From assembly GCA_012839115.1 (NCBI GenBank), contig DUNX01000018.1, positions 1 through 54,788 on the forward strand: DNA of 54,788 bases. Reading direction: 5' to 3'. Both the position numbers and the translations under genes were made by a program. How positions within the stretch are numbered: position 1 is the first letter of the stretch; each line of letters begins with the position of its first letter. Shown one piece after another: positions 1 to 54,788 of the stretch. The notes below the pieces were generated by a model. The model saw only the letters and a list, made by a program, of their open reading frames with translations. It was not told the origin of the DNA and did no database searches. The DNA is from Bacillota bacterium (GTDB taxonomy: Bacteria > Bacillota > UBA4882 > UBA10575).

Positions 1-445
1 AGCCGTTGGTCAGGGCGCTCCAGAGTTCGTCCACAGTTGCGACTTCTTTGGTCTCCGCCGACTGCAACAGGCGCCGGCGGAACTCTTGAAGCAGGTTGGG
101 GCCGGCCCCTTTTCCCACTGGCGACTGGAAGGAACCCAGGCCAAGCATGCGCAGGATATTCTCGACCAGTTTATTATCGACAAACCCTTCCAGGTGCAGG
201 AGGGCAATCTCCACTTGTTCCCGCCCGGCTCTAAATTCCCGGATGGTCAGATCCCCGGGAGCACCGGTGACTTCCCGGATTAGTTTCAAGGTTTCCGGCA
301 GGGATTTTTTTAGTGAAAGCGATTTAACCGCCGCTTCCCGCTGGCTGATGTCCATGCGGCTGTCCGTAATCTTTCCGGCTTCGGCTTTTTTTTTCTGTGC
401 CGTGTGGCTCTTTTTACCACGCAGCAGGGCGGTGAGCCATTTCAC
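1..445 (-). CDS. GerA-family spore germinant receptor A subunit, N-terminal part (partial)
   Basis: Reverse-strand gene that runs off the left edge; 148 codons are visible. The start is GTG at 443-445, preceded on the minus strand by GGAGGTGATAG. After a basic, lysine-rich leader (MKWLTALLRGKKSH) come about 30 charged residues, then a soluble domain with LHLEGFVDNKLVENIL at about residues 82-97. That is the pattern of the N-terminal domain of GerAA/GerKA-type proteins, which sit in the spore inner membrane and respond to germinants with their B and C partners. The membrane half lies outside the window, so the paralogue cannot be named. It is divergent from pgi across a 148-bp spacer. The family call rests on the local motif and general layout. 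Confidence 0.7.
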   Translation of the reverse strand, partial: MKWLTALLRGKKSHTAQKKKAEAGKITDSRMDISQREAAVKSLSLKKSLPETLKLIREVTGAPGDLTIREFRAGREQVEIALLHLEGFVDNKLVENILRMLGLGSFQSPVGKGAGPNLLQEFRRRLLQSAETKEVATVDELWSALTNG

Positions 446-471
446 CCTATCACCTCCGGCATAGGCTTTGG

Positions 472-505
472 TTAATATTCCCCGGGTCAGCCGGGAATAT
501 GTTAA
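472..505. promoter_or_regulatory. Inverted repeat in the gerA-pgi divergent spacer
   Basis: TTAATATTCCC at 472-482 is mirrored by GGGAATATgTTAA at 493-505; with one unpaired C the stem extends to ATATTCCC(C)GG / CCGGGAATAT. It lies in the middle of the divergent spacer, 27 bp outside the germination gene start. It could be an operator shared by both genes or a stem-loop in either leader. No T-run follows on either strand, which argues against a terminator. Confidence 0.4.
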
Positions 506-548
506 TGATAAATAATGGGGAAATAATTAGAGGATTTTATTTACGGGT

Positions 549-572
549 AGAGTATTCTAAAGAGTATTCTAA
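549..572 (+). repeat. 12-bp perfect tandem repeat abutting the pgi ribosome site
   Basis: AGAGTATTCTAA occurs twice head to tail (549-560, 561-572) and runs directly into the AAGGAGG ribosome site at 571-577. One copy could supply a -10-like TATTCT. The duplication lies in the leader, not in coding sequence. Confidence 0.85.
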
Positions 573-593
573 GGAGGAAATTGGTGTGTTGGG

Positions 594-1964
594 GTGAAGA
601 AAATGGGTTTTGAGGAAAAGGTTACTTTCGACTATTCACCGGCCCTTGGTTTTATTAACCGGGAAGAATTGGCAGGTATGGCAGGGCGGTTGCACCAGGT
701 ACACCAGGTTTTACATGAAAAGACCGGTCCGGGCCGGGATTATCTGGGATGGTTGGAATGGCCGCTCCTTTATGACCGGGACGAGTTTACCCGGGTCAAG
801 GACGCGGCGGAACGGATCCAAAAGCAATCCGAGGTACTGGTGGTGGTGGGGATCGGCGGTTCGTACCTGGGGGCCAGGGCGGGGCTGGAGATGCTTTTGC
901 CTGCGACGGCCGGGGAGGTCACCGGGCGGGGGGTCCGGGTGCTTTTTGCCGGCCACCAGTTAAGCCCGGCCTCTCTGGAGGGGCTCTTGAATTACCTGCA
1001 GAGAAAAGAGTTTTCCATAAATGTCATCTCCAAATCAGGAACGACCACCGAACCGGCGGTGGCTTTCCGGTTTTTACGCCGGCTGGCCGAGGAGAAATAC
1101 GGGAAAAGCGGCGCTGCGGAGAGAATTTATGTTACCACCGATAGAAAAAAAGGAGCGTTGCTGAGGATTGCGGAGAATGAGGGGTACGAGCGGTTCGTAA
1201 TCCCCGCTGATGTGGGAGGCAGATATTCCGTGTTAACCCCGGTGGGGTTGTTGTCTTTTGCCGCCGCCGGGATTGATATCGAAGCGGTGATGGCCGGAGC
1301 TGCCGCCGCCTACCAGGACTGTTCCTCCCCGGAACTGGAGGCTAACGAGTGTTACCAGTATGCCGCCTTACGGCAGATCTTCTATAGTCGCGGGAAGACC
1401 GTGGAACTGCTGGTCAATTATGAGCCGGCCCTGTTTTACCTGGCGGAATGGTGGAAACAACTTTTTGGCGAGAGTGAGGGGAAGGACGGGAAGGGGCTTT
1501 TCCCTGCGGCCTGTAATTTTACCACGGATCTGCATTCCTTGGGCCAATACATCCAGGACGGAAGGAGGCTCTTTTTCGAGACCGTCCTGCGGGTGGCGGA
1601 TCCCGGGGCAAGCCTGGAGATTCCCCGGACGGAGGATGATCTGGACGGCCTCAATTACCTGGCCGGACGGAGCCTGGATTTCCTTAATGAGCAGGTTCTG
1701 CGCGGAACCATTCTAGCTCATGTGGACGGGGGGGTCCCCAACCTGATTCTGAACATTCCCGCGCTCACCCCCTATTACTTTGGGTATTTGGTCTATTTTT
1801 TCGAGAAGGCCTGCGCTGCCAGTGCCTATCTTTTGGGTGTCAACCCTTTTAACCAGCCGGGAGTGGAGGCTTACAAAGAGAATGTCTTTGCCTTGTTGGG
1901 TAAAGCCGGATATGAAGAGCGGGGTGCAGCTTTGCGGGCAAGGCTGGAGAACTGCCGGAGGTGA
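594..1964 (+). CDS. pgi: Glucose-6-phosphate isomerase
   Basis: Interconverts glucose-6-phosphate and fructose-6-phosphate in the cytoplasm (glycolysis/gluconeogenesis). The 456-residue length fits the short Gram-positive form (about 450). Signature segments are GIGGSYLGA (86-94), SKSGTTTEP (146-154), [25 protein letters not shown] near 290 and the C-terminal [17 protein letters not shown], all close to the Bacillus enzyme. The start is uncertain: GTG 594 lies 16 nt after AAGGAGG, while ATG 603 has GGTGA 6 nt upstream; both give a complete enzyme. First gene of a tight co-directional run; its stop codon overlaps the ndk ribosome site. Confidence 0.97.
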
Positions 1965-1971
1965 CAGGAAA

Positions 1972-2457
1972 ATGAGCGAAAAGACGCTGGTGATTTTGAA
2001 ACCCGATGCCTTGTACCGGAAGTTGGTGGGGGAGATCCTTTCCCGTTTTGAACGGCTTGGCTTGGACCTGGTGGCGGTGAAGATGCTCACCTTCACTGAG
2101 GAGCTGTGCAGGGAGCATTATGCACATTTGGCAGGGGAGGAGTTTTTTCCGAAAATTGTGGAGTACATGACATCCGGCCCTAGTCTGGTGGCGGTTTTAG
2201 GCGGCCCGCGGGCTGTGGCTTTTGTCCGGCGGATGGTGGGGGCAACAGACCCGCTGGAGGCCGGTCCTGGTACCATCCGGGGTGATCTGGCTATTTCCTC
2301 CCGGAGAAATTTGGTCCACGCTTCCGGTTCCCCGGAAGAGGCTGCGGCGGAAATCGCCCGTTTCTTTGGGGACGGGTTGGGACGGGGGATGGAACTGTAT
2401 TGTGACAACCGTTGTTGCCAACCCGGCGGGCGGAGTCTTTTGTCAAGTCGCCCATAA
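1972..2457 (+). CDS. ndk: Nucleoside diphosphate kinase
   Basis: Transfers phosphate between NTPs and NDPs through a phospho-histidine. The 161-residue product opens with KTLVILKPDAL and carries GPGTIRGD and RNLVHASGS, where His116 is the phosphorylated residue (families usually show HGSD, here HASG). The usual length is about 150; the extra C-terminus (ELYCDNRCCQPGGRS) is cysteine-rich and has no obvious role. Start ATG 1972 is chosen because GGAGG at the very end of pgi precedes it; the open frame extends further upstream inside pgi but without support. Probably co-translated with pgi. Confidence 0.95.
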   Translation: MSEKTLVILKPDALYRKLVGEILSRFERLGLDLVAVKMLTFTEELCREHYAHLAGEEFFPKIVEYMTSGPSLVAVLGGPRAVAFVRRMVGATDPLEAGPGTIRGDLAISSRRNLVHASGSPEEAAAEIARFFGDGLGRGMELYCDNRCCQPGGRSLLSSRP

Positions 2458-2509
2458 AGAAGCAGGAGATCTTCAATCCGACCCCGAATTAATTGCAGGG
2501 GTGTTGTCA

Positions 2510-3037
2510 GTGGAAAAAAAACGAGCTTTGGCCCACGCATGCCGCCAATGGTTGCCGGCTGTCGCTTGTTGGGCCGGGGTGTTTTTTTATCTTTATTTTA
2601 CCGGGGTTGTCCCGGTGATTTTTGGCCTCTTTTTCGCCGGCCTCATCGTTTCTCTCATATTTTACCGCCGGAGCGGCGGGCGGTTTTGGCTGGTGTTCTC
2701 CGCCTACAATCTGGTTTTTACCGTGTATTACCTGGCGGCCGGCCATTTCTTACCCCCCGGCCTTTACCGGAGTGTCTTTCTTTTTCTGCTGGTGGCCGTT
2801 GCCTCCCTCCTCCTTTACCTTTTTGTTTTCCGGAAGACAGGCCGTTTCTTCCTTTATCTTTCCCTTTTCTCCGGAGGATTGGCCTTCTTTGGCCTGGCCT
2901 TTGCCGGCGGGGAATACACGAAGGTCTTCCCCGTTTTCCTGGTGGGCGTTGGCTTATGGCTGGTAGGTAGAGGAGTGGTGGGCTATTTCACCCCCGCCCG
3001 GCTTCCCAGGGAAAAAAGACGGTCTTTAGGGAAATAG
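2510..3037 (+). CDS. Small polytopic membrane protein, unknown function
   Basis: 175 residues with about five to six hydrophobic segments starting near residue 12, separated by short basic loops (YRRSGGR, FRKTGR), and a basic C-terminal tail (PREKRRSLGK). This is an integral cytoplasmic-membrane protein with positive charges that suggest an inside C-terminus. GTG 2510 is preferred: AGGGG lies 8 nt upstream. GTG 2501 is a possible alternative. It sits between ndk and the helicase with an 18-bp gap downstream, so it is likely in the same transcript. No family recognised. Confidence 0.7.
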   Translation: MEKKRALAHACRQWLPAVACWAGVFFYLYFTGVVPVIFGLFFAGLIVSLIFYRRSGGRFWLVFSAYNLVFTVYYLAAGHFLPPGLYRSVFLFLLVAVASLLLYLFVFRKTGRFFLYLSLFSGGLAFFGLAFAGGEYTKVFPVFLVGVGLWLVGRGVVGYFTPARLPREKRRSLGK

Positions 3038-3054
3038 GTACAGAAGGTGAGCCA

Positions 3055-5538
3055 ATGGATGTTAAAGGTTTTCTAAAGGAGATGACTTCCGGCCGGGATT
3101 ACCGAGGACAGATCAGCGGCGAGCATATTATTCCCGCCCGTCCGCCCAGTTATGGGCATTTGGCCGCGCCGTTACCGGAGATGCTGGCCGCCGGTTTAAA
3201 AGAAGCGGGGATCGACGGGTTATATTCTCATCAGGCTACTGCGGTTGATCTGGCCCGCCGGGGCAAAAATATCGTGGTGGTGACCGGGACCGCCAGCGGG
3301 AAAACCCTCTGTTATAACCTGCCGGTGCTGGAAGAATGGTTGCGGGATCATGACAGCAGGGCCCTGTATCTCTTCCCCACCAAAGCGCTGGCGCAAGACC
3401 AGTTGAAAGGGTTACGGCGGCTGACGGAAGGCTGGCCGCAGGCGCCGGTTATGGGGACCTATGACGGGGACACGCCGCCTTCTCCCCGGAAAAAACTGCG
3501 GGATGAAGGGCGGGTTATCCTCACCAACCCGGACATGTTACACCAGGGGATCCTTCCAAAACATACAGCGTGGGGGGATTTCTTTGCCCACCTGCGTTTT
3601 GTGGTTATTGACGAAATCCATGTCTACCGGGGGGTCTTCGGTTCACAGGTCGCCGGTGTCCTCCGGCGTTTGCAGCGGCTCTGCCGGCATTACGGTGTGC
3701 AGCCGGTTTTTATCTGCACCTCGGCGACGATTGCCAATCCCCGGGAACATGCGGAGAACCTGCTGGGGCAAGAGGTGGTCCCGGTTACGGAGGACGGGGC
3801 GCCCGCCAGCGAAAAGCATATCATCCTTTGGAACCCGGCCCTACTGGAGGCGGCAGGCGGTGTCCGGCGGAGCGCTAATATTGAGGCGGCCGAACTCATG
3901 GCCACCCTGGTTGCCCGGAGGATTCCCACGATCACTTTTGCCCGGGCGCGGGTAGTGGCGGAGTTAATCCGCCGTTATACGGTGGAACGGTTGCAGCAGA
4001 TGAGCCCCTCGACCGCACGGTTGGTCCGTTCGTACCGCGGCGGGTATCTTCCGGAGGAACGCCGGGAGATCGAGGAACAGCTTTTTACCGGCCGCCTGTT
4101 GGGGGTAACCACCACCAACGCTTTAGAACTGGGGATTGACATCGGCAGCCTTGAAGCCTGTATTATTGTGGGGTATCCTGGGACCATCGCTTCTTTTTGG
4201 CAGCAAGCCGGGCGGGCTGGCCGTGGCGATCTGCCTTCCCTGGTGTTTTTTGTCGGGCTGAACGCCCCCATTGACCAGTATCTCCTAAGATACCAGGATT
4301 ATTTGTTCGGGAAGAATCCAGAAGCGGCGGTGATCGACCCCGGTAACCCCCATATCCTCCTGGGCCACCTGCGGGCTGCGGCCTACGAAGCCCCTTTGAC
4401 CGGCAAGGACCTGGCCGTTTTTGGGAAATTCGCCCCGGCGGTCAAAGGCTTGCTGGAGGAGGCCGGGGAGGTCTATCTGGTGCAAGGAAAAGCCTACTGG
4501 CGGGGGAAGGGGTTCCCGGCCGGGCAGATTAATTTACGGAACATCTCCGAGAACACCTTTACGATCCTGGATGAAGAGAGCGGGAAGGCCATCGGCCTTA
4601 TGGACGAGGACAGCGCATACCTTCAACTCTATACGCAAGCTGTTTATATACATGAAGGGGAGACCTACTTCGTCCGCCAGTTGGATTTAGAAAAAAAGGT
4701 GGCTTATACCCACAAGGCGGAGGTGGATTATTACACCCAGTCGGTCACTGAAACCCAGATCCGCCTGGCCGGAGAGGAAATACGGAAAAAATGGCGGGTG
4801 GCGGAGGTTTTCTTTGGCCCGGTGGAAGTGATGACCAAGCCGTACCTCTTCCGGAAGATCAAATTTACCACCAGGGAAAGCCTGGGTTTTGGCCCGATTG
4901 ACCTGCCGGTCCGGACCATGGAGACCTGTGCTTTCTGGCTCCAGCCCGGGCTGGAACTGCTTAACCGGTTGAAGGAATTGGGACGGGACCCGATGGAAGG
5001 CTTGTTGGGGTTAGCCAACGTTTTGATTGAGGTTTTGCCGTTACGGGTGATGACCGACCCCGGCGATCTCGGCGCCACGGTGGATCTGGCCAATACCGGG
5101 CGGCCGGCGGTCTTCCTTTATGACAAGTACCCCGGGGGCGTTGGTTTTGCCCAACGCATCTATGAAATGGTCGAGGAGGTCTTTACGGACGCACTGGATC
5201 TGATCGCCGCCTGTACTTGTGAAGACGGGTGCCCATCCTGTGTCGGTTCGCCCGTCCCTCCCGCCAGTCAATTAGACCCGGAGACTTCACCCCGCGGGCG
5301 GATCCCGGATAAAGAGGCAGCCCTGGTTATCCTCCACGACCTGCTGGAGAAGGAACCCTACATCCCAAAACGGCCGAAGCGGGAACTCACTTTATCCCGA
5401 GGCGAATCTCGAAGCGAGTCTGGAGGCGAGGAGGAGGATGAAGCGCCGCCCTTCATTCCCTTACCGGAAAAGATCGAATCCCGGATTAGGCGGCAATTAC
5501 AAGGACTGCAAGAAAAGACCGGAAAGATCCGTAGATAG
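3055..5538 (+). CDS. mrfA: DEAD/DEAH-box DNA helicase with DUF1998 domain, MrfA (YprA)-like
   Basis: 827-residue superfamily 2 helicase. Visible motifs: TGTASGKT (Walker A, about 80), DEIH (Walker B), SATIANP (motif III), a second RecA lobe with TTTNALELGID, and QQAGRAGRGD (motif VI). The C-terminus has the cysteine cluster CTCEDGCPSC typical of the DUF1998 zinc site of MrfA, which in Bacillus acts with the nuclease MrfB in mitomycin-lesion repair. No mrfB homologue is adjacent, and the protein is somewhat longer than Bacillus MrfA, with an acidic tail rich in Glu. Start ATG 3055 follows GAAGGTGA. Role in repair is inferred from family. Confidence 0.88.
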   Translation: MDVKGFLKEMTSGRDYRGQISGEHIIPARPPSYGHLAAPLPEMLAAGLKEAGIDGLYSHQATAVDLARRGKNIVVVTGTASGKTLCYNLPVLEEWLRDHDSRALYLFPTKALAQDQLKGLRRLTEGWPQAPVMGTYDGDTPPSPRKKLRDEGRVILTNPDMLHQGILPKHTAWGDFFAHLRFVVIDEIHVYRGVFGSQVAGVLRRLQRLCRHYGVQPVFICTSATIANPREHAENLLGQEVVPVTEDGAPASEKHIILWNPALLEAAGGVRRSANIEAAELMATLVARRIPTITFARARVVAELIRRYTVERLQQMSPSTARLVRSYRGGYLPEERREIEEQLFTGRLLGVTTTNALELGIDIGSLEACIIVGYPGTIASFWQQAGRAGRGDLPSLVFFVGLNAPIDQYLLRYQDYLFGKNPEAAVIDPGNPHILLGHLRAAAYEAPLTGKDLAVFGKFAPAVKGLLEEAGEVYLVQGKAYWRGKGFPAGQINLRNISENTFTILDEESGKAIGLMDEDSAYLQLYTQAVYIHEGETYFVRQLDLEKKVAYTHKAEVDYYTQSVTETQIRLAGEEIRKKWRVAEVFFGPVEVMTKPYLFRKIKFTTRESLGFGPIDLPVRTMETCAFWLQPGLELLNRLKELGRDPMEGLLGLANVLIEVLPLRVMTDPGDLGATVDLANTGRPAVFLYDKYPGGVGFAQRIYEMVEEVFTDALDLIAACTCEDGCPSCVGSPVPPASQLDPETSPRGRIPDKEAALVILHDLLEKEPYIPKRPKRELTLSRGESRSESGGEEEDEAPPFIPLPEKIESRIRRQLQGLQEKTGKIRR

Positions 5539-5549
5539 GAGCGGTGGCT

Positions 5550-6389
5550 GTGAAGATAGGAATTATCGGCGGGTCCGGGGTCTACAACCCGGACATGATG
5601 GGAAACGTGAAGGAGGTCAAGGTGGAGACCCCTTACGGGATGGTCCTCCCCCTGATGGGAGAGGCGGAAGGCCATGAGGTGGTCTTCCTTCCCCGGCATG
5701 GGACCGGGCACTCCGTGCCGCCGCACCGTATCAACTACCAGGCGAATATCTGGGGAATGCGGGCCCTGGGCGTGGAAGCGATTATTGCCACTGCCGCGGT
5801 GGGGAGTTTGAACCCGGAGATGGCCCCGGGCGATTCTGTCTTTGTTGACCAGTTTATTGATTTTACCAAAAATCGCCGGCAAACCTTTTTTGACGGCCGG
5901 GAGAACGGCGTGGCCCACCTGGATTTTACCGAACCGTACTGTCCCGCCCTCCGGAAAACAATGGCGGCTGCCGCCGGGGAACTGCGCGCGCGCCCGGGCG
6001 CGGAATTTGCCTTCCACGAGAAGGGAGTCTATATCTGTACGGAAGGACCCAGATTTGAAACGCCTGCGGAAATCAGGGCTTACGCCCTTTTGGGTGCGGA
6101 CGTGGTGGGAATGACCAGTTATCCCGAGGTGGCACTGGCCAGAGAGGCGGGGATCTGTTATGCCACCATCGCCATGGTGACCAATTTGGCCGCCGGGATG
6201 GCCGGAGGCCGCCTTACCCATGAAGAAGTCCTGGAGGTTATGGCGAAAAACAATAGTACCGTCTGGGCTATGCTCCAAAAAACCCTGGAGAAGATGGAGC
6301 GGGTCTATGCGGCGGAGGCCTGCACCTGCCAGGAAGCAGGCCGGGATTTTACGAAGGTATTTGGGCATATATTTGGGGAAAATCAGTAG
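5550..6389 (+). CDS. mtnP: MTA phosphorylase family; probable 5'-methylthioinosine phosphorylase
   Basis: Phosphorolyses methylthio-nucleosides to methylthioribose-1-phosphate plus a purine base. 279 residues, with IGGSGVY, PRHGTGHSVPPHRINY, EGPRFETPAE and MTSYPEV. The base-recognition loop reads VTNLAAG: Asn212 and Ala214 occupy the positions of Asp220 and Asp222 of human MTA phosphorylase, the residues that read the 6-amino group. Asn there is what 6-oxopurine phosphorylases use, so the substrate may be methylthioinosine, which fits the linked deaminase mtaD. The extra C-terminus has CTC. GTG 5550 is chosen over GTG 5544 because TAGGAG (5536-5541) is then 8 nt away. Confidence 0.9.
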   Translation: MKIGIIGGSGVYNPDMMGNVKEVKVETPYGMVLPLMGEAEGHEVVFLPRHGTGHSVPPHRINYQANIWGMRALGVEAIIATAAVGSLNPEMAPGDSVFVDQFIDFTKNRRQTFFDGRENGVAHLDFTEPYCPALRKTMAAAAGELRARPGAEFAFHEKGVYICTEGPRFETPAEIRAYALLGADVVGMTSYPEVALAREAGICYATIAMVTNLAAGMAGGRLTHEEVLEVMAKNNSTVWAMLQKTLEKMERVYAAEACTCQEAGRDFTKVFGHIFGENQ

Positions 6390-6406
6390 ATTTAATAATA
6401 TAGACA

Positions 6407-6509
6407 AGGAGGCTTGCGTACGCGCCCGCGGCTTTTTTCTTTGGCCGCGCCCGGACCAAGACCGGCAGGCCTGCGGCTGAGGACGCATTCGCGCGCGGCA
6501 TAGTCTTTT
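6407..6509 (+). promoter_or_regulatory. Stranded ribosome site and GC-rich palindromic insert before mtnA
   Basis: AAGGAGG at 6407-6413 has no usable start codon at normal distance. The next 87 bp are CG-rich: GCGTACGCGC (6416-6425), a stem CGCGGC/GCCGCG with a T-rich loop (6427-6449), the palindrome GCAGGCCTGC (6465-6474) and ATTCGCGCGCGG (6487-6498). ATG of mtnA follows at 6510 with no ribosome site of its own; the in-frame codon TAG at 6501 closes the frame just upstream. The simplest reading is that the GC-rich block entered between an ancestral ribosome site and the start. Confidence 0.5.
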
Positions 6510-7565
6510 ATGGGCAAAGCAGAATTTCCGGTTTTACAAGTTTCAGCCTTGCGCTGGGAAAATGGGAGTCTGGTCCTTCTTGACCAGACAAGACTACCAG
6601 AAGAAGAGGTTTACCTTGTTTGCGGGGAACACCGGCAGGTAGCCGCCGCCATCCGGCGCCTCGCGGTCCGGGGCGCGCCGGCGATTGGGGTAGCCGCTGC
6701 TTTCGGTGTGGTCCTGGGGGCACAGGAAATCCTCGCCCGCGGGGGAGATCTCCAGACGGAACTGCCCGCGGTTTTCCAGGAATTGCGGTCCACCAGGCCG
6801 ACAGCGGTCAACCTCTTTTGGGCATTGGACCGGATGGCCCGGGTCTGGCAGGCCCAAGGCCGGAAGGAACCTGCGGCCACGGTTTCCGCCCTGGAAGCGG
6901 AGGCCTCCCGGCTTTTCCGGGAGGACGCGGAGAGCAACCGGCGGCTTGGGGAGTTTGGGGCCGCCTTGCTTGCCAACGGGATGAATATCCTTACCATCTG
7001 CAATGCCGGCGCCTTGGCCACGGTGGCCTATGGCACCGCCCTGGCGGTGGTACGGGCGGCGGTAGCCCGGGGGAAAAAGATCGCGGTAACCGCCTGTGAA
7101 ACCCGGCCGTTGCTACAGGGGGCACGGCTGACCACTTGGGAACTGCTCCGGGAGAGGATCCCTGTTACCTTGATTACCGACAGTATGGCCGGGTTTGTGA
7201 TGCAGCGGGGGCTGGTCCAGGCGGTTATTACCGGGGCCGACCGGGTTGCGGCCAACGGCGACGTGGTCAACAAGATCGGCACCTACACCCTGGCGGTCCT
7301 CGCCCGCCAGCACGGGCTTCCGTTTTACGTGGCCGCCCCCTTTTCCACGGTGGATTTGGCGATACCGGAAGGCTCACGCATACCCATTGAGGAGCGGGCG
7401 GAAGATGAGGTCATTTGCTGGCAGGGGCGGCGCTTGGCGCCTACCGGGGTTAAGGCGCTGAACCCGGCTTTTGATTTTACCCCGGCCCGTTTGGTAACGG
7501 CACTCATCACCGACCGGGGAATCGTCAGAAACGGGGAGTGGGAAAAACTTCAGCAGTTGGCATAG
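6510..7565 (+). CDS. mtnA: S-methyl-5-thioribose-1-phosphate isomerase
   Basis: Isomerises methylthioribose-1-phosphate to methylthioribulose-1-phosphate, the step after the neighbouring phosphorylase. 351 residues, normal for the family. Diagnostic parts are VRGAPAIGVAAA, TACETRPLLQGARLT (catalytic Cys), GADRVAANGDVVNKIGT (catalytic Asp) and the C-terminal NPAFDFTPARLVTALITDRG. ATG 6510 gives the usual N-terminus, but no ribosome site precedes it (see the upstream element). No later methionine-salvage genes (mtnB-D, K) lie in the window, so the fate of the product is not shown here. Confidence 0.95.
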   Translation: MGKAEFPVLQVSALRWENGSLVLLDQTRLPEEEVYLVCGEHRQVAAAIRRLAVRGAPAIGVAAAFGVVLGAQEILARGGDLQTELPAVFQELRSTRPTAVNLFWALDRMARVWQAQGRKEPAATVSALEAEASRLFREDAESNRRLGEFGAALLANGMNILTICNAGALATVAYGTALAVVRAAVARGKKIAVTACETRPLLQGARLTTWELLRERIPVTLITDSMAGFVMQRGLVQAVITGADRVAANGDVVNKIGTYTLAVLARQHGLPFYVAAPFSTVDLAIPEGSRIPIEERAEDEVICWQGRRLAPTGVKALNPAFDFTPARLVTALITDRGIVRNGEWEKLQQLA

Positions 7566-7591
7566 AGGTTGGGTGAAGGAGGAATAAAGGA

Positions 7592-8845
7592 ATGGCCGCG
7601 CATGAAATCCGTGACCTGTCAAAAGCCCCGGAGGGTGAGGACAAAATCGCTTGGGTTGCCCGGCGGATGCCGGTCTTGAACCGCCTCCGGGAGGAATACG
7701 GGAAGAAAAAACCTTTGGCCGGGAAGAAGGTGGCCGCCTGTATCCACCTGGAGGCCAAAACAGCTTACCTGGCCTTGACTTTAAAGGCTTTGGGCGCGGA
7801 GGTTTATATCACCGGGAGCAACCCCCTCTCCACCCAGGACGAGGTGGCGGCAGCTCTGGTCAACGCGGGGGTGGCCGTTTTCGCCTGGTACGGGGCGACA
7901 GAAGAGGAGTATTTCCGGCATTTGGCCGCGACTTTACAAGCGGGCCCGGAGTTTATCATTGACGACGGGGGGGATTTGACCTGTCTCTTGCATACCACCG
8001 CCCGTAATCTCCTGCCCGGGGTGGCCGGGGGCTGCGAGGAAACCACCACCGGAGTCCGGCGCCTGCGGGCCATGGCCGGCCGCGGCGAACTGGCTTTTCC
8101 CATGGTGGCGGTGAACGACGCTTATTGCAAACACCTCTTTGATAACCGTTACGGAACGGGCCAGTCCACCTGGGACGGGATTATGCGCACCACGAATTTG
8201 GTGGTGGCCGGCAAGACCGTGGTGGTGGCCGGATACGGATGGTGCGGTAAAGGCGTGGCCATGCGGGCCAAAGGGTTGGGGGCCCGGGTGATCGTCTGTG
8301 AGGTCGATTCCATCCGGGCGTTGGAAGCCTTGATGGACGGTTTTCAGGTTATGCCTTCCCTGGAGGCGGCCAGATATGGCGATGTTTTCATCACCGTCAC
8401 CGGGAACGCCCGGGTTTTCCACGGGGAGCATTACAAGGTGATGAAAGACGGGGCGCTCTTGGCCAATGCCGGCCATTTTGACGTGGAAATCGATAAAAAG
8501 GATTTGCAAGCGGCGGCGGGAAAAGTCAGCGAGGTCCGGAAAGACATCAAGGAATACCTTTTCCCCGACGGCCGGCGCCTCTATTTATTAAGCGAGGGAC
8601 GGTTGGTGAATCTGGCGGCCGGCGACGGCCATCCGGTGGAGATTATGGACCTCTCCTTTGGCTTACAGGTTTTATCCCTTTTGTACCTGAAGGAGGAAGG
8701 AAGCCGGCTGGCTCCCGGGGTGCACCCTGTTCCGGCGGAGGTTGACCGGACCGTGGCCCGGCTGGCTTTGGCTGCGGCGGGGGTAGAGATTGACACCCTC
8801 ACCTCTGAACAGGAGAAGTATCTGTCCCAATGGACAATTGAATAA
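7592..8845 (+). CDS. ahcY: Adenosylhomocysteinase family; possible S-inosylhomocysteine hydrolase
   Basis: NAD-dependent cleavage of S-adenosylhomocysteine (or its deaminated form) to homocysteine and nucleoside. 417 residues, the short archaeal/Thermotoga-like form. Visible: DDGGDLT, NDAYCKHLFDNRYGTGQSTWDGI, the NAD fold GYGWCGKGVAMRAKGLGA and ANAGHFDVEID. The adenine-binding stretch normally HxTxQTA reads HLEAKTA (His52, Glu54, Lys56), so the residues equivalent to human Thr57 and Gln59 are Glu and Lys. That change, beside a SAH/MTA deaminase, suggests a 6-oxo base. ATG 7592 follows AGGAATAAAGG. Catalytic fold assignment is secure, base preference is inference. Confidence 0.92.
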   Translation: MAAHEIRDLSKAPEGEDKIAWVARRMPVLNRLREEYGKKKPLAGKKVAACIHLEAKTAYLALTLKALGAEVYITGSNPLSTQDEVAAALVNAGVAVFAWYGATEEEYFRHLAATLQAGPEFIIDDGGDLTCLLHTTARNLLPGVAGGCEETTTGVRRLRAMAGRGELAFPMVAVNDAYCKHLFDNRYGTGQSTWDGIMRTTNLVVAGKTVVVAGYGWCGKGVAMRAKGLGARVIVCEVDSIRALEALMDGFQVMPSLEAARYGDVFITVTGNARVFHGEHYKVMKDGALLANAGHFDVEIDKKDLQAAAGKVSEVRKDIKEYLFPDGRRLYLLSEGRLVNLAAGDGHPVEIMDLSFGLQVLSLLYLKEEGSRLAPGVHPVPAEVDRTVARLALAAAGVEIDTLTSEQEKYLSQWTIE

Positions 8846-8860
8846 AGGGGGATGGTGGCT

Positions 8861-10159
8861 TTGCGTACCATTCTGATTCGCGGCGGTTGGGTTTTACCCC
8901 TTTCCGAAGGCGGGAAGCCTTTGCAAGACGGGATGGTGAAGATTACCGGCAATAAGATTGCCACGGTCGGTCCCTGGCGGGAGCCGGTGAAAGAGACGGA
9001 ACCGTATGAAGTGATCGACGCCCGGAACCGGCTGGTAATGCCGGGACTGGTTAATACCCATACCCACGCGGCCATGGTTTTATTGCGGGGAGTGGCCGAC
9101 GATCTGCCGTTAATGACCTGGTTGAAGGAGAAGATCTGGCCCCTGGAGGACAGGCTCACTGCAGAACATATTTATTGGGGAACCAGGCTGGCGATTAACG
9201 AGATGTTGCTCTCCGGGACGACCACCTTTGCGGATATGTATTTCTTCGAGGAAGAGGCGCGGGCGGTGGAAGAGACCGGAATTCGCGCGGTCCTATCCCG
9301 CGGCCTTATCGGCCTGGAAGAACAGGCAGAAAAAAATCTGGAAGAAGCGGTCACCCAGGCCAGGGAATGGCGGGGACGGGCCGGGAACCGGATCACGGTG
9401 ATGCTGGGGCCCCATGCCCCCTATACATGCCCGCCGGCCTTTCTCAAGGAGGTGGTGGCGGCGGCCAAACAATACCAGCTCGGGATCCATATCCACCTGG
9501 CTGAAACCGCCGACGAACTGGTGGAAATCGGGAAGGAGTACGGGAAAAGGCCTGTTGCCTACCTGGCGGAGCAGGGGCTTTTTACCCGCCCGGTGCTGGC
9601 AGCCCATGCCGTCTGGCTGGACGACGGGGAGATCTCTTATCTTGCCCGGCAAAAGGTGGCGATCGCCCATAATCCTTCCAGCAACATGAAGCTGGCCAGT
9701 GGGATTGCCCCTGTACCAAAGCTTCTGGCGGCCAAAATACCCGTGGGGTTGGGGACGGATGGGGCCGCCAGCAACAACCGGCTTGATATTTTTACGGAGA
9801 TGCGTACCGCCGCCTTACTCCATAAGGTGCAGACCAACGACCCGACGGTGATCCCCGCGGAGACCGCCTTAAAGATGGCGACGATTTACGGCGCCCGTGC
9901 GCTGGGGCTGGGTGACGTAACCGGCAGTCTGGAGCCGGGGAAAAGTGCCGACCTGATTATGCTCGATCTGAAAAAAAGCCACCTCACCCCGTTACATGAC
10001 CCGGTTTCCCTGGTTGTTTATGCCGCCCGGGGCAGCGATGTCAGTGATGTAATGGCTAATGGCGAGTGGTTGGTGAGAGAGGGGAGACTTGTCCGCTGGG
10101 AGGAAGAGGAGGTACTTGGGGAAGCCACCCGTTGCGCCCAGTCTTTGGTTAAAAAATAG
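8861..10159 (+). CDS. mtaD: 5-methylthioadenosine/S-adenosylhomocysteine deaminase
   Basis: Amidohydrolase-superfamily enzyme that hydrolytically removes the 6-amino group of MTA, SAH and related adenosyl compounds. Metal-site motifs in order: NTHTHAAM, HIHLAET, AHAVWLD, GTDGAASNN; the C-terminus has GSLEPGKSADLIMLDL. 432 residues from TTG 8861, which lies 9 nt after AAAGGGGG; ATG 8852 and GTG 8855 are in frame but too close to that site. Starts 15 bp after ahcY, last gene of the salvage set. Its product would feed the mtnP-like and ahcY-like enzymes if these accept inosine-type substrates. Confidence 0.93.
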   Translation: MRTILIRGGWVLPLSEGGKPLQDGMVKITGNKIATVGPWREPVKETEPYEVIDARNRLVMPGLVNTHTHAAMVLLRGVADDLPLMTWLKEKIWPLEDRLTAEHIYWGTRLAINEMLLSGTTTFADMYFFEEEARAVEETGIRAVLSRGLIGLEEQAEKNLEEAVTQAREWRGRAGNRITVMLGPHAPYTCPPAFLKEVVAAAKQYQLGIHIHLAETADELVEIGKEYGKRPVAYLAEQGLFTRPVLAAHAVWLDDGEISYLARQKVAIAHNPSSNMKLASGIAPVPKLLAAKIPVGLGTDGAASNNRLDIFTEMRTAALLHKVQTNDPTVIPAETALKMATIYGARALGLGDVTGSLEPGKSADLIMLDLKKSHLTPLHDPVSLVVYAARGSDVSDVMANGEWLVREGRLVRWEEEEVLGEATRCAQSLVKK

Positions 10160-10241
10160 TAAAAAAAAGAGGAATATTGACCAATCAAGCAAAAAACGCG
10201 AATAATTACCGGTAATATCTTATTACGGACTATTATTCCTT

Positions 10242-10270
10242 TTGATGTTTATGCCAAGCTTTGATAATAT
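10242..10270 (+). promoter_or_regulatory. Sigma-A-type promoter for the candidate small RNA
   Basis: TTGATG (10242-10247), a 17-bp spacer and TAATAT (10265-10270) give a good housekeeping promoter with expected start near 10276. It lies inside a 9-bp inverted repeat (GCCAAGCTT 10253-10261 / AAGCTTGGC 10327-10335), so the left arm would not be in the transcript if this promoter is used. Confidence 0.55.
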
Positions 10271-10275
10271 TAAGG

Positions 10276-10469
10276 TACAGCCTTTAGTTTTGGGTAAAGA
10301 CGGAAGGCTGAAGAGCTTCACTTTGAAGCTTGGCGCCGGCAGAGAGGTGAGCGCTCGCCCTACTCTTGACCACGCCGGCAGTCAGAGTAGGAGTCGCAAA
10401 TGTTGTAGGACGTTTGTGGACGAAGTGGAAAGCTACTATTTTAAGCCACCGAAAGGTGGCCTTTTTTTT
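10276..10469 (+). ncRNA. Candidate structured small RNA (unrecognised family)
   Basis: About 190 nt with consecutive stems and no plausible reading frame. Stems: CAGCCTT 10278-10284 / AAGGCTG 10304-10310; AGCTTCA 10314-10320 / TGAAGCT 10324-10330; CCTACTCTTGAC 10359-10370 / GTCAGAGTAGG 10381-10391 (one bulge); CAAATG 10397-10402 / CGTTTG 10411-10416; then a GNRA-loop terminator. The loop of the third hairpin (10371-10380) holds GCCGGC, complementary to GCCGGC at 10335-10340, so a pseudoknot is possible. I compared it by eye with known riboswitch, 6S, SRP, tmRNA and RNase P hallmarks and found no match. It ends before nrdR and has its own promoter. Confidence 0.5.
10443..10469 (+). terminator. 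Intrinsic terminator of the small RNA
   Basis: GCCACC - GAAA - GGTGGC (10445-10460) followed by C and eight T. Closes the transcript of the candidate small RNA and any read-through from mtaD. Confidence 0.92.
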
Positions 10470-10478
10470 GTTATTTTT

Positions 10479-10500
10479 CCACCGAAGGGTGGTTTTTTTA
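10479..10500 (+). terminator. Second intrinsic terminator
   Basis: CCACC - GAAG - GGTGG (10479-10492) followed by seven T, 9 bp after the first terminator's T-run. The stem is a near copy of the first, suggesting local duplication. Confidence 0.85.
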
Positions 10501-10646
10501 TTGTTTTTAAGGAATTTTATCCGTCTTATGCTTGTGGGGAGCGCCCGGCGAAATATAATCTGCCATAATCAAAAGCGAAACGGGATCTAGGGAAGATTTG
10601 CCGGGGTAAACCAAATTTCCCGGCAGAAAAAAAGGCCAGACAACAA

Positions 10647-10702
10647 TGGACAACCCAACATATTGACCTTATAATGGTAGTAGTCACTACATATTGTACT
10701 AC
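10647..10702 (+). promoter_or_regulatory. nrdR-nrdD promoter with two NrdR boxes
   Basis: -35 TGGACA (10647-10652), 17-bp spacer, -10 TATAAT (10670-10675). Two NrdR-box-like 16-mers are present: ACCCAACATATTGACC (10653-10668) in the spacer and TCACTACATATTGTAC (10684-10699) over the start. They share ACATATTG and begin exactly 31 bp apart, the three-turn spacing known for paired NrdR boxes. Against the consensus ACACTATATATTGTGT they match at 10 and 12 of 16. This indicates autoregulation of the ribonucleotide reductase operon by NrdR with dATP/ATP status. Confidence 0.75.
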
Positions 10703-10723
10703 AAGAAACGGCGAACGGCAGGG

Positions 10724-10797
10724 TTCGCGCGCGCACGCGAGACAGGAATGCCTTCGACAGGACCTGCAAATTCTGATCGTGGCAGGATTCGCGCGGG
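10724..10797 (+). repeat. Pair of alternating C/G tracts in the nrdR leader
   Basis: TTCGCGCGCGCACGCGA (10724-10740) followed by GACAGGA, and ATTCGCGCGGG (10787-10797) followed by ACAGGA. TTCGCGCG recurs 64 bp apart with similar right flanks. The first tract can fold TCGCG/CGCGA. Located in the transcribed leader between the NrdR-box promoter and the nrdR start. Confidence 0.65.
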
Positions 10798-10812
10798 ACA
10801 GGAGAGAGAAAA

Positions 10813-11286
10813 TTGCGTTGCCCCTATTGTAACTACCCGGAAAGCCGGGTTGTTGACTCCCGGCCGGTGGAAGAAGGGATGACAATCAGGCGCCGGCGTG
10901 AGTGCCTGCAATGCGAAAAAAGGTTCACCACTTATGAACGGCTGGAACAGGAACCTTTGATCGTCATTAAAAAAGATGGGCGCAGGGAACCGTTTGACCG
11001 GCAAAAGATTCTGAACGGCCTCTTGAAGGCCTGTGAAAAGCGGCCCCTCTCCTTTGCCACCCTGGAACAACTCGTGACCAGCGTGGAGCAGGCTGTTCGC
11101 AACCGGATGGAGAACGAGGTCCCCAGTACCGTTATTGGTGAATTGGTTATGGAGCAGCTTAAAGCCGTTGATGAGGTGGCATACGTCCGTTTTGCCTCGG
11201 TTTACCGGCAGTTTCGAGATCTTGATATTTTTATGGAAGAACTGGAAAACCTCTTAAACGCGCGGACAAAACAGAAAGATAAGTAA
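10813..11286 (+). CDS. nrdR: Transcriptional repressor NrdR
   Basis: Zinc-finger plus ATP-cone repressor of ribonucleotide reductase genes. 157 residues: Cys3, Cys6, Cys31 and Cys34 form the zinc ribbon (MRCPYC ... ECLQC), followed by an ATP-cone from about 48 to 138 (VIKKDGRREPFDRQKILNGL). Start TTG 10813 is fixed by the invariant N-terminus and by CAGGAGAG upstream. Two bases separate its stop codon from the start of the open frame holding nrdD. The two boxes in its promoter argue for self-control. Confidence 0.97.
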   Translation: MRCPYCNYPESRVVDSRPVEEGMTIRRRRECLQCEKRFTTYERLEQEPLIVIKKDGRREPFDRQKILNGLLKACEKRPLSFATLEQLVTSVEQAVRNRMENEVPSTVIGELVMEQLKAVDEVAYVRFASVYRQFRDLDIFMEELENLLNARTKQKDK

Positions 11287-11315
11287 GATTGGAAGAGAGA
11301 GGAGTGGACGGAGAG

Positions 11316-13436
11316 ATGGGTGGCATGCAGGAGCTGTTGCCGCAGGAGATGGAAATAGGGGAAAAGCCAAGGAAAGGCCAGATTTCGACAATACCCCCGG
11401 TTTTTTCTCCCGGGCAGGGGAGCGTTTTCCGTTCGATCCGGAAAAGGGACGGGAGAATCGTTGAATTTGACGTTTTGAAGATCACCGACGCTATTTTCAA
11501 AGCCGCCCGGGCCATCGGGGGCGAAGACCGGCAACTGGCGGAAGAATTGGCACAGGTGGTTACCGATTATTTGGTGAAGACGAAAGGACCGGGGATCCCC
11601 ACTGTTGAGGAGGTCCAGGATGCGGTCGAAAAGGTGCTGATCGAAACAGGCCACGCCAAAACCGCCAAAGCCTATATCCTTTACCGTGACTGGCGGACCA
11701 GGCTCCGGGAGACCAAATCCGAGTTGATGGATGCGGTGGAAGAGATCCTCGTCGAAACAAACAGGGAGAACGCGAATATCGGGAATTCCCCCTCGGCCAA
11801 GATGTTACAGATTGCTTCTGCGGCCAGTAAGAGATATTACCTTTACCGGCTGCTCCCGGAGGAGTTTTCCCGGGCGCACCAGACCGGGGATTTGCACATC
11901 CACGACTTGGATTTTTACGGGAAGACCCTGACCTGTATCCAGATTCCCCTAGGCCGGCTATTGCAGGAGGGTTTTGATAACGGCCATGGTTATATCCGTC
12001 CACCGAAGCGGCCGGCGTCGGCCGCGGCTTTGGCCGCCATCATCCTGCAGAGTTCCCAGAATGATATGCACGGAGGACAATCCTTTGCCTTCTTCGACAA
12101 GGATATGGCCGCCTTTGTCAAGGACGCGTCGGAAGATGAGGTTTACCAGGCGATGGAAGCTTTGATTTATAACCTCAACTCCATGCATAGCCGGGCCGGG
12201 GCCCAAGTCCCGTTCAGCAGTATCAATCTGGGGACCGACACCTCTCCGGAAGGCCGGATGATCACCCGCGCGCTTTTGCTCGCTCACGAACGGGGGTTGG
12301 GGCGCGGGGAAACCCCGATCTTTCCCAATATTATTTTCCGGGTGAAGAAAGGGGTTAATTTAGAGCCGGACGACCCCAATTACGACCTTTTCCAGTTGGC
12401 AATCCGCACCGCCTCCCGGCGGCTCAATCCGACCTTTGCCTTTATGGACAGCACCTTCAACGCACCCTACGGCGACGAGGTCAGCTATATGGGCTGCCGT
12501 ACGCGGGTGATTGCCAACCGCCACGGTCCGGAGGTATCCACCGGTCGCGGCAACCTCTCCTTTACCACGGTTAACCTGCCCCGCTTGGCGATCCTGGCCA
12601 AAGGAGATTTGGAATTATTCTACCATAAACTCGACCGGTTGCTGGAGTTGACCGCCAGACAGCTTTACCACCGTTTCCGGCTACAGTCCAAATTGAAAGT
12701 AAAGGACATGCCGTTTTTAATGGGCCAGGGCCTTTACTTGGATTCGGAAAAACTGGGGCCTGACGACTCAATCGCTCCTGTAATCAGACATGGGACCCTT
12801 TCCATCGGCTTTATCGGTTTGGCAGAAACCCTGACTGCTTTGACCGGTTCTCATCACGGCGAAGATTCCGCCGCCCACCGGTTGGGGTTGGAGATTATTA
12901 GTCATATGCGCCGCCGGATCGATGAATTTGTCGATGAGTACGACCTGAACTACACTCTTCTCGCCACTCCGGCCGAGGGGCTCTCCGGTCGTTTCGTGGC
13001 TTTGGACCGGTCCCAGTTCGGGGTGGTTAAGGGGATTACCGATAAAGAGTACTATACCAACAGTTTTCACTTACCGGTCAACTACGAGACCAGTTGTTAC
13101 CAGAAGATATTGCTGGAGGGGCCTTTCCACCGCCTGACCAATGCCGGCCACATCAGCTATGTGGAACTGGATGCACCGCCGGAACAGAATTTAGAGGCGG
13201 TGGAGGCGATCATCAGGCATATGGCAGCCTGTGACGTCGGGTACGCGGGGATCAATTTCCCAGTCGACGAATGTCATGCCTGCGGATACCACGGGATTTT
13301 CCCGGGTGATTGTCCCTCTTGCGGTTCGGGTTTCATCCGCCGGGTCCGGCGGATTACCGGTTACCTTTCGACAATCGACCGGTTTAATGACGCCAAGAGG
13401 GCCGAGTTATCCGAAAGAAAAGCACATTTGCAGTAA
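11316..13436 (+). CDS. nrdD: Anaerobic (class III) ribonucleoside-triphosphate reductase
   Basis: Glycyl-radical enzyme that makes dNTPs without oxygen. 706 residues: an N-terminal ATP-cone (about 40-125, FRSIRKRDGRIVEFDVLKI), the catalytic barrel (HDLDFYGKTLTC, NLNSMHSRAGAQVPFSSIN), a Zn site CHACGYHG ... CPSCG and the radical loop RITGYLSTIDRFNDAKRAE with the glycyl radical Gly in RITGYL. ATG 11316 is preferred, with AGGAG 11 nt upstream; TTG 11289 and GTG 11304 are in frame. The activating enzyme NrdG is not next to it: the following gene is a SWIM protein. Its presence points to anaerobic growth. Confidence 0.96.
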   Translation: MGGMQELLPQEMEIGEKPRKGQISTIPPVFSPGQGSVFRSIRKRDGRIVEFDVLKITDAIFKAARAIGGEDRQLAEELAQVVTDYLVKTKGPGIPTVEEVQDAVEKVLIETGHAKTAKAYILYRDWRTRLRETKSELMDAVEEILVETNRENANIGNSPSAKMLQIASAASKRYYLYRLLPEEFSRAHQTGDLHIHDLDFYGKTLTCIQIPLGRLLQEGFDNGHGYIRPPKRPASAAALAAIILQSSQNDMHGGQSFAFFDKDMAAFVKDASEDEVYQAMEALIYNLNSMHSRAGAQVPFSSINLGTDTSPEGRMITRALLLAHERGLGRGETPIFPNIIFRVKKGVNLEPDDPNYDLFQLAIRTASRRLNPTFAFMDSTFNAPYGDEVSYMGCRTRVIANRHGPEVSTGRGNLSFTTVNLPRLAILAKGDLELFYHKLDRLLELTARQLYHRFRLQSKLKVKDMPFLMGQGLYLDSEKLGPDDSIAPVIRHGTLSIGFIGLAETLTALTGSHHGEDSAAHRLGLEIISHMRRRIDEFVDEYDLNYTLLATPAEGLSGRFVALDRSQFGVVKGITDKEYYTNSFHLPVNYETSCYQKILLEGPFHRLTNAGHISYVELDAPPEQNLEAVEAIIRHMAACDVGYAGINFPVDECHACGYHGIFPGDCPSCGSGFIRRVRRITGYLSTIDRFNDAKRAELSERKAHLQ

Positions 13437-13448
13437 AGGATCACGTTG

Positions 13449-14798
13449 GTGAGTTATATGCCAAGCGGGAGCAGGGAGCGGTTTTTTTCCCGGCTGTTCT
13501 CTTGGGAAGAATGGAGAAGAGGCCGGGAATACGGGCGGGAAGGGCTGATCAGCGGGGCTTGCTACGGCGACGGTGTTTGGCAAGGGACGGTAACCGGCGC
13601 CCTGGGCTGTTACCGTGTGCGGGTTAAACGCGAAAGCGGCGGGTGGCGGATGAACTGTTCCTGCCCGTCCCGGGAAGGCCGCTGCCGGCATGCTGCCGCC
13701 CTTTTATCCCACTGGCTCCGGGAACCGGAGGCATTTGCGCCTATGGTAGAGGTTTACCGGCAGTTGGCAGAGCTCTCCCGGAACGAAGCTGTGGCCCTTC
13801 TGCAATTGGTCGCCGGAGAAGAGGGGGAGTTACTCCGGCGGCTTTTGGCAGGCCGGGGTAAAGAGGGAGAAAAGAAGCGGGTTTCCCTGAAAAAACTCCT
13901 CTCTCTCGTCAGGAATCTGGGCCTGGAAACCCGGTCGCCCTGGCGCAGCCGGCAGGTTTGGGAGGAGCGGTGGTATAACCTGCTCCTTGCAGTGGAGGAA
14001 GAATTAAAGACCGGCGCCGGTGGCAGCAAAAAGAAAGCCTGGGAAGGTCTTCTCCTGTTAGCCGAAAAGTTGCTGGATTTTATCGCCGGTTTTTCCCTGG
14101 GAACCATGGCTACCGGATATTTGCTTCGCCTGCTTGAACCCCTCGCCACTTACGCCGGGGAGGGGATTCCGTGGCCGGTAGCCGCAAAAATCCTCCGTTT
14201 TTACCTGCAGACCCCGCTGACTGCCGGGGAAGAAGAGGGTTTTTTCGTTTTTTTTCGCCGGTTGGCCGCGGTCAAAGGCCGGGAGGTCTTTTTTTCTTTG
14301 GTTAGGGATGAAGCCCTTCCCTGCGGAAAAGAGGGTCAGCTGCCGGTGGTCCGGTGGGTTCGCCTTTCGGGAGAATTGTGGCCGCCCGGGACCGAAAGCT
14401 TTCAAGAATTGGCCGGCTGGTGTTTAAAGGATTATCGGCGTCTTCTCCCGCTTCTGGACTTTTTGGAAGAAAAGGGCGAGTACCGGGAGGCGAAAACCCT
14501 GCTCCAATCAGGAATGGATCTCTTTACCGGCGCCGGCGGCCGGTATCTTTACCGTCTGCGCTTGGCCGCGCTACACCGGGCTTTGGGAGAGTGGAAAGAA
14601 GCGCTTTATCTGGAGAACCTCAATTTTACGGAGCGCCCGGGGAGGGAAGAGTATTTTCGCCTGCAAAGATTGGCTGTTGAGATTGGGGAATGGTCCCGGA
14701 TCAAACCCGGGGTCTTCCGGGCGTTGGCCGGGAAAACCCCGGCGCTCTACAGGGAATTGCAGGCTATGGAGGCCGGAAATTTTCCCGGTTCCTCTTGA
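13449..14798 (+). CDS. SWIM zinc-finger protein, unknown role
   Basis: 449 residues. The SWIM motif CxCxnCxH is CSCPSREGRCRH (Cys70, Cys72, Cys79, His81), preceded by a domain typical of SWIM proteins (GVWQGTVTGALGCYRVRV). The rest is Leu/Glu/Arg-rich, predicted largely helical, with no nuclease or helicase motif. SWIM domains bind DNA or protein, often beside SNF2 helicases, which are absent here. GTG 13449 lies 7 nt after AAAGGAT; TTG 13446 is just upstream in frame. The stop codon overlaps the tRNA-Thr promoter -35 box. Confidence 0.8.
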   Translation: MSYMPSGSRERFFSRLFSWEEWRRGREYGREGLISGACYGDGVWQGTVTGALGCYRVRVKRESGGWRMNCSCPSREGRCRHAAALLSHWLREPEAFAPMVEVYRQLAELSRNEAVALLQLVAGEEGELLRRLLAGRGKEGEKKRVSLKKLLSLVRNLGLETRSPWRSRQVWEERWYNLLLAVEEELKTGAGGSKKKAWEGLLLLAEKLLDFIAGFSLGTMATGYLLRLLEPLATYAGEGIPWPVAAKILRFYLQTPLTAGEEEGFFVFFRRLAAVKGREVFFSLVRDEALPCGKEGQLPVVRWVRLSGELWPPGTESFQELAGWCLKDYRRLLPLLDFLEEKGEYREAKTLLQSGMDLFTGAGGRYLYRLRLAALHRALGEWKEALYLENLNFTERPGREEYFRLQRLAVEIGEWSRIKPGVFRALAGKTPALYRELQAMEAGNFPGSS

Positions 14799-14823
14799 AT
14801 CCGGTGTGGGCTTGTGTTAGAAT
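14795..14823 (+). promoter_or_regulatory. Promoter of tRNA-Thr
   Basis: TTGAAT (14795-14800), exact 17-bp spacer, TAGAAT (14818-14823). The -35 box contains the stop codon of the SWIM gene. Expected start is near 14830, 18 bp before the mature tRNA end. Confidence 0.8.
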
Positions 14824-14847
14824 AATGCTGTGTGGGTAGAAAGAGAG

Positions 14848-14923
14848 GCCGGTGTAGCTCAATCGGCAGAGCAGCTGATTTGTAATCAGCAGGTTACCGG
14901 TTCAAGTCCGGTCGCCGGCTCCA
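14848..14923 (+). tRNA. tRNA-Thr (anticodon TGT)
   Basis: Complete 76-nt cloverleaf: acceptor GCCGGTG 14848-14854 with CGCCGGC 14913-14919, anticodon stem GCTGA/TCAGC with loop TTTGTAA and anticodon TGT at 14881-14883, T-arm ACCGG-TTCAAGT-CCGGT, discriminator T and encoded CCA at 14921-14923. Followed by a T-run (14925-14930) that may end transcription. Confidence 0.97.
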
Positions 14924-15252
14924 GTTTTTTAATTTTACCGGAAGGAAGTCCGCCCCCGGTGGGTAACGGATGATTCGCGCGCACGGTCCAGCTTTTCCTC
15001 CCGCTCTCCGCACAGAACGCGGATAAGAGCGGGTATATTTTTGTTTTCGCCTTTTTTCCCGTTGTCTGCCGGTAAAATTTTCACCCGTAGATTTGGTTTA
15101 CCGTGCTTATTCACTGCTTCCTTTTCCCCTGCGGCTGGGGAGGCCGGCCAAAATACTGTGAAAAGCATGACCAAAGCAAATTATGACCAATCATATCCGG
15201 CCCCTGGCCTTTGTTCCAGGTGGCTGCGGGGGCAGCCACAACTCGCCCTGGC
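14924..15252. other. Gene-free spacer with competing stem-loops
   Basis: No credible gene. It contains an alternating tract ATTCGCGCGCACGG (14973-14986). At 15203-15251 the segments CCTGG (15203-15207), CCAGG (15216-15220) and CCTGG (15247-15251) allow two exclusive pairings, and TGGCTGC/GCAGCCA (15221-15238) forms a 7-bp stem with a GGGG loop between them. There is no T-run, so it is not a standard terminator. Confidence 0.45.
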
Positions 15253-15281
15253 TTGCCCTTTCTCCTTTTCCATGATATGAT
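15253..15281 (+). promoter_or_regulatory. Promoter of the glycosyltransferase gene
   Basis: TTGCCC (15253-15258), 17-bp spacer, TATGAT (15276-15281), about 54 bp before the start codon. Confidence 0.6.
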
Positions 15282-15334
15282 AATATGTAAACATCCGCCA
15301 ATACTTTCCGGATTAACACAGGAGGGAATAAAAA

Positions 15335-16486
15335 TTGGTGAAACGCCTGCTTGTTCTCTCGGCTTCCATCGGCGCCGGGCATTTGAAGGCCGCGGAGGCC
15401 GTATGTGGGGCTTTTAAAAACTGTTACCCGGAGAAAGACGCTGTCCATGTCGATTTTTTGAAATACTGCGATCCGGTGGTCAGCAAAATCTTAGAGGAAT
15501 CCTATTATTTTCTCACCAGCCGGATGGCCTGGGTCTACGGGTTCATATACGAAAAGGAGAAGCGCCGTCCGGAACCGTTGGTCAAAAAGGAGCAGTTGCT
15601 GCTGGCGCTTGGGAAGTATAAGAAGTTTCTCGATGAATACCGGCCGGATCTTATTGTCAGTACCCACTTTTTCCCTGCGGCGGTGGTCTCTTATTATTAC
15701 CCCAAATATCCCGTGCCGAACGGGGTCATCCTTACGGATTACGCCGGTCACCCGATGTGGGTCTATCCCCATGTCGGCCGGTATTTTGTGGCCTGCCAGG
15801 AAATGGTTGATGAACTCTGGACATATGGAGTTGACAAGGAAAAGATAAAGGTGACCGGGATTCCGATCCGGCCTGAATTCGGCCTTACCCTTTCCTCTGC
15901 CCAGCTGCGGGAGGAAAAAGGGTTGCCGCCGGACCAGCCGGTGATTATGGTGATGAGCGGCGGTAACGCCATCGGCCCGCTGATGGAGATCTTGGAGGTC
16001 CTAAACCGTGTGCCGGAAGGCTTTACCGCAGTGGTGATTACCGGGAAAAATGAGAAGACCCGGCGGGCGTTGGCGGAGACAAAGGATAAGTTCCATTTTA
16101 CCTTGCATCTCCCGGGTTATGTGGATGATATGCATAAATGGATGCGCCTGGCGGATTTTTTAATCTCCAAGGCCGGCGGGCTCACGGTCTCCGAGGCTTT
16201 GGCCGTAGGCCTGCCGATATTGGTGGTATGTCCGACTCCCGGTCAGGAAGAGGCCAATACCGAGCTTTTGCTGAAGGCGGGGGCCGGGTATTACCTGAAG
16301 GAACTTGAAAATTTAGAACCCGTGGTCCAACAGTTGTTGAAAGACCCGGCGAAACTTGGCCAGTTACGGGAGAACGCGACCAAGCTCGGAAAGCCCGGTG
16401 CGGCTGTGGAAATAATTAAAGAATTGGTAAAAATGGCAGAAACAGCTGAGAAATTTTCTTGCTCAACCTCCGGGGATTTGTTATAA
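15335..16486 (+). CDS. MGDG synthase/UgtP-like glycosyltransferase
   Basis: 383 residues, GT-B fold processive-type glycosyltransferase of the family of plant MGDG synthase and Bacillus UgtP, which glycosylate diacylglycerol using a UDP-sugar at the membrane. N-terminal MGDG_synth motif LLVLSASIGAGHLKAAEAV, a His-rich acceptor face (VSTHFFP), the nucleotide-sugar half with MVMSGGNAIGP and SKAGGLTVSEALAVGLPILV. TTG 15335 is 8 nt after AGGAGGG; GTG 15338 is adjacent. The sugar donor cannot be read from sequence; glycolipid synthesis is inferred from the family. Confidence 0.88.
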   Translation: MVKRLLVLSASIGAGHLKAAEAVCGAFKNCYPEKDAVHVDFLKYCDPVVSKILEESYYFLTSRMAWVYGFIYEKEKRRPEPLVKKEQLLLALGKYKKFLDEYRPDLIVSTHFFPAAVVSYYYPKYPVPNGVILTDYAGHPMWVYPHVGRYFVACQEMVDELWTYGVDKEKIKVTGIPIRPEFGLTLSSAQLREEKGLPPDQPVIMVMSGGNAIGPLMEILEVLNRVPEGFTAVVITGKNEKTRRALAETKDKFHFTLHLPGYVDDMHKWMRLADFLISKAGGLTVSEALAVGLPILVVCPTPGQEEANTELLLKAGAGYYLKELENLEPVVQQLLKDPAKLGQLRENATKLGKPGAAVEIIKELVKMAETAEKFSCSTSGDLL

Positions 16487-16716
16487 TAAAAAAATAGGAT
16501 GGCCATAAAGCCGCGCCCGGTACGCGGAAGGGTCGCGCGCGCGGAAGGGTTTTCCGCAGGCCGAAATTATAGTGGCTTTTAAGACCGTCGGCGGTGACGG
16601 TCTTTGCAATATTTGCGCTTGTCTATGGTGGGTTCGCACCCATACGTGGGCGTACGCCCGAACTTGTTCGCGCAAATATAGAAAAAATTATCGAAAAATT
16701 GGAGGTGTTTTTTTTA
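16487..16716 (+). promoter_or_regulatory. Highly structured leader of the RNase J gene
   Basis: No gene. In order: direct repeat GCGGAAGGGT (16524-16533, 16541-16550) around GGTCGCGCGCGCGG; stem GCGGAA/TTCCGC (16541-16557); stem AAGACCGTC 16581-16589 / GACGGTCTT 16596-16604; a 10-bp perfect inverted repeat ATATTTGCGC 16609-16618 / GCGCAAATAT 16670-16679 that encloses two overlapping palindromes, CCCATACGTGGG (16639-16650) and GGGCGTACGCCC (16648-16659). GGAGGTG at 16701-16707 is the rnj ribosome site. Confidence 0.6.
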
Positions 16717-18381
16717 TTGTCCAAGGGTGACAAAGTCTCCATAGTCCCGTTGGGGGGATTGGGAGAAATAGGCAAAAACATGCTGGCCGTGGAGTACAAA
16801 AACGAGGTTCTGGTCATTGATGCCGGGCTGATGTTTCCGGAAGAGGAGATGCTCGGGATTGATCTGGTCATTCCGGATATTACCTATTTGCTGGAGAATA
16901 AAAAAAAGATAAAAGGTTTGATTTTAACCCACGGCCACGAAGATCATATCGGCGCCCTCCCCTATGTCCTGCGCCATTTGGATGTGGATATTTACGGGAC
17001 CCGTTTGACCTTGGGCTTGGCCAACGGGAAATTGAAGGAACACGGTTTGGAGCGGCATGCTCGCTTTCATGCGGTCAAGCCCGGAGATACCCGGCAGATC
17101 GGATCTTTTACTGTTGATTTTATCAACGTTAACCACAGTATTGCCGGTGTTGTCGCGCTGGCCATTCATACCCCGGTAGGGACGATTGTTCATACCTCCG
17201 ACTTTAAAATTGACCACACACCGGTTGATGGCGGACCGCTGGATTTCCGGAAATTTGCCGAACTGGGCAATGAAGGAGTCTTACTTTTGCTTTCCGACAG
17301 CACCAATGTGGAACGAACCGGGTACACCCCTTCCGAACGGGTGTTGGCACAGCAGTTTGCGGAGCTTTTTTACAAAGCGGAGGGAAGAATCATCATCGCC
17401 ACTTTCTCATCAAATATCCACCGGGTCCAGCAGGTAATAAACGCCGCAATGACCCACAACCGGAAGGTGGCTTTGGCCGGTAGAAGTTTGGTCAATGTGG
17501 TTTCGATCGCTTGTGAATTGGGGTATTTACAGATCCCCGAGGGATTGCTGATCGATCTGGATGATATTGACCGGTATCCCCCGGAACGGGTAACAATCAT
17601 TACCACCGGCAGCCAGGGGGAGCCCCTTTCCGCTTTGACCAGGATGGCCACGGGAGAACACCGGAAGATAAATATTGTTCCCGGGGATACAGTCATTATC
17701 TCCGCTTCGGCCATCCCCGGGAACGAGAAGCTGATTGCCCGGGTGATCAATCACCTGTTCAAACAGGGGGCCCATGTGATCTACGAGACGCTTACGGGGG
17801 TACATGTCTCGGGCCACGCCCGGCAGGAAGAGTTGAAATTAATGCTCAATCTGGTCCGTCCGGAGTTTTTCCTCCCGGTCCATGGCGAATACAGGCATCT
17901 GGTACAGCACGCCCGCCTGGCTCAGGAAGTTGGCGTACCCAGTGAGAAAATTTTTATTGCGGAGATTGGGGATGTCCTGGAAGTTGCCCCGGGCTACGCC
18001 GCTTTCACCGGTAGGGTTCCCGCCGGCCGGGTCTTTGTAGACGGTTTGGGCGTAGGGGATGTGGGCAATATTGTTCTCCGCGACCGGAAGCAGTTGGCCC
18101 AGGATGGAATCTTGATCGTGGTCATCACCATGGACAGGGATAACAACCAGATCCTGGCCGGGCCGGATATTGTCTCCCGGGGGTTTGTCTATGTCCGGGA
18201 GTCTGAAGAACTCCTGGCCGAAGCCAGGCAGAAAGTCCTCTCCATTCTCCTGAAGAACTTGAAGGAAGGAAGATATGACTGGACGGAAGTAAAAACGGAG
18301 ATCCGTGAAAATTTGGGGAGGTTCTTTTATGAGAAGATCAAACGGCGGCCGATGTTGTTGCCGATCATTATGGAGGTATAG
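16717..18381 (+). CDS. rnj: Ribonuclease J
   Basis: Metallo-beta-lactamase/beta-CASP 5'-3' exonuclease and endonuclease of RNA decay and rRNA maturation. 554 residues: VSIVPLGGLGEIGKNML, metal motif THGHEDHIGA (about 73-82), HSIAG, HTSDFKID, beta-CASP part with STNVERTGYTPSE and ATFSSNIHRVQQ, HVSGHA and HGEYRHL, then the C-terminal domain. TTG 16717 follows GGAGGTG by 9 nt and matches the family N-terminus; the open frame extends to 16594 through the hairpin leader but without a ribosome site. The heavily folded leader could be a target of RNase J itself; that is inference. Confidence 0.96.
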   Translation: MSKGDKVSIVPLGGLGEIGKNMLAVEYKNEVLVIDAGLMFPEEEMLGIDLVIPDITYLLENKKKIKGLILTHGHEDHIGALPYVLRHLDVDIYGTRLTLGLANGKLKEHGLERHARFHAVKPGDTRQIGSFTVDFINVNHSIAGVVALAIHTPVGTIVHTSDFKIDHTPVDGGPLDFRKFAELGNEGVLLLLSDSTNVERTGYTPSERVLAQQFAELFYKAEGRIIIATFSSNIHRVQQVINAAMTHNRKVALAGRSLVNVVSIACELGYLQIPEGLLIDLDDIDRYPPERVTIITTGSQGEPLSALTRMATGEHRKINIVPGDTVIISASAIPGNEKLIARVINHLFKQGAHVIYETLTGVHVSGHARQEELKLMLNLVRPEFFLPVHGEYRHLVQHARLAQEVGVPSEKIFIAEIGDVLEVAPGYAAFTGRVPAGRVFVDGLGVGDVGNIVLRDRKQLAQDGILIVVITMDRDNNQILAGPDIVSRGFVYVRESEELLAEARQKVLSILLKNLKEGRYDWTEVKTEIRENLGRFFYEKIKRRPMLLPIIMEV

Positions 18382-18403
18382 GTAGGGATAACCAGTACAG
18401 GGA

Positions 18404-18429
18404 GACCCGGCGGCACGCCGGGTCTTTTT
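18404..18429 (+). terminator. Intrinsic terminator after rnj
   Basis: GACCCGGCG (18404-18412), loop GCA, CGCCGGGTC (18416-18424), then TTTTT. Perfect 9-bp GC-rich stem. Confidence 0.95.
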
Positions 18430-18523
18430 CCGCAAATTTTCTGCTGTTTTTCTGCTTACGGCAGGTTTTTTTTACCTTCCCCCCGAATTTTAATATTAAG
18501 CAAGAGAAGGGCGGGAAAGCGTA

Positions 18524-19381
18524 ATGATTCAGGAGACCATCAAGTTATACGGGCTTTTTGGGGATCCGGTAGGACACAGCCTCTCCCCTTTCTTCCAGAA
18601 CGAGGCCTTTAAAACATTGGGGATTAATGCCGTCTACTTCCCCTTTACAGTGAAGGCGGAGGATCTGGCCGGCGCAGTGGCGGCCATCCGCCACTTGAAT
18701 ATGGGCGGGGTTAATCTGACGATCCCCCACAAGGAGGCGGTCATTCCTCTCTTGGACAAGGTGGAGGGGGACGCCGTGCTTAGCGGTTCGGTTAATACCA
18801 TCGTCAACCGTAACGGGGAACTGACCGGCTACAGTACGGACGGGGAGGGTTTTCTCCTTTCTTTGCAGCAGGAAGCCGGTTTTGACCCGCGGGGGAAGAC
18901 CTGTGTCCTTTTGGGAGCCGGGGGGGCAGCCCGGGCGGTTGCTTTTCGCCTGGCCCGGGAAGGGCTGGCCGCCCTTTACCTGGTGAACAGGGGTGCAGAA
19001 AGGGCGGCGGCTTTACGGGAAGACCTCCGGAAACGCCTGGATTTTCCAGCGGAATACGTTGCTTCCCGGCCGGAACTGGAAAAGGCGGCAGCCGCAGCGG
19101 ATTTGGTGATTAATGCAACACCGGTCGGCATGTATCCGGAAAGCCACCGGATGCCTGCTTTTCCTTTGGAATATTGCCGGTCCGGTTGTCTTGTTTGCGA
19201 TCTGGTTTACCGTCCTTTGGCCACGATGTGGCTGAAGAAAGCCGGTGAAATGGGCCTTTCCGTTCTGGGCGGACTGGGGATGTTAATTTACCAGGGAATG
19301 CTCTCTTGCCAATTGTGGACCGGGCGGATGCCTGAAGAGGAGCCATTACGTGCGGTTGTGATGAAAATTTTGGACCGGTAA
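18524..19381 (+). CDS. aroE: Shikimate dehydrogenase
   Basis: NADPH-dependent reduction of 3-dehydroshikimate. 285 residues with GLFGDPVGHSLSPFFQNEAF, NLTIPHKEAV (catalytic Lys), GYSTDGEGF (catalytic Asp), nucleotide loop LLGAGGAARAVAF, NATPVGMYP, DLVYRPL and QGMLSCQLWTGRMP. ATG 18524 is preceded by AAGGGCGG. First gene of the aromatic block after a strong terminator; the next gene begins 123 bp later. Confidence 0.96.
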   Translation: MIQETIKLYGLFGDPVGHSLSPFFQNEAFKTLGINAVYFPFTVKAEDLAGAVAAIRHLNMGGVNLTIPHKEAVIPLLDKVEGDAVLSGSVNTIVNRNGELTGYSTDGEGFLLSLQQEAGFDPRGKTCVLLGAGGAARAVAFRLAREGLAALYLVNRGAERAAALREDLRKRLDFPAEYVASRPELEKAAAAADLVINATPVGMYPESHRMPAFPLEYCRSGCLVCDLVYRPLATMWLKKAGEMGLSVLGGLGMLIYQGMLSCQLWTGRMPEEEPLRAVVMKILDR

Positions 19382-19504
19382 CTACGGCGGTACGGGCGAA
19401 AACCAATTTTATTGCAGGAAAAAAAAGCGAAAAATAGAAGTATATATGGTTAAGAGTTATTCATATGGGCGACTACCGGGCTTTATGCTAAGGAGGCTAA
19501 GGGT

Positions 19505-21442
19505 ATGTGCTCAGCGGAGAAGCGAAGGTGGGGCCGGGCCCGGATCCTTTTGGCGCTTCTTATGGTTTTTCTTTTTTCCTCCCCGGGTATGGGCAAGGAA
19601 CGAATATACGGTTTACCGGATTACCGGTTGACAAATTTCTATATTATTGACGTAAATATTGCCGATGCCCTGGAAGGGTTAGCCGGGATCGCGCGCATGC
19701 GCGGTGGGAATCTTTTTGCCCTTGTCGACCGGAGGGTGGTGCGGGCGGTACCGGTAAAAATTAAGCTCCGGGAAGGGATTGGCCTGACCGAAGCCATGGC
19801 GGAATTAGCCCGGGTTTATGGGTATTCCTGTTATTGGGACCCGTCCGCCGGGGTGGTGGTCATCGGTAATGAGCAGTCGTTCCGGGATTACAAAGCCATG
19901 GAGACCCGTTCCTACGATCCGGGACGGTGCACTCCGGAGGAGTTTATTACAGCGCTTTCAGCGGTGATTCCCAGGGAACGGTTGGAAGTTGAGTTGGCCG
20001 GCGGTTTGTTGCAGGTAACAACGGGCAGTTTGGAACACCGGATCATCGGGGAGAAGGTTTCCGCTCTGAGGAGCGCGGAAGAAGAAGGCTATACTTTTGA
20101 AATTAAGGTAAAAGCGTTGACCGTAGACGATGGCGGGCTCCGGGGGATCTTGCCCCGGCTGCCGGCGGCGTCCGGCCCTTATTTTGCCCGGCTAAGCCGG
20201 GAAGAGCAGGCAGAAGCCAGCCTGTTAACAGATGGGGAATTTCCGGAGGAAACCTTCAGCCTGCATACGTTTTTATACAGGAACAACCACCAGTTTATTG
20301 GGGAGCTTTTGCCGGTGGTTGCGGCGGCAGACGAGGGGGGAGCGGCCCCTGTTAATTACCGGAAGATCGGGGTTACCCTGGATTTAACCTTGCTCGGAAA
20401 AGCGGAGAACGGCGTCACCCTGGCTTTGCAAGCCGAAATCAACAGAATTGCAGGCTGGCGGGAAACCGAAAGCGGCGCCCCTGCCGCGGTGATTGAGACG
20501 AAGGAGACTGGTGCGGTTCTTTCCCTACGGGCTGAAGAGGGTTGCGTTCTTTCCGGGCTGGCTTTGGCCGCCGGTAGCCAGGGGACGGGGCAGACCGCTG
20601 GTTATATACGTACCGGTTCGCCCAGGGAAGAATTGTTGTTTGGCAGTGGACGCAGGCCCGGTGAAAAACGGGATTTGGCGATTTTTATAAATTCTTTTTC
20701 CGGCAGCACAGATTATTGGCGTGGAGCAGGAGGAGAGCCAGCGCCTGTTTTGCCGGTTGCCGAAACACCGGCAGCGGCGGTGGGAGAGAAGGAAGAAAAA
20801 ACGCTTAAGGAATCGGAAAGCACAGCGGCGGTGGAAAGTACGACAGTGCTGGAGAGTACGGCATTGTGGGAGGCGGAAGTGGTCGAACTGGGGTCTTTGG
20901 GTCAGGGTCAGACCGGCGGGCCAGCCCCGGAACCGGACGAACCTGGAGCGCCTGCCACCCTTGGTGGCGGGCAAGGCGAGGCAGCCGGGGAACCCAAAGA
21001 AACCATAGTCGAACAGGAAGAAAGACCGTTAGTTGCGGCAGTTGAAAAAAGACCGGCAGGTGAAGAAAGGCAAGCCGGGCCGGAGGCTTTTTTACCCGGC
21101 ACGGCCGAGGTGGGATTGGTAATAACATATAAAACCAAAGAAGAAGAGGATCTACCGGCGATCGCCACCAAATACGGGATCCCGGTGGAGGCCCTTTCCC
21201 GCACAAACAATCTCTCTCCTGATACGCCCTTGCCGGCCGGGGTCGATCTGGTTATTCCCGTTCCCGTGGAGCATCTCTATGTCTTGCAACCGGGGGAGAC
21301 TTTATGGCGATTGGCAAGAAGATATGAGGTCCCGCCCGAACTGCTGATGGAGATAAACCAGATCAGTGATGTGACCCAGCTTATGATCGGGCAAATAATT
21401 ATCTTGCCGAAACCGGTGGATCAGGCGGTCAAGGAGAACTAA
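19505..21442 (+). CDS. Secretin-like protein with C-terminal LysM domains
   Basis: 645 residues, exported. Signal peptide about 12-30 (ILLALLMVFLFSSPGMG). Residues 44-122 look like a secretin/TonB short N-terminal (STN-like) domain (FYIIDVNIADALEGLAGIA ... VKIKLREGIGLTEAMAEL). Residues about 205-410 resemble the beta-rich secretin core: NYRKIGVTLDLTLLGKAENG, ETKETGAVLSLRAEEGCVL, SGLALAAG, FGSGRRPGEKRDLAIFI. A Pro/Glu/Ala-rich linker (about 425-545) leads to two LysM modules (VITYKTKEEEDLPAIATKYG; VLQPGETLWRLARRYEVPP). LysM at the C-terminus is unusual for secretins. It sits beside aroC/K/B as pilQ often does, but no pilM-P genes are present. ATG 19505 follows AAGGAGG. Confidence 0.75.
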   Translation: MCSAEKRRWGRARILLALLMVFLFSSPGMGKERIYGLPDYRLTNFYIIDVNIADALEGLAGIARMRGGNLFALVDRRVVRAVPVKIKLREGIGLTEAMAELARVYGYSCYWDPSAGVVVIGNEQSFRDYKAMETRSYDPGRCTPEEFITALSAVIPRERLEVELAGGLLQVTTGSLEHRIIGEKVSALRSAEEEGYTFEIKVKALTVDDGGLRGILPRLPAASGPYFARLSREEQAEASLLTDGEFPEETFSLHTFLYRNNHQFIGELLPVVAAADEGGAAPVNYRKIGVTLDLTLLGKAENGVTLALQAEINRIAGWRETESGAPAAVIETKETGAVLSLRAEEGCVLSGLALAAGSQGTGQTAGYIRTGSPREELLFGSGRRPGEKRDLAIFINSFSGSTDYWRGAGGEPAPVLPVAETPAAAVGEKEEKTLKESESTAAVESTTVLESTALWEAEVVELGSLGQGQTGGPAPEPDEPGAPATLGGGQGEAAGEPKETIVEQEERPLVAAVEKRPAGEERQAGPEAFLPGTAEVGLVITYKTKEEEDLPAIATKYGIPVEALSRTNNLSPDTPLPAGVDLVIPVPVEHLYVLQPGETLWRLARRYEVPPELLMEINQISDVTQLMIGQIIILPKPVDQAVKEN

Positions 21443-21463
21443 AACAGAGAGGGGGCAGGACTG

Positions 21464-21742
21464 ATGACCATGAAAAATTATATGGAAGATGTGGTCAAGG
21501 AGATCCTGCAGGATCTGGTGAAAGTGCAGCCCATCCACTGCCAATGCGAGCGTTGCCGGAACGATATAATCGCCTTAGCCCTCAGTAGCTTGAGGGGAAA
21601 ATACGCCACGACCCCGCAGGGAGAAATTCTTGCCCGTGTGGAACAGTCGGACCGGCAAGTGAGAACCGATGCTTTACTCGCGGTAATGCAGGCGATAGAT
21701 ATTGTCAGGGAGAAGCCCAGGCATCGGGGGCCGGAAAAATAA
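21464..21742 (+). CDS. comFB: ComFB-like late competence protein
   Basis: 92 residues. KNYMEDVVKEILQDL, CQCERCRNDIIALAL and LRGKYATTPQGEI match the small ComFB family, whose Cys cluster (here CQCERC) is characteristic. Some members bind cyclic nucleotides and affect pili or competence; function here is unknown. It lies 21 bp after the secretin-like gene and before aroC, the same neighbourhood seen in type IV pilus regions of other Bacillota. Starts ATG 21464 or ATG 21470 are both possible. Confidence 0.85.
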   Translation: MTMKNYMEDVVKEILQDLVKVQPIHCQCERCRNDIIALALSSLRGKYATTPQGEILARVEQSDRQVRTDALLAVMQAIDIVREKPRHRGPEK

Positions 21743-21788
21743 CCGGGTTTTCTCCTTACTTTCTTACCGGGAAAGGGGCGATTACAAG

Positions 21789-23057
21789 TTGCGGTTTCTT
21801 ACGGCCGGGGAGTCGCACGGGCGTGCGCTGGCGGTGGTGATCGAAGGCTTTCCCGCCTTGGTCGCCATCGGTAAAGAAGAGATTGACCGGGAGCTTTCCC
21901 GCAGGCAACAAGGGTACGGGCGGGGAGGGCGGATGAAGATTGAAAAAGACAGGGTGGAGATCATTTCCGGGCTGCGTCATGGTAAGACCTTAGGCAGCCC
22001 GATCGCGTTTCTAATCCCCAACCGGGACTGGCAGAATTGGGCGGTGGTGATGGATCCCTTTCTTCCCGGAGAAGACACTGAAGTTGAGCTGCGAACTTGC
22101 GCGCACGAAGCAGAACAGCATTTGCCCAAAGTTCCGTGGGCACACGAGGAAGAACAGAGGCTCCGCCGGGTCCCGGCGGAAGTGACCGCTCCCCGTCCCG
22201 GCCATGCCGATCTGGCGGGTGGACTCAAATACGGCTTTACCGACCTGCGCAATGTGCTGGAACGGGCTAGTGCGCGGGAGACCGCAGCACGGGTCGGGGC
22301 AGGAGCTTTTGCCCGGATTTTGCTGGCGCAATTTGGGGTTGTTATCGGCAGCCACGTCTTGCGGATCGGGACGGTATCTTCCGGAGAAGACCACAACCGG
22401 GCCCTGGACGAAAAAGAACAGGAAGAGGTGGAAAAATCCCCCGTGCGCTGCCTGGATCCCCGGGCGGCTGCGGCGATGACGGACTTAATCGATAAAGCCC
22501 GCGAGGAAGGAGAATCCCTGGGCGGGATTTTTTTAGTTTATGCCAAAGGGCTCCCTCCCGGCCTGGGTTCCCATGTCCACTGGGACCGCCGGTTGGATGG
22601 GCGTTTGGCCCAGGCGGTAATGAGTATTCCCGGGGTGAAGGGGGTGGACTTCGGCCTGGGCTTTGCCACCGCTTCGTTGGCAGGGTCAAAGGTTCATGAC
22701 CCCATCGCTTACCAGGCGGGAAGGGGCTTTTACCGCCCGACCAACAACGCCGGCGGGCTCGAAGGGGGTATAAGCAACGGGGAACCATTGCTGATCAGGG
22801 CGGCCATGAAACCCATCCCCACCCTGTACCAGGGATTGCCCTCAGTGGACCTGAAAACCCGGGAACCGGTGCGGGCGGCGGTGGAAAGGTCGGATCTCAC
22901 CGCGGTTCCCGCGGCGGGAGTGGTGGCAGAGGCTATGGTTGCCTGGGTGTTGGCTGAGGCCTTTTTGGAGAAATTCAGCGGCGATTCCCTGCCGGAGATA
23001 AAAAAAGCCTGGGCCGCTTATTTGGAGGAGATCCCATGGCAACCCCAAAAAGGATGA
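21789..23057 (+). CDS. aroC: Chorismate synthase
   Basis: FMN-dependent conversion of EPSP to chorismate. 422 residues from TTG 21789 (AAAGGGG about 10 nt upstream), longer than the usual 360-390. Motifs: RFLTAGESHGRAL, RRQQGYGRGGRM, APRPGHADLAGGLKYG, RNVLERASARETAARV, GSHVHWDRRLDGRLAQ, DFGLGFA, NNAGGLEGGISNG. The extra length lies at residues about 105-130, where an imperfect 39-bp tandem duplication encodes AHEAEQHLPKVPW then AHEEEQRLRRVPA. The open frame begins earlier, inside comFB, without a ribosome site. Its end overlaps aroK by 22 bp. Confidence 0.95.
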   Translation: MRFLTAGESHGRALAVVIEGFPALVAIGKEEIDRELSRRQQGYGRGGRMKIEKDRVEIISGLRHGKTLGSPIAFLIPNRDWQNWAVVMDPFLPGEDTEVELRTCAHEAEQHLPKVPWAHEEEQRLRRVPAEVTAPRPGHADLAGGLKYGFTDLRNVLERASARETAARVGAGAFARILLAQFGVVIGSHVLRIGTVSSGEDHNRALDEKEQEEVEKSPVRCLDPRAAAAMTDLIDKAREEGESLGGIFLVYAKGLPPGLGSHVHWDRRLDGRLAQAVMSIPGVKGVDFGLGFATASLAGSKVHDPIAYQAGRGFYRPTNNAGGLEGGISNGEPLLIRAAMKPIPTLYQGLPSVDLKTREPVRAAVERSDLTAVPAAGVVAEAMVAWVLAEAFLEKFSGDSLPEIKKAWAAYLEEIPWQPQKG

Positions 23058-23560
23058 GAGAGAACATAATCTTGGTCGGGCCAATGGGCAGCGGTAAGTC
23101 AACAGTGGCGCAGATTATCGGGAAGAAACTCGGCTGGCGCACTTGTGACCTCGACCTTTTGATTACGGAGAAAGCAGGGATGACGATCCCGGAGATCTTT
23201 GCCGAAAAAGGCGAGGCGTACTTCCGCCGTTTGGAGAGGGAACTGCTGGCCACGGTTTTACAGGGGGAGAGGCAGGTGGTTGCCACCGGCGGCGGCGCAG
23301 TCCTTGACGAAGAAAACCGCCGGATAATGAAGGAAAACGGCGCCGTGGTCTACCTCCGGGCAGAAATAAAGGAACTCTGCCGGCGCCTGGGGACAGGGAA
23401 AGGCCGGCCCTTACTTGCCGGGGGTGAACCGGAGGAGATCCTTGCCCGGCTAGCCCGGGAAAGAGAGGCTTTTTACCAGGAAGCCCAGGTAACTGTGGAC
23501 ACCCAGGGGCTGACGCCGGAAGCTGTTGCCGGGCAGGTTATTGCCGCGGTTCTTAAATGA
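23036..23560 (+). CDS. aroK: Shikimate kinase
   Basis: ATP-dependent 3-phosphorylation of shikimate. 174 residues: P-loop GPMGSGKS (15-22), DLDLLIT (shikimate Asp), PEIFAEKGEAYFRRLE, VVATGGGAV, LGTGKGRPLL lid. ATG 23036 follows GGAGGAG within the end of aroC, implying translational coupling. Confidence 0.95.
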   Translation: MATPKRMRENIILVGPMGSGKSTVAQIIGKKLGWRTCDLDLLITEKAGMTIPEIFAEKGEAYFRRLERELLATVLQGERQVVATGGGAVLDEENRRIMKENGAVVYLRAEIKELCRRLGTGKGRPLLAGGEPEEILARLAREREAFYQEAQVTVDTQGLTPEAVAGQVIAAVLK

Positions 23561-23644
23561 CGCCTATAGGCACAGGTTTGGCTGGTCATGGATCAGAGGA
23601 GATCTCTGTAATAGAGGCGGAGGAAAGGGTTTGAGGTTGGTAGC

Positions 23645-23667
23645 GAAGTAAGGAGGAAGTAAGGAGG
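23645..23667 (+). repeat. Duplicated ribosome site before aroB
   Basis: GAAGTAAGGAG occurs twice in tandem (23645-23655, 23656-23666), giving two consecutive AAGGAGG sites. The second is 9 nt before TTG 23677. The preceding spacer also holds the palindromic CAGAGGAGATCTCTG near 23595. Confidence 0.85.
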
Positions 23668-23676
23668 TAGTACGGT

Positions 23677-24777
23677 TTGGTTTTGGAGAAAAGGCTCCGG
23701 GTGGAACTAGGGGAGAGAAGTTACGAGATCGTAGCCGGTGCGGGACTTCTGGGGCAAGCCGGGAGGCTTCTTCAGGAGAGGGGGTTGGCCGGAAAAGCGC
23801 TGGTGGTGACGAATACTACTGTGGCCCAATTTTACCTGGAATCACTGGCGGCGAGTATAAGAAAGGCCGGTTTTGAAACGGTAACACTGATCCTCCCCGA
23901 TGGTGAAGAATACAAGACCCTTGCCCAGGTGGAAAAGGTCTATGACACCGCTGTCAAAGAGCGTCTCGAAAGGAGTTCGGTCATAGTCGCCCTGGGCGGA
24001 GGGGTAATTGGCGATCTGACCGGGTTTGCCGCCGCCTCCTATCTCCGGGGGGTACATTTTGTACAGGTACCTACAACCCTGTTGGCACAGGTCGACAGTG
24101 CGGTCGGGGGGAAGGTCGGGGTCAATCACAGGGAAGGGAAAAACCTGATCGGCGCCTTTTACCAGCCGGCGCTGGTGATCACGGATTTACTGACTTTAAA
24201 GACTTTGGCGGAGAGAGAATTCCGCGCCGGGCTGGCGGAAGTAATCAAGCATGCCCTGATCATGGATACCGGTCTTTATCATCTCTTATCCAACCGCATC
24301 CGGGAGGTCCAAAACCGGGAACCGGGTATTCTCGAGGAGGTGGTTCTCCAGGCCTGCACGGTTAAACTCCGGGTTGTGGAGGAGGATGAACAGGAGCAGG
24401 GGCTGCGGGCGATTTTAAACTATGGCCACACCATCGGTCATGCCCTGGAGGCGGAGAGCGGTTACGGCGTTTTCCGGCACGGAGAGGCGGTGGCCATCGG
24501 GATGGCCGGGGCCGCCTTGATCAGTGAGACTTCGGGTTTTTGCCCCGCCGGAACCCACGGGAAAACGGTGGCGATTTTACAAAGGTACGGCCTACCGGTG
24601 GCGATCCCCCGGGAGTATACAGCCCAAGCCCTTTACCGCCGGATGTTGTTGGATAAGAAAGTCCGGCAGAAAAGGGTCCGTTTTGTTTTACCGCGGAGAA
24701 TCGGGGAGGTCCTGATCACGGAAGATGTACCGGAAACGGTGGTCATCGATACGCTCCGGCGTTTAGGCGCCGGTTGA
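23677..24777 (+). CDS. aroB: 3-dehydroquinate synthase
   Basis: NAD- and divalent-metal-dependent cyclisation of DAHP to dehydroquinate. 366 residues: [39 protein letters not shown], metal Glu in AEVIKHALI, metal His in [12 protein letters not shown] and [13 protein letters not shown] 23677 is set by the duplicated ribosome site; TTG 23683 is an alternative. It ends 11 bp before the aroQ start. Confidence 0.96.
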
Positions 24778-24788
24778 GGAGGAGAAAA

Positions 24789-25235
24789 ATGAGGATTCTG
24801 GTCTTGCATGGTCCTAATCTGAACCTTTTGGGCCGGAGGGAGCCGGAGGTTTACGGCAGGAAAACATTGGCCGGGATCAACCGGGAACTTGCAGGAGTGG
24901 CGGAAGAACTTGGGGTGGAGTTGCGGATTATCCAGTCCAACCACGAAGGGGAACTGGTGGACGAGATCCAAAAGGCCGGCCAGGACTGCGCAGGCATCTT
25001 GATCAATCCTGCCGCTTATACCCATACAAGTGTGGCGTTGCGGGACGCCTTGGCCGCGGTGGCCCTGCCCGCGGTGGAGGTCCATTTGAGCAATGTCTAT
25101 GCCCGGGAGGAGTTCCGCCGGGAATCACTGGTGGCGCCGGTGGTTTTAGGCCGGGTCTGCGGCTTTGGGGCCGACGGTTATCTCTGGGGACTCCGGGCGC
25201 TGGTGAAGAAGATCCGGGAAGACGGGAACGGCTGA
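24789..25235 (+). CDS. aroQ: Type II 3-dehydroquinate dehydratase
   Basis: Trans-elimination of water from 3-dehydroquinate. 148 residues: [18 protein letters not shown] with the catalytic Tyr, [49 protein letters not shown] 24789 follows GAGGAGGAG; in-frame upstream codons overlap aroB. In Bacillus this gene is followed by pepQ and efp; here a 15-kb block intervenes. Confidence 0.96.
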
Positions 25236-25247
25236 GGGGGTGAGCGG

Positions 25248-26072
25248 GTGCAACTACGTTTTTTGGGAACCGCCGGGGCGGAAGGCTGGCCGGCGGTCTT
25301 CTGTTCCTGCCGGGCCTGCCGGGACGCGTGGGCGGCGGGGGGAAAGAATATCCGTACCCGGGCCTCCCTCTTGCTGGACGGGGAGATCCTGGTGGATTTC
25401 CCTCCCGATGTCTACCACCATTTTCTTACCTACGGCCTGGAATACCGGAAATTAAAGTATCTGCTGGTCACCCACGGGCACCGGGACCATTTCAGCCCCG
25501 CCGAACTGAAATGGAGAAAAGAACCGTTTGTTGATACGGAAGGGTGCGAGACCCTGACCATCGCCGGGAACAGGTATATTATGGACCGTCTCCGGGAGAC
25601 GCTGGAGGCGCCCGGGGAGTACAAGATCATCACCAAGGAACTGGAGGCTTTTCACCGGGAGAAACTGGGGCGGTTTACGGTTTGGCCGCTTCCGGCCAGT
25701 CATTGCCCGGAAAAGGGGGCCTTCCTTTATTTGCTGGCAGGCGGCGGTAAGAGGATTTTTGTCGCCTACGATTCCGGCTGGTTTTCCGGGCCGGTCTGGG
25801 AATGGCTGGCGGAGAATACCGATCAGCCTTTGGACTGTGTGGTCATGGAGTGTACAGCCGGTCCGGCCGAAGGTGGAGAAGAGCATATGGGCTTTACTGA
25901 AGTCCTGAGGACCAGGGACCGCCTGGCGAAAATAGGCCTTTTACGCCCAGATACTCTCTGCCTGACCACCCATTTTTCCCACACGGGCGGGCTGCTCCAC
26001 CACCAACTGGAGGAGTTCTTTTCTCCTGAGGGGATGACCGTTGCCTACGACGGGTTGGAAGTAGATCTGTAG
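25248..26072 (+). CDS. PhnP-like metallo-beta-lactamase-fold hydrolase
   Basis: 274 residues. N-terminal LRFLGTAGAEGWPAVFCSCRACR has the CxCxxC structural zinc pattern of PhnP-type phosphodiesterases; the active site is VTHGHRDHFSP, with further ligands in LPASHCPEKG, AYDSGWFSG and THFSHTGG. The substrate is probably a cyclic or simple phosphodiester by family, but no phosphonate genes are nearby. GTG 25248 follows GAGGGGGTGA closely. It is 12 bp after aroQ, so part of the same transcript. Confidence 0.85.
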   Translation: MQLRFLGTAGAEGWPAVFCSCRACRDAWAAGGKNIRTRASLLLDGEILVDFPPDVYHHFLTYGLEYRKLKYLLVTHGHRDHFSPAELKWRKEPFVDTEGCETLTIAGNRYIMDRLRETLEAPGEYKIITKELEAFHREKLGRFTVWPLPASHCPEKGAFLYLLAGGGKRIFVAYDSGWFSGPVWEWLAENTDQPLDCVVMECTAGPAEGGEEHMGFTEVLRTRDRLAKIGLLRPDTLCLTTHFSHTGGLLHHQLEEFFSPEGMTVAYDGLEVDL

Positions 26073-26302
26073 GCTCGGGTCTATTGAAACCTGGCAATTT
26101 AATCATACTCGTTTACCCGCTACCGGCAGGGAAAAACCGGGCGATCCGCCAGGATAGAGATTAAAGCTTTCAAGGTTAACCCAGTTTAGAAAGGTAAAGA
26201 AACGCCACTTTTGCCCGAATTATAATATTGAGCCGTTCAATTAGAAAGTTTATCTACCCGGTAAAGAGAAATTGTTAAGAGAAACTTTTTGGAGGAGAAA
26301 AA

Positions 26303-27586
26303 ATGAGCTTCCAGTTCAAACCAGGCTTCCTGTTGGGTGTGGCGACATCCGCAACCCAGATCGAAGGTGGTGATCTTGGTCATAACTGGAATGACTGGTA
26401 TCGCCGGGGACGGATCAAGGATGGCAGTGATCCGGCGCGTGCCAATGACCATTACAACCGTTGGCGGGAAGACGCGGATCTCATGGCCGGAATGGGCCTG
26501 CAGGTCTACAGGTTTGGGGTGGAGTGGGCGCGGATCTGCCCCGCTCCGGACCGGGTGGATGAGGCGGCCATTGCCCGTTACCGGGAAGAGATGATTTACC
26601 TCCGGGAGAAGGGTATCAAATTACTGCTGACGATTCACCATTTTACCAATCCCATATGGTTTGAGGAAAGAGGCGGTTTTTTAAAAAAAGAGAACCTCAA
26701 GTATTTCCTGGACTTTACGGAGCTTGTGGTCCGTTCCTTTGGGGATCTGGTTGCCGAGTATATCACCATCAATGAGCCCAATGTCTACGCCACTAATTCT
26801 TATTACTTTGGGGACTGGCCTCCCGGCGAAAAATCCTTTGCCAAGGCGTTGACGATCATGGCGAATTTGGCCTATTGCCATATCCGGGCCTATGAACTGA
26901 TCCACAAGATCCGCCGGGAAAAGGGCTACCATGATACCAAGGTGAGTTTTGCCCATCACCTGCGCGCCTTTGATCCGGCAAGACCACGAAACTTACGCCA
27001 CCGGCTCTATGCCAAACTTTTGGACCACTTTTTCCAAGGTTTGATTACCCAAGCCCTTTTTTTTGGGGAGTTTAGCTGGCCCCTCCGCGCGCCGGCGCCA
27101 GTGGCCCGGGGGGAATATTGTGATTTTATTGGGCTCAATTACTATACCCGCACCACCGTTTCCCGGTTCGGTGACGGCGTGCGGGCGGGCGCGCCAAAAA
27201 ACGATCTCGGCTGGGAGATTTATCCGGAGGGTTTAATCCGGTGTGCCGCCAGTTTGTACAACCTGCTAAACCGCTCAATATACATCACTGAGAATGGAAC
27301 TTGTGACAACCGGGATGCTTTTCGTTGCCGTTACATTTATGAGCATCTGAAGGTGATCTGTGAAGCGGAATTACCGGTTGCCCGCTACTATCACTGGTGC
27401 TTCTGTGATAATTTTGAGTGGAGCGAGGGGGAGAGCGCCCGTTTTGGCCTGGTCCACGTGGATTATGAGACGCAGCAGCGCACGGTGAAAAGGTCCGGCG
27501 CTTTCTTTGCGGCCATGATTAAGGCGGGTGGCGTAACCCCGGAGCTTTATGAGGAATACGTAAAAGAGCAAACCTATCATCATTGA
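26303..27586 (+). CDS. Glycoside hydrolase family 1 (beta-glucosidase-like)
   Basis: 427 residues, complete GH1 barrel though shorter than the typical 450. GVATSATQIEG at the N-terminus, acid/base Glu158 in TINEPN, nucleophile Glu330 in YITENGT, and WSEGESARFGLVHVDY. Cytoplasmic (no signal peptide). Acts on beta-linked glucosides or galactosides; specificity unclear and no phospho-sugar PTS gene is near, so an unphosphorylated substrate is more likely. ATG 26303 follows GGAGGAG. The 230-bp spacer upstream is AT-rich with TATAAT near 26222 but no convincing -35. Confidence 0.9.
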   Translation: MSFQFKPGFLLGVATSATQIEGGDLGHNWNDWYRRGRIKDGSDPARANDHYNRWREDADLMAGMGLQVYRFGVEWARICPAPDRVDEAAIARYREEMIYLREKGIKLLLTIHHFTNPIWFEERGGFLKKENLKYFLDFTELVVRSFGDLVAEYITINEPNVYATNSYYFGDWPPGEKSFAKALTIMANLAYCHIRAYELIHKIRREKGYHDTKVSFAHHLRAFDPARPRNLRHRLYAKLLDHFFQGLITQALFFGEFSWPLRAPAPVARGEYCDFIGLNYYTRTTVSRFGDGVRAGAPKNDLGWEIYPEGLIRCAASLYNLLNRSIYITENGTCDNRDAFRCRYIYEHLKVICEAELPVARYYHWCFCDNFEWSEGESARFGLVHVDYETQQRTVKRSGAFFAAMIKAGGVTPELYEEYVKEQTYHH

Positions 27587-27722
27587 TTATCAGCAATTAT
27601 CAGCTTTTTGATGCTGTCTTCGCTTATTAGCAAGATTTTGCTCTTTACCTGCCAGCTTTTTGTCATATTTTGCTTATAAGCTCTTTCTAAGTGATTTTAC
27701 GCCAACAAAGGGGGTTTGGCCT

Positions 27723-30068
27723 TTGATTTCCGTAAAGGATCGGGTTTTCCGGCTGGATACGGTGGCCACTACTTATCTCTTCCGGGTCACAAAATTTGGC
27801 CACTTGGAGCATATCTATTACGGGCCGTTGCTGGCGCCCGGGGAGGATGCCCGGGTTCTGGCGCAAAAAAATACCGTCCCCCTGGGGAGCAGTGTGGTTT
27901 ATAACGAGTCCGATGAGCTGTACTGCCTGGACCAGATGTACCTCGAATGGTCCGATAACGGGCGGGGCGATTACCGCCAGAGCCCAACCGAACTGAAAAT
28001 GCCCGATGGTACTTTTGTCAGTGATTTTGTCTATGCCTCCCACCGGATTGTCGAAGGTTCGGTACAGATGAGTACCTTGCCGTCGGCTTGCGGGGGCGAC
28101 CGGACGCTGGTGGTCACTTTGCGGGATACAACTGTCAAGGCCACCCTTTCCCTGTATTACACGGTTTTTGCGCAGGCAAATGTTATTACCCGCCGGGCGG
28201 TCTTGACCAACGAAAGCCGGGAACCGTTGGTGATCCGCCGGCTGATGAGTATGATGGTGGACTTGCCCGATGAGAATTTTCACCTGTATACGCTGGATGG
28301 CGATTGGATCAAAGAGGCCTATTTGCATTGCCGGCCAGTGACGTACGGGATGGTCACCAATGCTTCAAAGACCGGCGCCAGCAGCAACCGGCATAATCCC
28401 GCTTTCATGCTGGCGGCAGCAGCCACGACCGAGGAGAACGGCAATGTTTATGGTTTTAATCTGGTTTACAGCGGGAACCATGCCAGTTACATTGAGAAGA
28501 ACCGGCGTGACATCGTCCGGGTCGCCGTGGGGATCAACCCCCACTGTTTTGAGTGGGGCCTGGAGCAGGGGGAGAGCTTTGAGACCCCTGAAGTGGTCCT
28601 GACCTTTAGCAGCCAGGGTTTTAACGGGATGAGCCATAACATGCATTGTTTTGTCAACGAACATATCGTCCGGGGCCACTGGCAGAAGCGGGAACGTCCT
28701 ATCCTGGTCAACAGTTGGGAGGCTTATTACTTTGACTATGACGAGGGGAAGTTGCTCCAGTTGGCCAAGAAAGCCAAGGAGCTTGGGATCGAACTATTTG
28801 TCCTGGATGACGGCTGGTTCGGTCAGCGTAACAACGACAAAGCCGGTCTGGGAGATTATACCGTCAACCGGAAGAAGTTCCCCCGCGGGCTGAAGGCCTT
28901 TGCCGATCAACTGCGTAAACTCGGCCTTGATTTCGGGATCTGGGTCGAACCGGAGATGGTCAACCCCGACAGTGATCTCTTCCGGGAACACCCGGAATGG
29001 GCGGTGCGGCACCCGGAGAAAAAACCGGTCCTGGCCCGGAATCAGTTGGTCCTTGACCTCTGTCAAAAAGAGGTCAGGGATTACATTGTTGACCAGGTTG
29101 GCCTGGTTCTTGACGAAGCGGAAGTCAGCTACGTCAAGTGGGATATGAACCGTGCCATTGCGGAGGCTTGTTCAGGCGCATTGAAGGACCAAGGGGAGTT
29201 TTACCACCGTTATATCACCGGCCTTTACGAGGTGCTGACCCGGATCTTCACGCCCCGCCCCCAGATCCTGCTGGAGAGTTGTTCCAGCGGTGGCAACCGT
29301 TTTGACCTGGGGATGCTCTGCTTTAGCCCGCAGATTTGGACTTCCGATAATACGGACCCGGTGGAGCGGCTAAAGATTCAAACCGGGCTTTCCTACTTTT
29401 ACCCGCTGTCGACCATGGGGGCCCATGTCGCCCAGTCTCCCAGTGCACAAACGCTGCGGAACACCCCGCTTTCGACCCGTTTTAACGTGGCCTGTTTCGG
29501 CTGTTTCGGGTATGAACTTGATCTCCGGCACCTGAGCCCAGAGGAGAAAAAAGAGGTTAAGGATCAGACTGCCTTCTACAAAAAGTACCGGCGGGTCTTC
29601 CAGTATGGCACCTTTTCCCGGTTACCCGCGACAAAGGCCAACAAGGTGTTCTGGCAATGTGTCAGTGCGGACGAAAGCACGGCGGTGGCCGGCTTTTTCC
29701 AAACACTGGCCTCTCCCGCCGAGACCGATGACCGGTTGCGGGTCACGGGACTGAGCACCGGGGAATACGTGGTGCGGACCCGGCCCCAGCGCTTGTATCT
29801 AACCCGCTTTGGCGGCCTGGTCAACCATATTTCCCCGGTGACGCTGAACCCCGAAGGCTTTTTATTGCAGCAGGCCAACCGTTACTACAGCCTGGCCGGT
29901 TGCGTTGAAGAATACCGGTGTTCCGCTGCCGCCCTCAGTGCCGGTATCCCCCTCAACAATCAATTCACCGGGACCGGCTACAACGAAAACGTCCGGATGC
30001 TGGGTGATTTCGGTTCAAATCTCTATATTATTGAAAAAGTAAACACAGAGGAGGGGGAGGATGAGTAA
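27723..30068 (+). CDS. Alpha-galactosidase, GH36
   Basis: Releases alpha-galactose from melibiose, raffinose and related oligosaccharides in the cytoplasm. 781 residues, GH36 layout: N-terminal beta-sandwich (HLEHIYYGPLL), barrel with LDDGWFGQRNND, WVEPEMVNPDSDL, nucleophile Asp474 in KWDMNR, acid/base Asp in TSDNTDP (542-545), SCSSGGNRFDLGML, C-terminal beta domain. TTG 27723 lies after AAAGGGGG; the frame is open to 27660 without a ribosome site. It overlaps the transporter gene by 8 bp, implying coupling. Confidence 0.93.
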   Translation: MISVKDRVFRLDTVATTYLFRVTKFGHLEHIYYGPLLAPGEDARVLAQKNTVPLGSSVVYNESDELYCLDQMYLEWSDNGRGDYRQSPTELKMPDGTFVSDFVYASHRIVEGSVQMSTLPSACGGDRTLVVTLRDTTVKATLSLYYTVFAQANVITRRAVLTNESREPLVIRRLMSMMVDLPDENFHLYTLDGDWIKEAYLHCRPVTYGMVTNASKTGASSNRHNPAFMLAAAATTEENGNVYGFNLVYSGNHASYIEKNRRDIVRVAVGINPHCFEWGLEQGESFETPEVVLTFSSQGFNGMSHNMHCFVNEHIVRGHWQKRERPILVNSWEAYYFDYDEGKLLQLAKKAKELGIELFVLDDGWFGQRNNDKAGLGDYTVNRKKFPRGLKAFADQLRKLGLDFGIWVEPEMVNPDSDLFREHPEWAVRHPEKKPVLARNQLVLDLCQKEVRDYIVDQVGLVLDEAEVSYVKWDMNRAIAEACSGALKDQGEFYHRYITGLYEVLTRIFTPRPQILLESCSSGGNRFDLGMLCFSPQIWTSDNTDPVERLKIQTGLSYFYPLSTMGAHVAQSPSAQTLRNTPLSTRFNVACFGCFGYELDLRHLSPEEKKEVKDQTAFYKKYRRVFQYGTFSRLPATKANKVFWQCVSADESTAVAGFFQTLASPAETDDRLRVTGLSTGEYVVRTRPQRLYLTRFGGLVNHISPVTLNPEGFLLQQANRYYSLAGCVEEYRCSAAALSAGIPLNNQFTGTGYNENVRMLGDFGSNLYIIEKVNTEEGEDE

Positions 30069-31446
30069 GCAAACCAAAGCCAACCGCTATTTTTTTGGCC
30101 TTGGGACCGTCGGCCGGGATATGCTCTATGCCCTGGTCAGTATGTATCTTGTCGTTTACCTTACAGAAATCCTTGATCTTTCCGATGCCACCATGTGGTG
30201 GCTGACCGGCGTTTTTACGGCACTGCGCATCTTTGATGCGGTGAACGATCCTTTTATGGGCTACATTATTGACAACACCCGGTCCAGGTACGGTAAGTTC
30301 AAACCCTGGATTGCGATTGGCGGTGTGATCGGGGGAATCCTGACCGTTTTACTCTTTACCGATCTGGGTCTTGCGGGTCCCGCTTTTGTTCTGGCCTTCG
30401 GCCTTTTTTACCTCTTGTGGGATTTGACCTACGGTGTCAACGATATCGCTTACTGGTCAATGCTGCCCGCCCTGACCATCGACCAGAAGGAACGGGAGAA
30501 GACGGGCGCCTTTGCCCGGATCTCGGCCAATATCGGCCTGTATCTGGTGGTGGTAGGGATCATCCCCGTCACCAACGCCCTGGGCGGCGATAAAAACGCC
30601 TGGTTTATCTTTGCGTTGGCCGTAACCTTAATCACCTGGCTTTTCTTACTCTTCACCTTGTTTGGGGTAAAAGAACGGCGCGACCTGTATAAAAAAGAAG
30701 AGCAGACCTCGTTGAAGGAGTTGTTTGCCGTCATCTTCCGCAACGACCAGCTTTTGTATACCGCCATTGCGATGGCCCTCTTCATGATCGGCTACTGCAC
30801 AACAACCAGCTTCGGTGTTTATTATTTCAAATATGCTTATAAGGACGAAAACATGTATGCGGTCTTTGCGGCGATCCTCGGCGTCTCACAGCTTTTGGCC
30901 TTGTCCATCTTTAACCTCTTTTCCAAGCGCTTCACGCGAAAGCAGCTTTATACCTTCGCCACCGCCCTGGTGGTCCTGGGCTACATCATCTTCTTCGTTG
31001 CACCGGAGCGGATGGCGTTCATCGGACCGGCCGGGGTCTTGATCTTTGTTGGTGAAGCCTTTATCCAACTGTTAATGTTAATGTTCTTGGCGGATACGGT
31101 GGAGTATGGCCAATGGAAACTAGGCCGCCGTAATGAGAGCATCACCTTCTCGGTGCAGCCCTTCATCAACAAAATCGGGGCTGCGCTTGCCACCGGGGTT
31201 GTCATGGCCACCACGGTGGTTTCCGGGATCAATGAAGCGGTCACCCCCGACGAAGTTACCGCCGGCGGCCTGTTGCTGATGAAGTTTGCCATGCTCATCC
31301 TGCCGCTCATCTGTATTGTCGCCGGTTATCTGATCTACCTTTTTAAGTATAAGATCGACCGGGAGATGTTTGCACGGATCCTTTCCGACCTGGCGGCGCG
31401 GGGCGATTTAAAGCTGGGAGGGCGTGAGCGGCTTGTTGACGATTGA
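30061..31446 (+). CDS. GPH-family (MelB-like) sugar:cation symporter
   Basis: 461 residues, about 12 membrane segments. DAVNDPFMGYIIDNTRSRYG is the hallmark of glycoside-pentoside-hexuronide transporters, with the cation-site Asp residues of MelB-type proteins; WDLTYGVNDIAYWSMLPAL follows. It imports an oligosaccharide with Na+ or H+. Between alpha-galactosidase and a GH13 enzyme, an alpha-galactoside or alpha-glucoside substrate is likely. ATG 30061 follows GAGGAGGGGGAGG inside the end of the GH36 gene. Confidence 0.93.
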   Translation: MSKQTKANRYFFGLGTVGRDMLYALVSMYLVVYLTEILDLSDATMWWLTGVFTALRIFDAVNDPFMGYIIDNTRSRYGKFKPWIAIGGVIGGILTVLLFTDLGLAGPAFVLAFGLFYLLWDLTYGVNDIAYWSMLPALTIDQKEREKTGAFARISANIGLYLVVVGIIPVTNALGGDKNAWFIFALAVTLITWLFLLFTLFGVKERRDLYKKEEQTSLKELFAVIFRNDQLLYTAIAMALFMIGYCTTTSFGVYYFKYAYKDENMYAVFAAILGVSQLLALSIFNLFSKRFTRKQLYTFATALVVLGYIIFFVAPERMAFIGPAGVLIFVGEAFIQLLMLMFLADTVEYGQWKLGRRNESITFSVQPFINKIGAALATGVVMATTVVSGINEAVTPDEVTAGGLLLMKFAMLILPLICIVAGYLIYLFKYKIDREMFARILSDLAARGDLKLGGRERLVDD

Positions 31447-33358
31447 CAGCCGGCTTAAGGAGATCTATGCGCACCCCATCGGCCGGGATCTGCTGAAGAA
31501 GGTCCTTTTCCAGCTGGGCCTAAGTGACCGGGTACTCACCAACCCGCTGGTTTTCCGGGTCAAACTGAAGACTCTGCCCTTCCTCACCCTGGGTTATGTG
31601 GACCGCGCCTTTCTCGACAGCTTTCTAGAGATATTAAACAGCGCGCCCGAACGGACGCGTCCTGCGGAGGAAAGGCCGGTCCAGCCCGCCTGGTGGAAGG
31701 AGGCCGTCTTTTACCAGATTTACCCCAGGAGCTTTAGAGATAGCAATGGGGACGGGATCGGCGATCTCCGCGGGATCATTGAAAAACTGGATTACCTGAA
31801 ATACCTGGGCGTGGATGCGATCTGGCTTTCTCCCATCTATGATTCGCCCAATGACGACAACGGGTACGACATCCGCGACTACTATAAGATCATGGCCGAG
31901 TTCGGCAGTATGGAGGATTTCGACTGTTTGCTGGCGGAGGTTCATGCCCGGGGGATGAAATTGATTATGGATCTGGTGATCAACCACACCTCCGATGAAC
32001 ATGAGTGGTTCCAAAAGGCCCTCACCGAACCCCGTGCCAAGTACGCCGGCTATTATATCTTCCGGGATGAACCGAACAACTGGAGTTCGGTCTTTGGGGG
32101 TAGTGCGTGGAAGTACTGCCCGGAACGAAAACAGTATGTATTACACCTCTTCTCAGAAAAACAGATCGATTTGAATTGGGAGAACCCGGATTTACGCCGT
32201 GATATTATCGGGATGATCCGCTGGTGGCTGGAGAAGGGGGTCGACGGTTTCCGCCTGGATGTGATTAACTTCATCTCCAAGCGGGAAGGGTTGCCTGACG
32301 GCAATGAAAAGATCGGGAAGATGATGGGGATTTACGGGGCGGAACACTATTTTTACGGGCCACGGCTCCACGAATACCTGCGGCAACTCCGGAAGGAGGC
32401 CTTTGCGCCCTACGACGCTTTTACGGTCGGCGAAACCCCCGGGATCGGTCTGGAAATGGCCAAACTGCTGACCGCTGGCTACCGGGAAGAGCTTGATCTG
32501 GTTTTCTCCTTCGAACACTTGGAAACACCGGGCCACGGCAAGTTTGACGATTACCGGTACGATCTTAATTACTACAAGGAGCATATCATCTACTGGTTGG
32601 AAAACTACGGTAAGGAGTGCTGGATGGCGCTTTATTTTGAAAACCATGACAACCCGCGGATGGTTTCGAAGGTGGACCCGGACCCGCAATTCCGGTTTGT
32701 TTTGGCTAAGCTTTTGGCTACGATCCTGCTGACACTTCCCGGCACGCCCTTTATCTACCAAGGCCAGGAGCTGGGGATGGTTAACAAGGATTTCCGGTCC
32801 ATCGCGGATCTGCGCGATGTGGAGAGTCTGAACTTCTATAACCTATGGCGGGAAGCCATGGGGGATCAAGCGGCGTTCCAGCGGATCCTGGCGGGCAGCC
32901 GCGACCACGCCCGAACCCCCGTGCAGTGGAAAAACGCGGGATACGCCGGTTTTTCGGAAGTGGAGCCCTGGATCGGAACGGATGAGGACTGTAAAACCTG
33001 TAATGTGGAAAGCCAGATACAGGCGGAAGATTCGGTCCTTAATTTCTACCGGGAGTTGATCCGGTTGCGGAAGTCCCACCCGGCGCTGGTTTATGGGGAG
33101 ATCGAGTTCGTGCAGAAAAAGACCGGCGATTTTCTTGCGTATTACCGCCGGGATGCTCAGGCCGTCTTCTATGTGGAGTGCAATCTGAGCCGGGAAAAAC
33201 GCAAACGCCGCGGAAAGCGGCCCGAAGGCCTGCGTTTACTCGCAAATTATCCGGAAAGCGAAACCGGGGAACTCCGTCCCTATGAAGCCACGGTCTGGCA
33301 ATTGCGAGGCCTGCGGGAAAGCCAGAACTGCCGCGGCGGGACTGGCCGGAGGGATTAG
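31424..33358 (+). CDS. GH13 alpha-glucosidase (oligo-1,6-glucosidase/sucrose-type) with N-terminal extension
   Basis: 644 residues. The catalytic part starts near residue 88 (WWKEAVFYQIYPRSF) with DLVINHTSDEH, nucleophile Asp279 in GFRLDVINF, acid/base Glu337 in VGETPG and ENHDNPR. This matches the GH13 oligo-1,6-glucosidase/alpha-glucosidase group. Residues 1-87 are an extra helical module (HPIGRDLLKKVLFQLGLSDR) not part of standard GH13 enzymes. GTG 31424 has GGGAGG only about 2 nt upstream; TTG 31433 is a reasonable alternative. Overlaps the transporter by 23 bp. With GH36 it could finish raffinose-type sugars to monosaccharides. Confidence 0.92.
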   Translation: MSGLLTIDSRLKEIYAHPIGRDLLKKVLFQLGLSDRVLTNPLVFRVKLKTLPFLTLGYVDRAFLDSFLEILNSAPERTRPAEERPVQPAWWKEAVFYQIYPRSFRDSNGDGIGDLRGIIEKLDYLKYLGVDAIWLSPIYDSPNDDNGYDIRDYYKIMAEFGSMEDFDCLLAEVHARGMKLIMDLVINHTSDEHEWFQKALTEPRAKYAGYYIFRDEPNNWSSVFGGSAWKYCPERKQYVLHLFSEKQIDLNWENPDLRRDIIGMIRWWLEKGVDGFRLDVINFISKREGLPDGNEKIGKMMGIYGAEHYFYGPRLHEYLRQLRKEAFAPYDAFTVGETPGIGLEMAKLLTAGYREELDLVFSFEHLETPGHGKFDDYRYDLNYYKEHIIYWLENYGKECWMALYFENHDNPRMVSKVDPDPQFRFVLAKLLATILLTLPGTPFIYQGQELGMVNKDFRSIADLRDVESLNFYNLWREAMGDQAAFQRILAGSRDHARTPVQWKNAGYAGFSEVEPWIGTDEDCKTCNVESQIQAEDSVLNFYRELIRLRKSHPALVYGEIEFVQKKTGDFLAYYRRDAQAVFYVECNLSREKRKRRGKRPEGLRLLANYPESETGELRPYEATVWQLRGLRESQNCRGGTGRRD

Positions 33359-33371
33359 TTCCCTCCATTGA

Positions 33372-33559
33372 ATGAGTGAATTTTCTTTCACAAAAGCGAT
33401 GAGCTCATCAACGAAAGCAAAGGCCAGGGCGGTTACTGTGTCGGCCGCTCCGTAGTAGAAACAACGGCAAATAAGAAGATTCTGCCGGTAGAGATCATTG
33501 TACGGGGTTCCGGCCAACCTGACGAAGCCATGGAACAGGCTATGGAAACCAGTAGGTAA
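33372..33559 (+). pseudogene. Small frameshifted reading frame, unknown
   Basis: From ATG 33372 the frame reads MSEFSFTK and is lost; the next frame, with no start codon of its own, continues SDELINESKGQGGYCVGRS ... KILPVEIIVRGSGQPDEAM to TAA 33557-33559. One extra A in the AAAA run near 33392 would join them into about 62 residues of protein-like sequence. Either a decaying gene, an assembly error or a slip site. A perfect stem GGAGGGA/TCCCTCC (33348-33366) covering the only ribosome-like site lies just upstream, over the GH13 stop codon. Family not recognised. Confidence 0.35.
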
Positions 33560-33577
33560 CGCCAACGGCATGTTTAG

Positions 33578-33635
33578 ACACGAGCGACGAACAACGAACG
33601 ACGAATGACGAGTCTCAGCGACGAATGCCGAGACT
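33578..33635. repeat. Degenerate CGACGAA-type short repeats
   Basis: A run of GACGAGC, GACGAAC, AACGAAC, GACGAAT and GACGAGT heptamer-like units between the two convergent genes, followed by GTCTC/GAGAC arms (33612-33634) that end at the fabH stop. No T-run terminator is visible for either gene. Confidence 0.5.
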
Positions 33636-34566
33636 ACCAGCGGATGGCTGCGCCGGCCCAGCTGAGGCCGCCGCCGAACCCGATAAGCAGGACCAGGTCG
33701 CCTTTTTTGAAACGTCCTTCCTTCTCCGCTTCGTCCAAGGCCAGCCCGATGGAGGCGGAAGAGGTATTACCGTAGTGGTCGATATAGCAGATAAAACGGT
33801 CTTGCGGGAGCTTGCTCTCGCGGGCGGCCGATTCGAGGATCCTGTAGTTGGCCTGATGCGGGATGATGTAGAAGTCGTCATTTTTGCTTGCCCCGCTTTT
33901 CAGGAGGAGGCGGTCAATCATTTCACCCATGATCGTCACGGCGAATTTAAAGACTTTACGCCCGTCTTGGCGGAAGTAATAGTCTTCGCGGCCGCCCATA
34001 ATCACATAATCGCTGCCGGTGGCGTCAAGTCCCAATTCAGTGGCAAGGATTTCATGCTCCGGCTGTTCTGAACTGAGCATAAGCGCGGCGGCGCCGTCGC
34101 CAAAAAGAATACAACTGGCTCTATCCGTATAATCCGTAAGCATGGACATTTTCTCACTGGCTGTGATCAGGATGTTCCGGTAAGGCCCGGTCTGGATCAT
34201 ACTTTTTGCCACCGCCAGACTGTAGACCAGACCGGAGCAGGCCGCGTTCAGGTCAAAGGCCCCCAGGTTGGTCAGGTTAAGACGGTTCGCGACAATGCTG
34301 GCCTGGTAGGGACAGGCTCTCTCGGCAGTGGCCGTGGAGGAAATTAAGAGATCGGGACGGAGATTAACCTTTCCCAGGCAGTCCCGGGCGGCTTTGGCCG
34401 CCATATCCGAGGAGTATTCATTATCAGCGGCAATCCTCCGTTCCTTAATCCCTGTCCGGGTGGTAATCCATTCGTCAGTGGTGTCAACCATCTTCTCCAG
34501 GTCGCTGTTGGTCAGTTTCCTTTCCGGTGTATAACTCCCGGTGGCCAGTAAACCTACTTTTTTCAT
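33634..34566 (-). CDS. fabH: Beta-ketoacyl-ACP synthase III
   Basis: Condenses acyl-CoA with malonyl-ACP to start fatty acid synthesis. 310 residues with catalytic Cys110 (NAACSGL), His237 (IPHQAN) and Asn267 (YGNTSS), plus TTDEWITTRTGIKERRIA and the C-terminal GFGGGLSWAGA. ATG 34566 is preceded by GAGGGGG on the minus strand, 12 bp after fapR, so it is co-transcribed with and presumably controlled by FapR. No other fab genes are linked here. Confidence 0.95.
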   Translation of the reverse strand: MKKVGLLATGSYTPERKLTNSDLEKMVDTTDEWITTRTGIKERRIAADNEYSSDMAAKAARDCLGKVNLRPDLLISSTATAERACPYQASIVANRLNLTNLGAFDLNAACSGLVYSLAVAKSMIQTGPYRNILITASEKMSMLTDYTDRASCILFGDGAAALMLSSEQPEHEILATELGLDATGSDYVIMGGREDYYFRQDGRKVFKFAVTIMGEMIDRLLLKSGASKNDDFYIIPHQANYRILESAARESKLPQDRFICYIDHYGNTSSASIGLALDEAEKEGRFKKGDLVLLIGFGGGLSWAGAAIRW

Positions 34567-34578
34567 TCTTTTTCCCCC

Positions 34579-35190
34579 TCATTCCGCTAGTGACTCTTTT
34601 TTGTTGATCTTGAGACGCGAGGCGAACCTGGCGTCCAGGCAAAGGATGGTGAATTCGCCTCTGAAGACCACCTTTTCTCTGGTCTTCATAATAACTTCCA
34701 CTTCTTTTCTCCGGCCTTTCACCTTTGTCACCCGGGCTTTGGCCAGTACCCTTTCGCCAGCGCGGACCGGAGCCAGGAATTTAATGCGGCATTCCCGGGT
34801 TAGGGCCAAATCCGCGTCAACAATGGCATTGGCCAGGGAATTTGCCTGGGCAAAAAGGATGTGCCCTCTGACAATCCCGGATTTGCGGATCGCCATCTGT
34901 TCGACGGTATCAAGTAATGAAAGGCCTTCCCGGTTCAGTTCGACTTCGAGGAGGTCACCGGTGATCTCGTGGGCACTGAGCGTCTTGGCCTGGCCGAACA
35001 AAAAACGGGCCACGTCTTTCGTTCTCTCCCGCACCTCGGGGATGCCGGTTTTTCTACGGTCGGCTCTGATCGTATGGATGCTGACGTTACAGAGAGAAGC
35101 CAGTTCTTCGTCGGTAATAAAAGGGTTTCGTTCGATCTCCGCCATTATGCGGGCCTGTCTCCTACGCATATCCAGGGTTTTTTTATCCAT
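34579..35190 (-). CDS. fapR: Fatty acid/phospholipid biosynthesis repressor FapR
   Basis: Malonyl-CoA-responsive repressor of lipid genes. 203 residues: N-terminal helix-turn-helix (NPFITDEELASLCNVSIHTI, RADRRKTGIPEVRERTK), linker, then a hot-dog effector domain with GIVRGHILFAQANSLANAIV and DADLALT. ATG 35190 has GGTGGTGAG upstream; TTG 35205 has AGGAGG 5 nt upstream and is equally possible. Its promoter contains a FapR box, so it is autoregulated. Bacillus has fapR-plsX-fabD-fabG; here only fabH follows. Confidence 0.95.
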   Translation of the reverse strand: MDKKTLDMRRRQARIMAEIERNPFITDEELASLCNVSIHTIRADRRKTGIPEVRERTKDVARFLFGQAKTLSAHEITGDLLEVELNREGLSLLDTVEQMAIRKSGIVRGHILFAQANSLANAIVDADLALTRECRIKFLAPVRAGERVLAKARVTKVKGRRKEVEVIMKTREKVVFRGEFTILCLDARFASRLKINKKESLAE

Positions 35191-35215
35191 GATCTCACCA
35201 CCCAATATTACCTCC

Positions 35216-35261
35216 TAATATTATCTGGTAGTATTATACTTGATATATGGTGAATGGTCAA
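35216..35261 (-). promoter_or_regulatory. fapR promoter with FapR operator
   Basis: Minus strand: TTGACC (35256-35261), 17-bp spacer, TATAAT (35233-35238). Immediately downstream lies an operator (35216-35236) whose central TACCAGATA is identical to the core of the Bacillus FapR box, flanked by AT-rich imperfect arms. The operator covers the start site and abuts the AGGAGG ribosome site. Confidence 0.8.
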
Positions 35262-35280
35262 TCATTTTTTTGATCCGGAA

Positions 35281-35450
35281 AGGAAATTGCTATTTCCCTT
35301 CCCGCCGGTTTCGTTTATAATTAATAATTATAAAGCCCATAATTATGCACGCGCCGCCAACTGTGCGGGGGTGGCAGAACTTCCGGCGCAAAAGGGAAAA
35401 ATATTGGGCGGGCGCGGGCAGAACTCTAAGTAAGGAAGTGGGGATTAACA
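35281..35450 (+). other. purL leader region
   Basis: AT-rich stretch with TATAAT at 35316-35321 but only a poor -35. Then a stem GCGCC/GGCGC (35351-35355, 35385-35389) with an inner GCCA/TGGC pairing, and a partly repeated GGCAGAACTT / GGGCAGAACTC. No purine-riboswitch or PurR site recognised. Confidence 0.35.
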
Positions 35451-38400
35451 GTGAAAAATAACGTCCGCCGGGTTTATGTGGAGAAAAGGCAGGAGTTTGC
35501 CGGTGAGGCCGGCCGGCTTTACCGGGAACTCCGGGATAATTTAGGGTTGACAGGGTTAACGGGGGCCAGAATTCTTATCCGCTATGATATTGAAGGTTTA
35601 CCGGAAACCGCTTACCGGGAGGCAGAAAAGGTTGTCCTGGCCGAACCGGCGGTGGACCGGGTCTATGATGAAGATTATTTTTTACGCGAAATCGCGCGTC
35701 ACGAAAACCGGGTGCTGGCCATCGAATACCAACCGGGCCAGTATGACCAGCGGGCCGATTTTACCGCCCAGTGCCTGCAGGTTTTAACCGGGGGTGAGCG
35801 GCCGGAGGTGGCGGTGGCCAAATTGCTCGTTCTGACCGGGAAGATCAGCGGGGAAGAGCTGGAGAAGGTCAAAAGTTACCTGATTAACCCCTTGGAGTCG
35901 CGGGAAGCCACCCTGGAAAAACCGGCGACCCTGGCAGAAACGTTTCCGGCAGCGGAGGAGGTGGCGGTTGTCACCGGCTTTATCCAGGCCGGCCCGGAGG
36001 ATTTGCAAAGAATCGCAGAGGAAATGGATCTGGCAATGTCCCGGGAGAGCCTGGAGTTTTGCCAGAAGTATTTCCGGGATACCGCGCGTAGAGACCCGAC
36101 GGTTACCGAATTAAGGATTTTGGATACTTACTGGTCGGACCACTGCCGGCACCTGACCTTCTTAACTGGAATCAAAGAGGTGGAATTTGAAAAAGGAGAG
36201 TATACGGAGTTTTTCCGCCGGGTTTTCCAGCGGTTTTTGGAGAACCGCCGGGTTTTCCCGCGTAGCGTTTCTGGCCCGGGCGATACAGGAGAAATCACAT
36301 TAATGGAGCTGGCTACAGCCGTGGGAAAAGAGATGAAGGCGGAAGGGCTTTTGGAGGATTTAGAGGTTTCCGAGGAGATCAACGCCTGTAGTATTAAGGT
36401 TGATGTGACGGTGGACGGGGAGACCCAGGAATGGTTGGTGATGTTTAAAAACGAAACCCATAACCACCCTACGGAGATCGAACCTAATGGCGGCGCCGCC
36501 ACTTGCCTGGGCGGGGCGATCCGGGATCCCCTTTCCGGCCGGGCCTATGTTTACCAGGCGATGCGGGTCACCGGCAGCGGCGATCCGCGGCAGGAGGTGG
36601 AAAAGACCCTCCCGGGCAAACTGCCACAGCGAAAGATTACCACTGGTGCGGCGGCGGGCTACAGTTCTTATGGCAACCAGATCGGGGTGGCTTCCGGGTT
36701 GGTGGCGGAGGTCTATGATGAAGGTTTTGTCGCTAAAAGGATGGAGATGGGAGCGGTAATCGGTGCGGCGCCCCGGGCCAATGTGGTCAGGGAACGGCCG
36801 GTACCGGGGGATGTCGTGATCTTGTTGGGTGGCCGGACCGGCCGTGATGGTTGCGGGGGGGCTACCGGTTCGTCACGGGCGCATACCGAGGAATCCCTTT
36901 ACACCTGCGGGGCTGAGGTGCAAAAGGGAGACCCGCTTTTGGAACGGAGAATCCAGCGGCTCTTCCGCCGGCCGGAGGTGGCCCGGTTGATTAAAAGATG
37001 TAATGACTTCGGGGCCGGCGGGGTTGCGGTGGCCGTGGGGGAATTAGCGGATGGGTTGGAGATTAATCTGGACGCTGTGCCCAAGAAATATGAGGGTCTG
37101 AACGGTACGGAACTGGCTATCGCCGAGTCGCAGGAGCGCATGGCAGTGGTGGTGGCGAAAGACCAGGCGGAAGCTTTTATCCGGGCGGCCCGGGAGGAGA
37201 ACCTGGAGGCCACGGTGATCGCTGAGGTGACCGCCGGCCGGAAAATGCGGATGGTCTGGCGGGAAAAGACCATTGTCAACTTGGACCGGGACTTTTTGGA
37301 CAGCGGCGGGGTACGCCCCACCACCCGGGTGATGGTTAAGGCCCCGCAGCCGGAGAGTTACTTCCGGCAACTTCCACCAGAAGTGACCAGCGCCGGTGAC
37401 CTGGCCGGCGCCTGGCTCCGTAATTTGCAGCGTCTTGATGTTTGCAGCCGCCGGGGGTTGGTGGAGATCTTTGATAGTACCATTGGGGCGGGAACGATCC
37501 TGATGCCATTGGGCGGGAGTCGCCAGTTGACCCCGGCGGAGAGCATGGCGGCGAAGATCCCGGTTTTGGCAGGAGAAACCACCACCGCCACGCTGATGAG
37601 TTATGGGTACAACCCGGCCATCGGGAGATGGAGCCCGTTTCATGGCGCCCTTTACGCCATTGTCGAAGCAGTGGCACGGATCGCGGCCTCCGGCGGCGAT
37701 TACCGGCGGATCCGCCTCACCCTGCAGGAGTATTTCGAACGGCTGGGAGAAGACCCGGTAAGATGGGGGAAACCCTTTGCCGCTCTTTTGGGAGCGTATT
37801 ATATCCAGAGGGAACTGGGGATCCCGGCGGTCGGGGGAAAGGACAGCATGTCCGGGAGTTTTCAGGATCTTGATGTCCCGCCGACGGTGGTGGCGGTAGC
37901 CGTCTGCCCGGCGGACGCCCGGCGGATCCTCTCCCCGGAATTCAAGGCCGCCGGCAGCCACATCGTCTTCCTCCCGCTCCGCCGGGAGGAAGGGGAGATA
38001 CCGGATTTCCGGCAGATGGCCGCGAACTACGGGCGCCTCTACGAACTGGCCGGTGAAGGCAAGGTTGCTGCGGCGCAGACGGTCCGCGAGGGCGGACTGG
38101 CTGCGGCAGTCAGTAAAATGGCTTTCGGCAACATGATCGGGCTGGCTTTTGCGGAAGAAGCCGGCATTGAACAGTTTTTTGCCCCTGCCTACGGCTCTCT
38201 GGTCCTGGAGATCCCCGCCGGGGAGAACCCAGCAGCCCTCCTGGGGGGATTGGAGTATAAAGAGTTGGGAGCGACCATCGCCGAACCGGTGATCAGGGTA
38301 AACGGGGTGGAGATCCCCCTGGCGGCGGCGGCAGAGAAGTGGGAGGAGCCGCTGGCCGGGGTCTTCCCGCCCTCCGGAACCGGCAAAACCGGCTCACCGG

Positions 38401-39260
38401 CATTGACCCAGCCGGCTCCGGCCGGTGGCGGGGGGCGGGCCAAGGTCATGGTCCGCCTCGCAAAACCGCGGGTTTTGATCCCGGTTTTTCCCGGGACCAA
38501 CGGGGAATATGATACCATCGCCGCTTTCCGGAGCGCCGGCGGTCTTGTCGAGACCCTGGTTATCAAGGATCTTTCTCCCCGGGAAATCGGCGAGAGCCTT
38601 CGCGAGTTGACGAAGATGATTGGGCAGGCGCAGATCCTGGTTTTACCCGGCGGTTTCAGTGCCGGGGACGGGACGGCCGGTTCCGCCGAATTCATGGCGG
38701 CATTTTTCCGGAATCCCATGGTCAAGGAGGCCTTGACCGGGTTTCTGCAAAAAGGGGACGGCCTTGTTCTGGGGATCGGCACCGGTTTTCAAGCCCTGCT
38801 CAAACTGGGACTCCTCCCGTATGGTGAGATCCGGGAAGCCGGTGAGGATTCGCCTGCGCTGGCTGTTAACGCTTCCGGGCGCCATGTTTCACGCTTTGTC
38901 CGGGTAAAAGTCGTTGCCAACCATTCGCCCTGGCTGCGCCGGACAAACCCGGGGGAGGTTTATTCCCTTCCCGTCTCCCACAGTGAGGGACGGTTCATCG
39001 CCCGCCCGGCCGACCTGGAGCGGTTCTTTAAAAACGCCCAAATTGTCACGGTCTATGTGGATCTTGAGGGAGTTCCCACCCTGGACCCGCCATACAACCC
39101 CAATGGTTCGGCCGGGGCGGTGGAAGGGCTGACCAGCCCCGACGGGCGGATTTTTGGCCGGATGGCCCATGCGGAACGGGTCGGGCCTTATGTGGCCAAG
39201 AATATCCCCGGAGAAAAAGACGGGCAAATCTTTGCTACCGGTGTCGAGTATTTCTTCTAA
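35451..39260 (+). CDS. purL: Phosphoribosylformylglycinamidine synthase, fused form, glutaminase nucleophile missing
   Basis: ATP-dependent amidation of FGAR in purine synthesis. 1269 residues, the long clostridial-type fusion of synthetase and glutaminase. Synthetase motifs: TYWSDHCRH, FKNETHNHPTEIEPNGGAATCLGG, FGAGGVAVAV, GGKDSMSG. The C-terminal class I glutaminase starts near 1005 (RVLIPVFPGTNGEYDT, LPGGFSAGDG); catalytic His (SHSEGRF) and the AHAER pair are present, but the nucleophile elbow reads GIGTGFQAL with Gly1110-Thr1111 where the family has Cys-Asn (GICNGFQ). The domain therefore should not hydrolyse glutamine. GTG 35451 has AAGGAAGTGGGG upstream. Isolated from other pur genes. 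Confidence 0.93.
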   Translation: MKNNVRRVYVEKRQEFAGEAGRLYRELRDNLGLTGLTGARILIRYDIEGLPETAYREAEKVVLAEPAVDRVYDEDYFLREIARHENRVLAIEYQPGQYDQRADFTAQCLQVLTGGERPEVAVAKLLVLTGKISGEELEKVKSYLINPLESREATLEKPATLAETFPAAEEVAVVTGFIQAGPEDLQRIAEEMDLAMSRESLEFCQKYFRDTARRDPTVTELRILDTYWSDHCRHLTFLTGIKEVEFEKGEYTEFFRRVFQRFLENRRVFPRSVSGPGDTGEITLMELATAVGKEMKAEGLLEDLEVSEEINACSIKVDVTVDGETQEWLVMFKNETHNHPTEIEPNGGAATCLGGAIRDPLSGRAYVYQAMRVTGSGDPRQEVEKTLPGKLPQRKITTGAAAGYSSYGNQIGVASGLVAEVYDEGFVAKRMEMGAVIGAAPRANVVRERPVPGDVVILLGGRTGRDGCGGATGSSRAHTEESLYTCGAEVQKGDPLLERRIQRLFRRPEVARLIKRCNDFGAGGVAVAVGELADGLEINLDAVPKKYEGLNGTELAIAESQERMAVVVAKDQAEAFIRAAREENLEATVIAEVTAGRKMRMVWREKTIVNLDRDFLDSGGVRPTTRVMVKAPQPESYFRQLPPEVTSAGDLAGAWLRNLQRLDVCSRRGLVEIFDSTIGAGTILMPLGGSRQLTPAESMAAKIPVLAGETTTATLMSYGYNPAIGRWSPFHGALYAIVEAVARIAASGGDYRRIRLTLQEYFERLGEDPVRWGKPFAALLGAYYIQRELGIPAVGGKDSMSGSFQDLDVPPTVVAVAVCPADARRILSPEFKAAGSHIVFLPLRREEGEIPDFRQMAANYGRLYELAGEGKVAAAQTVREGGLAAAVSKMAFGNMIGLAFAEEAGIEQFFAPAYGSLVLEIPAGENPAALLGGLEYKELGATIAEPVIRVNGVEIPLAAAAEKWEEPLAGVFPPSGTGKTGSPALTQPAPAGGGGRAKVMVRLAKPRVLIPVFPGTNGEYDTIAAFRSAGGLVETLVIKDLSPREIGESLRELTKMIGQAQILVLPGGFSAGDGTAGSAEFMAAFFRNPMVKEALTGFLQKGDGLVLGIGTGFQALLKLGLLPYGEIREAGEDSPALAVNASGRHVSRFVRVKVVANHSPWLRRTNPGEVYSLPVSHSEGRFIARPADLERFFKNAQIVTVYVDLEGVPTLDPPYNPNGSAGAVEGLTSPDGRIFGRMAHAERVGPYVAKNIPGEKDGQIFATGVEYFF

Positions 39261-39310
39261 ACAGACTGAACCGGTGCTTCAGGTATTGGTTTGAGTTTAC
39301 CATCTAAGCA

Positions 39311-39412
39311 ATGGCGGCTTCGATACCTATGACGGCAGATTCGATACGATGATGGTAGCTGCCATGTCTATGATGGTAACTTCGATACCTATGCCAGCAG
39401 TTTTACCCCATG
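39311..39412 (+). repeat. Five imperfect 19-21-bp tandem repeats
   Basis: Units begin at 39311, 39332, 39352, 39373 and 39394 and follow ATGG(C/T)(G/A)GCTTCGATACC then TATG. Units 1 and 4 differ at few positions; 3 and 5 are diverged. Located between purL and the terminator/promoter of the next gene; no coding value seen. Confidence 0.7.
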
Positions 39413-39413
39413 A

Positions 39414-39447
39414 GACCGGGGCGTGTCTATGGCTTGCCGGGTCTTTT
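39414..39447 (+). terminator. Imperfect intrinsic terminator
   Basis: GACCGG (39414-39419) pairs with CCGGGTC (39437-39443) with one bulge, followed by TTTT. The right arm overlaps the -35 box of the next promoter. Confidence 0.5.
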
Positions 39448-39462
39448 GTGATATGCTAGAAT
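39434..39462 (+). promoter_or_regulatory. Promoter of the dehydrogenase gene
   Basis: TTGCCG (39434-39439), 17-bp spacer, TAGAAT (39457-39462), 45 bp before the start codon. Confidence 0.65.
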
Positions 39463-39507
39463 AACGGTTATGGAAGCAAATATATTTTACGGATAGGGAG
39501 GAGAAAA

Positions 39508-40563
39508 ATGGCAAGGTACGATATGGCGGTCTTACCTGGAGATGGAACAGGGCCGGAAGTGGTGGCCGAAGGGGTTAAGGTCTTAAAAGCCGCAGCTGGG
39601 AAATTCGGCATAGAGCTCAATTTGGAATACTTTGATATCGGCGGGGACCGTTACTTAAAAACCGGCGAGGTCCTTTCTGACAGCGAGGTTGAACGTTTAA
39701 AAGAAAAAGACGCGATTTATCTGGGGGCAATCGGCCACCCGGAGGTAAAACCGGGGATTCTGGAAAAAGGGATCCTCTTGCGCCTCCGCTTTGAACTGGA
39801 CCAATATATTAATCTGCGTCCGGTGAAGCTCTACCCGGGGGTAGATACACCGTTAAAGGATAAGGGCCCGGAAGATATTGATTTTGTCGTTGTCCGGGAG
39901 AATACCGAAGGGTTATATACTGGCAGCGGCGGGTTTCTAAAGAAGGGGACCCCCGACGAGACCGCAATCCAGGTGTCGATTAACACCCGGAAAGGGGTGG
40001 AGCGCTGCGTGCGTTTTGCCTTTGAATACTGCCGGAAGCGGAATAAAAAGAAACGCCTCACCCTTTGCGGGAAAACCAATGTCCTTACTTATGCCTTTGA
40101 TCTCTGGGAACGCACCTTTTACGAGGTGGCGAAGGAGTATCCGGATATCACCACTGATTATGCGCATGTGGACGCTACCTGTATGTGGATGGTGAAAAAC
40201 CCGGAGTATTTTGATGTTATTGTCACCGATAACATGTTTGGCGATATCATAACCGACTTGGGAGCGGTCCTCCAAGGCGGGATGGGAATTGCCGCCGGTG
40301 CGAATATCAACCCGGAAGGGGTCTCGATGTTCGAGCCGATTGGCGGTTCCGCCCCCAAGTACACCGGGAAGAATATGATTAATCCGCTCGCCGCGATTGC
40401 CGCCGGCCAGATGCTGCTGGAGCAATTAGGGGAAGACCAGGCGGCTGCTGCGGTGGAAGGCGCCATCATGAAGGCGGTGGCCAATGACTTGAAGTCGCTT
40501 TCCGCCGGAAAAATGGGTTATACCACCACTGAGGTGGGGGATCTGGTCGCCGGTTATATCTAA
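39508..40563 (+). CDS. Isocitrate/isopropylmalate-family NAD-dependent dehydrogenase
   Basis: 351 residues, beta-decarboxylating dehydrogenase family. AVLPGDGTGPEVVAEG, LLRLRFELDQYINLRPVKLYPG, RENTEGLYTGSGG, the catalytic Lys/Asp region TDNMFGDIITDLGAVLQGG, and EPIGGSAPKYTGKNMINP, an NAD-type adenine loop. The substrate loop (GHPEVKPGILEKGILL) differs from standard LeuB, and no leuA/C/D genes are linked, so isopropylmalate, isocitrate, malate or tartrate remain possible. ATG 39508 follows AGGGAGGAG. It has its own promoter. Confidence 0.85.
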   Translation: MARYDMAVLPGDGTGPEVVAEGVKVLKAAAGKFGIELNLEYFDIGGDRYLKTGEVLSDSEVERLKEKDAIYLGAIGHPEVKPGILEKGILLRLRFELDQYINLRPVKLYPGVDTPLKDKGPEDIDFVVVRENTEGLYTGSGGFLKKGTPDETAIQVSINTRKGVERCVRFAFEYCRKRNKKKRLTLCGKTNVLTYAFDLWERTFYEVAKEYPDITTDYAHVDATCMWMVKNPEYFDVIVTDNMFGDIITDLGAVLQGGMGIAAGANINPEGVSMFEPIGGSAPKYTGKNMINPLAAIAAGQMLLEQLGEDQAAAAVEGAIMKAVANDLKSLSAGKMGYTTTEVGDLVAGYI

Positions 40564-40692
40564 GGCATGTTAGACATGCCTGGGCATGCCTGCGAAGGGA
40601 CGGGGATTGCCAGCCTTTTTGCTCGTGATTGCAAGGCTGCAAGCACCTCTACCATTCATACCGTGGGGTAGGGACTGCCGGAGGGTGAAGGA

Positions 40693-41802
40693 ATGGGTGT
40701 TTCGGGAAAAGAAAGAGAAGGCCGGTTGCGGAGGTTCCGGGAGTTGCTGGCTGAAGAGGAATTGGACGGGTTTATTGTTACTTCCCCGGAGAATCGCCGC
40801 TATCTGAGTGGTTTCACCGGGAGTTCCGGTGTTCTTCTGGTCGCGTTGGAATGGGCGGTCCTTTTGACCGATTTCCGCTACTTGGAGCAGGCGGCCACAG
40901 AGACGGCAGGGACCGGTATTGACCTGCAGAAACAGGCAAAGAAGATCTGGGAGAGTGTTGCCAAGCTTTTGCGAGCCCGCACCGGTCCCTTGGCCCGCTG
41001 GGGCTTTGAATCCGACCATCTGGTAGAGGGGGATTACCGGTTTTTAGCCGGGCAGGTGGGGCCTGACCGGCTGGCGCCTAAGGAAGGGTTCCCCGGCCGT
41101 TTGCGGATGGTGAAATCACCGGCGGAGATTGGGTTGATCGCAAAGGCAACGGCCATCACCGACCGGGCTTGGGAACGTTTATTGCCCGAGATTAAGCCCG
41201 GCCGCCGCGAGGAAGAGCTTGCCGCCCTCTTCGAGTTCTTCCAGAGAGAAGAGGGGGCTTCCGCCGCTTCCTTCCCGACATTGGTGGCCTCCGGGCCGCG
41301 CAGCGCCATGCCGCACGGGGCGGCCGGCAGCCGGCCTTTGTGTCCTGGCGATCTGGTGGTGGTGGACGGCGGTGCGGTTTATGCGGGGTATTGTAGCGAT
41401 TTTACCCGCACGGTGGTAGTGGGGGAAGAACCCGGCGCAGAACAGAAGAGGATTTATCGGCTGGTCCTGGAGGCGCAGGAACGGGCGCTGGCCGGGCTTA
41501 AGCCGGGGATGACCGCGGCGGAGGCGGATGCTTTGGCCAGAGAGGTTCTGGAAAAAGCCGGTTATGGTCCGAATTTCGGCCACGGGCTCGGTCACGGCCT
41601 GGGTTTGGCGATCCATGAAGCGCCCCGTTTATCACCGGGCCGGGAGACGGTATTGGAACCCGGGATGGTCGTCACGGTTGAACCCGGAATTTACCTGCCG
41701 GATTGGGGAGGGGTCAGGATTGAGGATGTGGTGGTCATCACCGAAGAAGGCTGCCGGGTTTTGACCCGTAGCCCAAAAACCCCGTTTCCGGTTACCCCTT
41801 GA
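40693..41802 (+). CDS. pepQ: Xaa-Pro peptidase (M24B)
   Basis: Cleaves X-Pro bonds. 369 residues: creatinase-like N-domain ([20 protein letters not shown]), then a pita-bread domain with metal ligands in [20 protein letters not shown] (two Asp), [15 protein letters not shown] (His), VEPGIY (Glu) and VRIEDVVV (Glu). ATG 40693 follows GAGGGTGAAGG. Upstream spacer has GGCATG/CATGCC arms. In Bacillus the orthologue also lies between aroQ and efp. Confidence 0.94.
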
Positions 41803-41903
41803 TACGCTCCCTTGTCCTTGGTACACGCCATGTTATCTTTTGCGGCGGCAGACCGTGCCAGGTTTACGTTTCTATATACGTTTCTCTGAAGGAGTTTGCG
41901 AAG

Positions 41904-42980
41904 ATGTCCTATGGTCTGGAGAGGTTCTGGGAGATCAACCAGGAGTGCCTGGATCTGCGCGGGAAGATCCCGCGAGTACCGGTGCGTCTCCACTTCGACG
42001 GGGACTGGATCTGCGATCTTTTGAAACTTGATCCGGTCCGGTATTACACGGACTTCACCTACCAGCAGGAGAGCAGGTTGCGGTGCAACGTGATTACCAG
42101 GAAAGAACTGGGGTATACCCTTTACCCTGCGGTAGACTTCGGGGTCATCATGGATGCTTCCGTCTACGGGGGAGAAGTAAATTACCATAAAAAAGCCGCC
42201 CCCACTTTGGAGCCGGTGATCACCGAACCGGGGCAAATTAAGGATTTCGTTGCCCGGATGGCGAAGAAGGAACCTCTCGCCGGGGGGTTGGTCCCGAAGT
42301 ATCTGGAATGGCGGGAGAAGATCAAATCAAAATATGGGATAGCACTCCCCGCCGGGGAGGGGATGAAAGGCTGCGCTGCAGTACTAGGCCAATTATGCGG
42401 GGTGACTAACCTTCTGACCTGGCTCCATACCAACCCGGAAGAGATCCGTGCCCTGGTTGAATGCTGGTTTGACACATCTGTCAGGTACCTCCGGGGACTG
42501 CGGGAGGCCACGGGGGTTAAAAGCGGAGGGCTTTCCCTGGCCAGCGACCTGACAGGACTGCTCTCCCCCCAACTTTACCGGGGGTTTTTTTTCGAGGCGG
42601 AAAAGACCCTTTTTACCCTCTTCGCTCCGGGAGAGAAAGACCGCCGCTATTACCACGCGGACTATCATATGAGTCACCATTTCGATTCCTTGCGGGAGTT
42701 GGGGGTGAATCAGGTCAATATTGACCCATACATAATGGCCGCCCAGATCCTGGAGAGCCTGCCCGCAGTGGTTGTCCACGGGCAGGTTCCCCCGGCAACA
42801 GTCCTTTTGCATGGTTCGCCGGCAGAAGTCGAGGCCTGCGTGCGGCGGGATATTTCCCAGGCCGGACCGGGTAAACGGCTAATCCTGACCACCGTCGGCG
42901 GGGTTAACCCCGGGACGTCCTTTGCGAATTTACGGGCGCTTTGTTTTGCGGTTGAGAAATACGGTTATATTTATGGGTAA
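41904..42980 (+). CDS. Uroporphyrinogen decarboxylase-superfamily protein
   Basis: 358 residues, distant URO-D/corrinoid-methyltransferase fold: GLERFWEINQECLDLRGKIPRVPVRLHFDGDW at the start (split motif), YHADYHMSHHFDSLRELGVNQ and ILTTVGGVNPGTSFANLRALC at the end, the usual closing segment of the fold. No corrinoid-binding protein or heme gene is nearby, so the substrate is unknown; methyl transfer is as likely as decarboxylation. ATG 41904 follows AAGGAG by 9 nt; the open frame reaches back to 41799. Confidence 0.75.
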   Translation: MSYGLERFWEINQECLDLRGKIPRVPVRLHFDGDWICDLLKLDPVRYYTDFTYQQESRLRCNVITRKELGYTLYPAVDFGVIMDASVYGGEVNYHKKAAPTLEPVITEPGQIKDFVARMAKKEPLAGGLVPKYLEWREKIKSKYGIALPAGEGMKGCAAVLGQLCGVTNLLTWLHTNPEEIRALVECWFDTSVRYLRGLREATGVKSGGLSLASDLTGLLSPQLYRGFFFEAEKTLFTLFAPGEKDRRYYHADYHMSHHFDSLRELGVNQVNIDPYIMAAQILESLPAVVVHGQVPPATVLLHGSPAEVEACVRRDISQAGPGKRLILTTVGGVNPGTSFANLRALCFAVEKYGYIYG

Positions 42981-43021
42981 TAAGAGCCCGGCGCTCCGGA
43001 TCCGCCGGCAATAGGAAACCC

Positions 43022-43051
43022 TCGACACTCCCGGCTGGATTGTGGTAGAAT
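43022..43051 (+). promoter_or_regulatory. efp promoter
   Basis: TCGACA (43022-43027), 18-bp spacer, TAGAAT (43046-43051). A small stem AGCGT/ACGCT (43061-43074) follows in the leader. Confidence 0.6.
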
Positions 43052-43096
43052 AATCAAGAAAGCGTATTTACGCTAAGACGTGGAGGAGGTTATGCC

Positions 43097-43660
43097 ATGA
43101 TTTCTGTTAATGATTTCCGGACAGGCCTGACCATCGAGTTGGACGGTGAACTTTATACGGTGGTGGATTTTCTTCACGTTAAGCCCGGAAAAGGATCGGC
43201 CTTTGTCCGGAGCAAGCTGAAGAATATCCGCACCGGTTATGTGGTGGAAAAAACATTCAACGCCGGGGAAAAGGTGAGCTTGGCCCGGATTGATACCAGA
43301 GGGATGCAGTATCTCTATAAAAGCGATACCGATTATGTCTTCATGGATATGGAGAACTATGAGCAGTTGACCCTGAATGAAGAGCTTCTGGGCGACGGGA
43401 TCAAATACCTCAAAGAGAATATGGAAGTGTTGGTCCAGATCTATGAGGGAAAACCGATTGGTGTGACCCTTCCCAATACCGTCGAGCTTGAAGTGGTGGA
43501 GACTGCACCGGGATTTAAGGGCGATACCGCCACCGGCGGCAATAAACCTGCGAAATTGGAGACGGGAACTACCGTTACCGTCCCGCTCTTTATTAACGAG
43601 GGTGATATTATTCAAGTTGATACCCGGACCGGCGAGTACTTACGGAGAAGCAGCAAGTAG
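43097..43660 (+). CDS. efp: Elongation factor P
   Basis: Rescues ribosomes at polyproline stretches. 187 residues, three beta-barrel domains; the tip loop [11 protein letters not shown] carries Lys32, the residue modified in many bacteria. Further family segments: [52 protein letters not shown] 43097 follows GGAGGAGG. No epmA/B-type modification gene is in the window. Confidence 0.97.
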
Positions 43661-43682
43661 AGCAGGGCGCGGCAAAATTTTC

Positions 43683-43832
43683 TTTGCGAACGGTATAACC
43701 GGGGCGGGCGCGTGCGTGTAAAACCGTTGTTTTCCGGGTACGATAAAAGAGGATTTGCGAATAAGGAAGATAATTTGCGAATCCGGAAAGCCTTTGCTGA
43801 TAATACCCGGGTATTTTCGAATAAAAGAGCAG
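43683..43832 (+). repeat. About 20-bp degenerate repeats downstream of efp
   Basis: ATTTGCGAAT at 43753-43762 and 43773-43782, CTTTGCTGAT at 43792-43801 and ATTTTCGAAT at 43813-43822 keep a 20-bp phase; TTTGCGAA also occurs at 43683. The array lies in a spacer with an alternating GGGCGCGTGCGTG (43706-43718). The frame of the next gene stays open across it, but the repeats argue that this part is not coding. Confidence 0.55.
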
Positions 43833-43873
43833 AAGTGACGGTGACGCACGTGCCTGACCCCGGGAGAACCGGA

Positions 43874-46147
43874 TTGCGATTTTCAGGCCGGTGGGCGGGG
43901 ATTTTCGCCGTCTGCCTGGCCTTTTTTTTTGCCGTCCCCGTCTTTGCCGGTGGGGAGCAGGTGACCGGGGCTCCGCTCCGCCGGTGCGAAAAAGCGGTTG
44001 TTCTCTTTTTGGGCGGTCTTTCCCTTGCCGACTGGCAAGCGGCGGAAACACCGCAACTGAAAGCCCTGGCGGAGCGGGGGGCGGTGGGGCTGATGAATGT
44101 CCGGACCGCCGGTCCTTTCAGCCCGGAGAATGCCTATGCTACTTTCAACGCGGGGGAACGGGCCTTGGGCTCCCCGGAGGCCGGGGAGGTTTTGCAAACC
44201 GGGGAGGCGTATAAAATGGCTACCGCCGGCGAGGTTTTCGCCCGGCGAACGGGGGTTACACCCCCGCCCGGAGCCCTGCTGGTCATGGATTGGCCGCGCC
44301 TTGCCAAGAATAATGCCACCCTTCCCATGGTCTTGGGGCTTGGAACCTTCGGTGAGACCATGGCGCAGGGCGGGGTAAGAGTGGCGGTCTTCGGCAATGC
44401 CGACACACCGGTAGGTCCGGGGCGGGAAATAGCGCTGGCCGCGGTGGGCGGCTCCGGAATTGTTTCCCGCGGGGAGGTAGGTTCCGGGCTTTCCCGCGCC
44501 AATCCCCTGCGGCCGTGGGGGATGGAAACCGATTACCAGCGGCTCCATGCGGTATTGGTGCGGTTATTGCCGGAGGCCGACTGTCTCCTCGTGGAATTGG
44601 GGGATTCTTCCCGGGTGGAAAAGTACAGGGAATACCTCTTGCCCGCCCGGCGGCAAGAATACCGGCTCCAGGCCTTGGCTGCGGCGGATCGTTTTTTGGG
44701 AGCGCTTTTGGCCACGGTTGACCTGGAACGGACAGTACTACTTATCGTTACCCCCTACCCCTCCCGGGATGCGGTGGACCAAGGCGATACCTTGACCCCA
44801 GTCCTGGCCGCCGGGCCGGGCTTTAACCGGGGGCTACTTTTTTCGCCCAGTACCCGGCAACCCGGGATTATTGCCTTTTCCGACCTGGCGGCGACCCTCT
44901 TTGCCGCCTTCAAGATCAAGCCCCCTTCCGGTTTTTCGGGCCGCCCCCTCACCTGGGCGCCTGAGGATTCTCCCATGCAAACCCTGGCGGAAAAAAACCA
45001 CCGGATGGTCCGGGTCAATAATGCCAGAGGGCCGGTGCTGAAAGGTTTTGTCTTCATCCAAATCGCCATTTTTCTCCTGGTTCTCCTCTTTATCCTGCAC
45101 CCGCGCTTCCGTAACCCCCGCTTTTTTTCCTTCCTTCAATTTTTACTCTCCGGAATTACCGGCGTACCGCTGGGCCTTTTAGTTTTGCCGTGGTTCGGGA
45201 CCCCCAGAGTGTCCGGGACTGTCCTGTACCTGTTGGCTGTGGCGTTTGGCACCGGTTGGACCGGGGCAAGGAGGATTTTTTGCGGGCAGAGGACCCGCGC
45301 CGCCTTCCCCGCCCTGCTCGGCCTGGTAACATCCCTCGCTATCCTGGGGGATATCTTCCGGGGTTCTCCGCTTATGAGCAATTCCTTATTAGGGTATAGT
45401 CCCGTGGGTGGGGCGCGGTATTATGGAATCGGCAATGAATACCTGGGGGTTCTCCTCGGGGGATCGGTGACGGGTATTACTTTCCTCTGGGACCGCGTTG
45501 GAAGGGGAGTTCCGGCCGCCCGGTGCAAGTTCCACCCGTACATTATGCCGGTTATATCAGTCATCCTCTTCGCCCTCTGGCTCTATGCGGTTGCCGCGCC
45601 GTGGCGCGGCGCCAACCTGGGGGGAGCAATTGCCTTGACCGTGACTTACCTGGTCACCGGTTTTTCCTTTTCCGGCCGGCCTTTCTCCGTCAGGCAGAGA
45701 CTCCTGTTGGTCTTGGCCGGTGTGACCGGGTTGCTTTTCCTTTTGGGTGTGACCGATCTCCTCCGGGCTCCGGGGGTCCAATCCCATCTGGGGCTGTTGG
45801 TGACATTGCTCCGGGCGGAAGGGCCGGCCGCCGCCGTACCGGTGATCTGGCGAAAGTTGAAGATGAACCTCACTTTGATCGAGTATACAGTTTGGAGCAG
45901 GGTTTTTCTCACCTTCTTTATTGTTCTGGCGGTCTTGTTTTTACGGCCCGGGGAAAAAACAGCCGGTATCGACCGCCGGTTCCCGGCGCTGGCCAAAGGG
46001 ATCCGGGGCGCCCTGGCCGGAAGCATTACCGCGTTGGCAGTGAATGACTCGGGAATTGTCGCTGCCGCCACCGGCCTGCTTTTTCCTGTGGTCCTGCTGA
46101 CCATGATCATTTTGGAGGACTATGCTTATGATGAAGACCATGCCTAA
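43874..46147 (+). CDS. Membrane protein with alkaline-phosphatase-like extracellular domain
   Basis: 757 residues. Signal/anchor about 5-25 (WAGIFAVCLAFFFAVPVFA), an outside domain to about 380 resembling the alkaline-phosphatase/sulfatase fold (VVLFLGGLSLADW, LKALAERGAVGLMNV, TVLLIVTPYPS), then about ten membrane segments with conserved-looking YYGIGNEYLGVLLGG, APWRGANLGGAI and NDSGIVAAATG. Usual metal-site Asp/Ser pairs are not obvious, so catalysis is uncertain. TTG 43874 is chosen: GGGAG lies 7 nt upstream and the signal peptide follows at once; the frame is open to 43712 through repeats. Family known in spore-formers; role unknown. Confidence 0.7.
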   Translation: MRFSGRWAGIFAVCLAFFFAVPVFAGGEQVTGAPLRRCEKAVVLFLGGLSLADWQAAETPQLKALAERGAVGLMNVRTAGPFSPENAYATFNAGERALGSPEAGEVLQTGEAYKMATAGEVFARRTGVTPPPGALLVMDWPRLAKNNATLPMVLGLGTFGETMAQGGVRVAVFGNADTPVGPGREIALAAVGGSGIVSRGEVGSGLSRANPLRPWGMETDYQRLHAVLVRLLPEADCLLVELGDSSRVEKYREYLLPARRQEYRLQALAAADRFLGALLATVDLERTVLLIVTPYPSRDAVDQGDTLTPVLAAGPGFNRGLLFSPSTRQPGIIAFSDLAATLFAAFKIKPPSGFSGRPLTWAPEDSPMQTLAEKNHRMVRVNNARGPVLKGFVFIQIAIFLLVLLFILHPRFRNPRFFSFLQFLLSGITGVPLGLLVLPWFGTPRVSGTVLYLLAVAFGTGWTGARRIFCGQRTRAAFPALLGLVTSLAILGDIFRGSPLMSNSLLGYSPVGGARYYGIGNEYLGVLLGGSVTGITFLWDRVGRGVPAARCKFHPYIMPVISVILFALWLYAVAAPWRGANLGGAIALTVTYLVTGFSFSGRPFSVRQRLLLVLAGVTGLLFLLGVTDLLRAPGVQSHLGLLVTLLRAEGPAAAVPVIWRKLKMNLTLIEYTVWSRVFLTFFIVLAVLFLRPGEKTAGIDRRFPALAKGIRGALAGSITALAVNDSGIVAAATGLLFPVVLLTMIILEDYAYDEDHA

Positions 46148-46186
46148 ATCCACCCCTTATGAGGCTTTTTTACAAAGGTTGCCCGA

Positions 46187-46346
46187 TGGATTCACCCGTC
46201 AGGTGTACCAGCCAGGTTCACACAAACTGTTTCACCCCGGCACAGGTGCACCATGGATGTGTACCCAAATGAATCTACCCCTCCGGTGTACGCAATAGGT
46301 CGACCCGAAGGGCCTACCCTGAGGGTGACTAATCTTTCACCCGGCG
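46187..46346 (+). repeat. Degenerate about 13-bp tandem array
   Basis: About twelve units of 12-16 bp with consensus near AGGTGTACCCGNC, e.g. AGGTGTACCAGCC (46201-46213), AGGTGCACCATGG (46244-46256), ATGTGTACCCAAAT (46257-46270), AGGTCGACCCGAAG (46297-46310), TTTCACCCGGCG (46335-46346). Fills most of the 254-bp gene-free spacer. Confidence 0.5.
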
Positions 46347-46401
46347 AGCAATAATAAAGGTAATCAGCGCTTGAGCAGAAAAAGAAGGGGAGGTAAGGCT
46401 T

Positions 46402-46737
46402 TTGAAAGAGGATTTAACTGAACAAGTGGCCTATTTGCGGGGATTAGTCGAGGGGCGTGATTTGACCACAGGCGAGAACACGAAGGTACTGTGGAAACAG
46501 ATGGTGCAGATCCTTGATTTGGCTGCTGGCGAGGTGAGGCGGCTCGGTAAAGAACAGGAACAGCTAAAAGAGTATATCGAAGCCATCGATGAAGACCTGG
46601 GTCATTTGGAGGACCATTATTATCCAGCGGAAAACCTGGAGGAAGAAGAAGCAGAGTTGCAAATCAGCAGTACCGGGGCTGGTGATACCAGTGATACCCG
46701 GACCACCGCTCCGGGGGTTGAGGAGACTCCACACTAA
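46402..46737 (+). CDS. CD1247-like N-terminal domain protein
   Basis: 111 residues, acidic and helical. EQVAYLRGLVEGRDLTTGEN ... LKEYIEAIDEDLGHLEDHYY has the pattern of a small clostridial family typified by CD1247 (coiled-coil N-terminal domain, YLRGLAEG and EIDEDL). Family members often end in a CxxC zinc ribbon; here that part is absent and replaced by a Ser/Thr/Gly tail. TTG 46402 follows AGGGGAGG by 8 nt. Function unknown. Confidence 0.7.
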   Translation: MKEDLTEQVAYLRGLVEGRDLTTGENTKVLWKQMVQILDLAAGEVRRLGKEQEQLKEYIEAIDEDLGHLEDHYYPAENLEEEEAELQISSTGAGDTSDTRTTAPGVEETPH

Positions 46738-46831
46738 CACCAATGGCGGGCGGGTGCGCCGGAGCTATTTCTTACGTTGCGTATCTTTTTTTATCCACGC
46801 CACAGTTACGCGAAAAAGCCATATCCCGGTG

Positions 46832-46894
46832 GCGGGCTCGCGCGTGCGGGCTCCGTGTGGGCGGGCTCCGTGTGGGCGGGCTCCTTCTGTGTGG
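46832..46894 (+). repeat. 15-bp tandem repeats
   Basis: GCGGGCTCCGTGTGG at 46846-46860 and 46861-46875 (identical), a 19-bp variant at 46876-46894 and a partial GCGGGCTC at 46832-46839 next to an alternating GCGCGTGCG tract. The last unit merges into the left arm of the terminator. Confidence 0.85.
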
Positions 46895-46934
46895 GCTGCA
46901 AGAGAAAACCTTCTCTTACAGCCCGTTTTCTTTG
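46893..46934 (+). terminator. Intrinsic terminator downstream of the CD1247-like gene
   Basis: GGGCTG (46893-46898), one mismatch, AAGAGAA, loop AACC, TTCTCTT, mismatch, CAGCCC (46919-46924), then GTTTTCTTT. A 13-step stem. Confidence 0.9.
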
Positions 46935-47253
46935 TAACAGATGGTTTTTTTGCCGGCCGCCAGGTTATAATTTTTTCGCTATGTCCATATCTATACATTA
47001 GGGACGGGCGCCCGGCCCACTTGGAAGCTATGCTGTGCGCGGATTCGCGTACGCGCGCATAAATAAGACGCCGCTACAGCGCCCAGGCCAACGTTCACGG
47101 ACGCGCGTATTTCGGTCGGGGTAGTCTAAAACGTGGTGATACGGTTCGCATACGCGTGCATACGCGCGACCCCGCCTTTTTGGCCATGAGATGTTCCGGA
47201 TGGGTATGTTCCGGGCGGTTACGCTTTACTATAAGCTGGGGCGCGTTTTGCGG
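46935..47253 (+). other. Gene-free leader of the spoIIIA operon with periodic CG tracts
   Basis: No gene. TATAAT at about 46966 has only a weak -35 (TGGTTT, 17 bp). A clear sigma-E promoter was not found. Three similar 15-mers recur every 50-51 bp: TTCGCGTACGCGCGC (47044), TTCACGGACGCGCGT (47094), TTCGCATACGCGTGC (47145). They lie on the side facing spoIIIAA. Confidence 0.5.
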
Positions 47254-48261
47254 ATGCGTATGGAAGGAGCAAAAGAAGCAACGGTGGCGGGCATCAGGGA
47301 AGTATTGATGTATATGGCTCCCTGCCTCCGGCGGACGCTGGAAAAGATGGGCGAAGTCTTACAGGAACTGGAAGAGATCCGGCTGCGCGCCGGCCAACCC
47401 CTTCAGGTCGAAACCGGCTTGGCCTCCACTCTGGTTACACCGGAAGGTCTTTTTACCGACCGGAAGGAGCGGGCCCTTCGGGTCGCGGAAGAGGATATCC
47501 TGCGCTGTTTGCAATTAATGGGAGAAAACTCCCTTTATACCCTGGAAGAAGAGTTGAAAGAGGGTTTCATTACCCTCCCCGGCGGCCACCGGGTCGGTCT
47601 TGCCGGTGAATGCCTGGCGGAAAACGGCCGCCTGGTCCGGGTAAAAAGGGTAACCGCTTTGAACCTGCGCATTGCCAGGGAAGCCATTGGCAGTAGCCGG
47701 CCGGTATTGCCCTTTTTGGTTGCGGGCGAACGCCCGCTACGGGTAATGATCATTTCACCGCCGCAGGCGGGAAAGACCACCCTCCTCCGGGATATTGTCC
47801 GCAGTTTTAGCAATGGGGAAGGGGTCCCGGCCCCGGTCAAAGTCGGCCTGGTGGATGAGAGAGGGGAAATTGCCGGGTGCTTTCGGGGGGTACCCCAGTT
47901 GGATGTAGGGATCCGTACGGATGTCCTCAGCGGTTGCCCGAAACAGGACGGGATCCTTCTTCTCCTTCGTTCCATGAGCCCCCAGGTGATTGCCACCGAC
48001 GAGATTGGCCGCCCCGCGGATTTAAGAGTGATTGAAGAAGTCCTCAATGCCGGTGTTGGTTTCATTGTCACCGCCCATGCTTGGGATACGCAGGATCTTT
48101 CTTTACGCCCGGTTTTGCGGGAGATTTGGCTACAGGGGCTGGTGGAAAAGGTGATTATTCTTAGCCGGCGTTACGGATCGGGAACCCTGGAGGGAATATG
48201 GGATGGGAAGACAAAAAAAGCCCTGCCGGTGAAGCCGGTACGGCTGGGGGTGGAAAATTGA
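47254..48261 (+). CDS. spoIIIAA: Stage III sporulation protein AA (ATPase)
   Basis: Mother-cell ATPase of the SpoIIIA-SpoIIQ channel, related to secretion ATPases. 335 residues from ATG 47254: ELEEIRLRAGQPLQV, Walker A SPPQAGKTTLLRD near 170, Walker B VGLVDERGEIAG, and TDEIGRPADLRVIEEVLNAG, VTAHAWD. The start is unclear: ATG 47254, ATG 47260, GTG 47284 and ATG 47308 are in frame; GGAAGGAG at 47262-47269 would suit a start slightly beyond, and the frame is open to 47191. First gene of the eight-gene spoIIIA operon, sigma-E dependent in Bacillus. Confidence 0.95.
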   Translation: MRMEGAKEATVAGIREVLMYMAPCLRRTLEKMGEVLQELEEIRLRAGQPLQVETGLASTLVTPEGLFTDRKERALRVAEEDILRCLQLMGENSLYTLEEELKEGFITLPGGHRVGLAGECLAENGRLVRVKRVTALNLRIAREAIGSSRPVLPFLVAGERPLRVMIISPPQAGKTTLLRDIVRSFSNGEGVPAPVKVGLVDERGEIAGCFRGVPQLDVGIRTDVLSGCPKQDGILLLLRSMSPQVIATDEIGRPADLRVIEEVLNAGVGFIVTAHAWDTQDLSLRPVLREIWLQGLVEKVIILSRRYGSGTLEGIWDGKTKKALPVKPVRLGVEN

Positions 48262-48773
48262 AGCTGGCCGGCGCCCTGTTAATAATTTTGGCTTCGACCG
48301 CCGCCGGGTGGTTGTGGGGGTTGATGCTACGGAAACGCCGCAAAAACCTGGCGGATCTACGCCGCCTTTTGCAATGGTTGGAGACGGAGATCGGTTATAA
48401 CCTCCTACCTTTACGTGAGGCTTTTTTCCGGATCAGCCAAAGGCTGCAGGGGGAGGTTTCCCTTTTTGCCACAGCTTTTATCCGGTTTTTAGATGGCCCC
48501 GAGGGCTTGACCGCGGGTGAAGCCTGGCAAAAAACCATTGAAAGTTGCCGCGAGAAATTGGTTTTGGCCGCTCCGGACTGGATGATCCTGGAGGATTTAG
48601 GGTGCAACCTCGGGACCACCGACCGGGAGCACCAGTTAAAGGCGATCCGGGAAGGGATTGAACGGATAGAGATCCAGGAAACCGCCGCCGAAGAGCGAGC
48701 GGCAAAGAACGAAAAGCTCTACCGCTACCTGGGGATGGCCGCCGGCACCCTGACCGTCTTGTTATTTTACTGA
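48258..48773 (+). CDS. spoIIIAB: Stage III sporulation protein AB
   Basis: 171 residues, the same length as Bacillus SpoIIIAB, related to GspF-type inner-membrane proteins. N-terminal membrane segment (GALLIILASTAAGWLWGLML), helical cytoplasmic body (LRRLLQWLETEIGYNLLPLREAF), C-terminal membrane end (AAGTLTVLLFY). TTG 48258 overlaps the spoIIIAA stop by 4 bp with GGGGGTGG upstream, so coupling is expected; the open frame starting 48198 is rejected. Confidence 0.94.
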   Translation: MKLAGALLIILASTAAGWLWGLMLRKRRKNLADLRRLLQWLETEIGYNLLPLREAFFRISQRLQGEVSLFATAFIRFLDGPEGLTAGEAWQKTIESCREKLVLAAPDWMILEDLGCNLGTTDREHQLKAIREGIERIEIQETAAEERAAKNEKLYRYLGMAAGTLTVLLFY

Positions 48774-48831
48774 CCGCCGGGTCGCAGGCGGGCCTGGCCG
48801 CGCAGGCAGCGAGGAGAAGGAGGGTTTGCCG

Positions 48832-49029
48832 GTGCCTGATATTAATATTATCTTTAAAATTGCCGGGGTCGGAATCTTAATTTCCATTTTGAATATGGTT
48901 TTAAAGCAGGCGGACAAGGAGGAGCAGGCACAGATGTTAACCTTGGTCGGGGTGGTGGTGGTCTTGTTATTGGTCATCCAGTTAATTCAACGTTTATTCC
49001 ACGACGTTCGGGCGGTTTTTGGGCTTTAG
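48832..49029 (+). CDS. spoIIIAC: Stage III sporulation protein AC
   Basis: 65-residue membrane protein with two hydrophobic helices (IIFKIAGVGILISILNMVL; LVGVVVVLLLVIQLI) and the KQADKEEQAQ loop typical of SpoIIIAC. GTG 48832 lies 7 nt after AAGGAGGG; TTG 48826 would be too close. Part of the mother-cell channel platform. Confidence 0.94.
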   Translation: MPDINIIFKIAGVGILISILNMVLKQADKEEQAQMLTLVGVVVVLLLVIQLIQRLFHDVRAVFGL

Positions 49030-49125
49030 TGGATTAGTTTTTAGTTTATCGTGTTTAATCGCACGTGCGGTTCTAGTTTGCCAAGGTATTTATCTCGACT
49101 TAGTCTGGGTAAAGGGGAGAAAGCC

Positions 49126-49509
49126 GTGGATCTCGGTGTTTTTTTAGGCATTGTCCTTTTGGCTGTAGTCTTTCTCTCTTTGTTACGGCAGACCCGCCCG
49201 GAATTGGCTGTTCTCCTTTCCGTGGCAGCGGGGGTAATTATCTTCCTGCGGCTCATCGGGCCCCTGCAGGAACTGGTCAGAACCTTTGAATTCCTGGCGA
49301 CGCAGGCACAAATTAACCTGGTTTACCTGCAAATCGTTTTCCGGGTAATGGGTGTGGCCTACCTGACCGGGTTTACCGCCCAAATTTGCAGGGATGCCGG
49401 GGAAGGGGCTTTGGCGCTAAAATTGGAGATGGCGGGGAAGGTTATTATCCTTTTTCTGGCCGTCCCGGTACTCGTGGCCATCCTCGAATCGGTCCTGCGT
49501 ATGCTTTGA
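49126..49509 (+). CDS. spoIIIAD: Stage III sporulation protein AD
   Basis: 127-residue membrane protein with four hydrophobic segments (VFLGIVLLAVVFLSLL, LAVLLSVAAGVIIFLRL, YLQIVFRVMGVAYLTGF, VIILFLAVPVLVAIL). GFTAQICRDAGEGALALKLE is a family hallmark. GTG 49126 is 6 nt after AAAGGGGAG; the frame is open from 49051. Confidence 0.94.
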   Translation: MDLGVFLGIVLLAVVFLSLLRQTRPELAVLLSVAAGVIIFLRLIGPLQELVRTFEFLATQAQINLVYLQIVFRVMGVAYLTGFTAQICRDAGEGALALKLEMAGKVIILFLAVPVLVAILESVLRML

Positions 49510-49520
49510 AGGGGAAAAAG

Positions 49521-50912
49521 ATGAAATATCCGAAACAGCCGGTTTTGGCAGCGGTCTTGCTTGTCGTAATCTTTAGCGCCGGGGTCGCGCACGCGCGTGC
49601 ACACGCGCCTGGTAGGCAAACGTCCGGAAGCATGGCGCAGAGCGCCGGGGTCGCGCACGCGCGTGCACACACCGGGGGGGCCAAGGCGACCGGAGCACCC
49701 CGGGCATTCCTGGAAGCGACAGGGCCGGTCTGGACAGCCCCGAAAGCGACCGGGTCGGCCTGGGCAGTGCCGGAGGTGGCCGGGGCGGCAGGAACGGCGG
49801 GAGCGGCATGGACGTTGCCGGAGGTGGCAGGGATCGATGCCGTGGTGGAAGAGGAACTGAACCATTTGGATTTGGAGGGCCCTTATTCGTTGCTCAGGAG
49901 GATGGACCGGGAAACCCGGGAGCTCCTTCCGGAGTGGGACCCGGCAGCCTGGGCCAAAGGGGGGCTGAAGTTAGACGTTTCCGGCATGGCCGGAAGACTA
50001 ATCCGGCTCCTCTGGAAAGAAGTGGTGGTCAACTTCAGCCTCTTGGGGAAGTTGATTATTTTGGCGGTGGTTGCCGCGGTTTTATCCAAGTTCCAACAGG
50101 CTTGGAACCGGGAGAGTTTGGGCCGGCTGGTGGAGAGCGTCATCTATCTGGTCCTGATGGGGCTGGTCATCCAGAGCCTTCATTTCACCCTTAATCTGGC
50201 CCGTGGAAGCCTTGACCGGGTAACCGGGTTTATTTATGCCTTGCTGCCGGGGATCTTTACCCTGCTGACCGCAGCGGGCGGGTTGACGTTGGCCAGTATT
50301 TGTCATCCGGTGGTTTGGACCGGGATTGGTCTGGTGGTCCGGGCCATCAAAGATCTGGTTTTCCCCCTGATCTATTTCGGAGGAATAATTGGGCTTGTCT
50401 CAATGCTGGCAGAAGGCTTTAGCCTGAGCAAGCTGGGGGGGTTAGCCCGGAAACTGGCAATAGGGCTGTTAGGGCTCTTGGTCGCTCTTTTTCTGGGTGT
50501 GGTTACCATTCAAGGGATATCCGTGGCTGTGGCTGACGGGGTAAGTTTGCGGGCGGCCAAGTTTGTCACAGGGACTTTTGTACCCCTGGTCGGGAGCGCA
50601 CTGGCGGACAGCATGGAACTGGCGGCCGGATGCTCGTTACTGATCAAAAACGGGCTCGGCCTTTTTGGCGCAGTCGCCGCTGTTCTTATCTGTCTCCACC
50701 CGGCCTTAAAGGTTCTGGCAGTAGCGCTCATTTATTACCTGGCTTCCGCGCTGGTACAGCCCGCAGGAGAAGAACGGTTGGCCGCGGCTTTGCATGAAGT
50801 AGGCAACATCTTTTTGATGGTCTTTGCCGCCTTGGCCATCACCGGGTTGATGTTTTTCTTCTGCCTCACGATCTTGACCGGGCTGGGAAATATGACCGTA
50901 ATGATCCGCTAG
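49521..50912 (+). CDS. spoIIIAE: Stage III sporulation protein AE
   Basis: 463 residues, about 65 longer than Bacillus SpoIIIAE (about 400). Signal peptide 8-27, then a long Ala/Gly/Pro region (28-110) in which SAGVAHARAH appears twice 22 residues apart, followed by ATGPVW, ATGSAW and GAAW-type echoes. The conserved part begins near 113 (VVEEELNHLDLEGPYSLLRR) and continues with multiple membrane segments (ILAVVAAVLSKFQQAWN, FPLIYFGGIIGLVSMLAEG, ADGVSLRAAKFVTGTFVPLV). The extra N-terminal region is encoded by duplicated, CG-alternating DNA. ATG 49521 follows GAAGGGG. Confidence 0.94.
   Translation: MKYPKQPVLAAVLLVVIFSAGVAHARAHAPGRQTSGSMAQSAGVAHARAHTGGAKATGAPRAFLEATGPVWTAPKATGSAWAVPEVAGAAGTAGAAWTLPEVAGIDAVVEEELNHLDLEGPYSLLRRMDRETRELLPEWDPAAWAKGGLKLDVSGMAGRLIRLLWKEVVVNFSLLGKLIILAVVAAVLSKFQQAWNRESLGRLVESVIYLVLMGLVIQSLHFTLNLARGSLDRVTGFIYALLPGIFTLLTAAGGLTLASICHPVVWTGIGLVVRAIKDLVFPLIYFGGIIGLVSMLAEGFSLSKLGGLARKLAIGLLGLLVALFLGVVTIQGISVAVADGVSLRAAKFVTGTFVPLVGSALADSMELAAGCSLLIKNGLGLFGAVAAVLICLHPALKVLAVALIYYLASALVQPAGEERLAAALHEVGNIFLMVFAALAITGLMFFFCLTILTGLGNMTVMIR
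49575..49670 (+). repeat. 30-bp perfect direct repeat inside spoIIIAE
   Basis: Copies at 49575-49604 and 49641-49670, 66 bp (22 codons) apart, each starting AGCGCCGGGGTCGCGC and containing the perfect palindrome GCACGCGCGTGC. Both are in the spoIIIAE frame and encode SAGVAHARAH. Related in character to the intergenic CG tracts. Confidence 0.95.
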
Positions 50913-50925
50913 GGGAGAGGGTTTT

Positions 50926-51450
50926 TTGAAAGCAGCGATCCGGTCTTTATTGGCGTTGGTTCTTTTAGGAGGGTTCCTGGAACTACTGCTCCCTGCGGAT
51001 GAGATGCGGAAATATTCCCGGATGGTCGTAGGTTTGCTGGTCCTTTTCTCCCTGCTGCGATTGGTGATTACGGGCATTGACGACCTTGGCACAGAAAGGA
51101 TCTTCCGGAGTCTCGAGGGGGAAGAACCAGCCCTCTCCAGCCGGTCTTTGCTGGCGGAGGGGGAACGGATCCGCCAGGCCGGGATGAAAAAGGCCGGAGA
51201 GGTGATCACCCCTTTAGTGACAGAGAGAGTAAAAAAGCTGCTGCAGGAGGTAACCGGGGATGAAGGCCTGCAGTTGCAACTGACAGTAACGGAGGGAGAG
51301 AAGATTGCAGGGGTAAAAATCGTTTTGTACAGGGATCCCGCTTGGCCGGCCGGGACTTTGGAGCGTTTAGCCGGGGAAATACTGGGGATTAACCCGGAAA
51401 AAGTGGAGGTGGAAAAGGCTTTTGCCCGGAATCCAAGAGAGAAAATTTGA
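50926..51450 (+). CDS. spoIIIAF: Stage III sporulation protein AF
   Basis: 174 residues: two N-terminal membrane helices (LLALVLLGGFLELLLP; MVVGLLVLFSLLRLVI) and a soluble domain of ring-building type (LQLTVTEGEKIAGVKIVL ... LGINPEKVEVEKA). TTG 50926 lies after GGGGAGAGGG. Overlaps spoIIIAG by 29 bp. Confidence 0.94.
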   Translation: MKAAIRSLLALVLLGGFLELLLPADEMRKYSRMVVGLLVLFSLLRLVITGIDDLGTERIFRSLEGEEPALSSRSLLAEGERIRQAGMKKAGEVITPLVTERVKKLLQEVTGDEGLQLQLTVTEGEKIAGVKIVLYRDPAWPAGTLERLAGEILGINPEKVEVEKAFARNPREKI

Positions 51451-52036
51451 TCTGGTTACCCTTTTCCGGGATTGGTTTTGCCGGCAGGGTGTTCCGGCGG
51501 GGGAAAGAAAAAGAATATTTACCCTGGCTTTCCTCTTCTGCCTTGGGGTTGCGCTTATGCTTTGGGCGGGCAGGTCCGGTTTACCCGAAAAACGGATCTC
51601 CTCCGAACCGGTTGTTTTCGCCCCGGGGCGGGAAAGAGGGGAATTTATGGGAAAAACCCAGCTGGAAATAGAGTTGGCGACGGTTTTATCCAGGATTAAA
51701 GGGGTGGGGCAGGTAAAGGTAACACTGGTACCGGCGGAAACCACTAAAGAACATTGGCTGTTTAAAGAGACTAGGGAAGAACGGACGAACCGCCAGGAGA
51801 ACGGGGCGGTGGTCGGCAGGGAAGAACGGGTTCAGAGAGAACCGGTTTTCCGCCGGGGAAGCGGGGGAGTTGAGGAGCCGGTCAGGATTTGGGCGGAAGC
51901 ACCGGCGATTGCCGGGGTACTGGTGGTGGCCGAGGGGGCGGAGAAGGCGATCACCTGCCGGCAGCTGTGGGAGGCTACCGCCACGGTTTTAGGGATCCCG
52001 TTGCACCGGGTAATGGTTTTACCCTGGGGAGAATAA
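51422..52036 (+). CDS. spoIIIAG: Stage III sporulation protein AG
   Basis: 204 residues, one membrane helix (FTLAFLFCLGVALMLWAG) and a soluble domain with IELATVLSRIKGVGQVKVTL and IAGVLVVAEGAEKAITCRQL, the pattern of SpoIIIAG, which forms the large ring in the intermembrane space. TTG 51422 lies after GGAGGTGG inside the end of spoIIIAF. Confidence 0.94.
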   Translation: MPGIQERKFDLVTLFRDWFCRQGVPAGERKRIFTLAFLFCLGVALMLWAGRSGLPEKRISSEPVVFAPGRERGEFMGKTQLEIELATVLSRIKGVGQVKVTLVPAETTKEHWLFKETREERTNRQENGAVVGREERVQREPVFRRGSGGVEEPVRIWAEAPAIAGVLVVAEGAEKAITCRQLWEATATVLGIPLHRVMVLPWGE

Positions 52037-52048
52037 GGAGGGTTGGAA

Positions 52049-52522
52049 ATGAAAGAAGTAACGCTTCCCCGGCCGGGGCTATTGGTAACGACTGTGATCG
52101 CGGCGGCGTTTACCACCGGGTTCTTACTGGCCGGGTACTGGGAAAACCGGGTTCCGGATGAACGTCCGGCCTTGGTCGTTACCACAACTCCTGCCGAGGT
52201 TGATCTAAGTCTGGAAAGGGAAAAAGAACGAAGCCGGTTAAAAGAGGAACTGGAGAGGATGCTGGTAACGGCTGATGATGATTTGGGAGAAAAGATTAAG
52301 CATGAGCTATGGGAGCTAACTCTCAGAGCGGCTATGGAAAAGGAGGTGGAAACGCTCCTGGCCGCCAGGGGTTACCGGGGAAATACCGTAGTTATCCAGC
52401 CGCGGACGGTTACGGTCGTCATAAAAGGAGCGGATTTATTGCCGGCCCAGGCGGCGGCGATCGGGCAAATGACTGCGGAAATCACCGGTTTTCCCCTGGA
52501 ACAGATCCGGATTATTGAGTGA
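52049..52522 (+). CDS. spoIIIAH: Stage III sporulation protein AH
   Basis: 157 residues (Bacillus 218): membrane helix (LLVTTVIAAAFTTGFLLAGY), a charged helical stretch (EREKERSRLKEELERMLV), then the SpoIIQ-binding ring domain (ARGYRGNTVVIQPRTVTVVI ... AAIGQMTAEITGFPLEQIRI). The segment between helix and ring domain is short. ATG 52049 is 6 nt after AAGGAGGG. Confidence 0.92.
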   Translation: MKEVTLPRPGLLVTTVIAAAFTTGFLLAGYWENRVPDERPALVVTTTPAEVDLSLEREKERSRLKEELERMLVTADDDLGEKIKHELWELTLRAAMEKEVETLLAARGYRGNTVVIQPRTVTVVIKGADLLPAQAAAIGQMTAEITGFPLEQIRIIE

Positions 52523-52679
52523 CCGGTCCGGCTTCCGGAAGGTTGGAGAGAGCAGGAATTGGAATAGGCGGAAAAAGAAAAGACAGAATAAAAGAAGGAA
52601 AAAAATACTTCCCGGTGAATTTATATAATTCATATTAACTAACTTTTGCTCTGTCTTATCCTTTTAAAGGAGGCCTACG

Positions 52680-53150
52680 ATGAGTATCAAGATTAATGAA
52701 ATAAAGGAATTGATAGAGTTAGTAGAAAAAACCGGTCTTACCGAGTTGAGGCTGGAAACCTCCGGGACAAAGGTGGTTATTAAAAAAGAAGGACCGGTCA
52801 TGGCCGCCCTGACTGCCACGCCCGTTCCGGTTCAGACTGTGGAATCCCAACAACCGCCGGCGACTGCGGAAGCCACAAGCGCCCAGGAAGAGAAGAAACT
52901 CCCGGAAAACCAGGTGACGATTAATTCGCCCATGGTTGGAACTTTTTACCGGGCGCCGAGCCCGGAAGCGGAAGCGTTCGTCCAGGAGGGGCAGATCGTC
53001 GAGCCCGGCCAGGAATTGTGTATCATTGAAGCGATGAAACTGATGAATACCATCGAGAGTGATTTCCGCGGACGGGTCTTGAAGATTATGGTCGAAAACG
53101 CGCAACCGGTCGAGTACGGACAACCTTTGTTTTTAATGGAAAAACTTTGA
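52680..53150 (+). CDS. accB: Biotin carboxyl carrier protein of acetyl-CoA carboxylase
   Basis: 156 residues: N-terminal KINEIKELIELVEKTGL, a Pro/Ala/Thr linker (about 42-80) and the biotinyl domain with the biotinylated Lys in IEAMKLMN. ATG 52680 follows AAAGGAGG. The upstream 157-bp spacer is A-rich then T-rich with a TATAAT-like box near 52623 but no good -35. Supplies malonyl-CoA for fatty acid synthesis, the ligand of FapR. Confidence 0.96.
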   Translation: MSIKINEIKELIELVEKTGLTELRLETSGTKVVIKKEGPVMAALTATPVPVQTVESQQPPATAEATSAQEEKKLPENQVTINSPMVGTFYRAPSPEAEAFVQEGQIVEPGQELCIIEAMKLMNTIESDFRGRVLKIMVENAQPVEYGQPLFLMEKL

Positions 53151-53180
53151 TGTTTTTCTGGCGGAGGTGCTGTTGAGAAA

Positions 53181-54536
53181 TTGTTCCGGAAAATATTAAT
53201 TGCGAATAGGGGCGAAATCGCCCTGCGAATTATTTATGCTTGTAAGGAATTGGGCATTCAAACAGTAGCCGTTTACTCGGAAGCCGACCGGGATTCCCTC
53301 CATATCCGTTATGCCGATGAGGCCTTTTGCGTGGGACCGGCGCCTTCGGGTAAGAGCTACTTGAACATACCGAATATAATTAGTGCCGCCACAATTGCCG
53401 GGGTGGACGCCATTCATCCCGGGTACGGTTTTTTGGCGGAAAATTCACGGTTTGTTGAGATCTGTGATACCCATAATATCAAATTCATCGGCCCGTCGGC
53501 GGAGGCCATTGCCAAAATGGGCGATAAAGCCCAAGCCAAGAGGATGATGGAGAAAGCTGGGGTCCCGGTTATTCCCGGCTCGGAAGGCCCGGTTTGCAAC
53601 CAGAGGGAAGCCTTGAAAATGGCGGAAGAGATCGGATATCCGGTGATGATTAAAGCCTCGGCCGGGGGCGGCGGGCGGGGGATGCGGATCGCCCATAACG
53701 AAAAGGATCTGATCAAATCCTTCCAGACCGCTCAGGCGGAGGCGGAGGCCTCTTTTAATAATCCCGAGGTTTATTTGGAAAAGTTTATTGCCAATCCTCG
53801 CCATATTGAGGTGCAGATCCTCTGCGACGAGCACGGGAACGGAGTATACCTGGGCGAGCGGGATTGTTCTTTACAGCGGCGGCACCAGAAAGTCCTGGAG
53901 GAATCGCCGTCACCCGCGGTAACCCCGGAAATCCGGAAGGTTTTGGGGGAAACGGCCTTACGGGGCGCAGAAGCAGCCGGGTATACGAACGCTGGAACCA
54001 TCGAGTTTCTAATGGACGAAAAGGGCAATTTTTATTTTATGGAGATGAACACCAGAATCCAGGTGGAGCACCCGGTAACCGAGATGGTGACAGGGATCGA
54101 TCTGGTGAAAAAGCAGATTGAGATTGCCGCCGGCGAGTCTTTGGGCCTCAAACAAGAGGATATCAAAATCAGCGGCCATGCCATTGAGTGCCGGATCAAT
54201 GCGGAGGATCCCTATAAGAATTTCCTGCCGAACCCGGGAGAGATCCAGTTTTATAACCCGCCCGGCGGACCGGGGGTGCGGGTGGACAGTTGTGCCTATA
54301 CGGGTTATACCATTCCCCCGTATTATGACTCGCTCATCGCCAAGCTGGTGACTTGGGGGAGGGACCGGGAAGAGGCCATCAACAGGATGGCAAGAGCCCT
54401 TGACGAATTCGAGATTTACGGTATCGCCTCCACCATCCTTTTTCACCTTGAGGTTATTCACCACCCGTATTTCCGGAGCGGTGAGGTAACCACCAATTTT
54501 ATCCGCGATTATATCCGGTTGGTACCACCTGAATGA
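53181..54536 (+). CDS. accC: Biotin carboxylase of acetyl-CoA carboxylase
   Basis: ATP-dependent carboxylation of biotin on AccB. 451 residues: [38 protein letters not shown] (glycine-rich ATP loop), [28 protein letters not shown] (catalytic Glu/Arg), INAEDP. TTG 53181 is 11 nt after GGAGGTG and fits the family N-terminus. The last codons (VPPE-stop) lie inside a 17-bp tandem repeat. Confidence 0.97.
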
Positions 54537-54605
54537 AAATACCACCTGAATGAAAATACCACCTGAATAAAAATACCACCGGAGTAAAATACAACCAGAG
54601 TAAAG
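54523..54605 (+). repeat. 17-bp tandem repeats overlapping the accC stop codon
   Basis: TACCACCTGAATGAAAA at 54523-54539 and 54540-54556, TACCACCTGAATAAAAA at 54557-54573, then 16-bp variants at 54574-54589 and 54590-54605. The first unit encodes the end of AccC and its TGA stop; each next copy carries an equivalent stop. Confidence 0.95.
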
Positions 54606-54676
54606 ATTTTGTTAAAATCCGGGCAGAAAGAGGAGGTCTTGCCCTAAACAACAAATCTTATGACAGGAGGGGTAAA

Positions 54677-54788
54677 ATGCCGGGACTAATCCAACCCCAA
54701 TGGAGTGAGAAGAACGGGACTGTACGTATAGCCAATGAAGTGGTGGGAATTATTGCCGGCCTGGCTGCCACTGAGGTCAGGGGAGTAG
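54677..54788 (+). CDS. Asp23/Gls24-family protein (partial)
   Basis: Runs off the right edge after 37 codons: VRIANEVVGIIAGLAATEVRGV is the characteristic opening of the Asp23 (alkaline shock, YqhY) family. ATG 54677 follows AGGAGGGG. In Bacillus yqhY also follows accC and is linked to control of acetyl-CoA carboxylase, which supports the call. Confidence 0.88.
   Translation, partial: MPGLIQPQWSEKNGTVRIANEVVGIIAGLAATEVRGV

Follow-up and report, generated by a model that had tools for sequence, protein, structure and literature searches.

How does a phosphoribosylformylglycinamidine synthase (PurL) obtain its ammonia when its glutaminase domain has no catalytic cysteine? This question is raised by the purL gene in the window, the 54,788-nucleotide stretch of DNA from a Bacillota bacterium that we analysed (contig DUNX01000018.1 of assembly GCA_012839115.1). 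The reading frame is a complete clade-II fused FGAM synthase (TIGR01857, purL), which matches positions 1–1239 of the 1239-position profile with 1649.9 bits, against a cut-off of 1057.05 (Table 1). The initial annotation had described a nucleophile elbow with GIGT in place of GICN and the other triad residues as retained, and both readings proved correct. Specifically, nucleotides 38772–38783 read GGG ATC GGC ACC and encode Gly1108-Ile1109-Gly1110-Thr1111 in frame, and positions 1110–1111 are Cys and Asn in all 47 aligned relatives that keep the nucleophile (hereafter Cys+, as opposed to Cys-less). Among the residues that define a class-I (triad) amidotransferase, the window PurL thus lacks the nucleophilic cysteine, which is Gly1110, and keeps the catalytic His1177 and Glu1179 within VSHSEGRF.

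Table 1 Features of the fused PurL gene; positions are counted from the first nucleotide of the window.
Feature	Position	Strand	Remarks
Fused clade-II phosphoribosylformylglycinamidine synthase (PurL), 1269 aa	35451..39260	+	GTG start; TIGR01857 full length
N-terminal and synthetase part	35451..38450	+	Motifs intact; PDB relatives 3viu, 1t3t and others
GATase_5 glutaminase domain, residues 1005-1268, Cys count 0	38463..39254	+	PF13507, 244 bits
Nucleophile elbow GIGTGFQAL (canonical GICNGFQAL)	38772..38798	+	
Gly1110, codon GGC, replacing the catalytic Cys	38778..38780	+	
Gly1018, second conserved cysteine lost (PGTNC to PGTNG)	38502..38504	+	Alignment of 47 Cys+ and 69 Cys-less rows
Altered loop PGGFSAGDGTAGSAEFM (canonical PGGFSAGDEPDGSGKFI)	38646..38696	+	pLDDT <50 at 1069-1075, model unsure
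VSHSEGRF, catalytic His1177 and Glu1179 retained, Gly1178 to Ser	38973..38996	+	

The changes in the glutaminase (GATase) domain go beyond what the initial annotation had noted: a second conserved cysteine is replaced (C1018G), the oxyanion loop following PGGFS carries E1074G, P1075T and K1080E, the residue between the catalytic His and Glu is altered (G1178S), and the domain contains no cysteine at all. A displaced nucleophile within the domain was therefore ruled out. In the AlphaFold model the domain has a pLDDT of 86.5, its best PDB matches being Salmonella PurL (TM 0.82) and T. maritima PurQ (3d54_D), and the class-I glutaminase fold is predicted to be kept. The synthetase part retains ETHNHP (residue 335), GGAAT (347), GRTGRDGCG (461), DFGAGG (519), STIGAGT (676) and KDSMS (797), together with 10 cysteines. 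A dead glutaminase domain joined to an intact synthetase is the pattern of the ammonia-dependent carbamoyl-phosphate synthetase I (CPS1), which the window PurL, judged from its sequence, appears to share. Farther along the window, 41799–42980 carries an MtaA/CmuA-like methylcobamide methyltransferase gene, downstream of a Xaa-Pro peptidase-like gene and a LeuB-like dehydrogenase.

We searched the window's own genome (97% complete) with the TIGR01737 profile and found no separate PurQ; there the model matched the fused domain only, whereas it has matches in all 14 control genomes. The window PurL is the sole fused-PurL or PurQ match in its genome, and the separate PurQ of a split PurL-PurQ-PurS system is missing. 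The initial annotation had proposed that the enzyme should depend either on free ammonia or on a second glutaminase as its source. All the sequence evidence fits this proposal, and of the two sources free ammonia is favoured because the genome lacks PurQ. Two other genomes of the same genus are also Cys-less (GIGT in G001, GIGA in G002). Elsewhere in the window's family, Cys-less fused PurLs carry GIGD (G006, G014) or GIDN (G007), stand-alone PurQs carry GIAN (G003, G008, G015), GIAD (G010) or GLGN (G009), and four members (G004, G005, G011, G012) keep the cysteine. The elbow GIASGFKAL of G035 is Cys-less and was counted in that group. Among 47 Cys-less genomes of the wide scan described below plus G001, G002, G006, G007, G014 and G035, only one contains an extra PurQ, with the elbow GISN.

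The state had also been called unusual. Within the phylum it is indeed rare: of 398 genomes sampled, 99 show the canonical elbow pattern, and the Cys-less pattern is confined to 3, each a member of the window's own genus. It is, however, no one-off, and recurs in many lineages. We scanned one genome per species, about 85,000 species (GTDB), with the Cys-less pattern and obtained 85 loci, comprising 66 fused PurLs (named GTDB loci) as well as 13 chance matches without a GATase_5-like ORF and six stand-alone PurQs, both of which were left out of the 66. The pattern omits codons starting with T and misses replacements by Ser (TCN), Tyr or Phe, so that 66 is a lower bound. On a tree of 111 fused PurLs, 16 changes between the Cys+ and Cys-less states were counted, and well-supported branches force at least 12 of these. 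The residue replacing Cys is mostly Gly, followed by Ser, Ala, Asp and Asn, and this mixture indicates that no new nucleophile has arisen. Two PurLs, L035 (labelled Trueperella) and L104 (labelled Anaerolineaceae), stand among clostridial ones on the tree and reflect mislabelled bins, contamination or transfer. The Cys-less locus L051 belongs to Anaerosalibacter massiliensis ND1, apparently an isolate.

In the alignment of Table 1, the His-Gly-Glu motif is intact in all 47 Cys+ sequences; among the 69 Cys-less sequences, the His is lost in 27 and the Glu in 7. Cys1018, which lay outside the search pattern, is present in 46 of 47 Cys+ rows versus 10 of 69 Cys-less rows. Losses are most frequent in the elbow, in the PGGFSAGDEPDGSGKF loop, in the His-Gly-Glu motif and at a few other positions, e.g. 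1018, 1136 and 1218. The ratio of GATase to synthetase dN/dS is 1.3–1.6 in Cys-less pairs, compared with 0.5–0.8 in the four usable Cys+ pairs (the pair L012/L014 was left out of the comparison, its domain boundary being mis-split). The dN/dS of the GATase domain itself is 0.12–0.24 in Cys-less pairs, which shows the domain to be relaxed yet still under selection, and that of the synthetase part is about 0.15 within the window's genus.

Further glutaminases of the window's own genome are altered as well. GuaA (G000:C134:16140-17738, L158) is otherwise full length and has AIGYGMG for GICYGMQ, and the AsnB-like protein begins with MAGIVGI, the canonical start being MCGI. Besides PurL, a class-I GATase scan of this genome returned PyrG, GuaA and one small peptidase-C26-like protein, with no CarA found; GlmS was not found there either, and NagB was. 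PurF and PyrG retain their cysteine, so the shift is not total. Across the family, the CarA elbow has Gly for the nucleophile (GIGLGHQ and variants) in 7/7 genomes read (L155, L156, L361-L365); G005 has a CarA with a Gly elbow although its PurL is canonical, and PyrG of G004 and G009 (L153, L157) carries Gly for its Cys (GIGLGLQ). Since the states of CarA, PyrG and PurL differ among family genomes, the glutaminases were lost singly and in an order varying by lineage. The AsnB-like proteins L187, L183, L179, L181 and L190 start with MAGI or MSGI for MCGI, their N-terminal nucleophile being gone, and a GuaA C-terminal match (G001:C15:24926-25861) contains one in-frame TAG.

On the wider scale, the synthetase part of GuaA was found in 49 of the 54 Cys-less genomes searched. 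The GuaA glutaminase is absent, truncated or Cys-less in 44 of these 49, versus 0 of 18 Cys+ controls that have a GuaA (Fisher 3.6e-12, ignoring shared ancestry). The 44 consist of 18 ORFs of 311–363 aa in which the domain is absent, 21 truncated ORFs of 418–511 aa and 5 full-length Cys-less forms; the truncated GuaAs were mostly read as sequence, and the ATPPase-only forms, G083 and G106 were judged by open-frame length. The ATPPase part of GuaA is intact in Cys-less PurL genomes, and three genomes with ATPPase-only GuaA (G072, G074, G082) gave no TIGR00888 match at all. Full GlmS is missing from 38 of 40 Cys-less genomes versus 2 of 12 Cys+ genomes (Fisher 2.5e-7, again ignoring shared ancestry), two of the 38 having only a SIS-type GlmS-like protein. 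NagB, which could aminate fructose-6-phosphate at high ammonia, occurs in 25/28 GlmS-less versus 2/10 GlmS-bearing genomes. Only five phylogenetically independent pairs could be formed, too small a number for significance, of which 3–5 were concordant and none discordant per pairing, with a median p of 0.125. Four genomes (G075, G079, G100, G102; L307, L313, L309, L311) carry a Cys+ fused PurL beside the Cys-less one and have either a dual enzyme set or mixed bins; three of them are among the five Cys-less genomes retaining a Cys+ GuaA. G079 and G102 contain two GuaAs each, of which one is intact and the other truncated or ATPPase-only.

Termite hindguts are ammonia-rich. Among the 66 Cys-less loci, 17 carry termite-gut sample codes and 35 are biogas MAGs recognized by their study codes (PMC7038595), the environment being inferred from record names. 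The termite codes Lab288, Th196, Emb289, Nt197 and Cu122 are given in PMC7024585; Pal332, Fux382 and Ehx436 were counted as termite samples from the code form alone. None of the 13 chance loci bears a biogas or termite code. The biogas study can supply at most 1,635 of the about 85,000 species, against 35 of 66 loci, a baseline that is a species ceiling and not a matched Cys+ set, and biogas MAGs are strongly over-represented among the Cys-less PurL loci. Total ammonia reached 4.2 g/L in one plant (PMC7038595). The PurLs of the congeners G001 and G002 match the biogas MAGs AS09scLD_55 and AS09scLD_203, and the window organism is therefore most likely from a digester too.

These data support a wider picture than the initial annotation saw, in which the PurL change is part of a multi-enzyme loss across many lineages of ammonia-rich anaerobic habitats. 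We consider it very likely that the window PurL would operate without glutamine hydrolysis and use free ammonia, keeping the dead GATase domain as a scaffold, within a decay of glutaminases at the level of the organism. The intact, ATP-dependent synthetase part would make FGAM from FGAR with free ammonia diffusing in from an ammonia-rich cytoplasm, while the GATase domain would stay folded and selected as a structural part with its active site dead. As the cause we infer high ammonia: at millimolar levels it would render the glutaminase dispensable, and the Cys would be lost first or along with neighbouring residues. Afterwards the domain would be removed where the protein tolerates this (GuaA) and be kept as a scaffold in the fused body (PurL). 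In ammonia-rich anoxic lineages, the glutaminase functions of PurL/PurQ, GuaA, CarA, AsnB-like proteins and GlmS would thus decay successively, free ammonia making them unnecessary. With less confidence, we regard it as probable that the PurL/PurQ, GuaA, GlmS (NagB taking over), CarA and AsnB-like glutaminases were dismantled independently by members of several bacterial phyla that inhabit anoxic, ammonia-saturated environments, and that these bacteria now require external ammonia for nucleotides and amino sugars.

Other readings of the same data were weighed against this one. It is unlikely that, alongside the use of ammonia, the dead domain has become regulatory, for instance as a glutamine sensor or a gate. 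Such a role would suit a domain that remains full length under purifying selection (dN/dS about 0.2), whereas GuaA of comparable genomes has it cut or deleted; however, the residues near the glutamine site are those lost most often, and structural need in a fused PurL is the simpler account of retention. Another cellular glutaminase might instead bind PurL in trans and feed ammonia through the old channel, as the existence of split PurQ-PurL enzymes, the kept GATase fold and the class-I domains present in the window genome (PyrG, Cys-less GuaA and the small peptidase-C26-like protein) would allow. The lack of PurQ in that genome, the single extra PurQ among the Cys-less genomes searched, and a docking place still occupied by the dead GATase domain make this quite unlikely.

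The faster evolution of the GATase domain could also point to a whole purL gene in decay, the cell heading to purine auxotrophy. We find this very improbable, as the 1269-aa frame is intact with every synthetase motif present and low synthetase dN/dS (0.15), full-length Cys-less PurLs keep KDSMSG in 43/43 cases and ETHNHP in 42/43, and PurF is intact; a pseudogene reading of purL was rejected on the intact motifs and dN/dS. Even less probable is that the Cys disappeared because exposed cysteines were selected against under thiol stress, e.g. from sulfide or metals, rather than through release from glutamine. The conserved cysteines 1018 and 1110 are lost together, as thiol stress would have it, but His, Glu and loop residues are lost too, GuaA loses the domain outright, in the case of GlmS the gene itself is gone, and the 10 cysteines of the synthetase part persist in the window PurL. 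A sequencing or assembly error, named at the outset as what would refute the Cys-less reading, might be suspected of a single draft genome, yet it is practically excluded, since both congeners, whose genomes are independent, and dozens of further genomes show the same state.

Ammonia-dependent FGAM synthesis by a PurL with a dead glutaminase domain can be set beside several known systems. Salmonella PurL can use ammonia in vitro once its Cys is removed, and the canonical fused clade-II PurL (GICNGFQAL) shares full-length homology and all synthetase motifs with the window PurL, which differs in having no catalytic Cys, an altered glutaminase pocket and different evolution rates of its domains. 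The nearest known case is vertebrate CPS1, for which we are aware of no report that further amidotransferases of the cell have undergone a parallel loss. Human CPS1 has Ser294 in place of Cys and takes external ammonia, its S2 domain being an inactive glutaminase (PMC4655335). It therefore resembles the window PurL, where a class-I glutaminase domain is likewise retained but apparently inactive, with the Cys replaced and external ammonia the putative substrate; it differs as another enzyme of another pathway, and as one animal lineage versus recurrent bacterial losses. Single-domain NadE performs ATP-dependent amidation by free ammonia with no working glutaminase (PMC3376133), as proposed for the window PurL, although in NadE the glutaminase domain itself is absent. 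P. falciparum GMPS C89A retains ammonium-dependent activity (PMC9312489), and ATPPase subunits of GMP synthetase are able to work with external ammonia in vitro (PMC10526850). The ATPPase subunit of the archaeal two-subunit GMP synthetase resembles the ATPPase-only GuaA of the 18 Cys-less PurL genomes, but the archaeal enzyme has a separate GATase subunit.

The accepted view is that amidotransferases draw on glutamine in vivo, free ammonia being scarce. Of eight amidotransferases surveyed in about 800 prokaryotic genomes, NAD synthetase alone was listed in a form that lacks a glutaminase component (PMC3376133, Table 1), and no PurL, GuaA, PyrG, AsnB or CarAB without one was recorded among 600–800 genomes each (PMC3376133). 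The ATPPase-only GuaAs and the inactive PurLs are a departure from that survey. We found no earlier report of such loss in the open-access literature, only the CPS, NADS and GMPS precedents. If this is confirmed, whole lineages would break the glutamine-use rule, and the loss would mark life at high ammonia in a way that can be read from the genome and could help to foresee which bacteria of digesters or guts fail once ammonia drops. It would also be a natural experiment separating dispensable glutaminases (PurL, GuaA, CarA, GlmS) from indispensable ones (PurF and mostly PyrG), and why the glutaminase domain is retained becomes a directly testable question.

Cys-less stand-alone PurQs form a further observation. 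Those with GIGNGFQALI and RH-x-EGR (L044, L057, L068, L091) belong to Bacteriovoracaceae, Bdellovibrionales, Oligoflexia and Bacteriovorax, predatory or related bacteria to which the account by ammonia-rich habitats may not apply. The stand-alone PurQs L072, L089 and L310 have GISNG (Elusimicrobia; Spirochaetes Cu122) or GIGNG (a Chloroflexi digester MAG).
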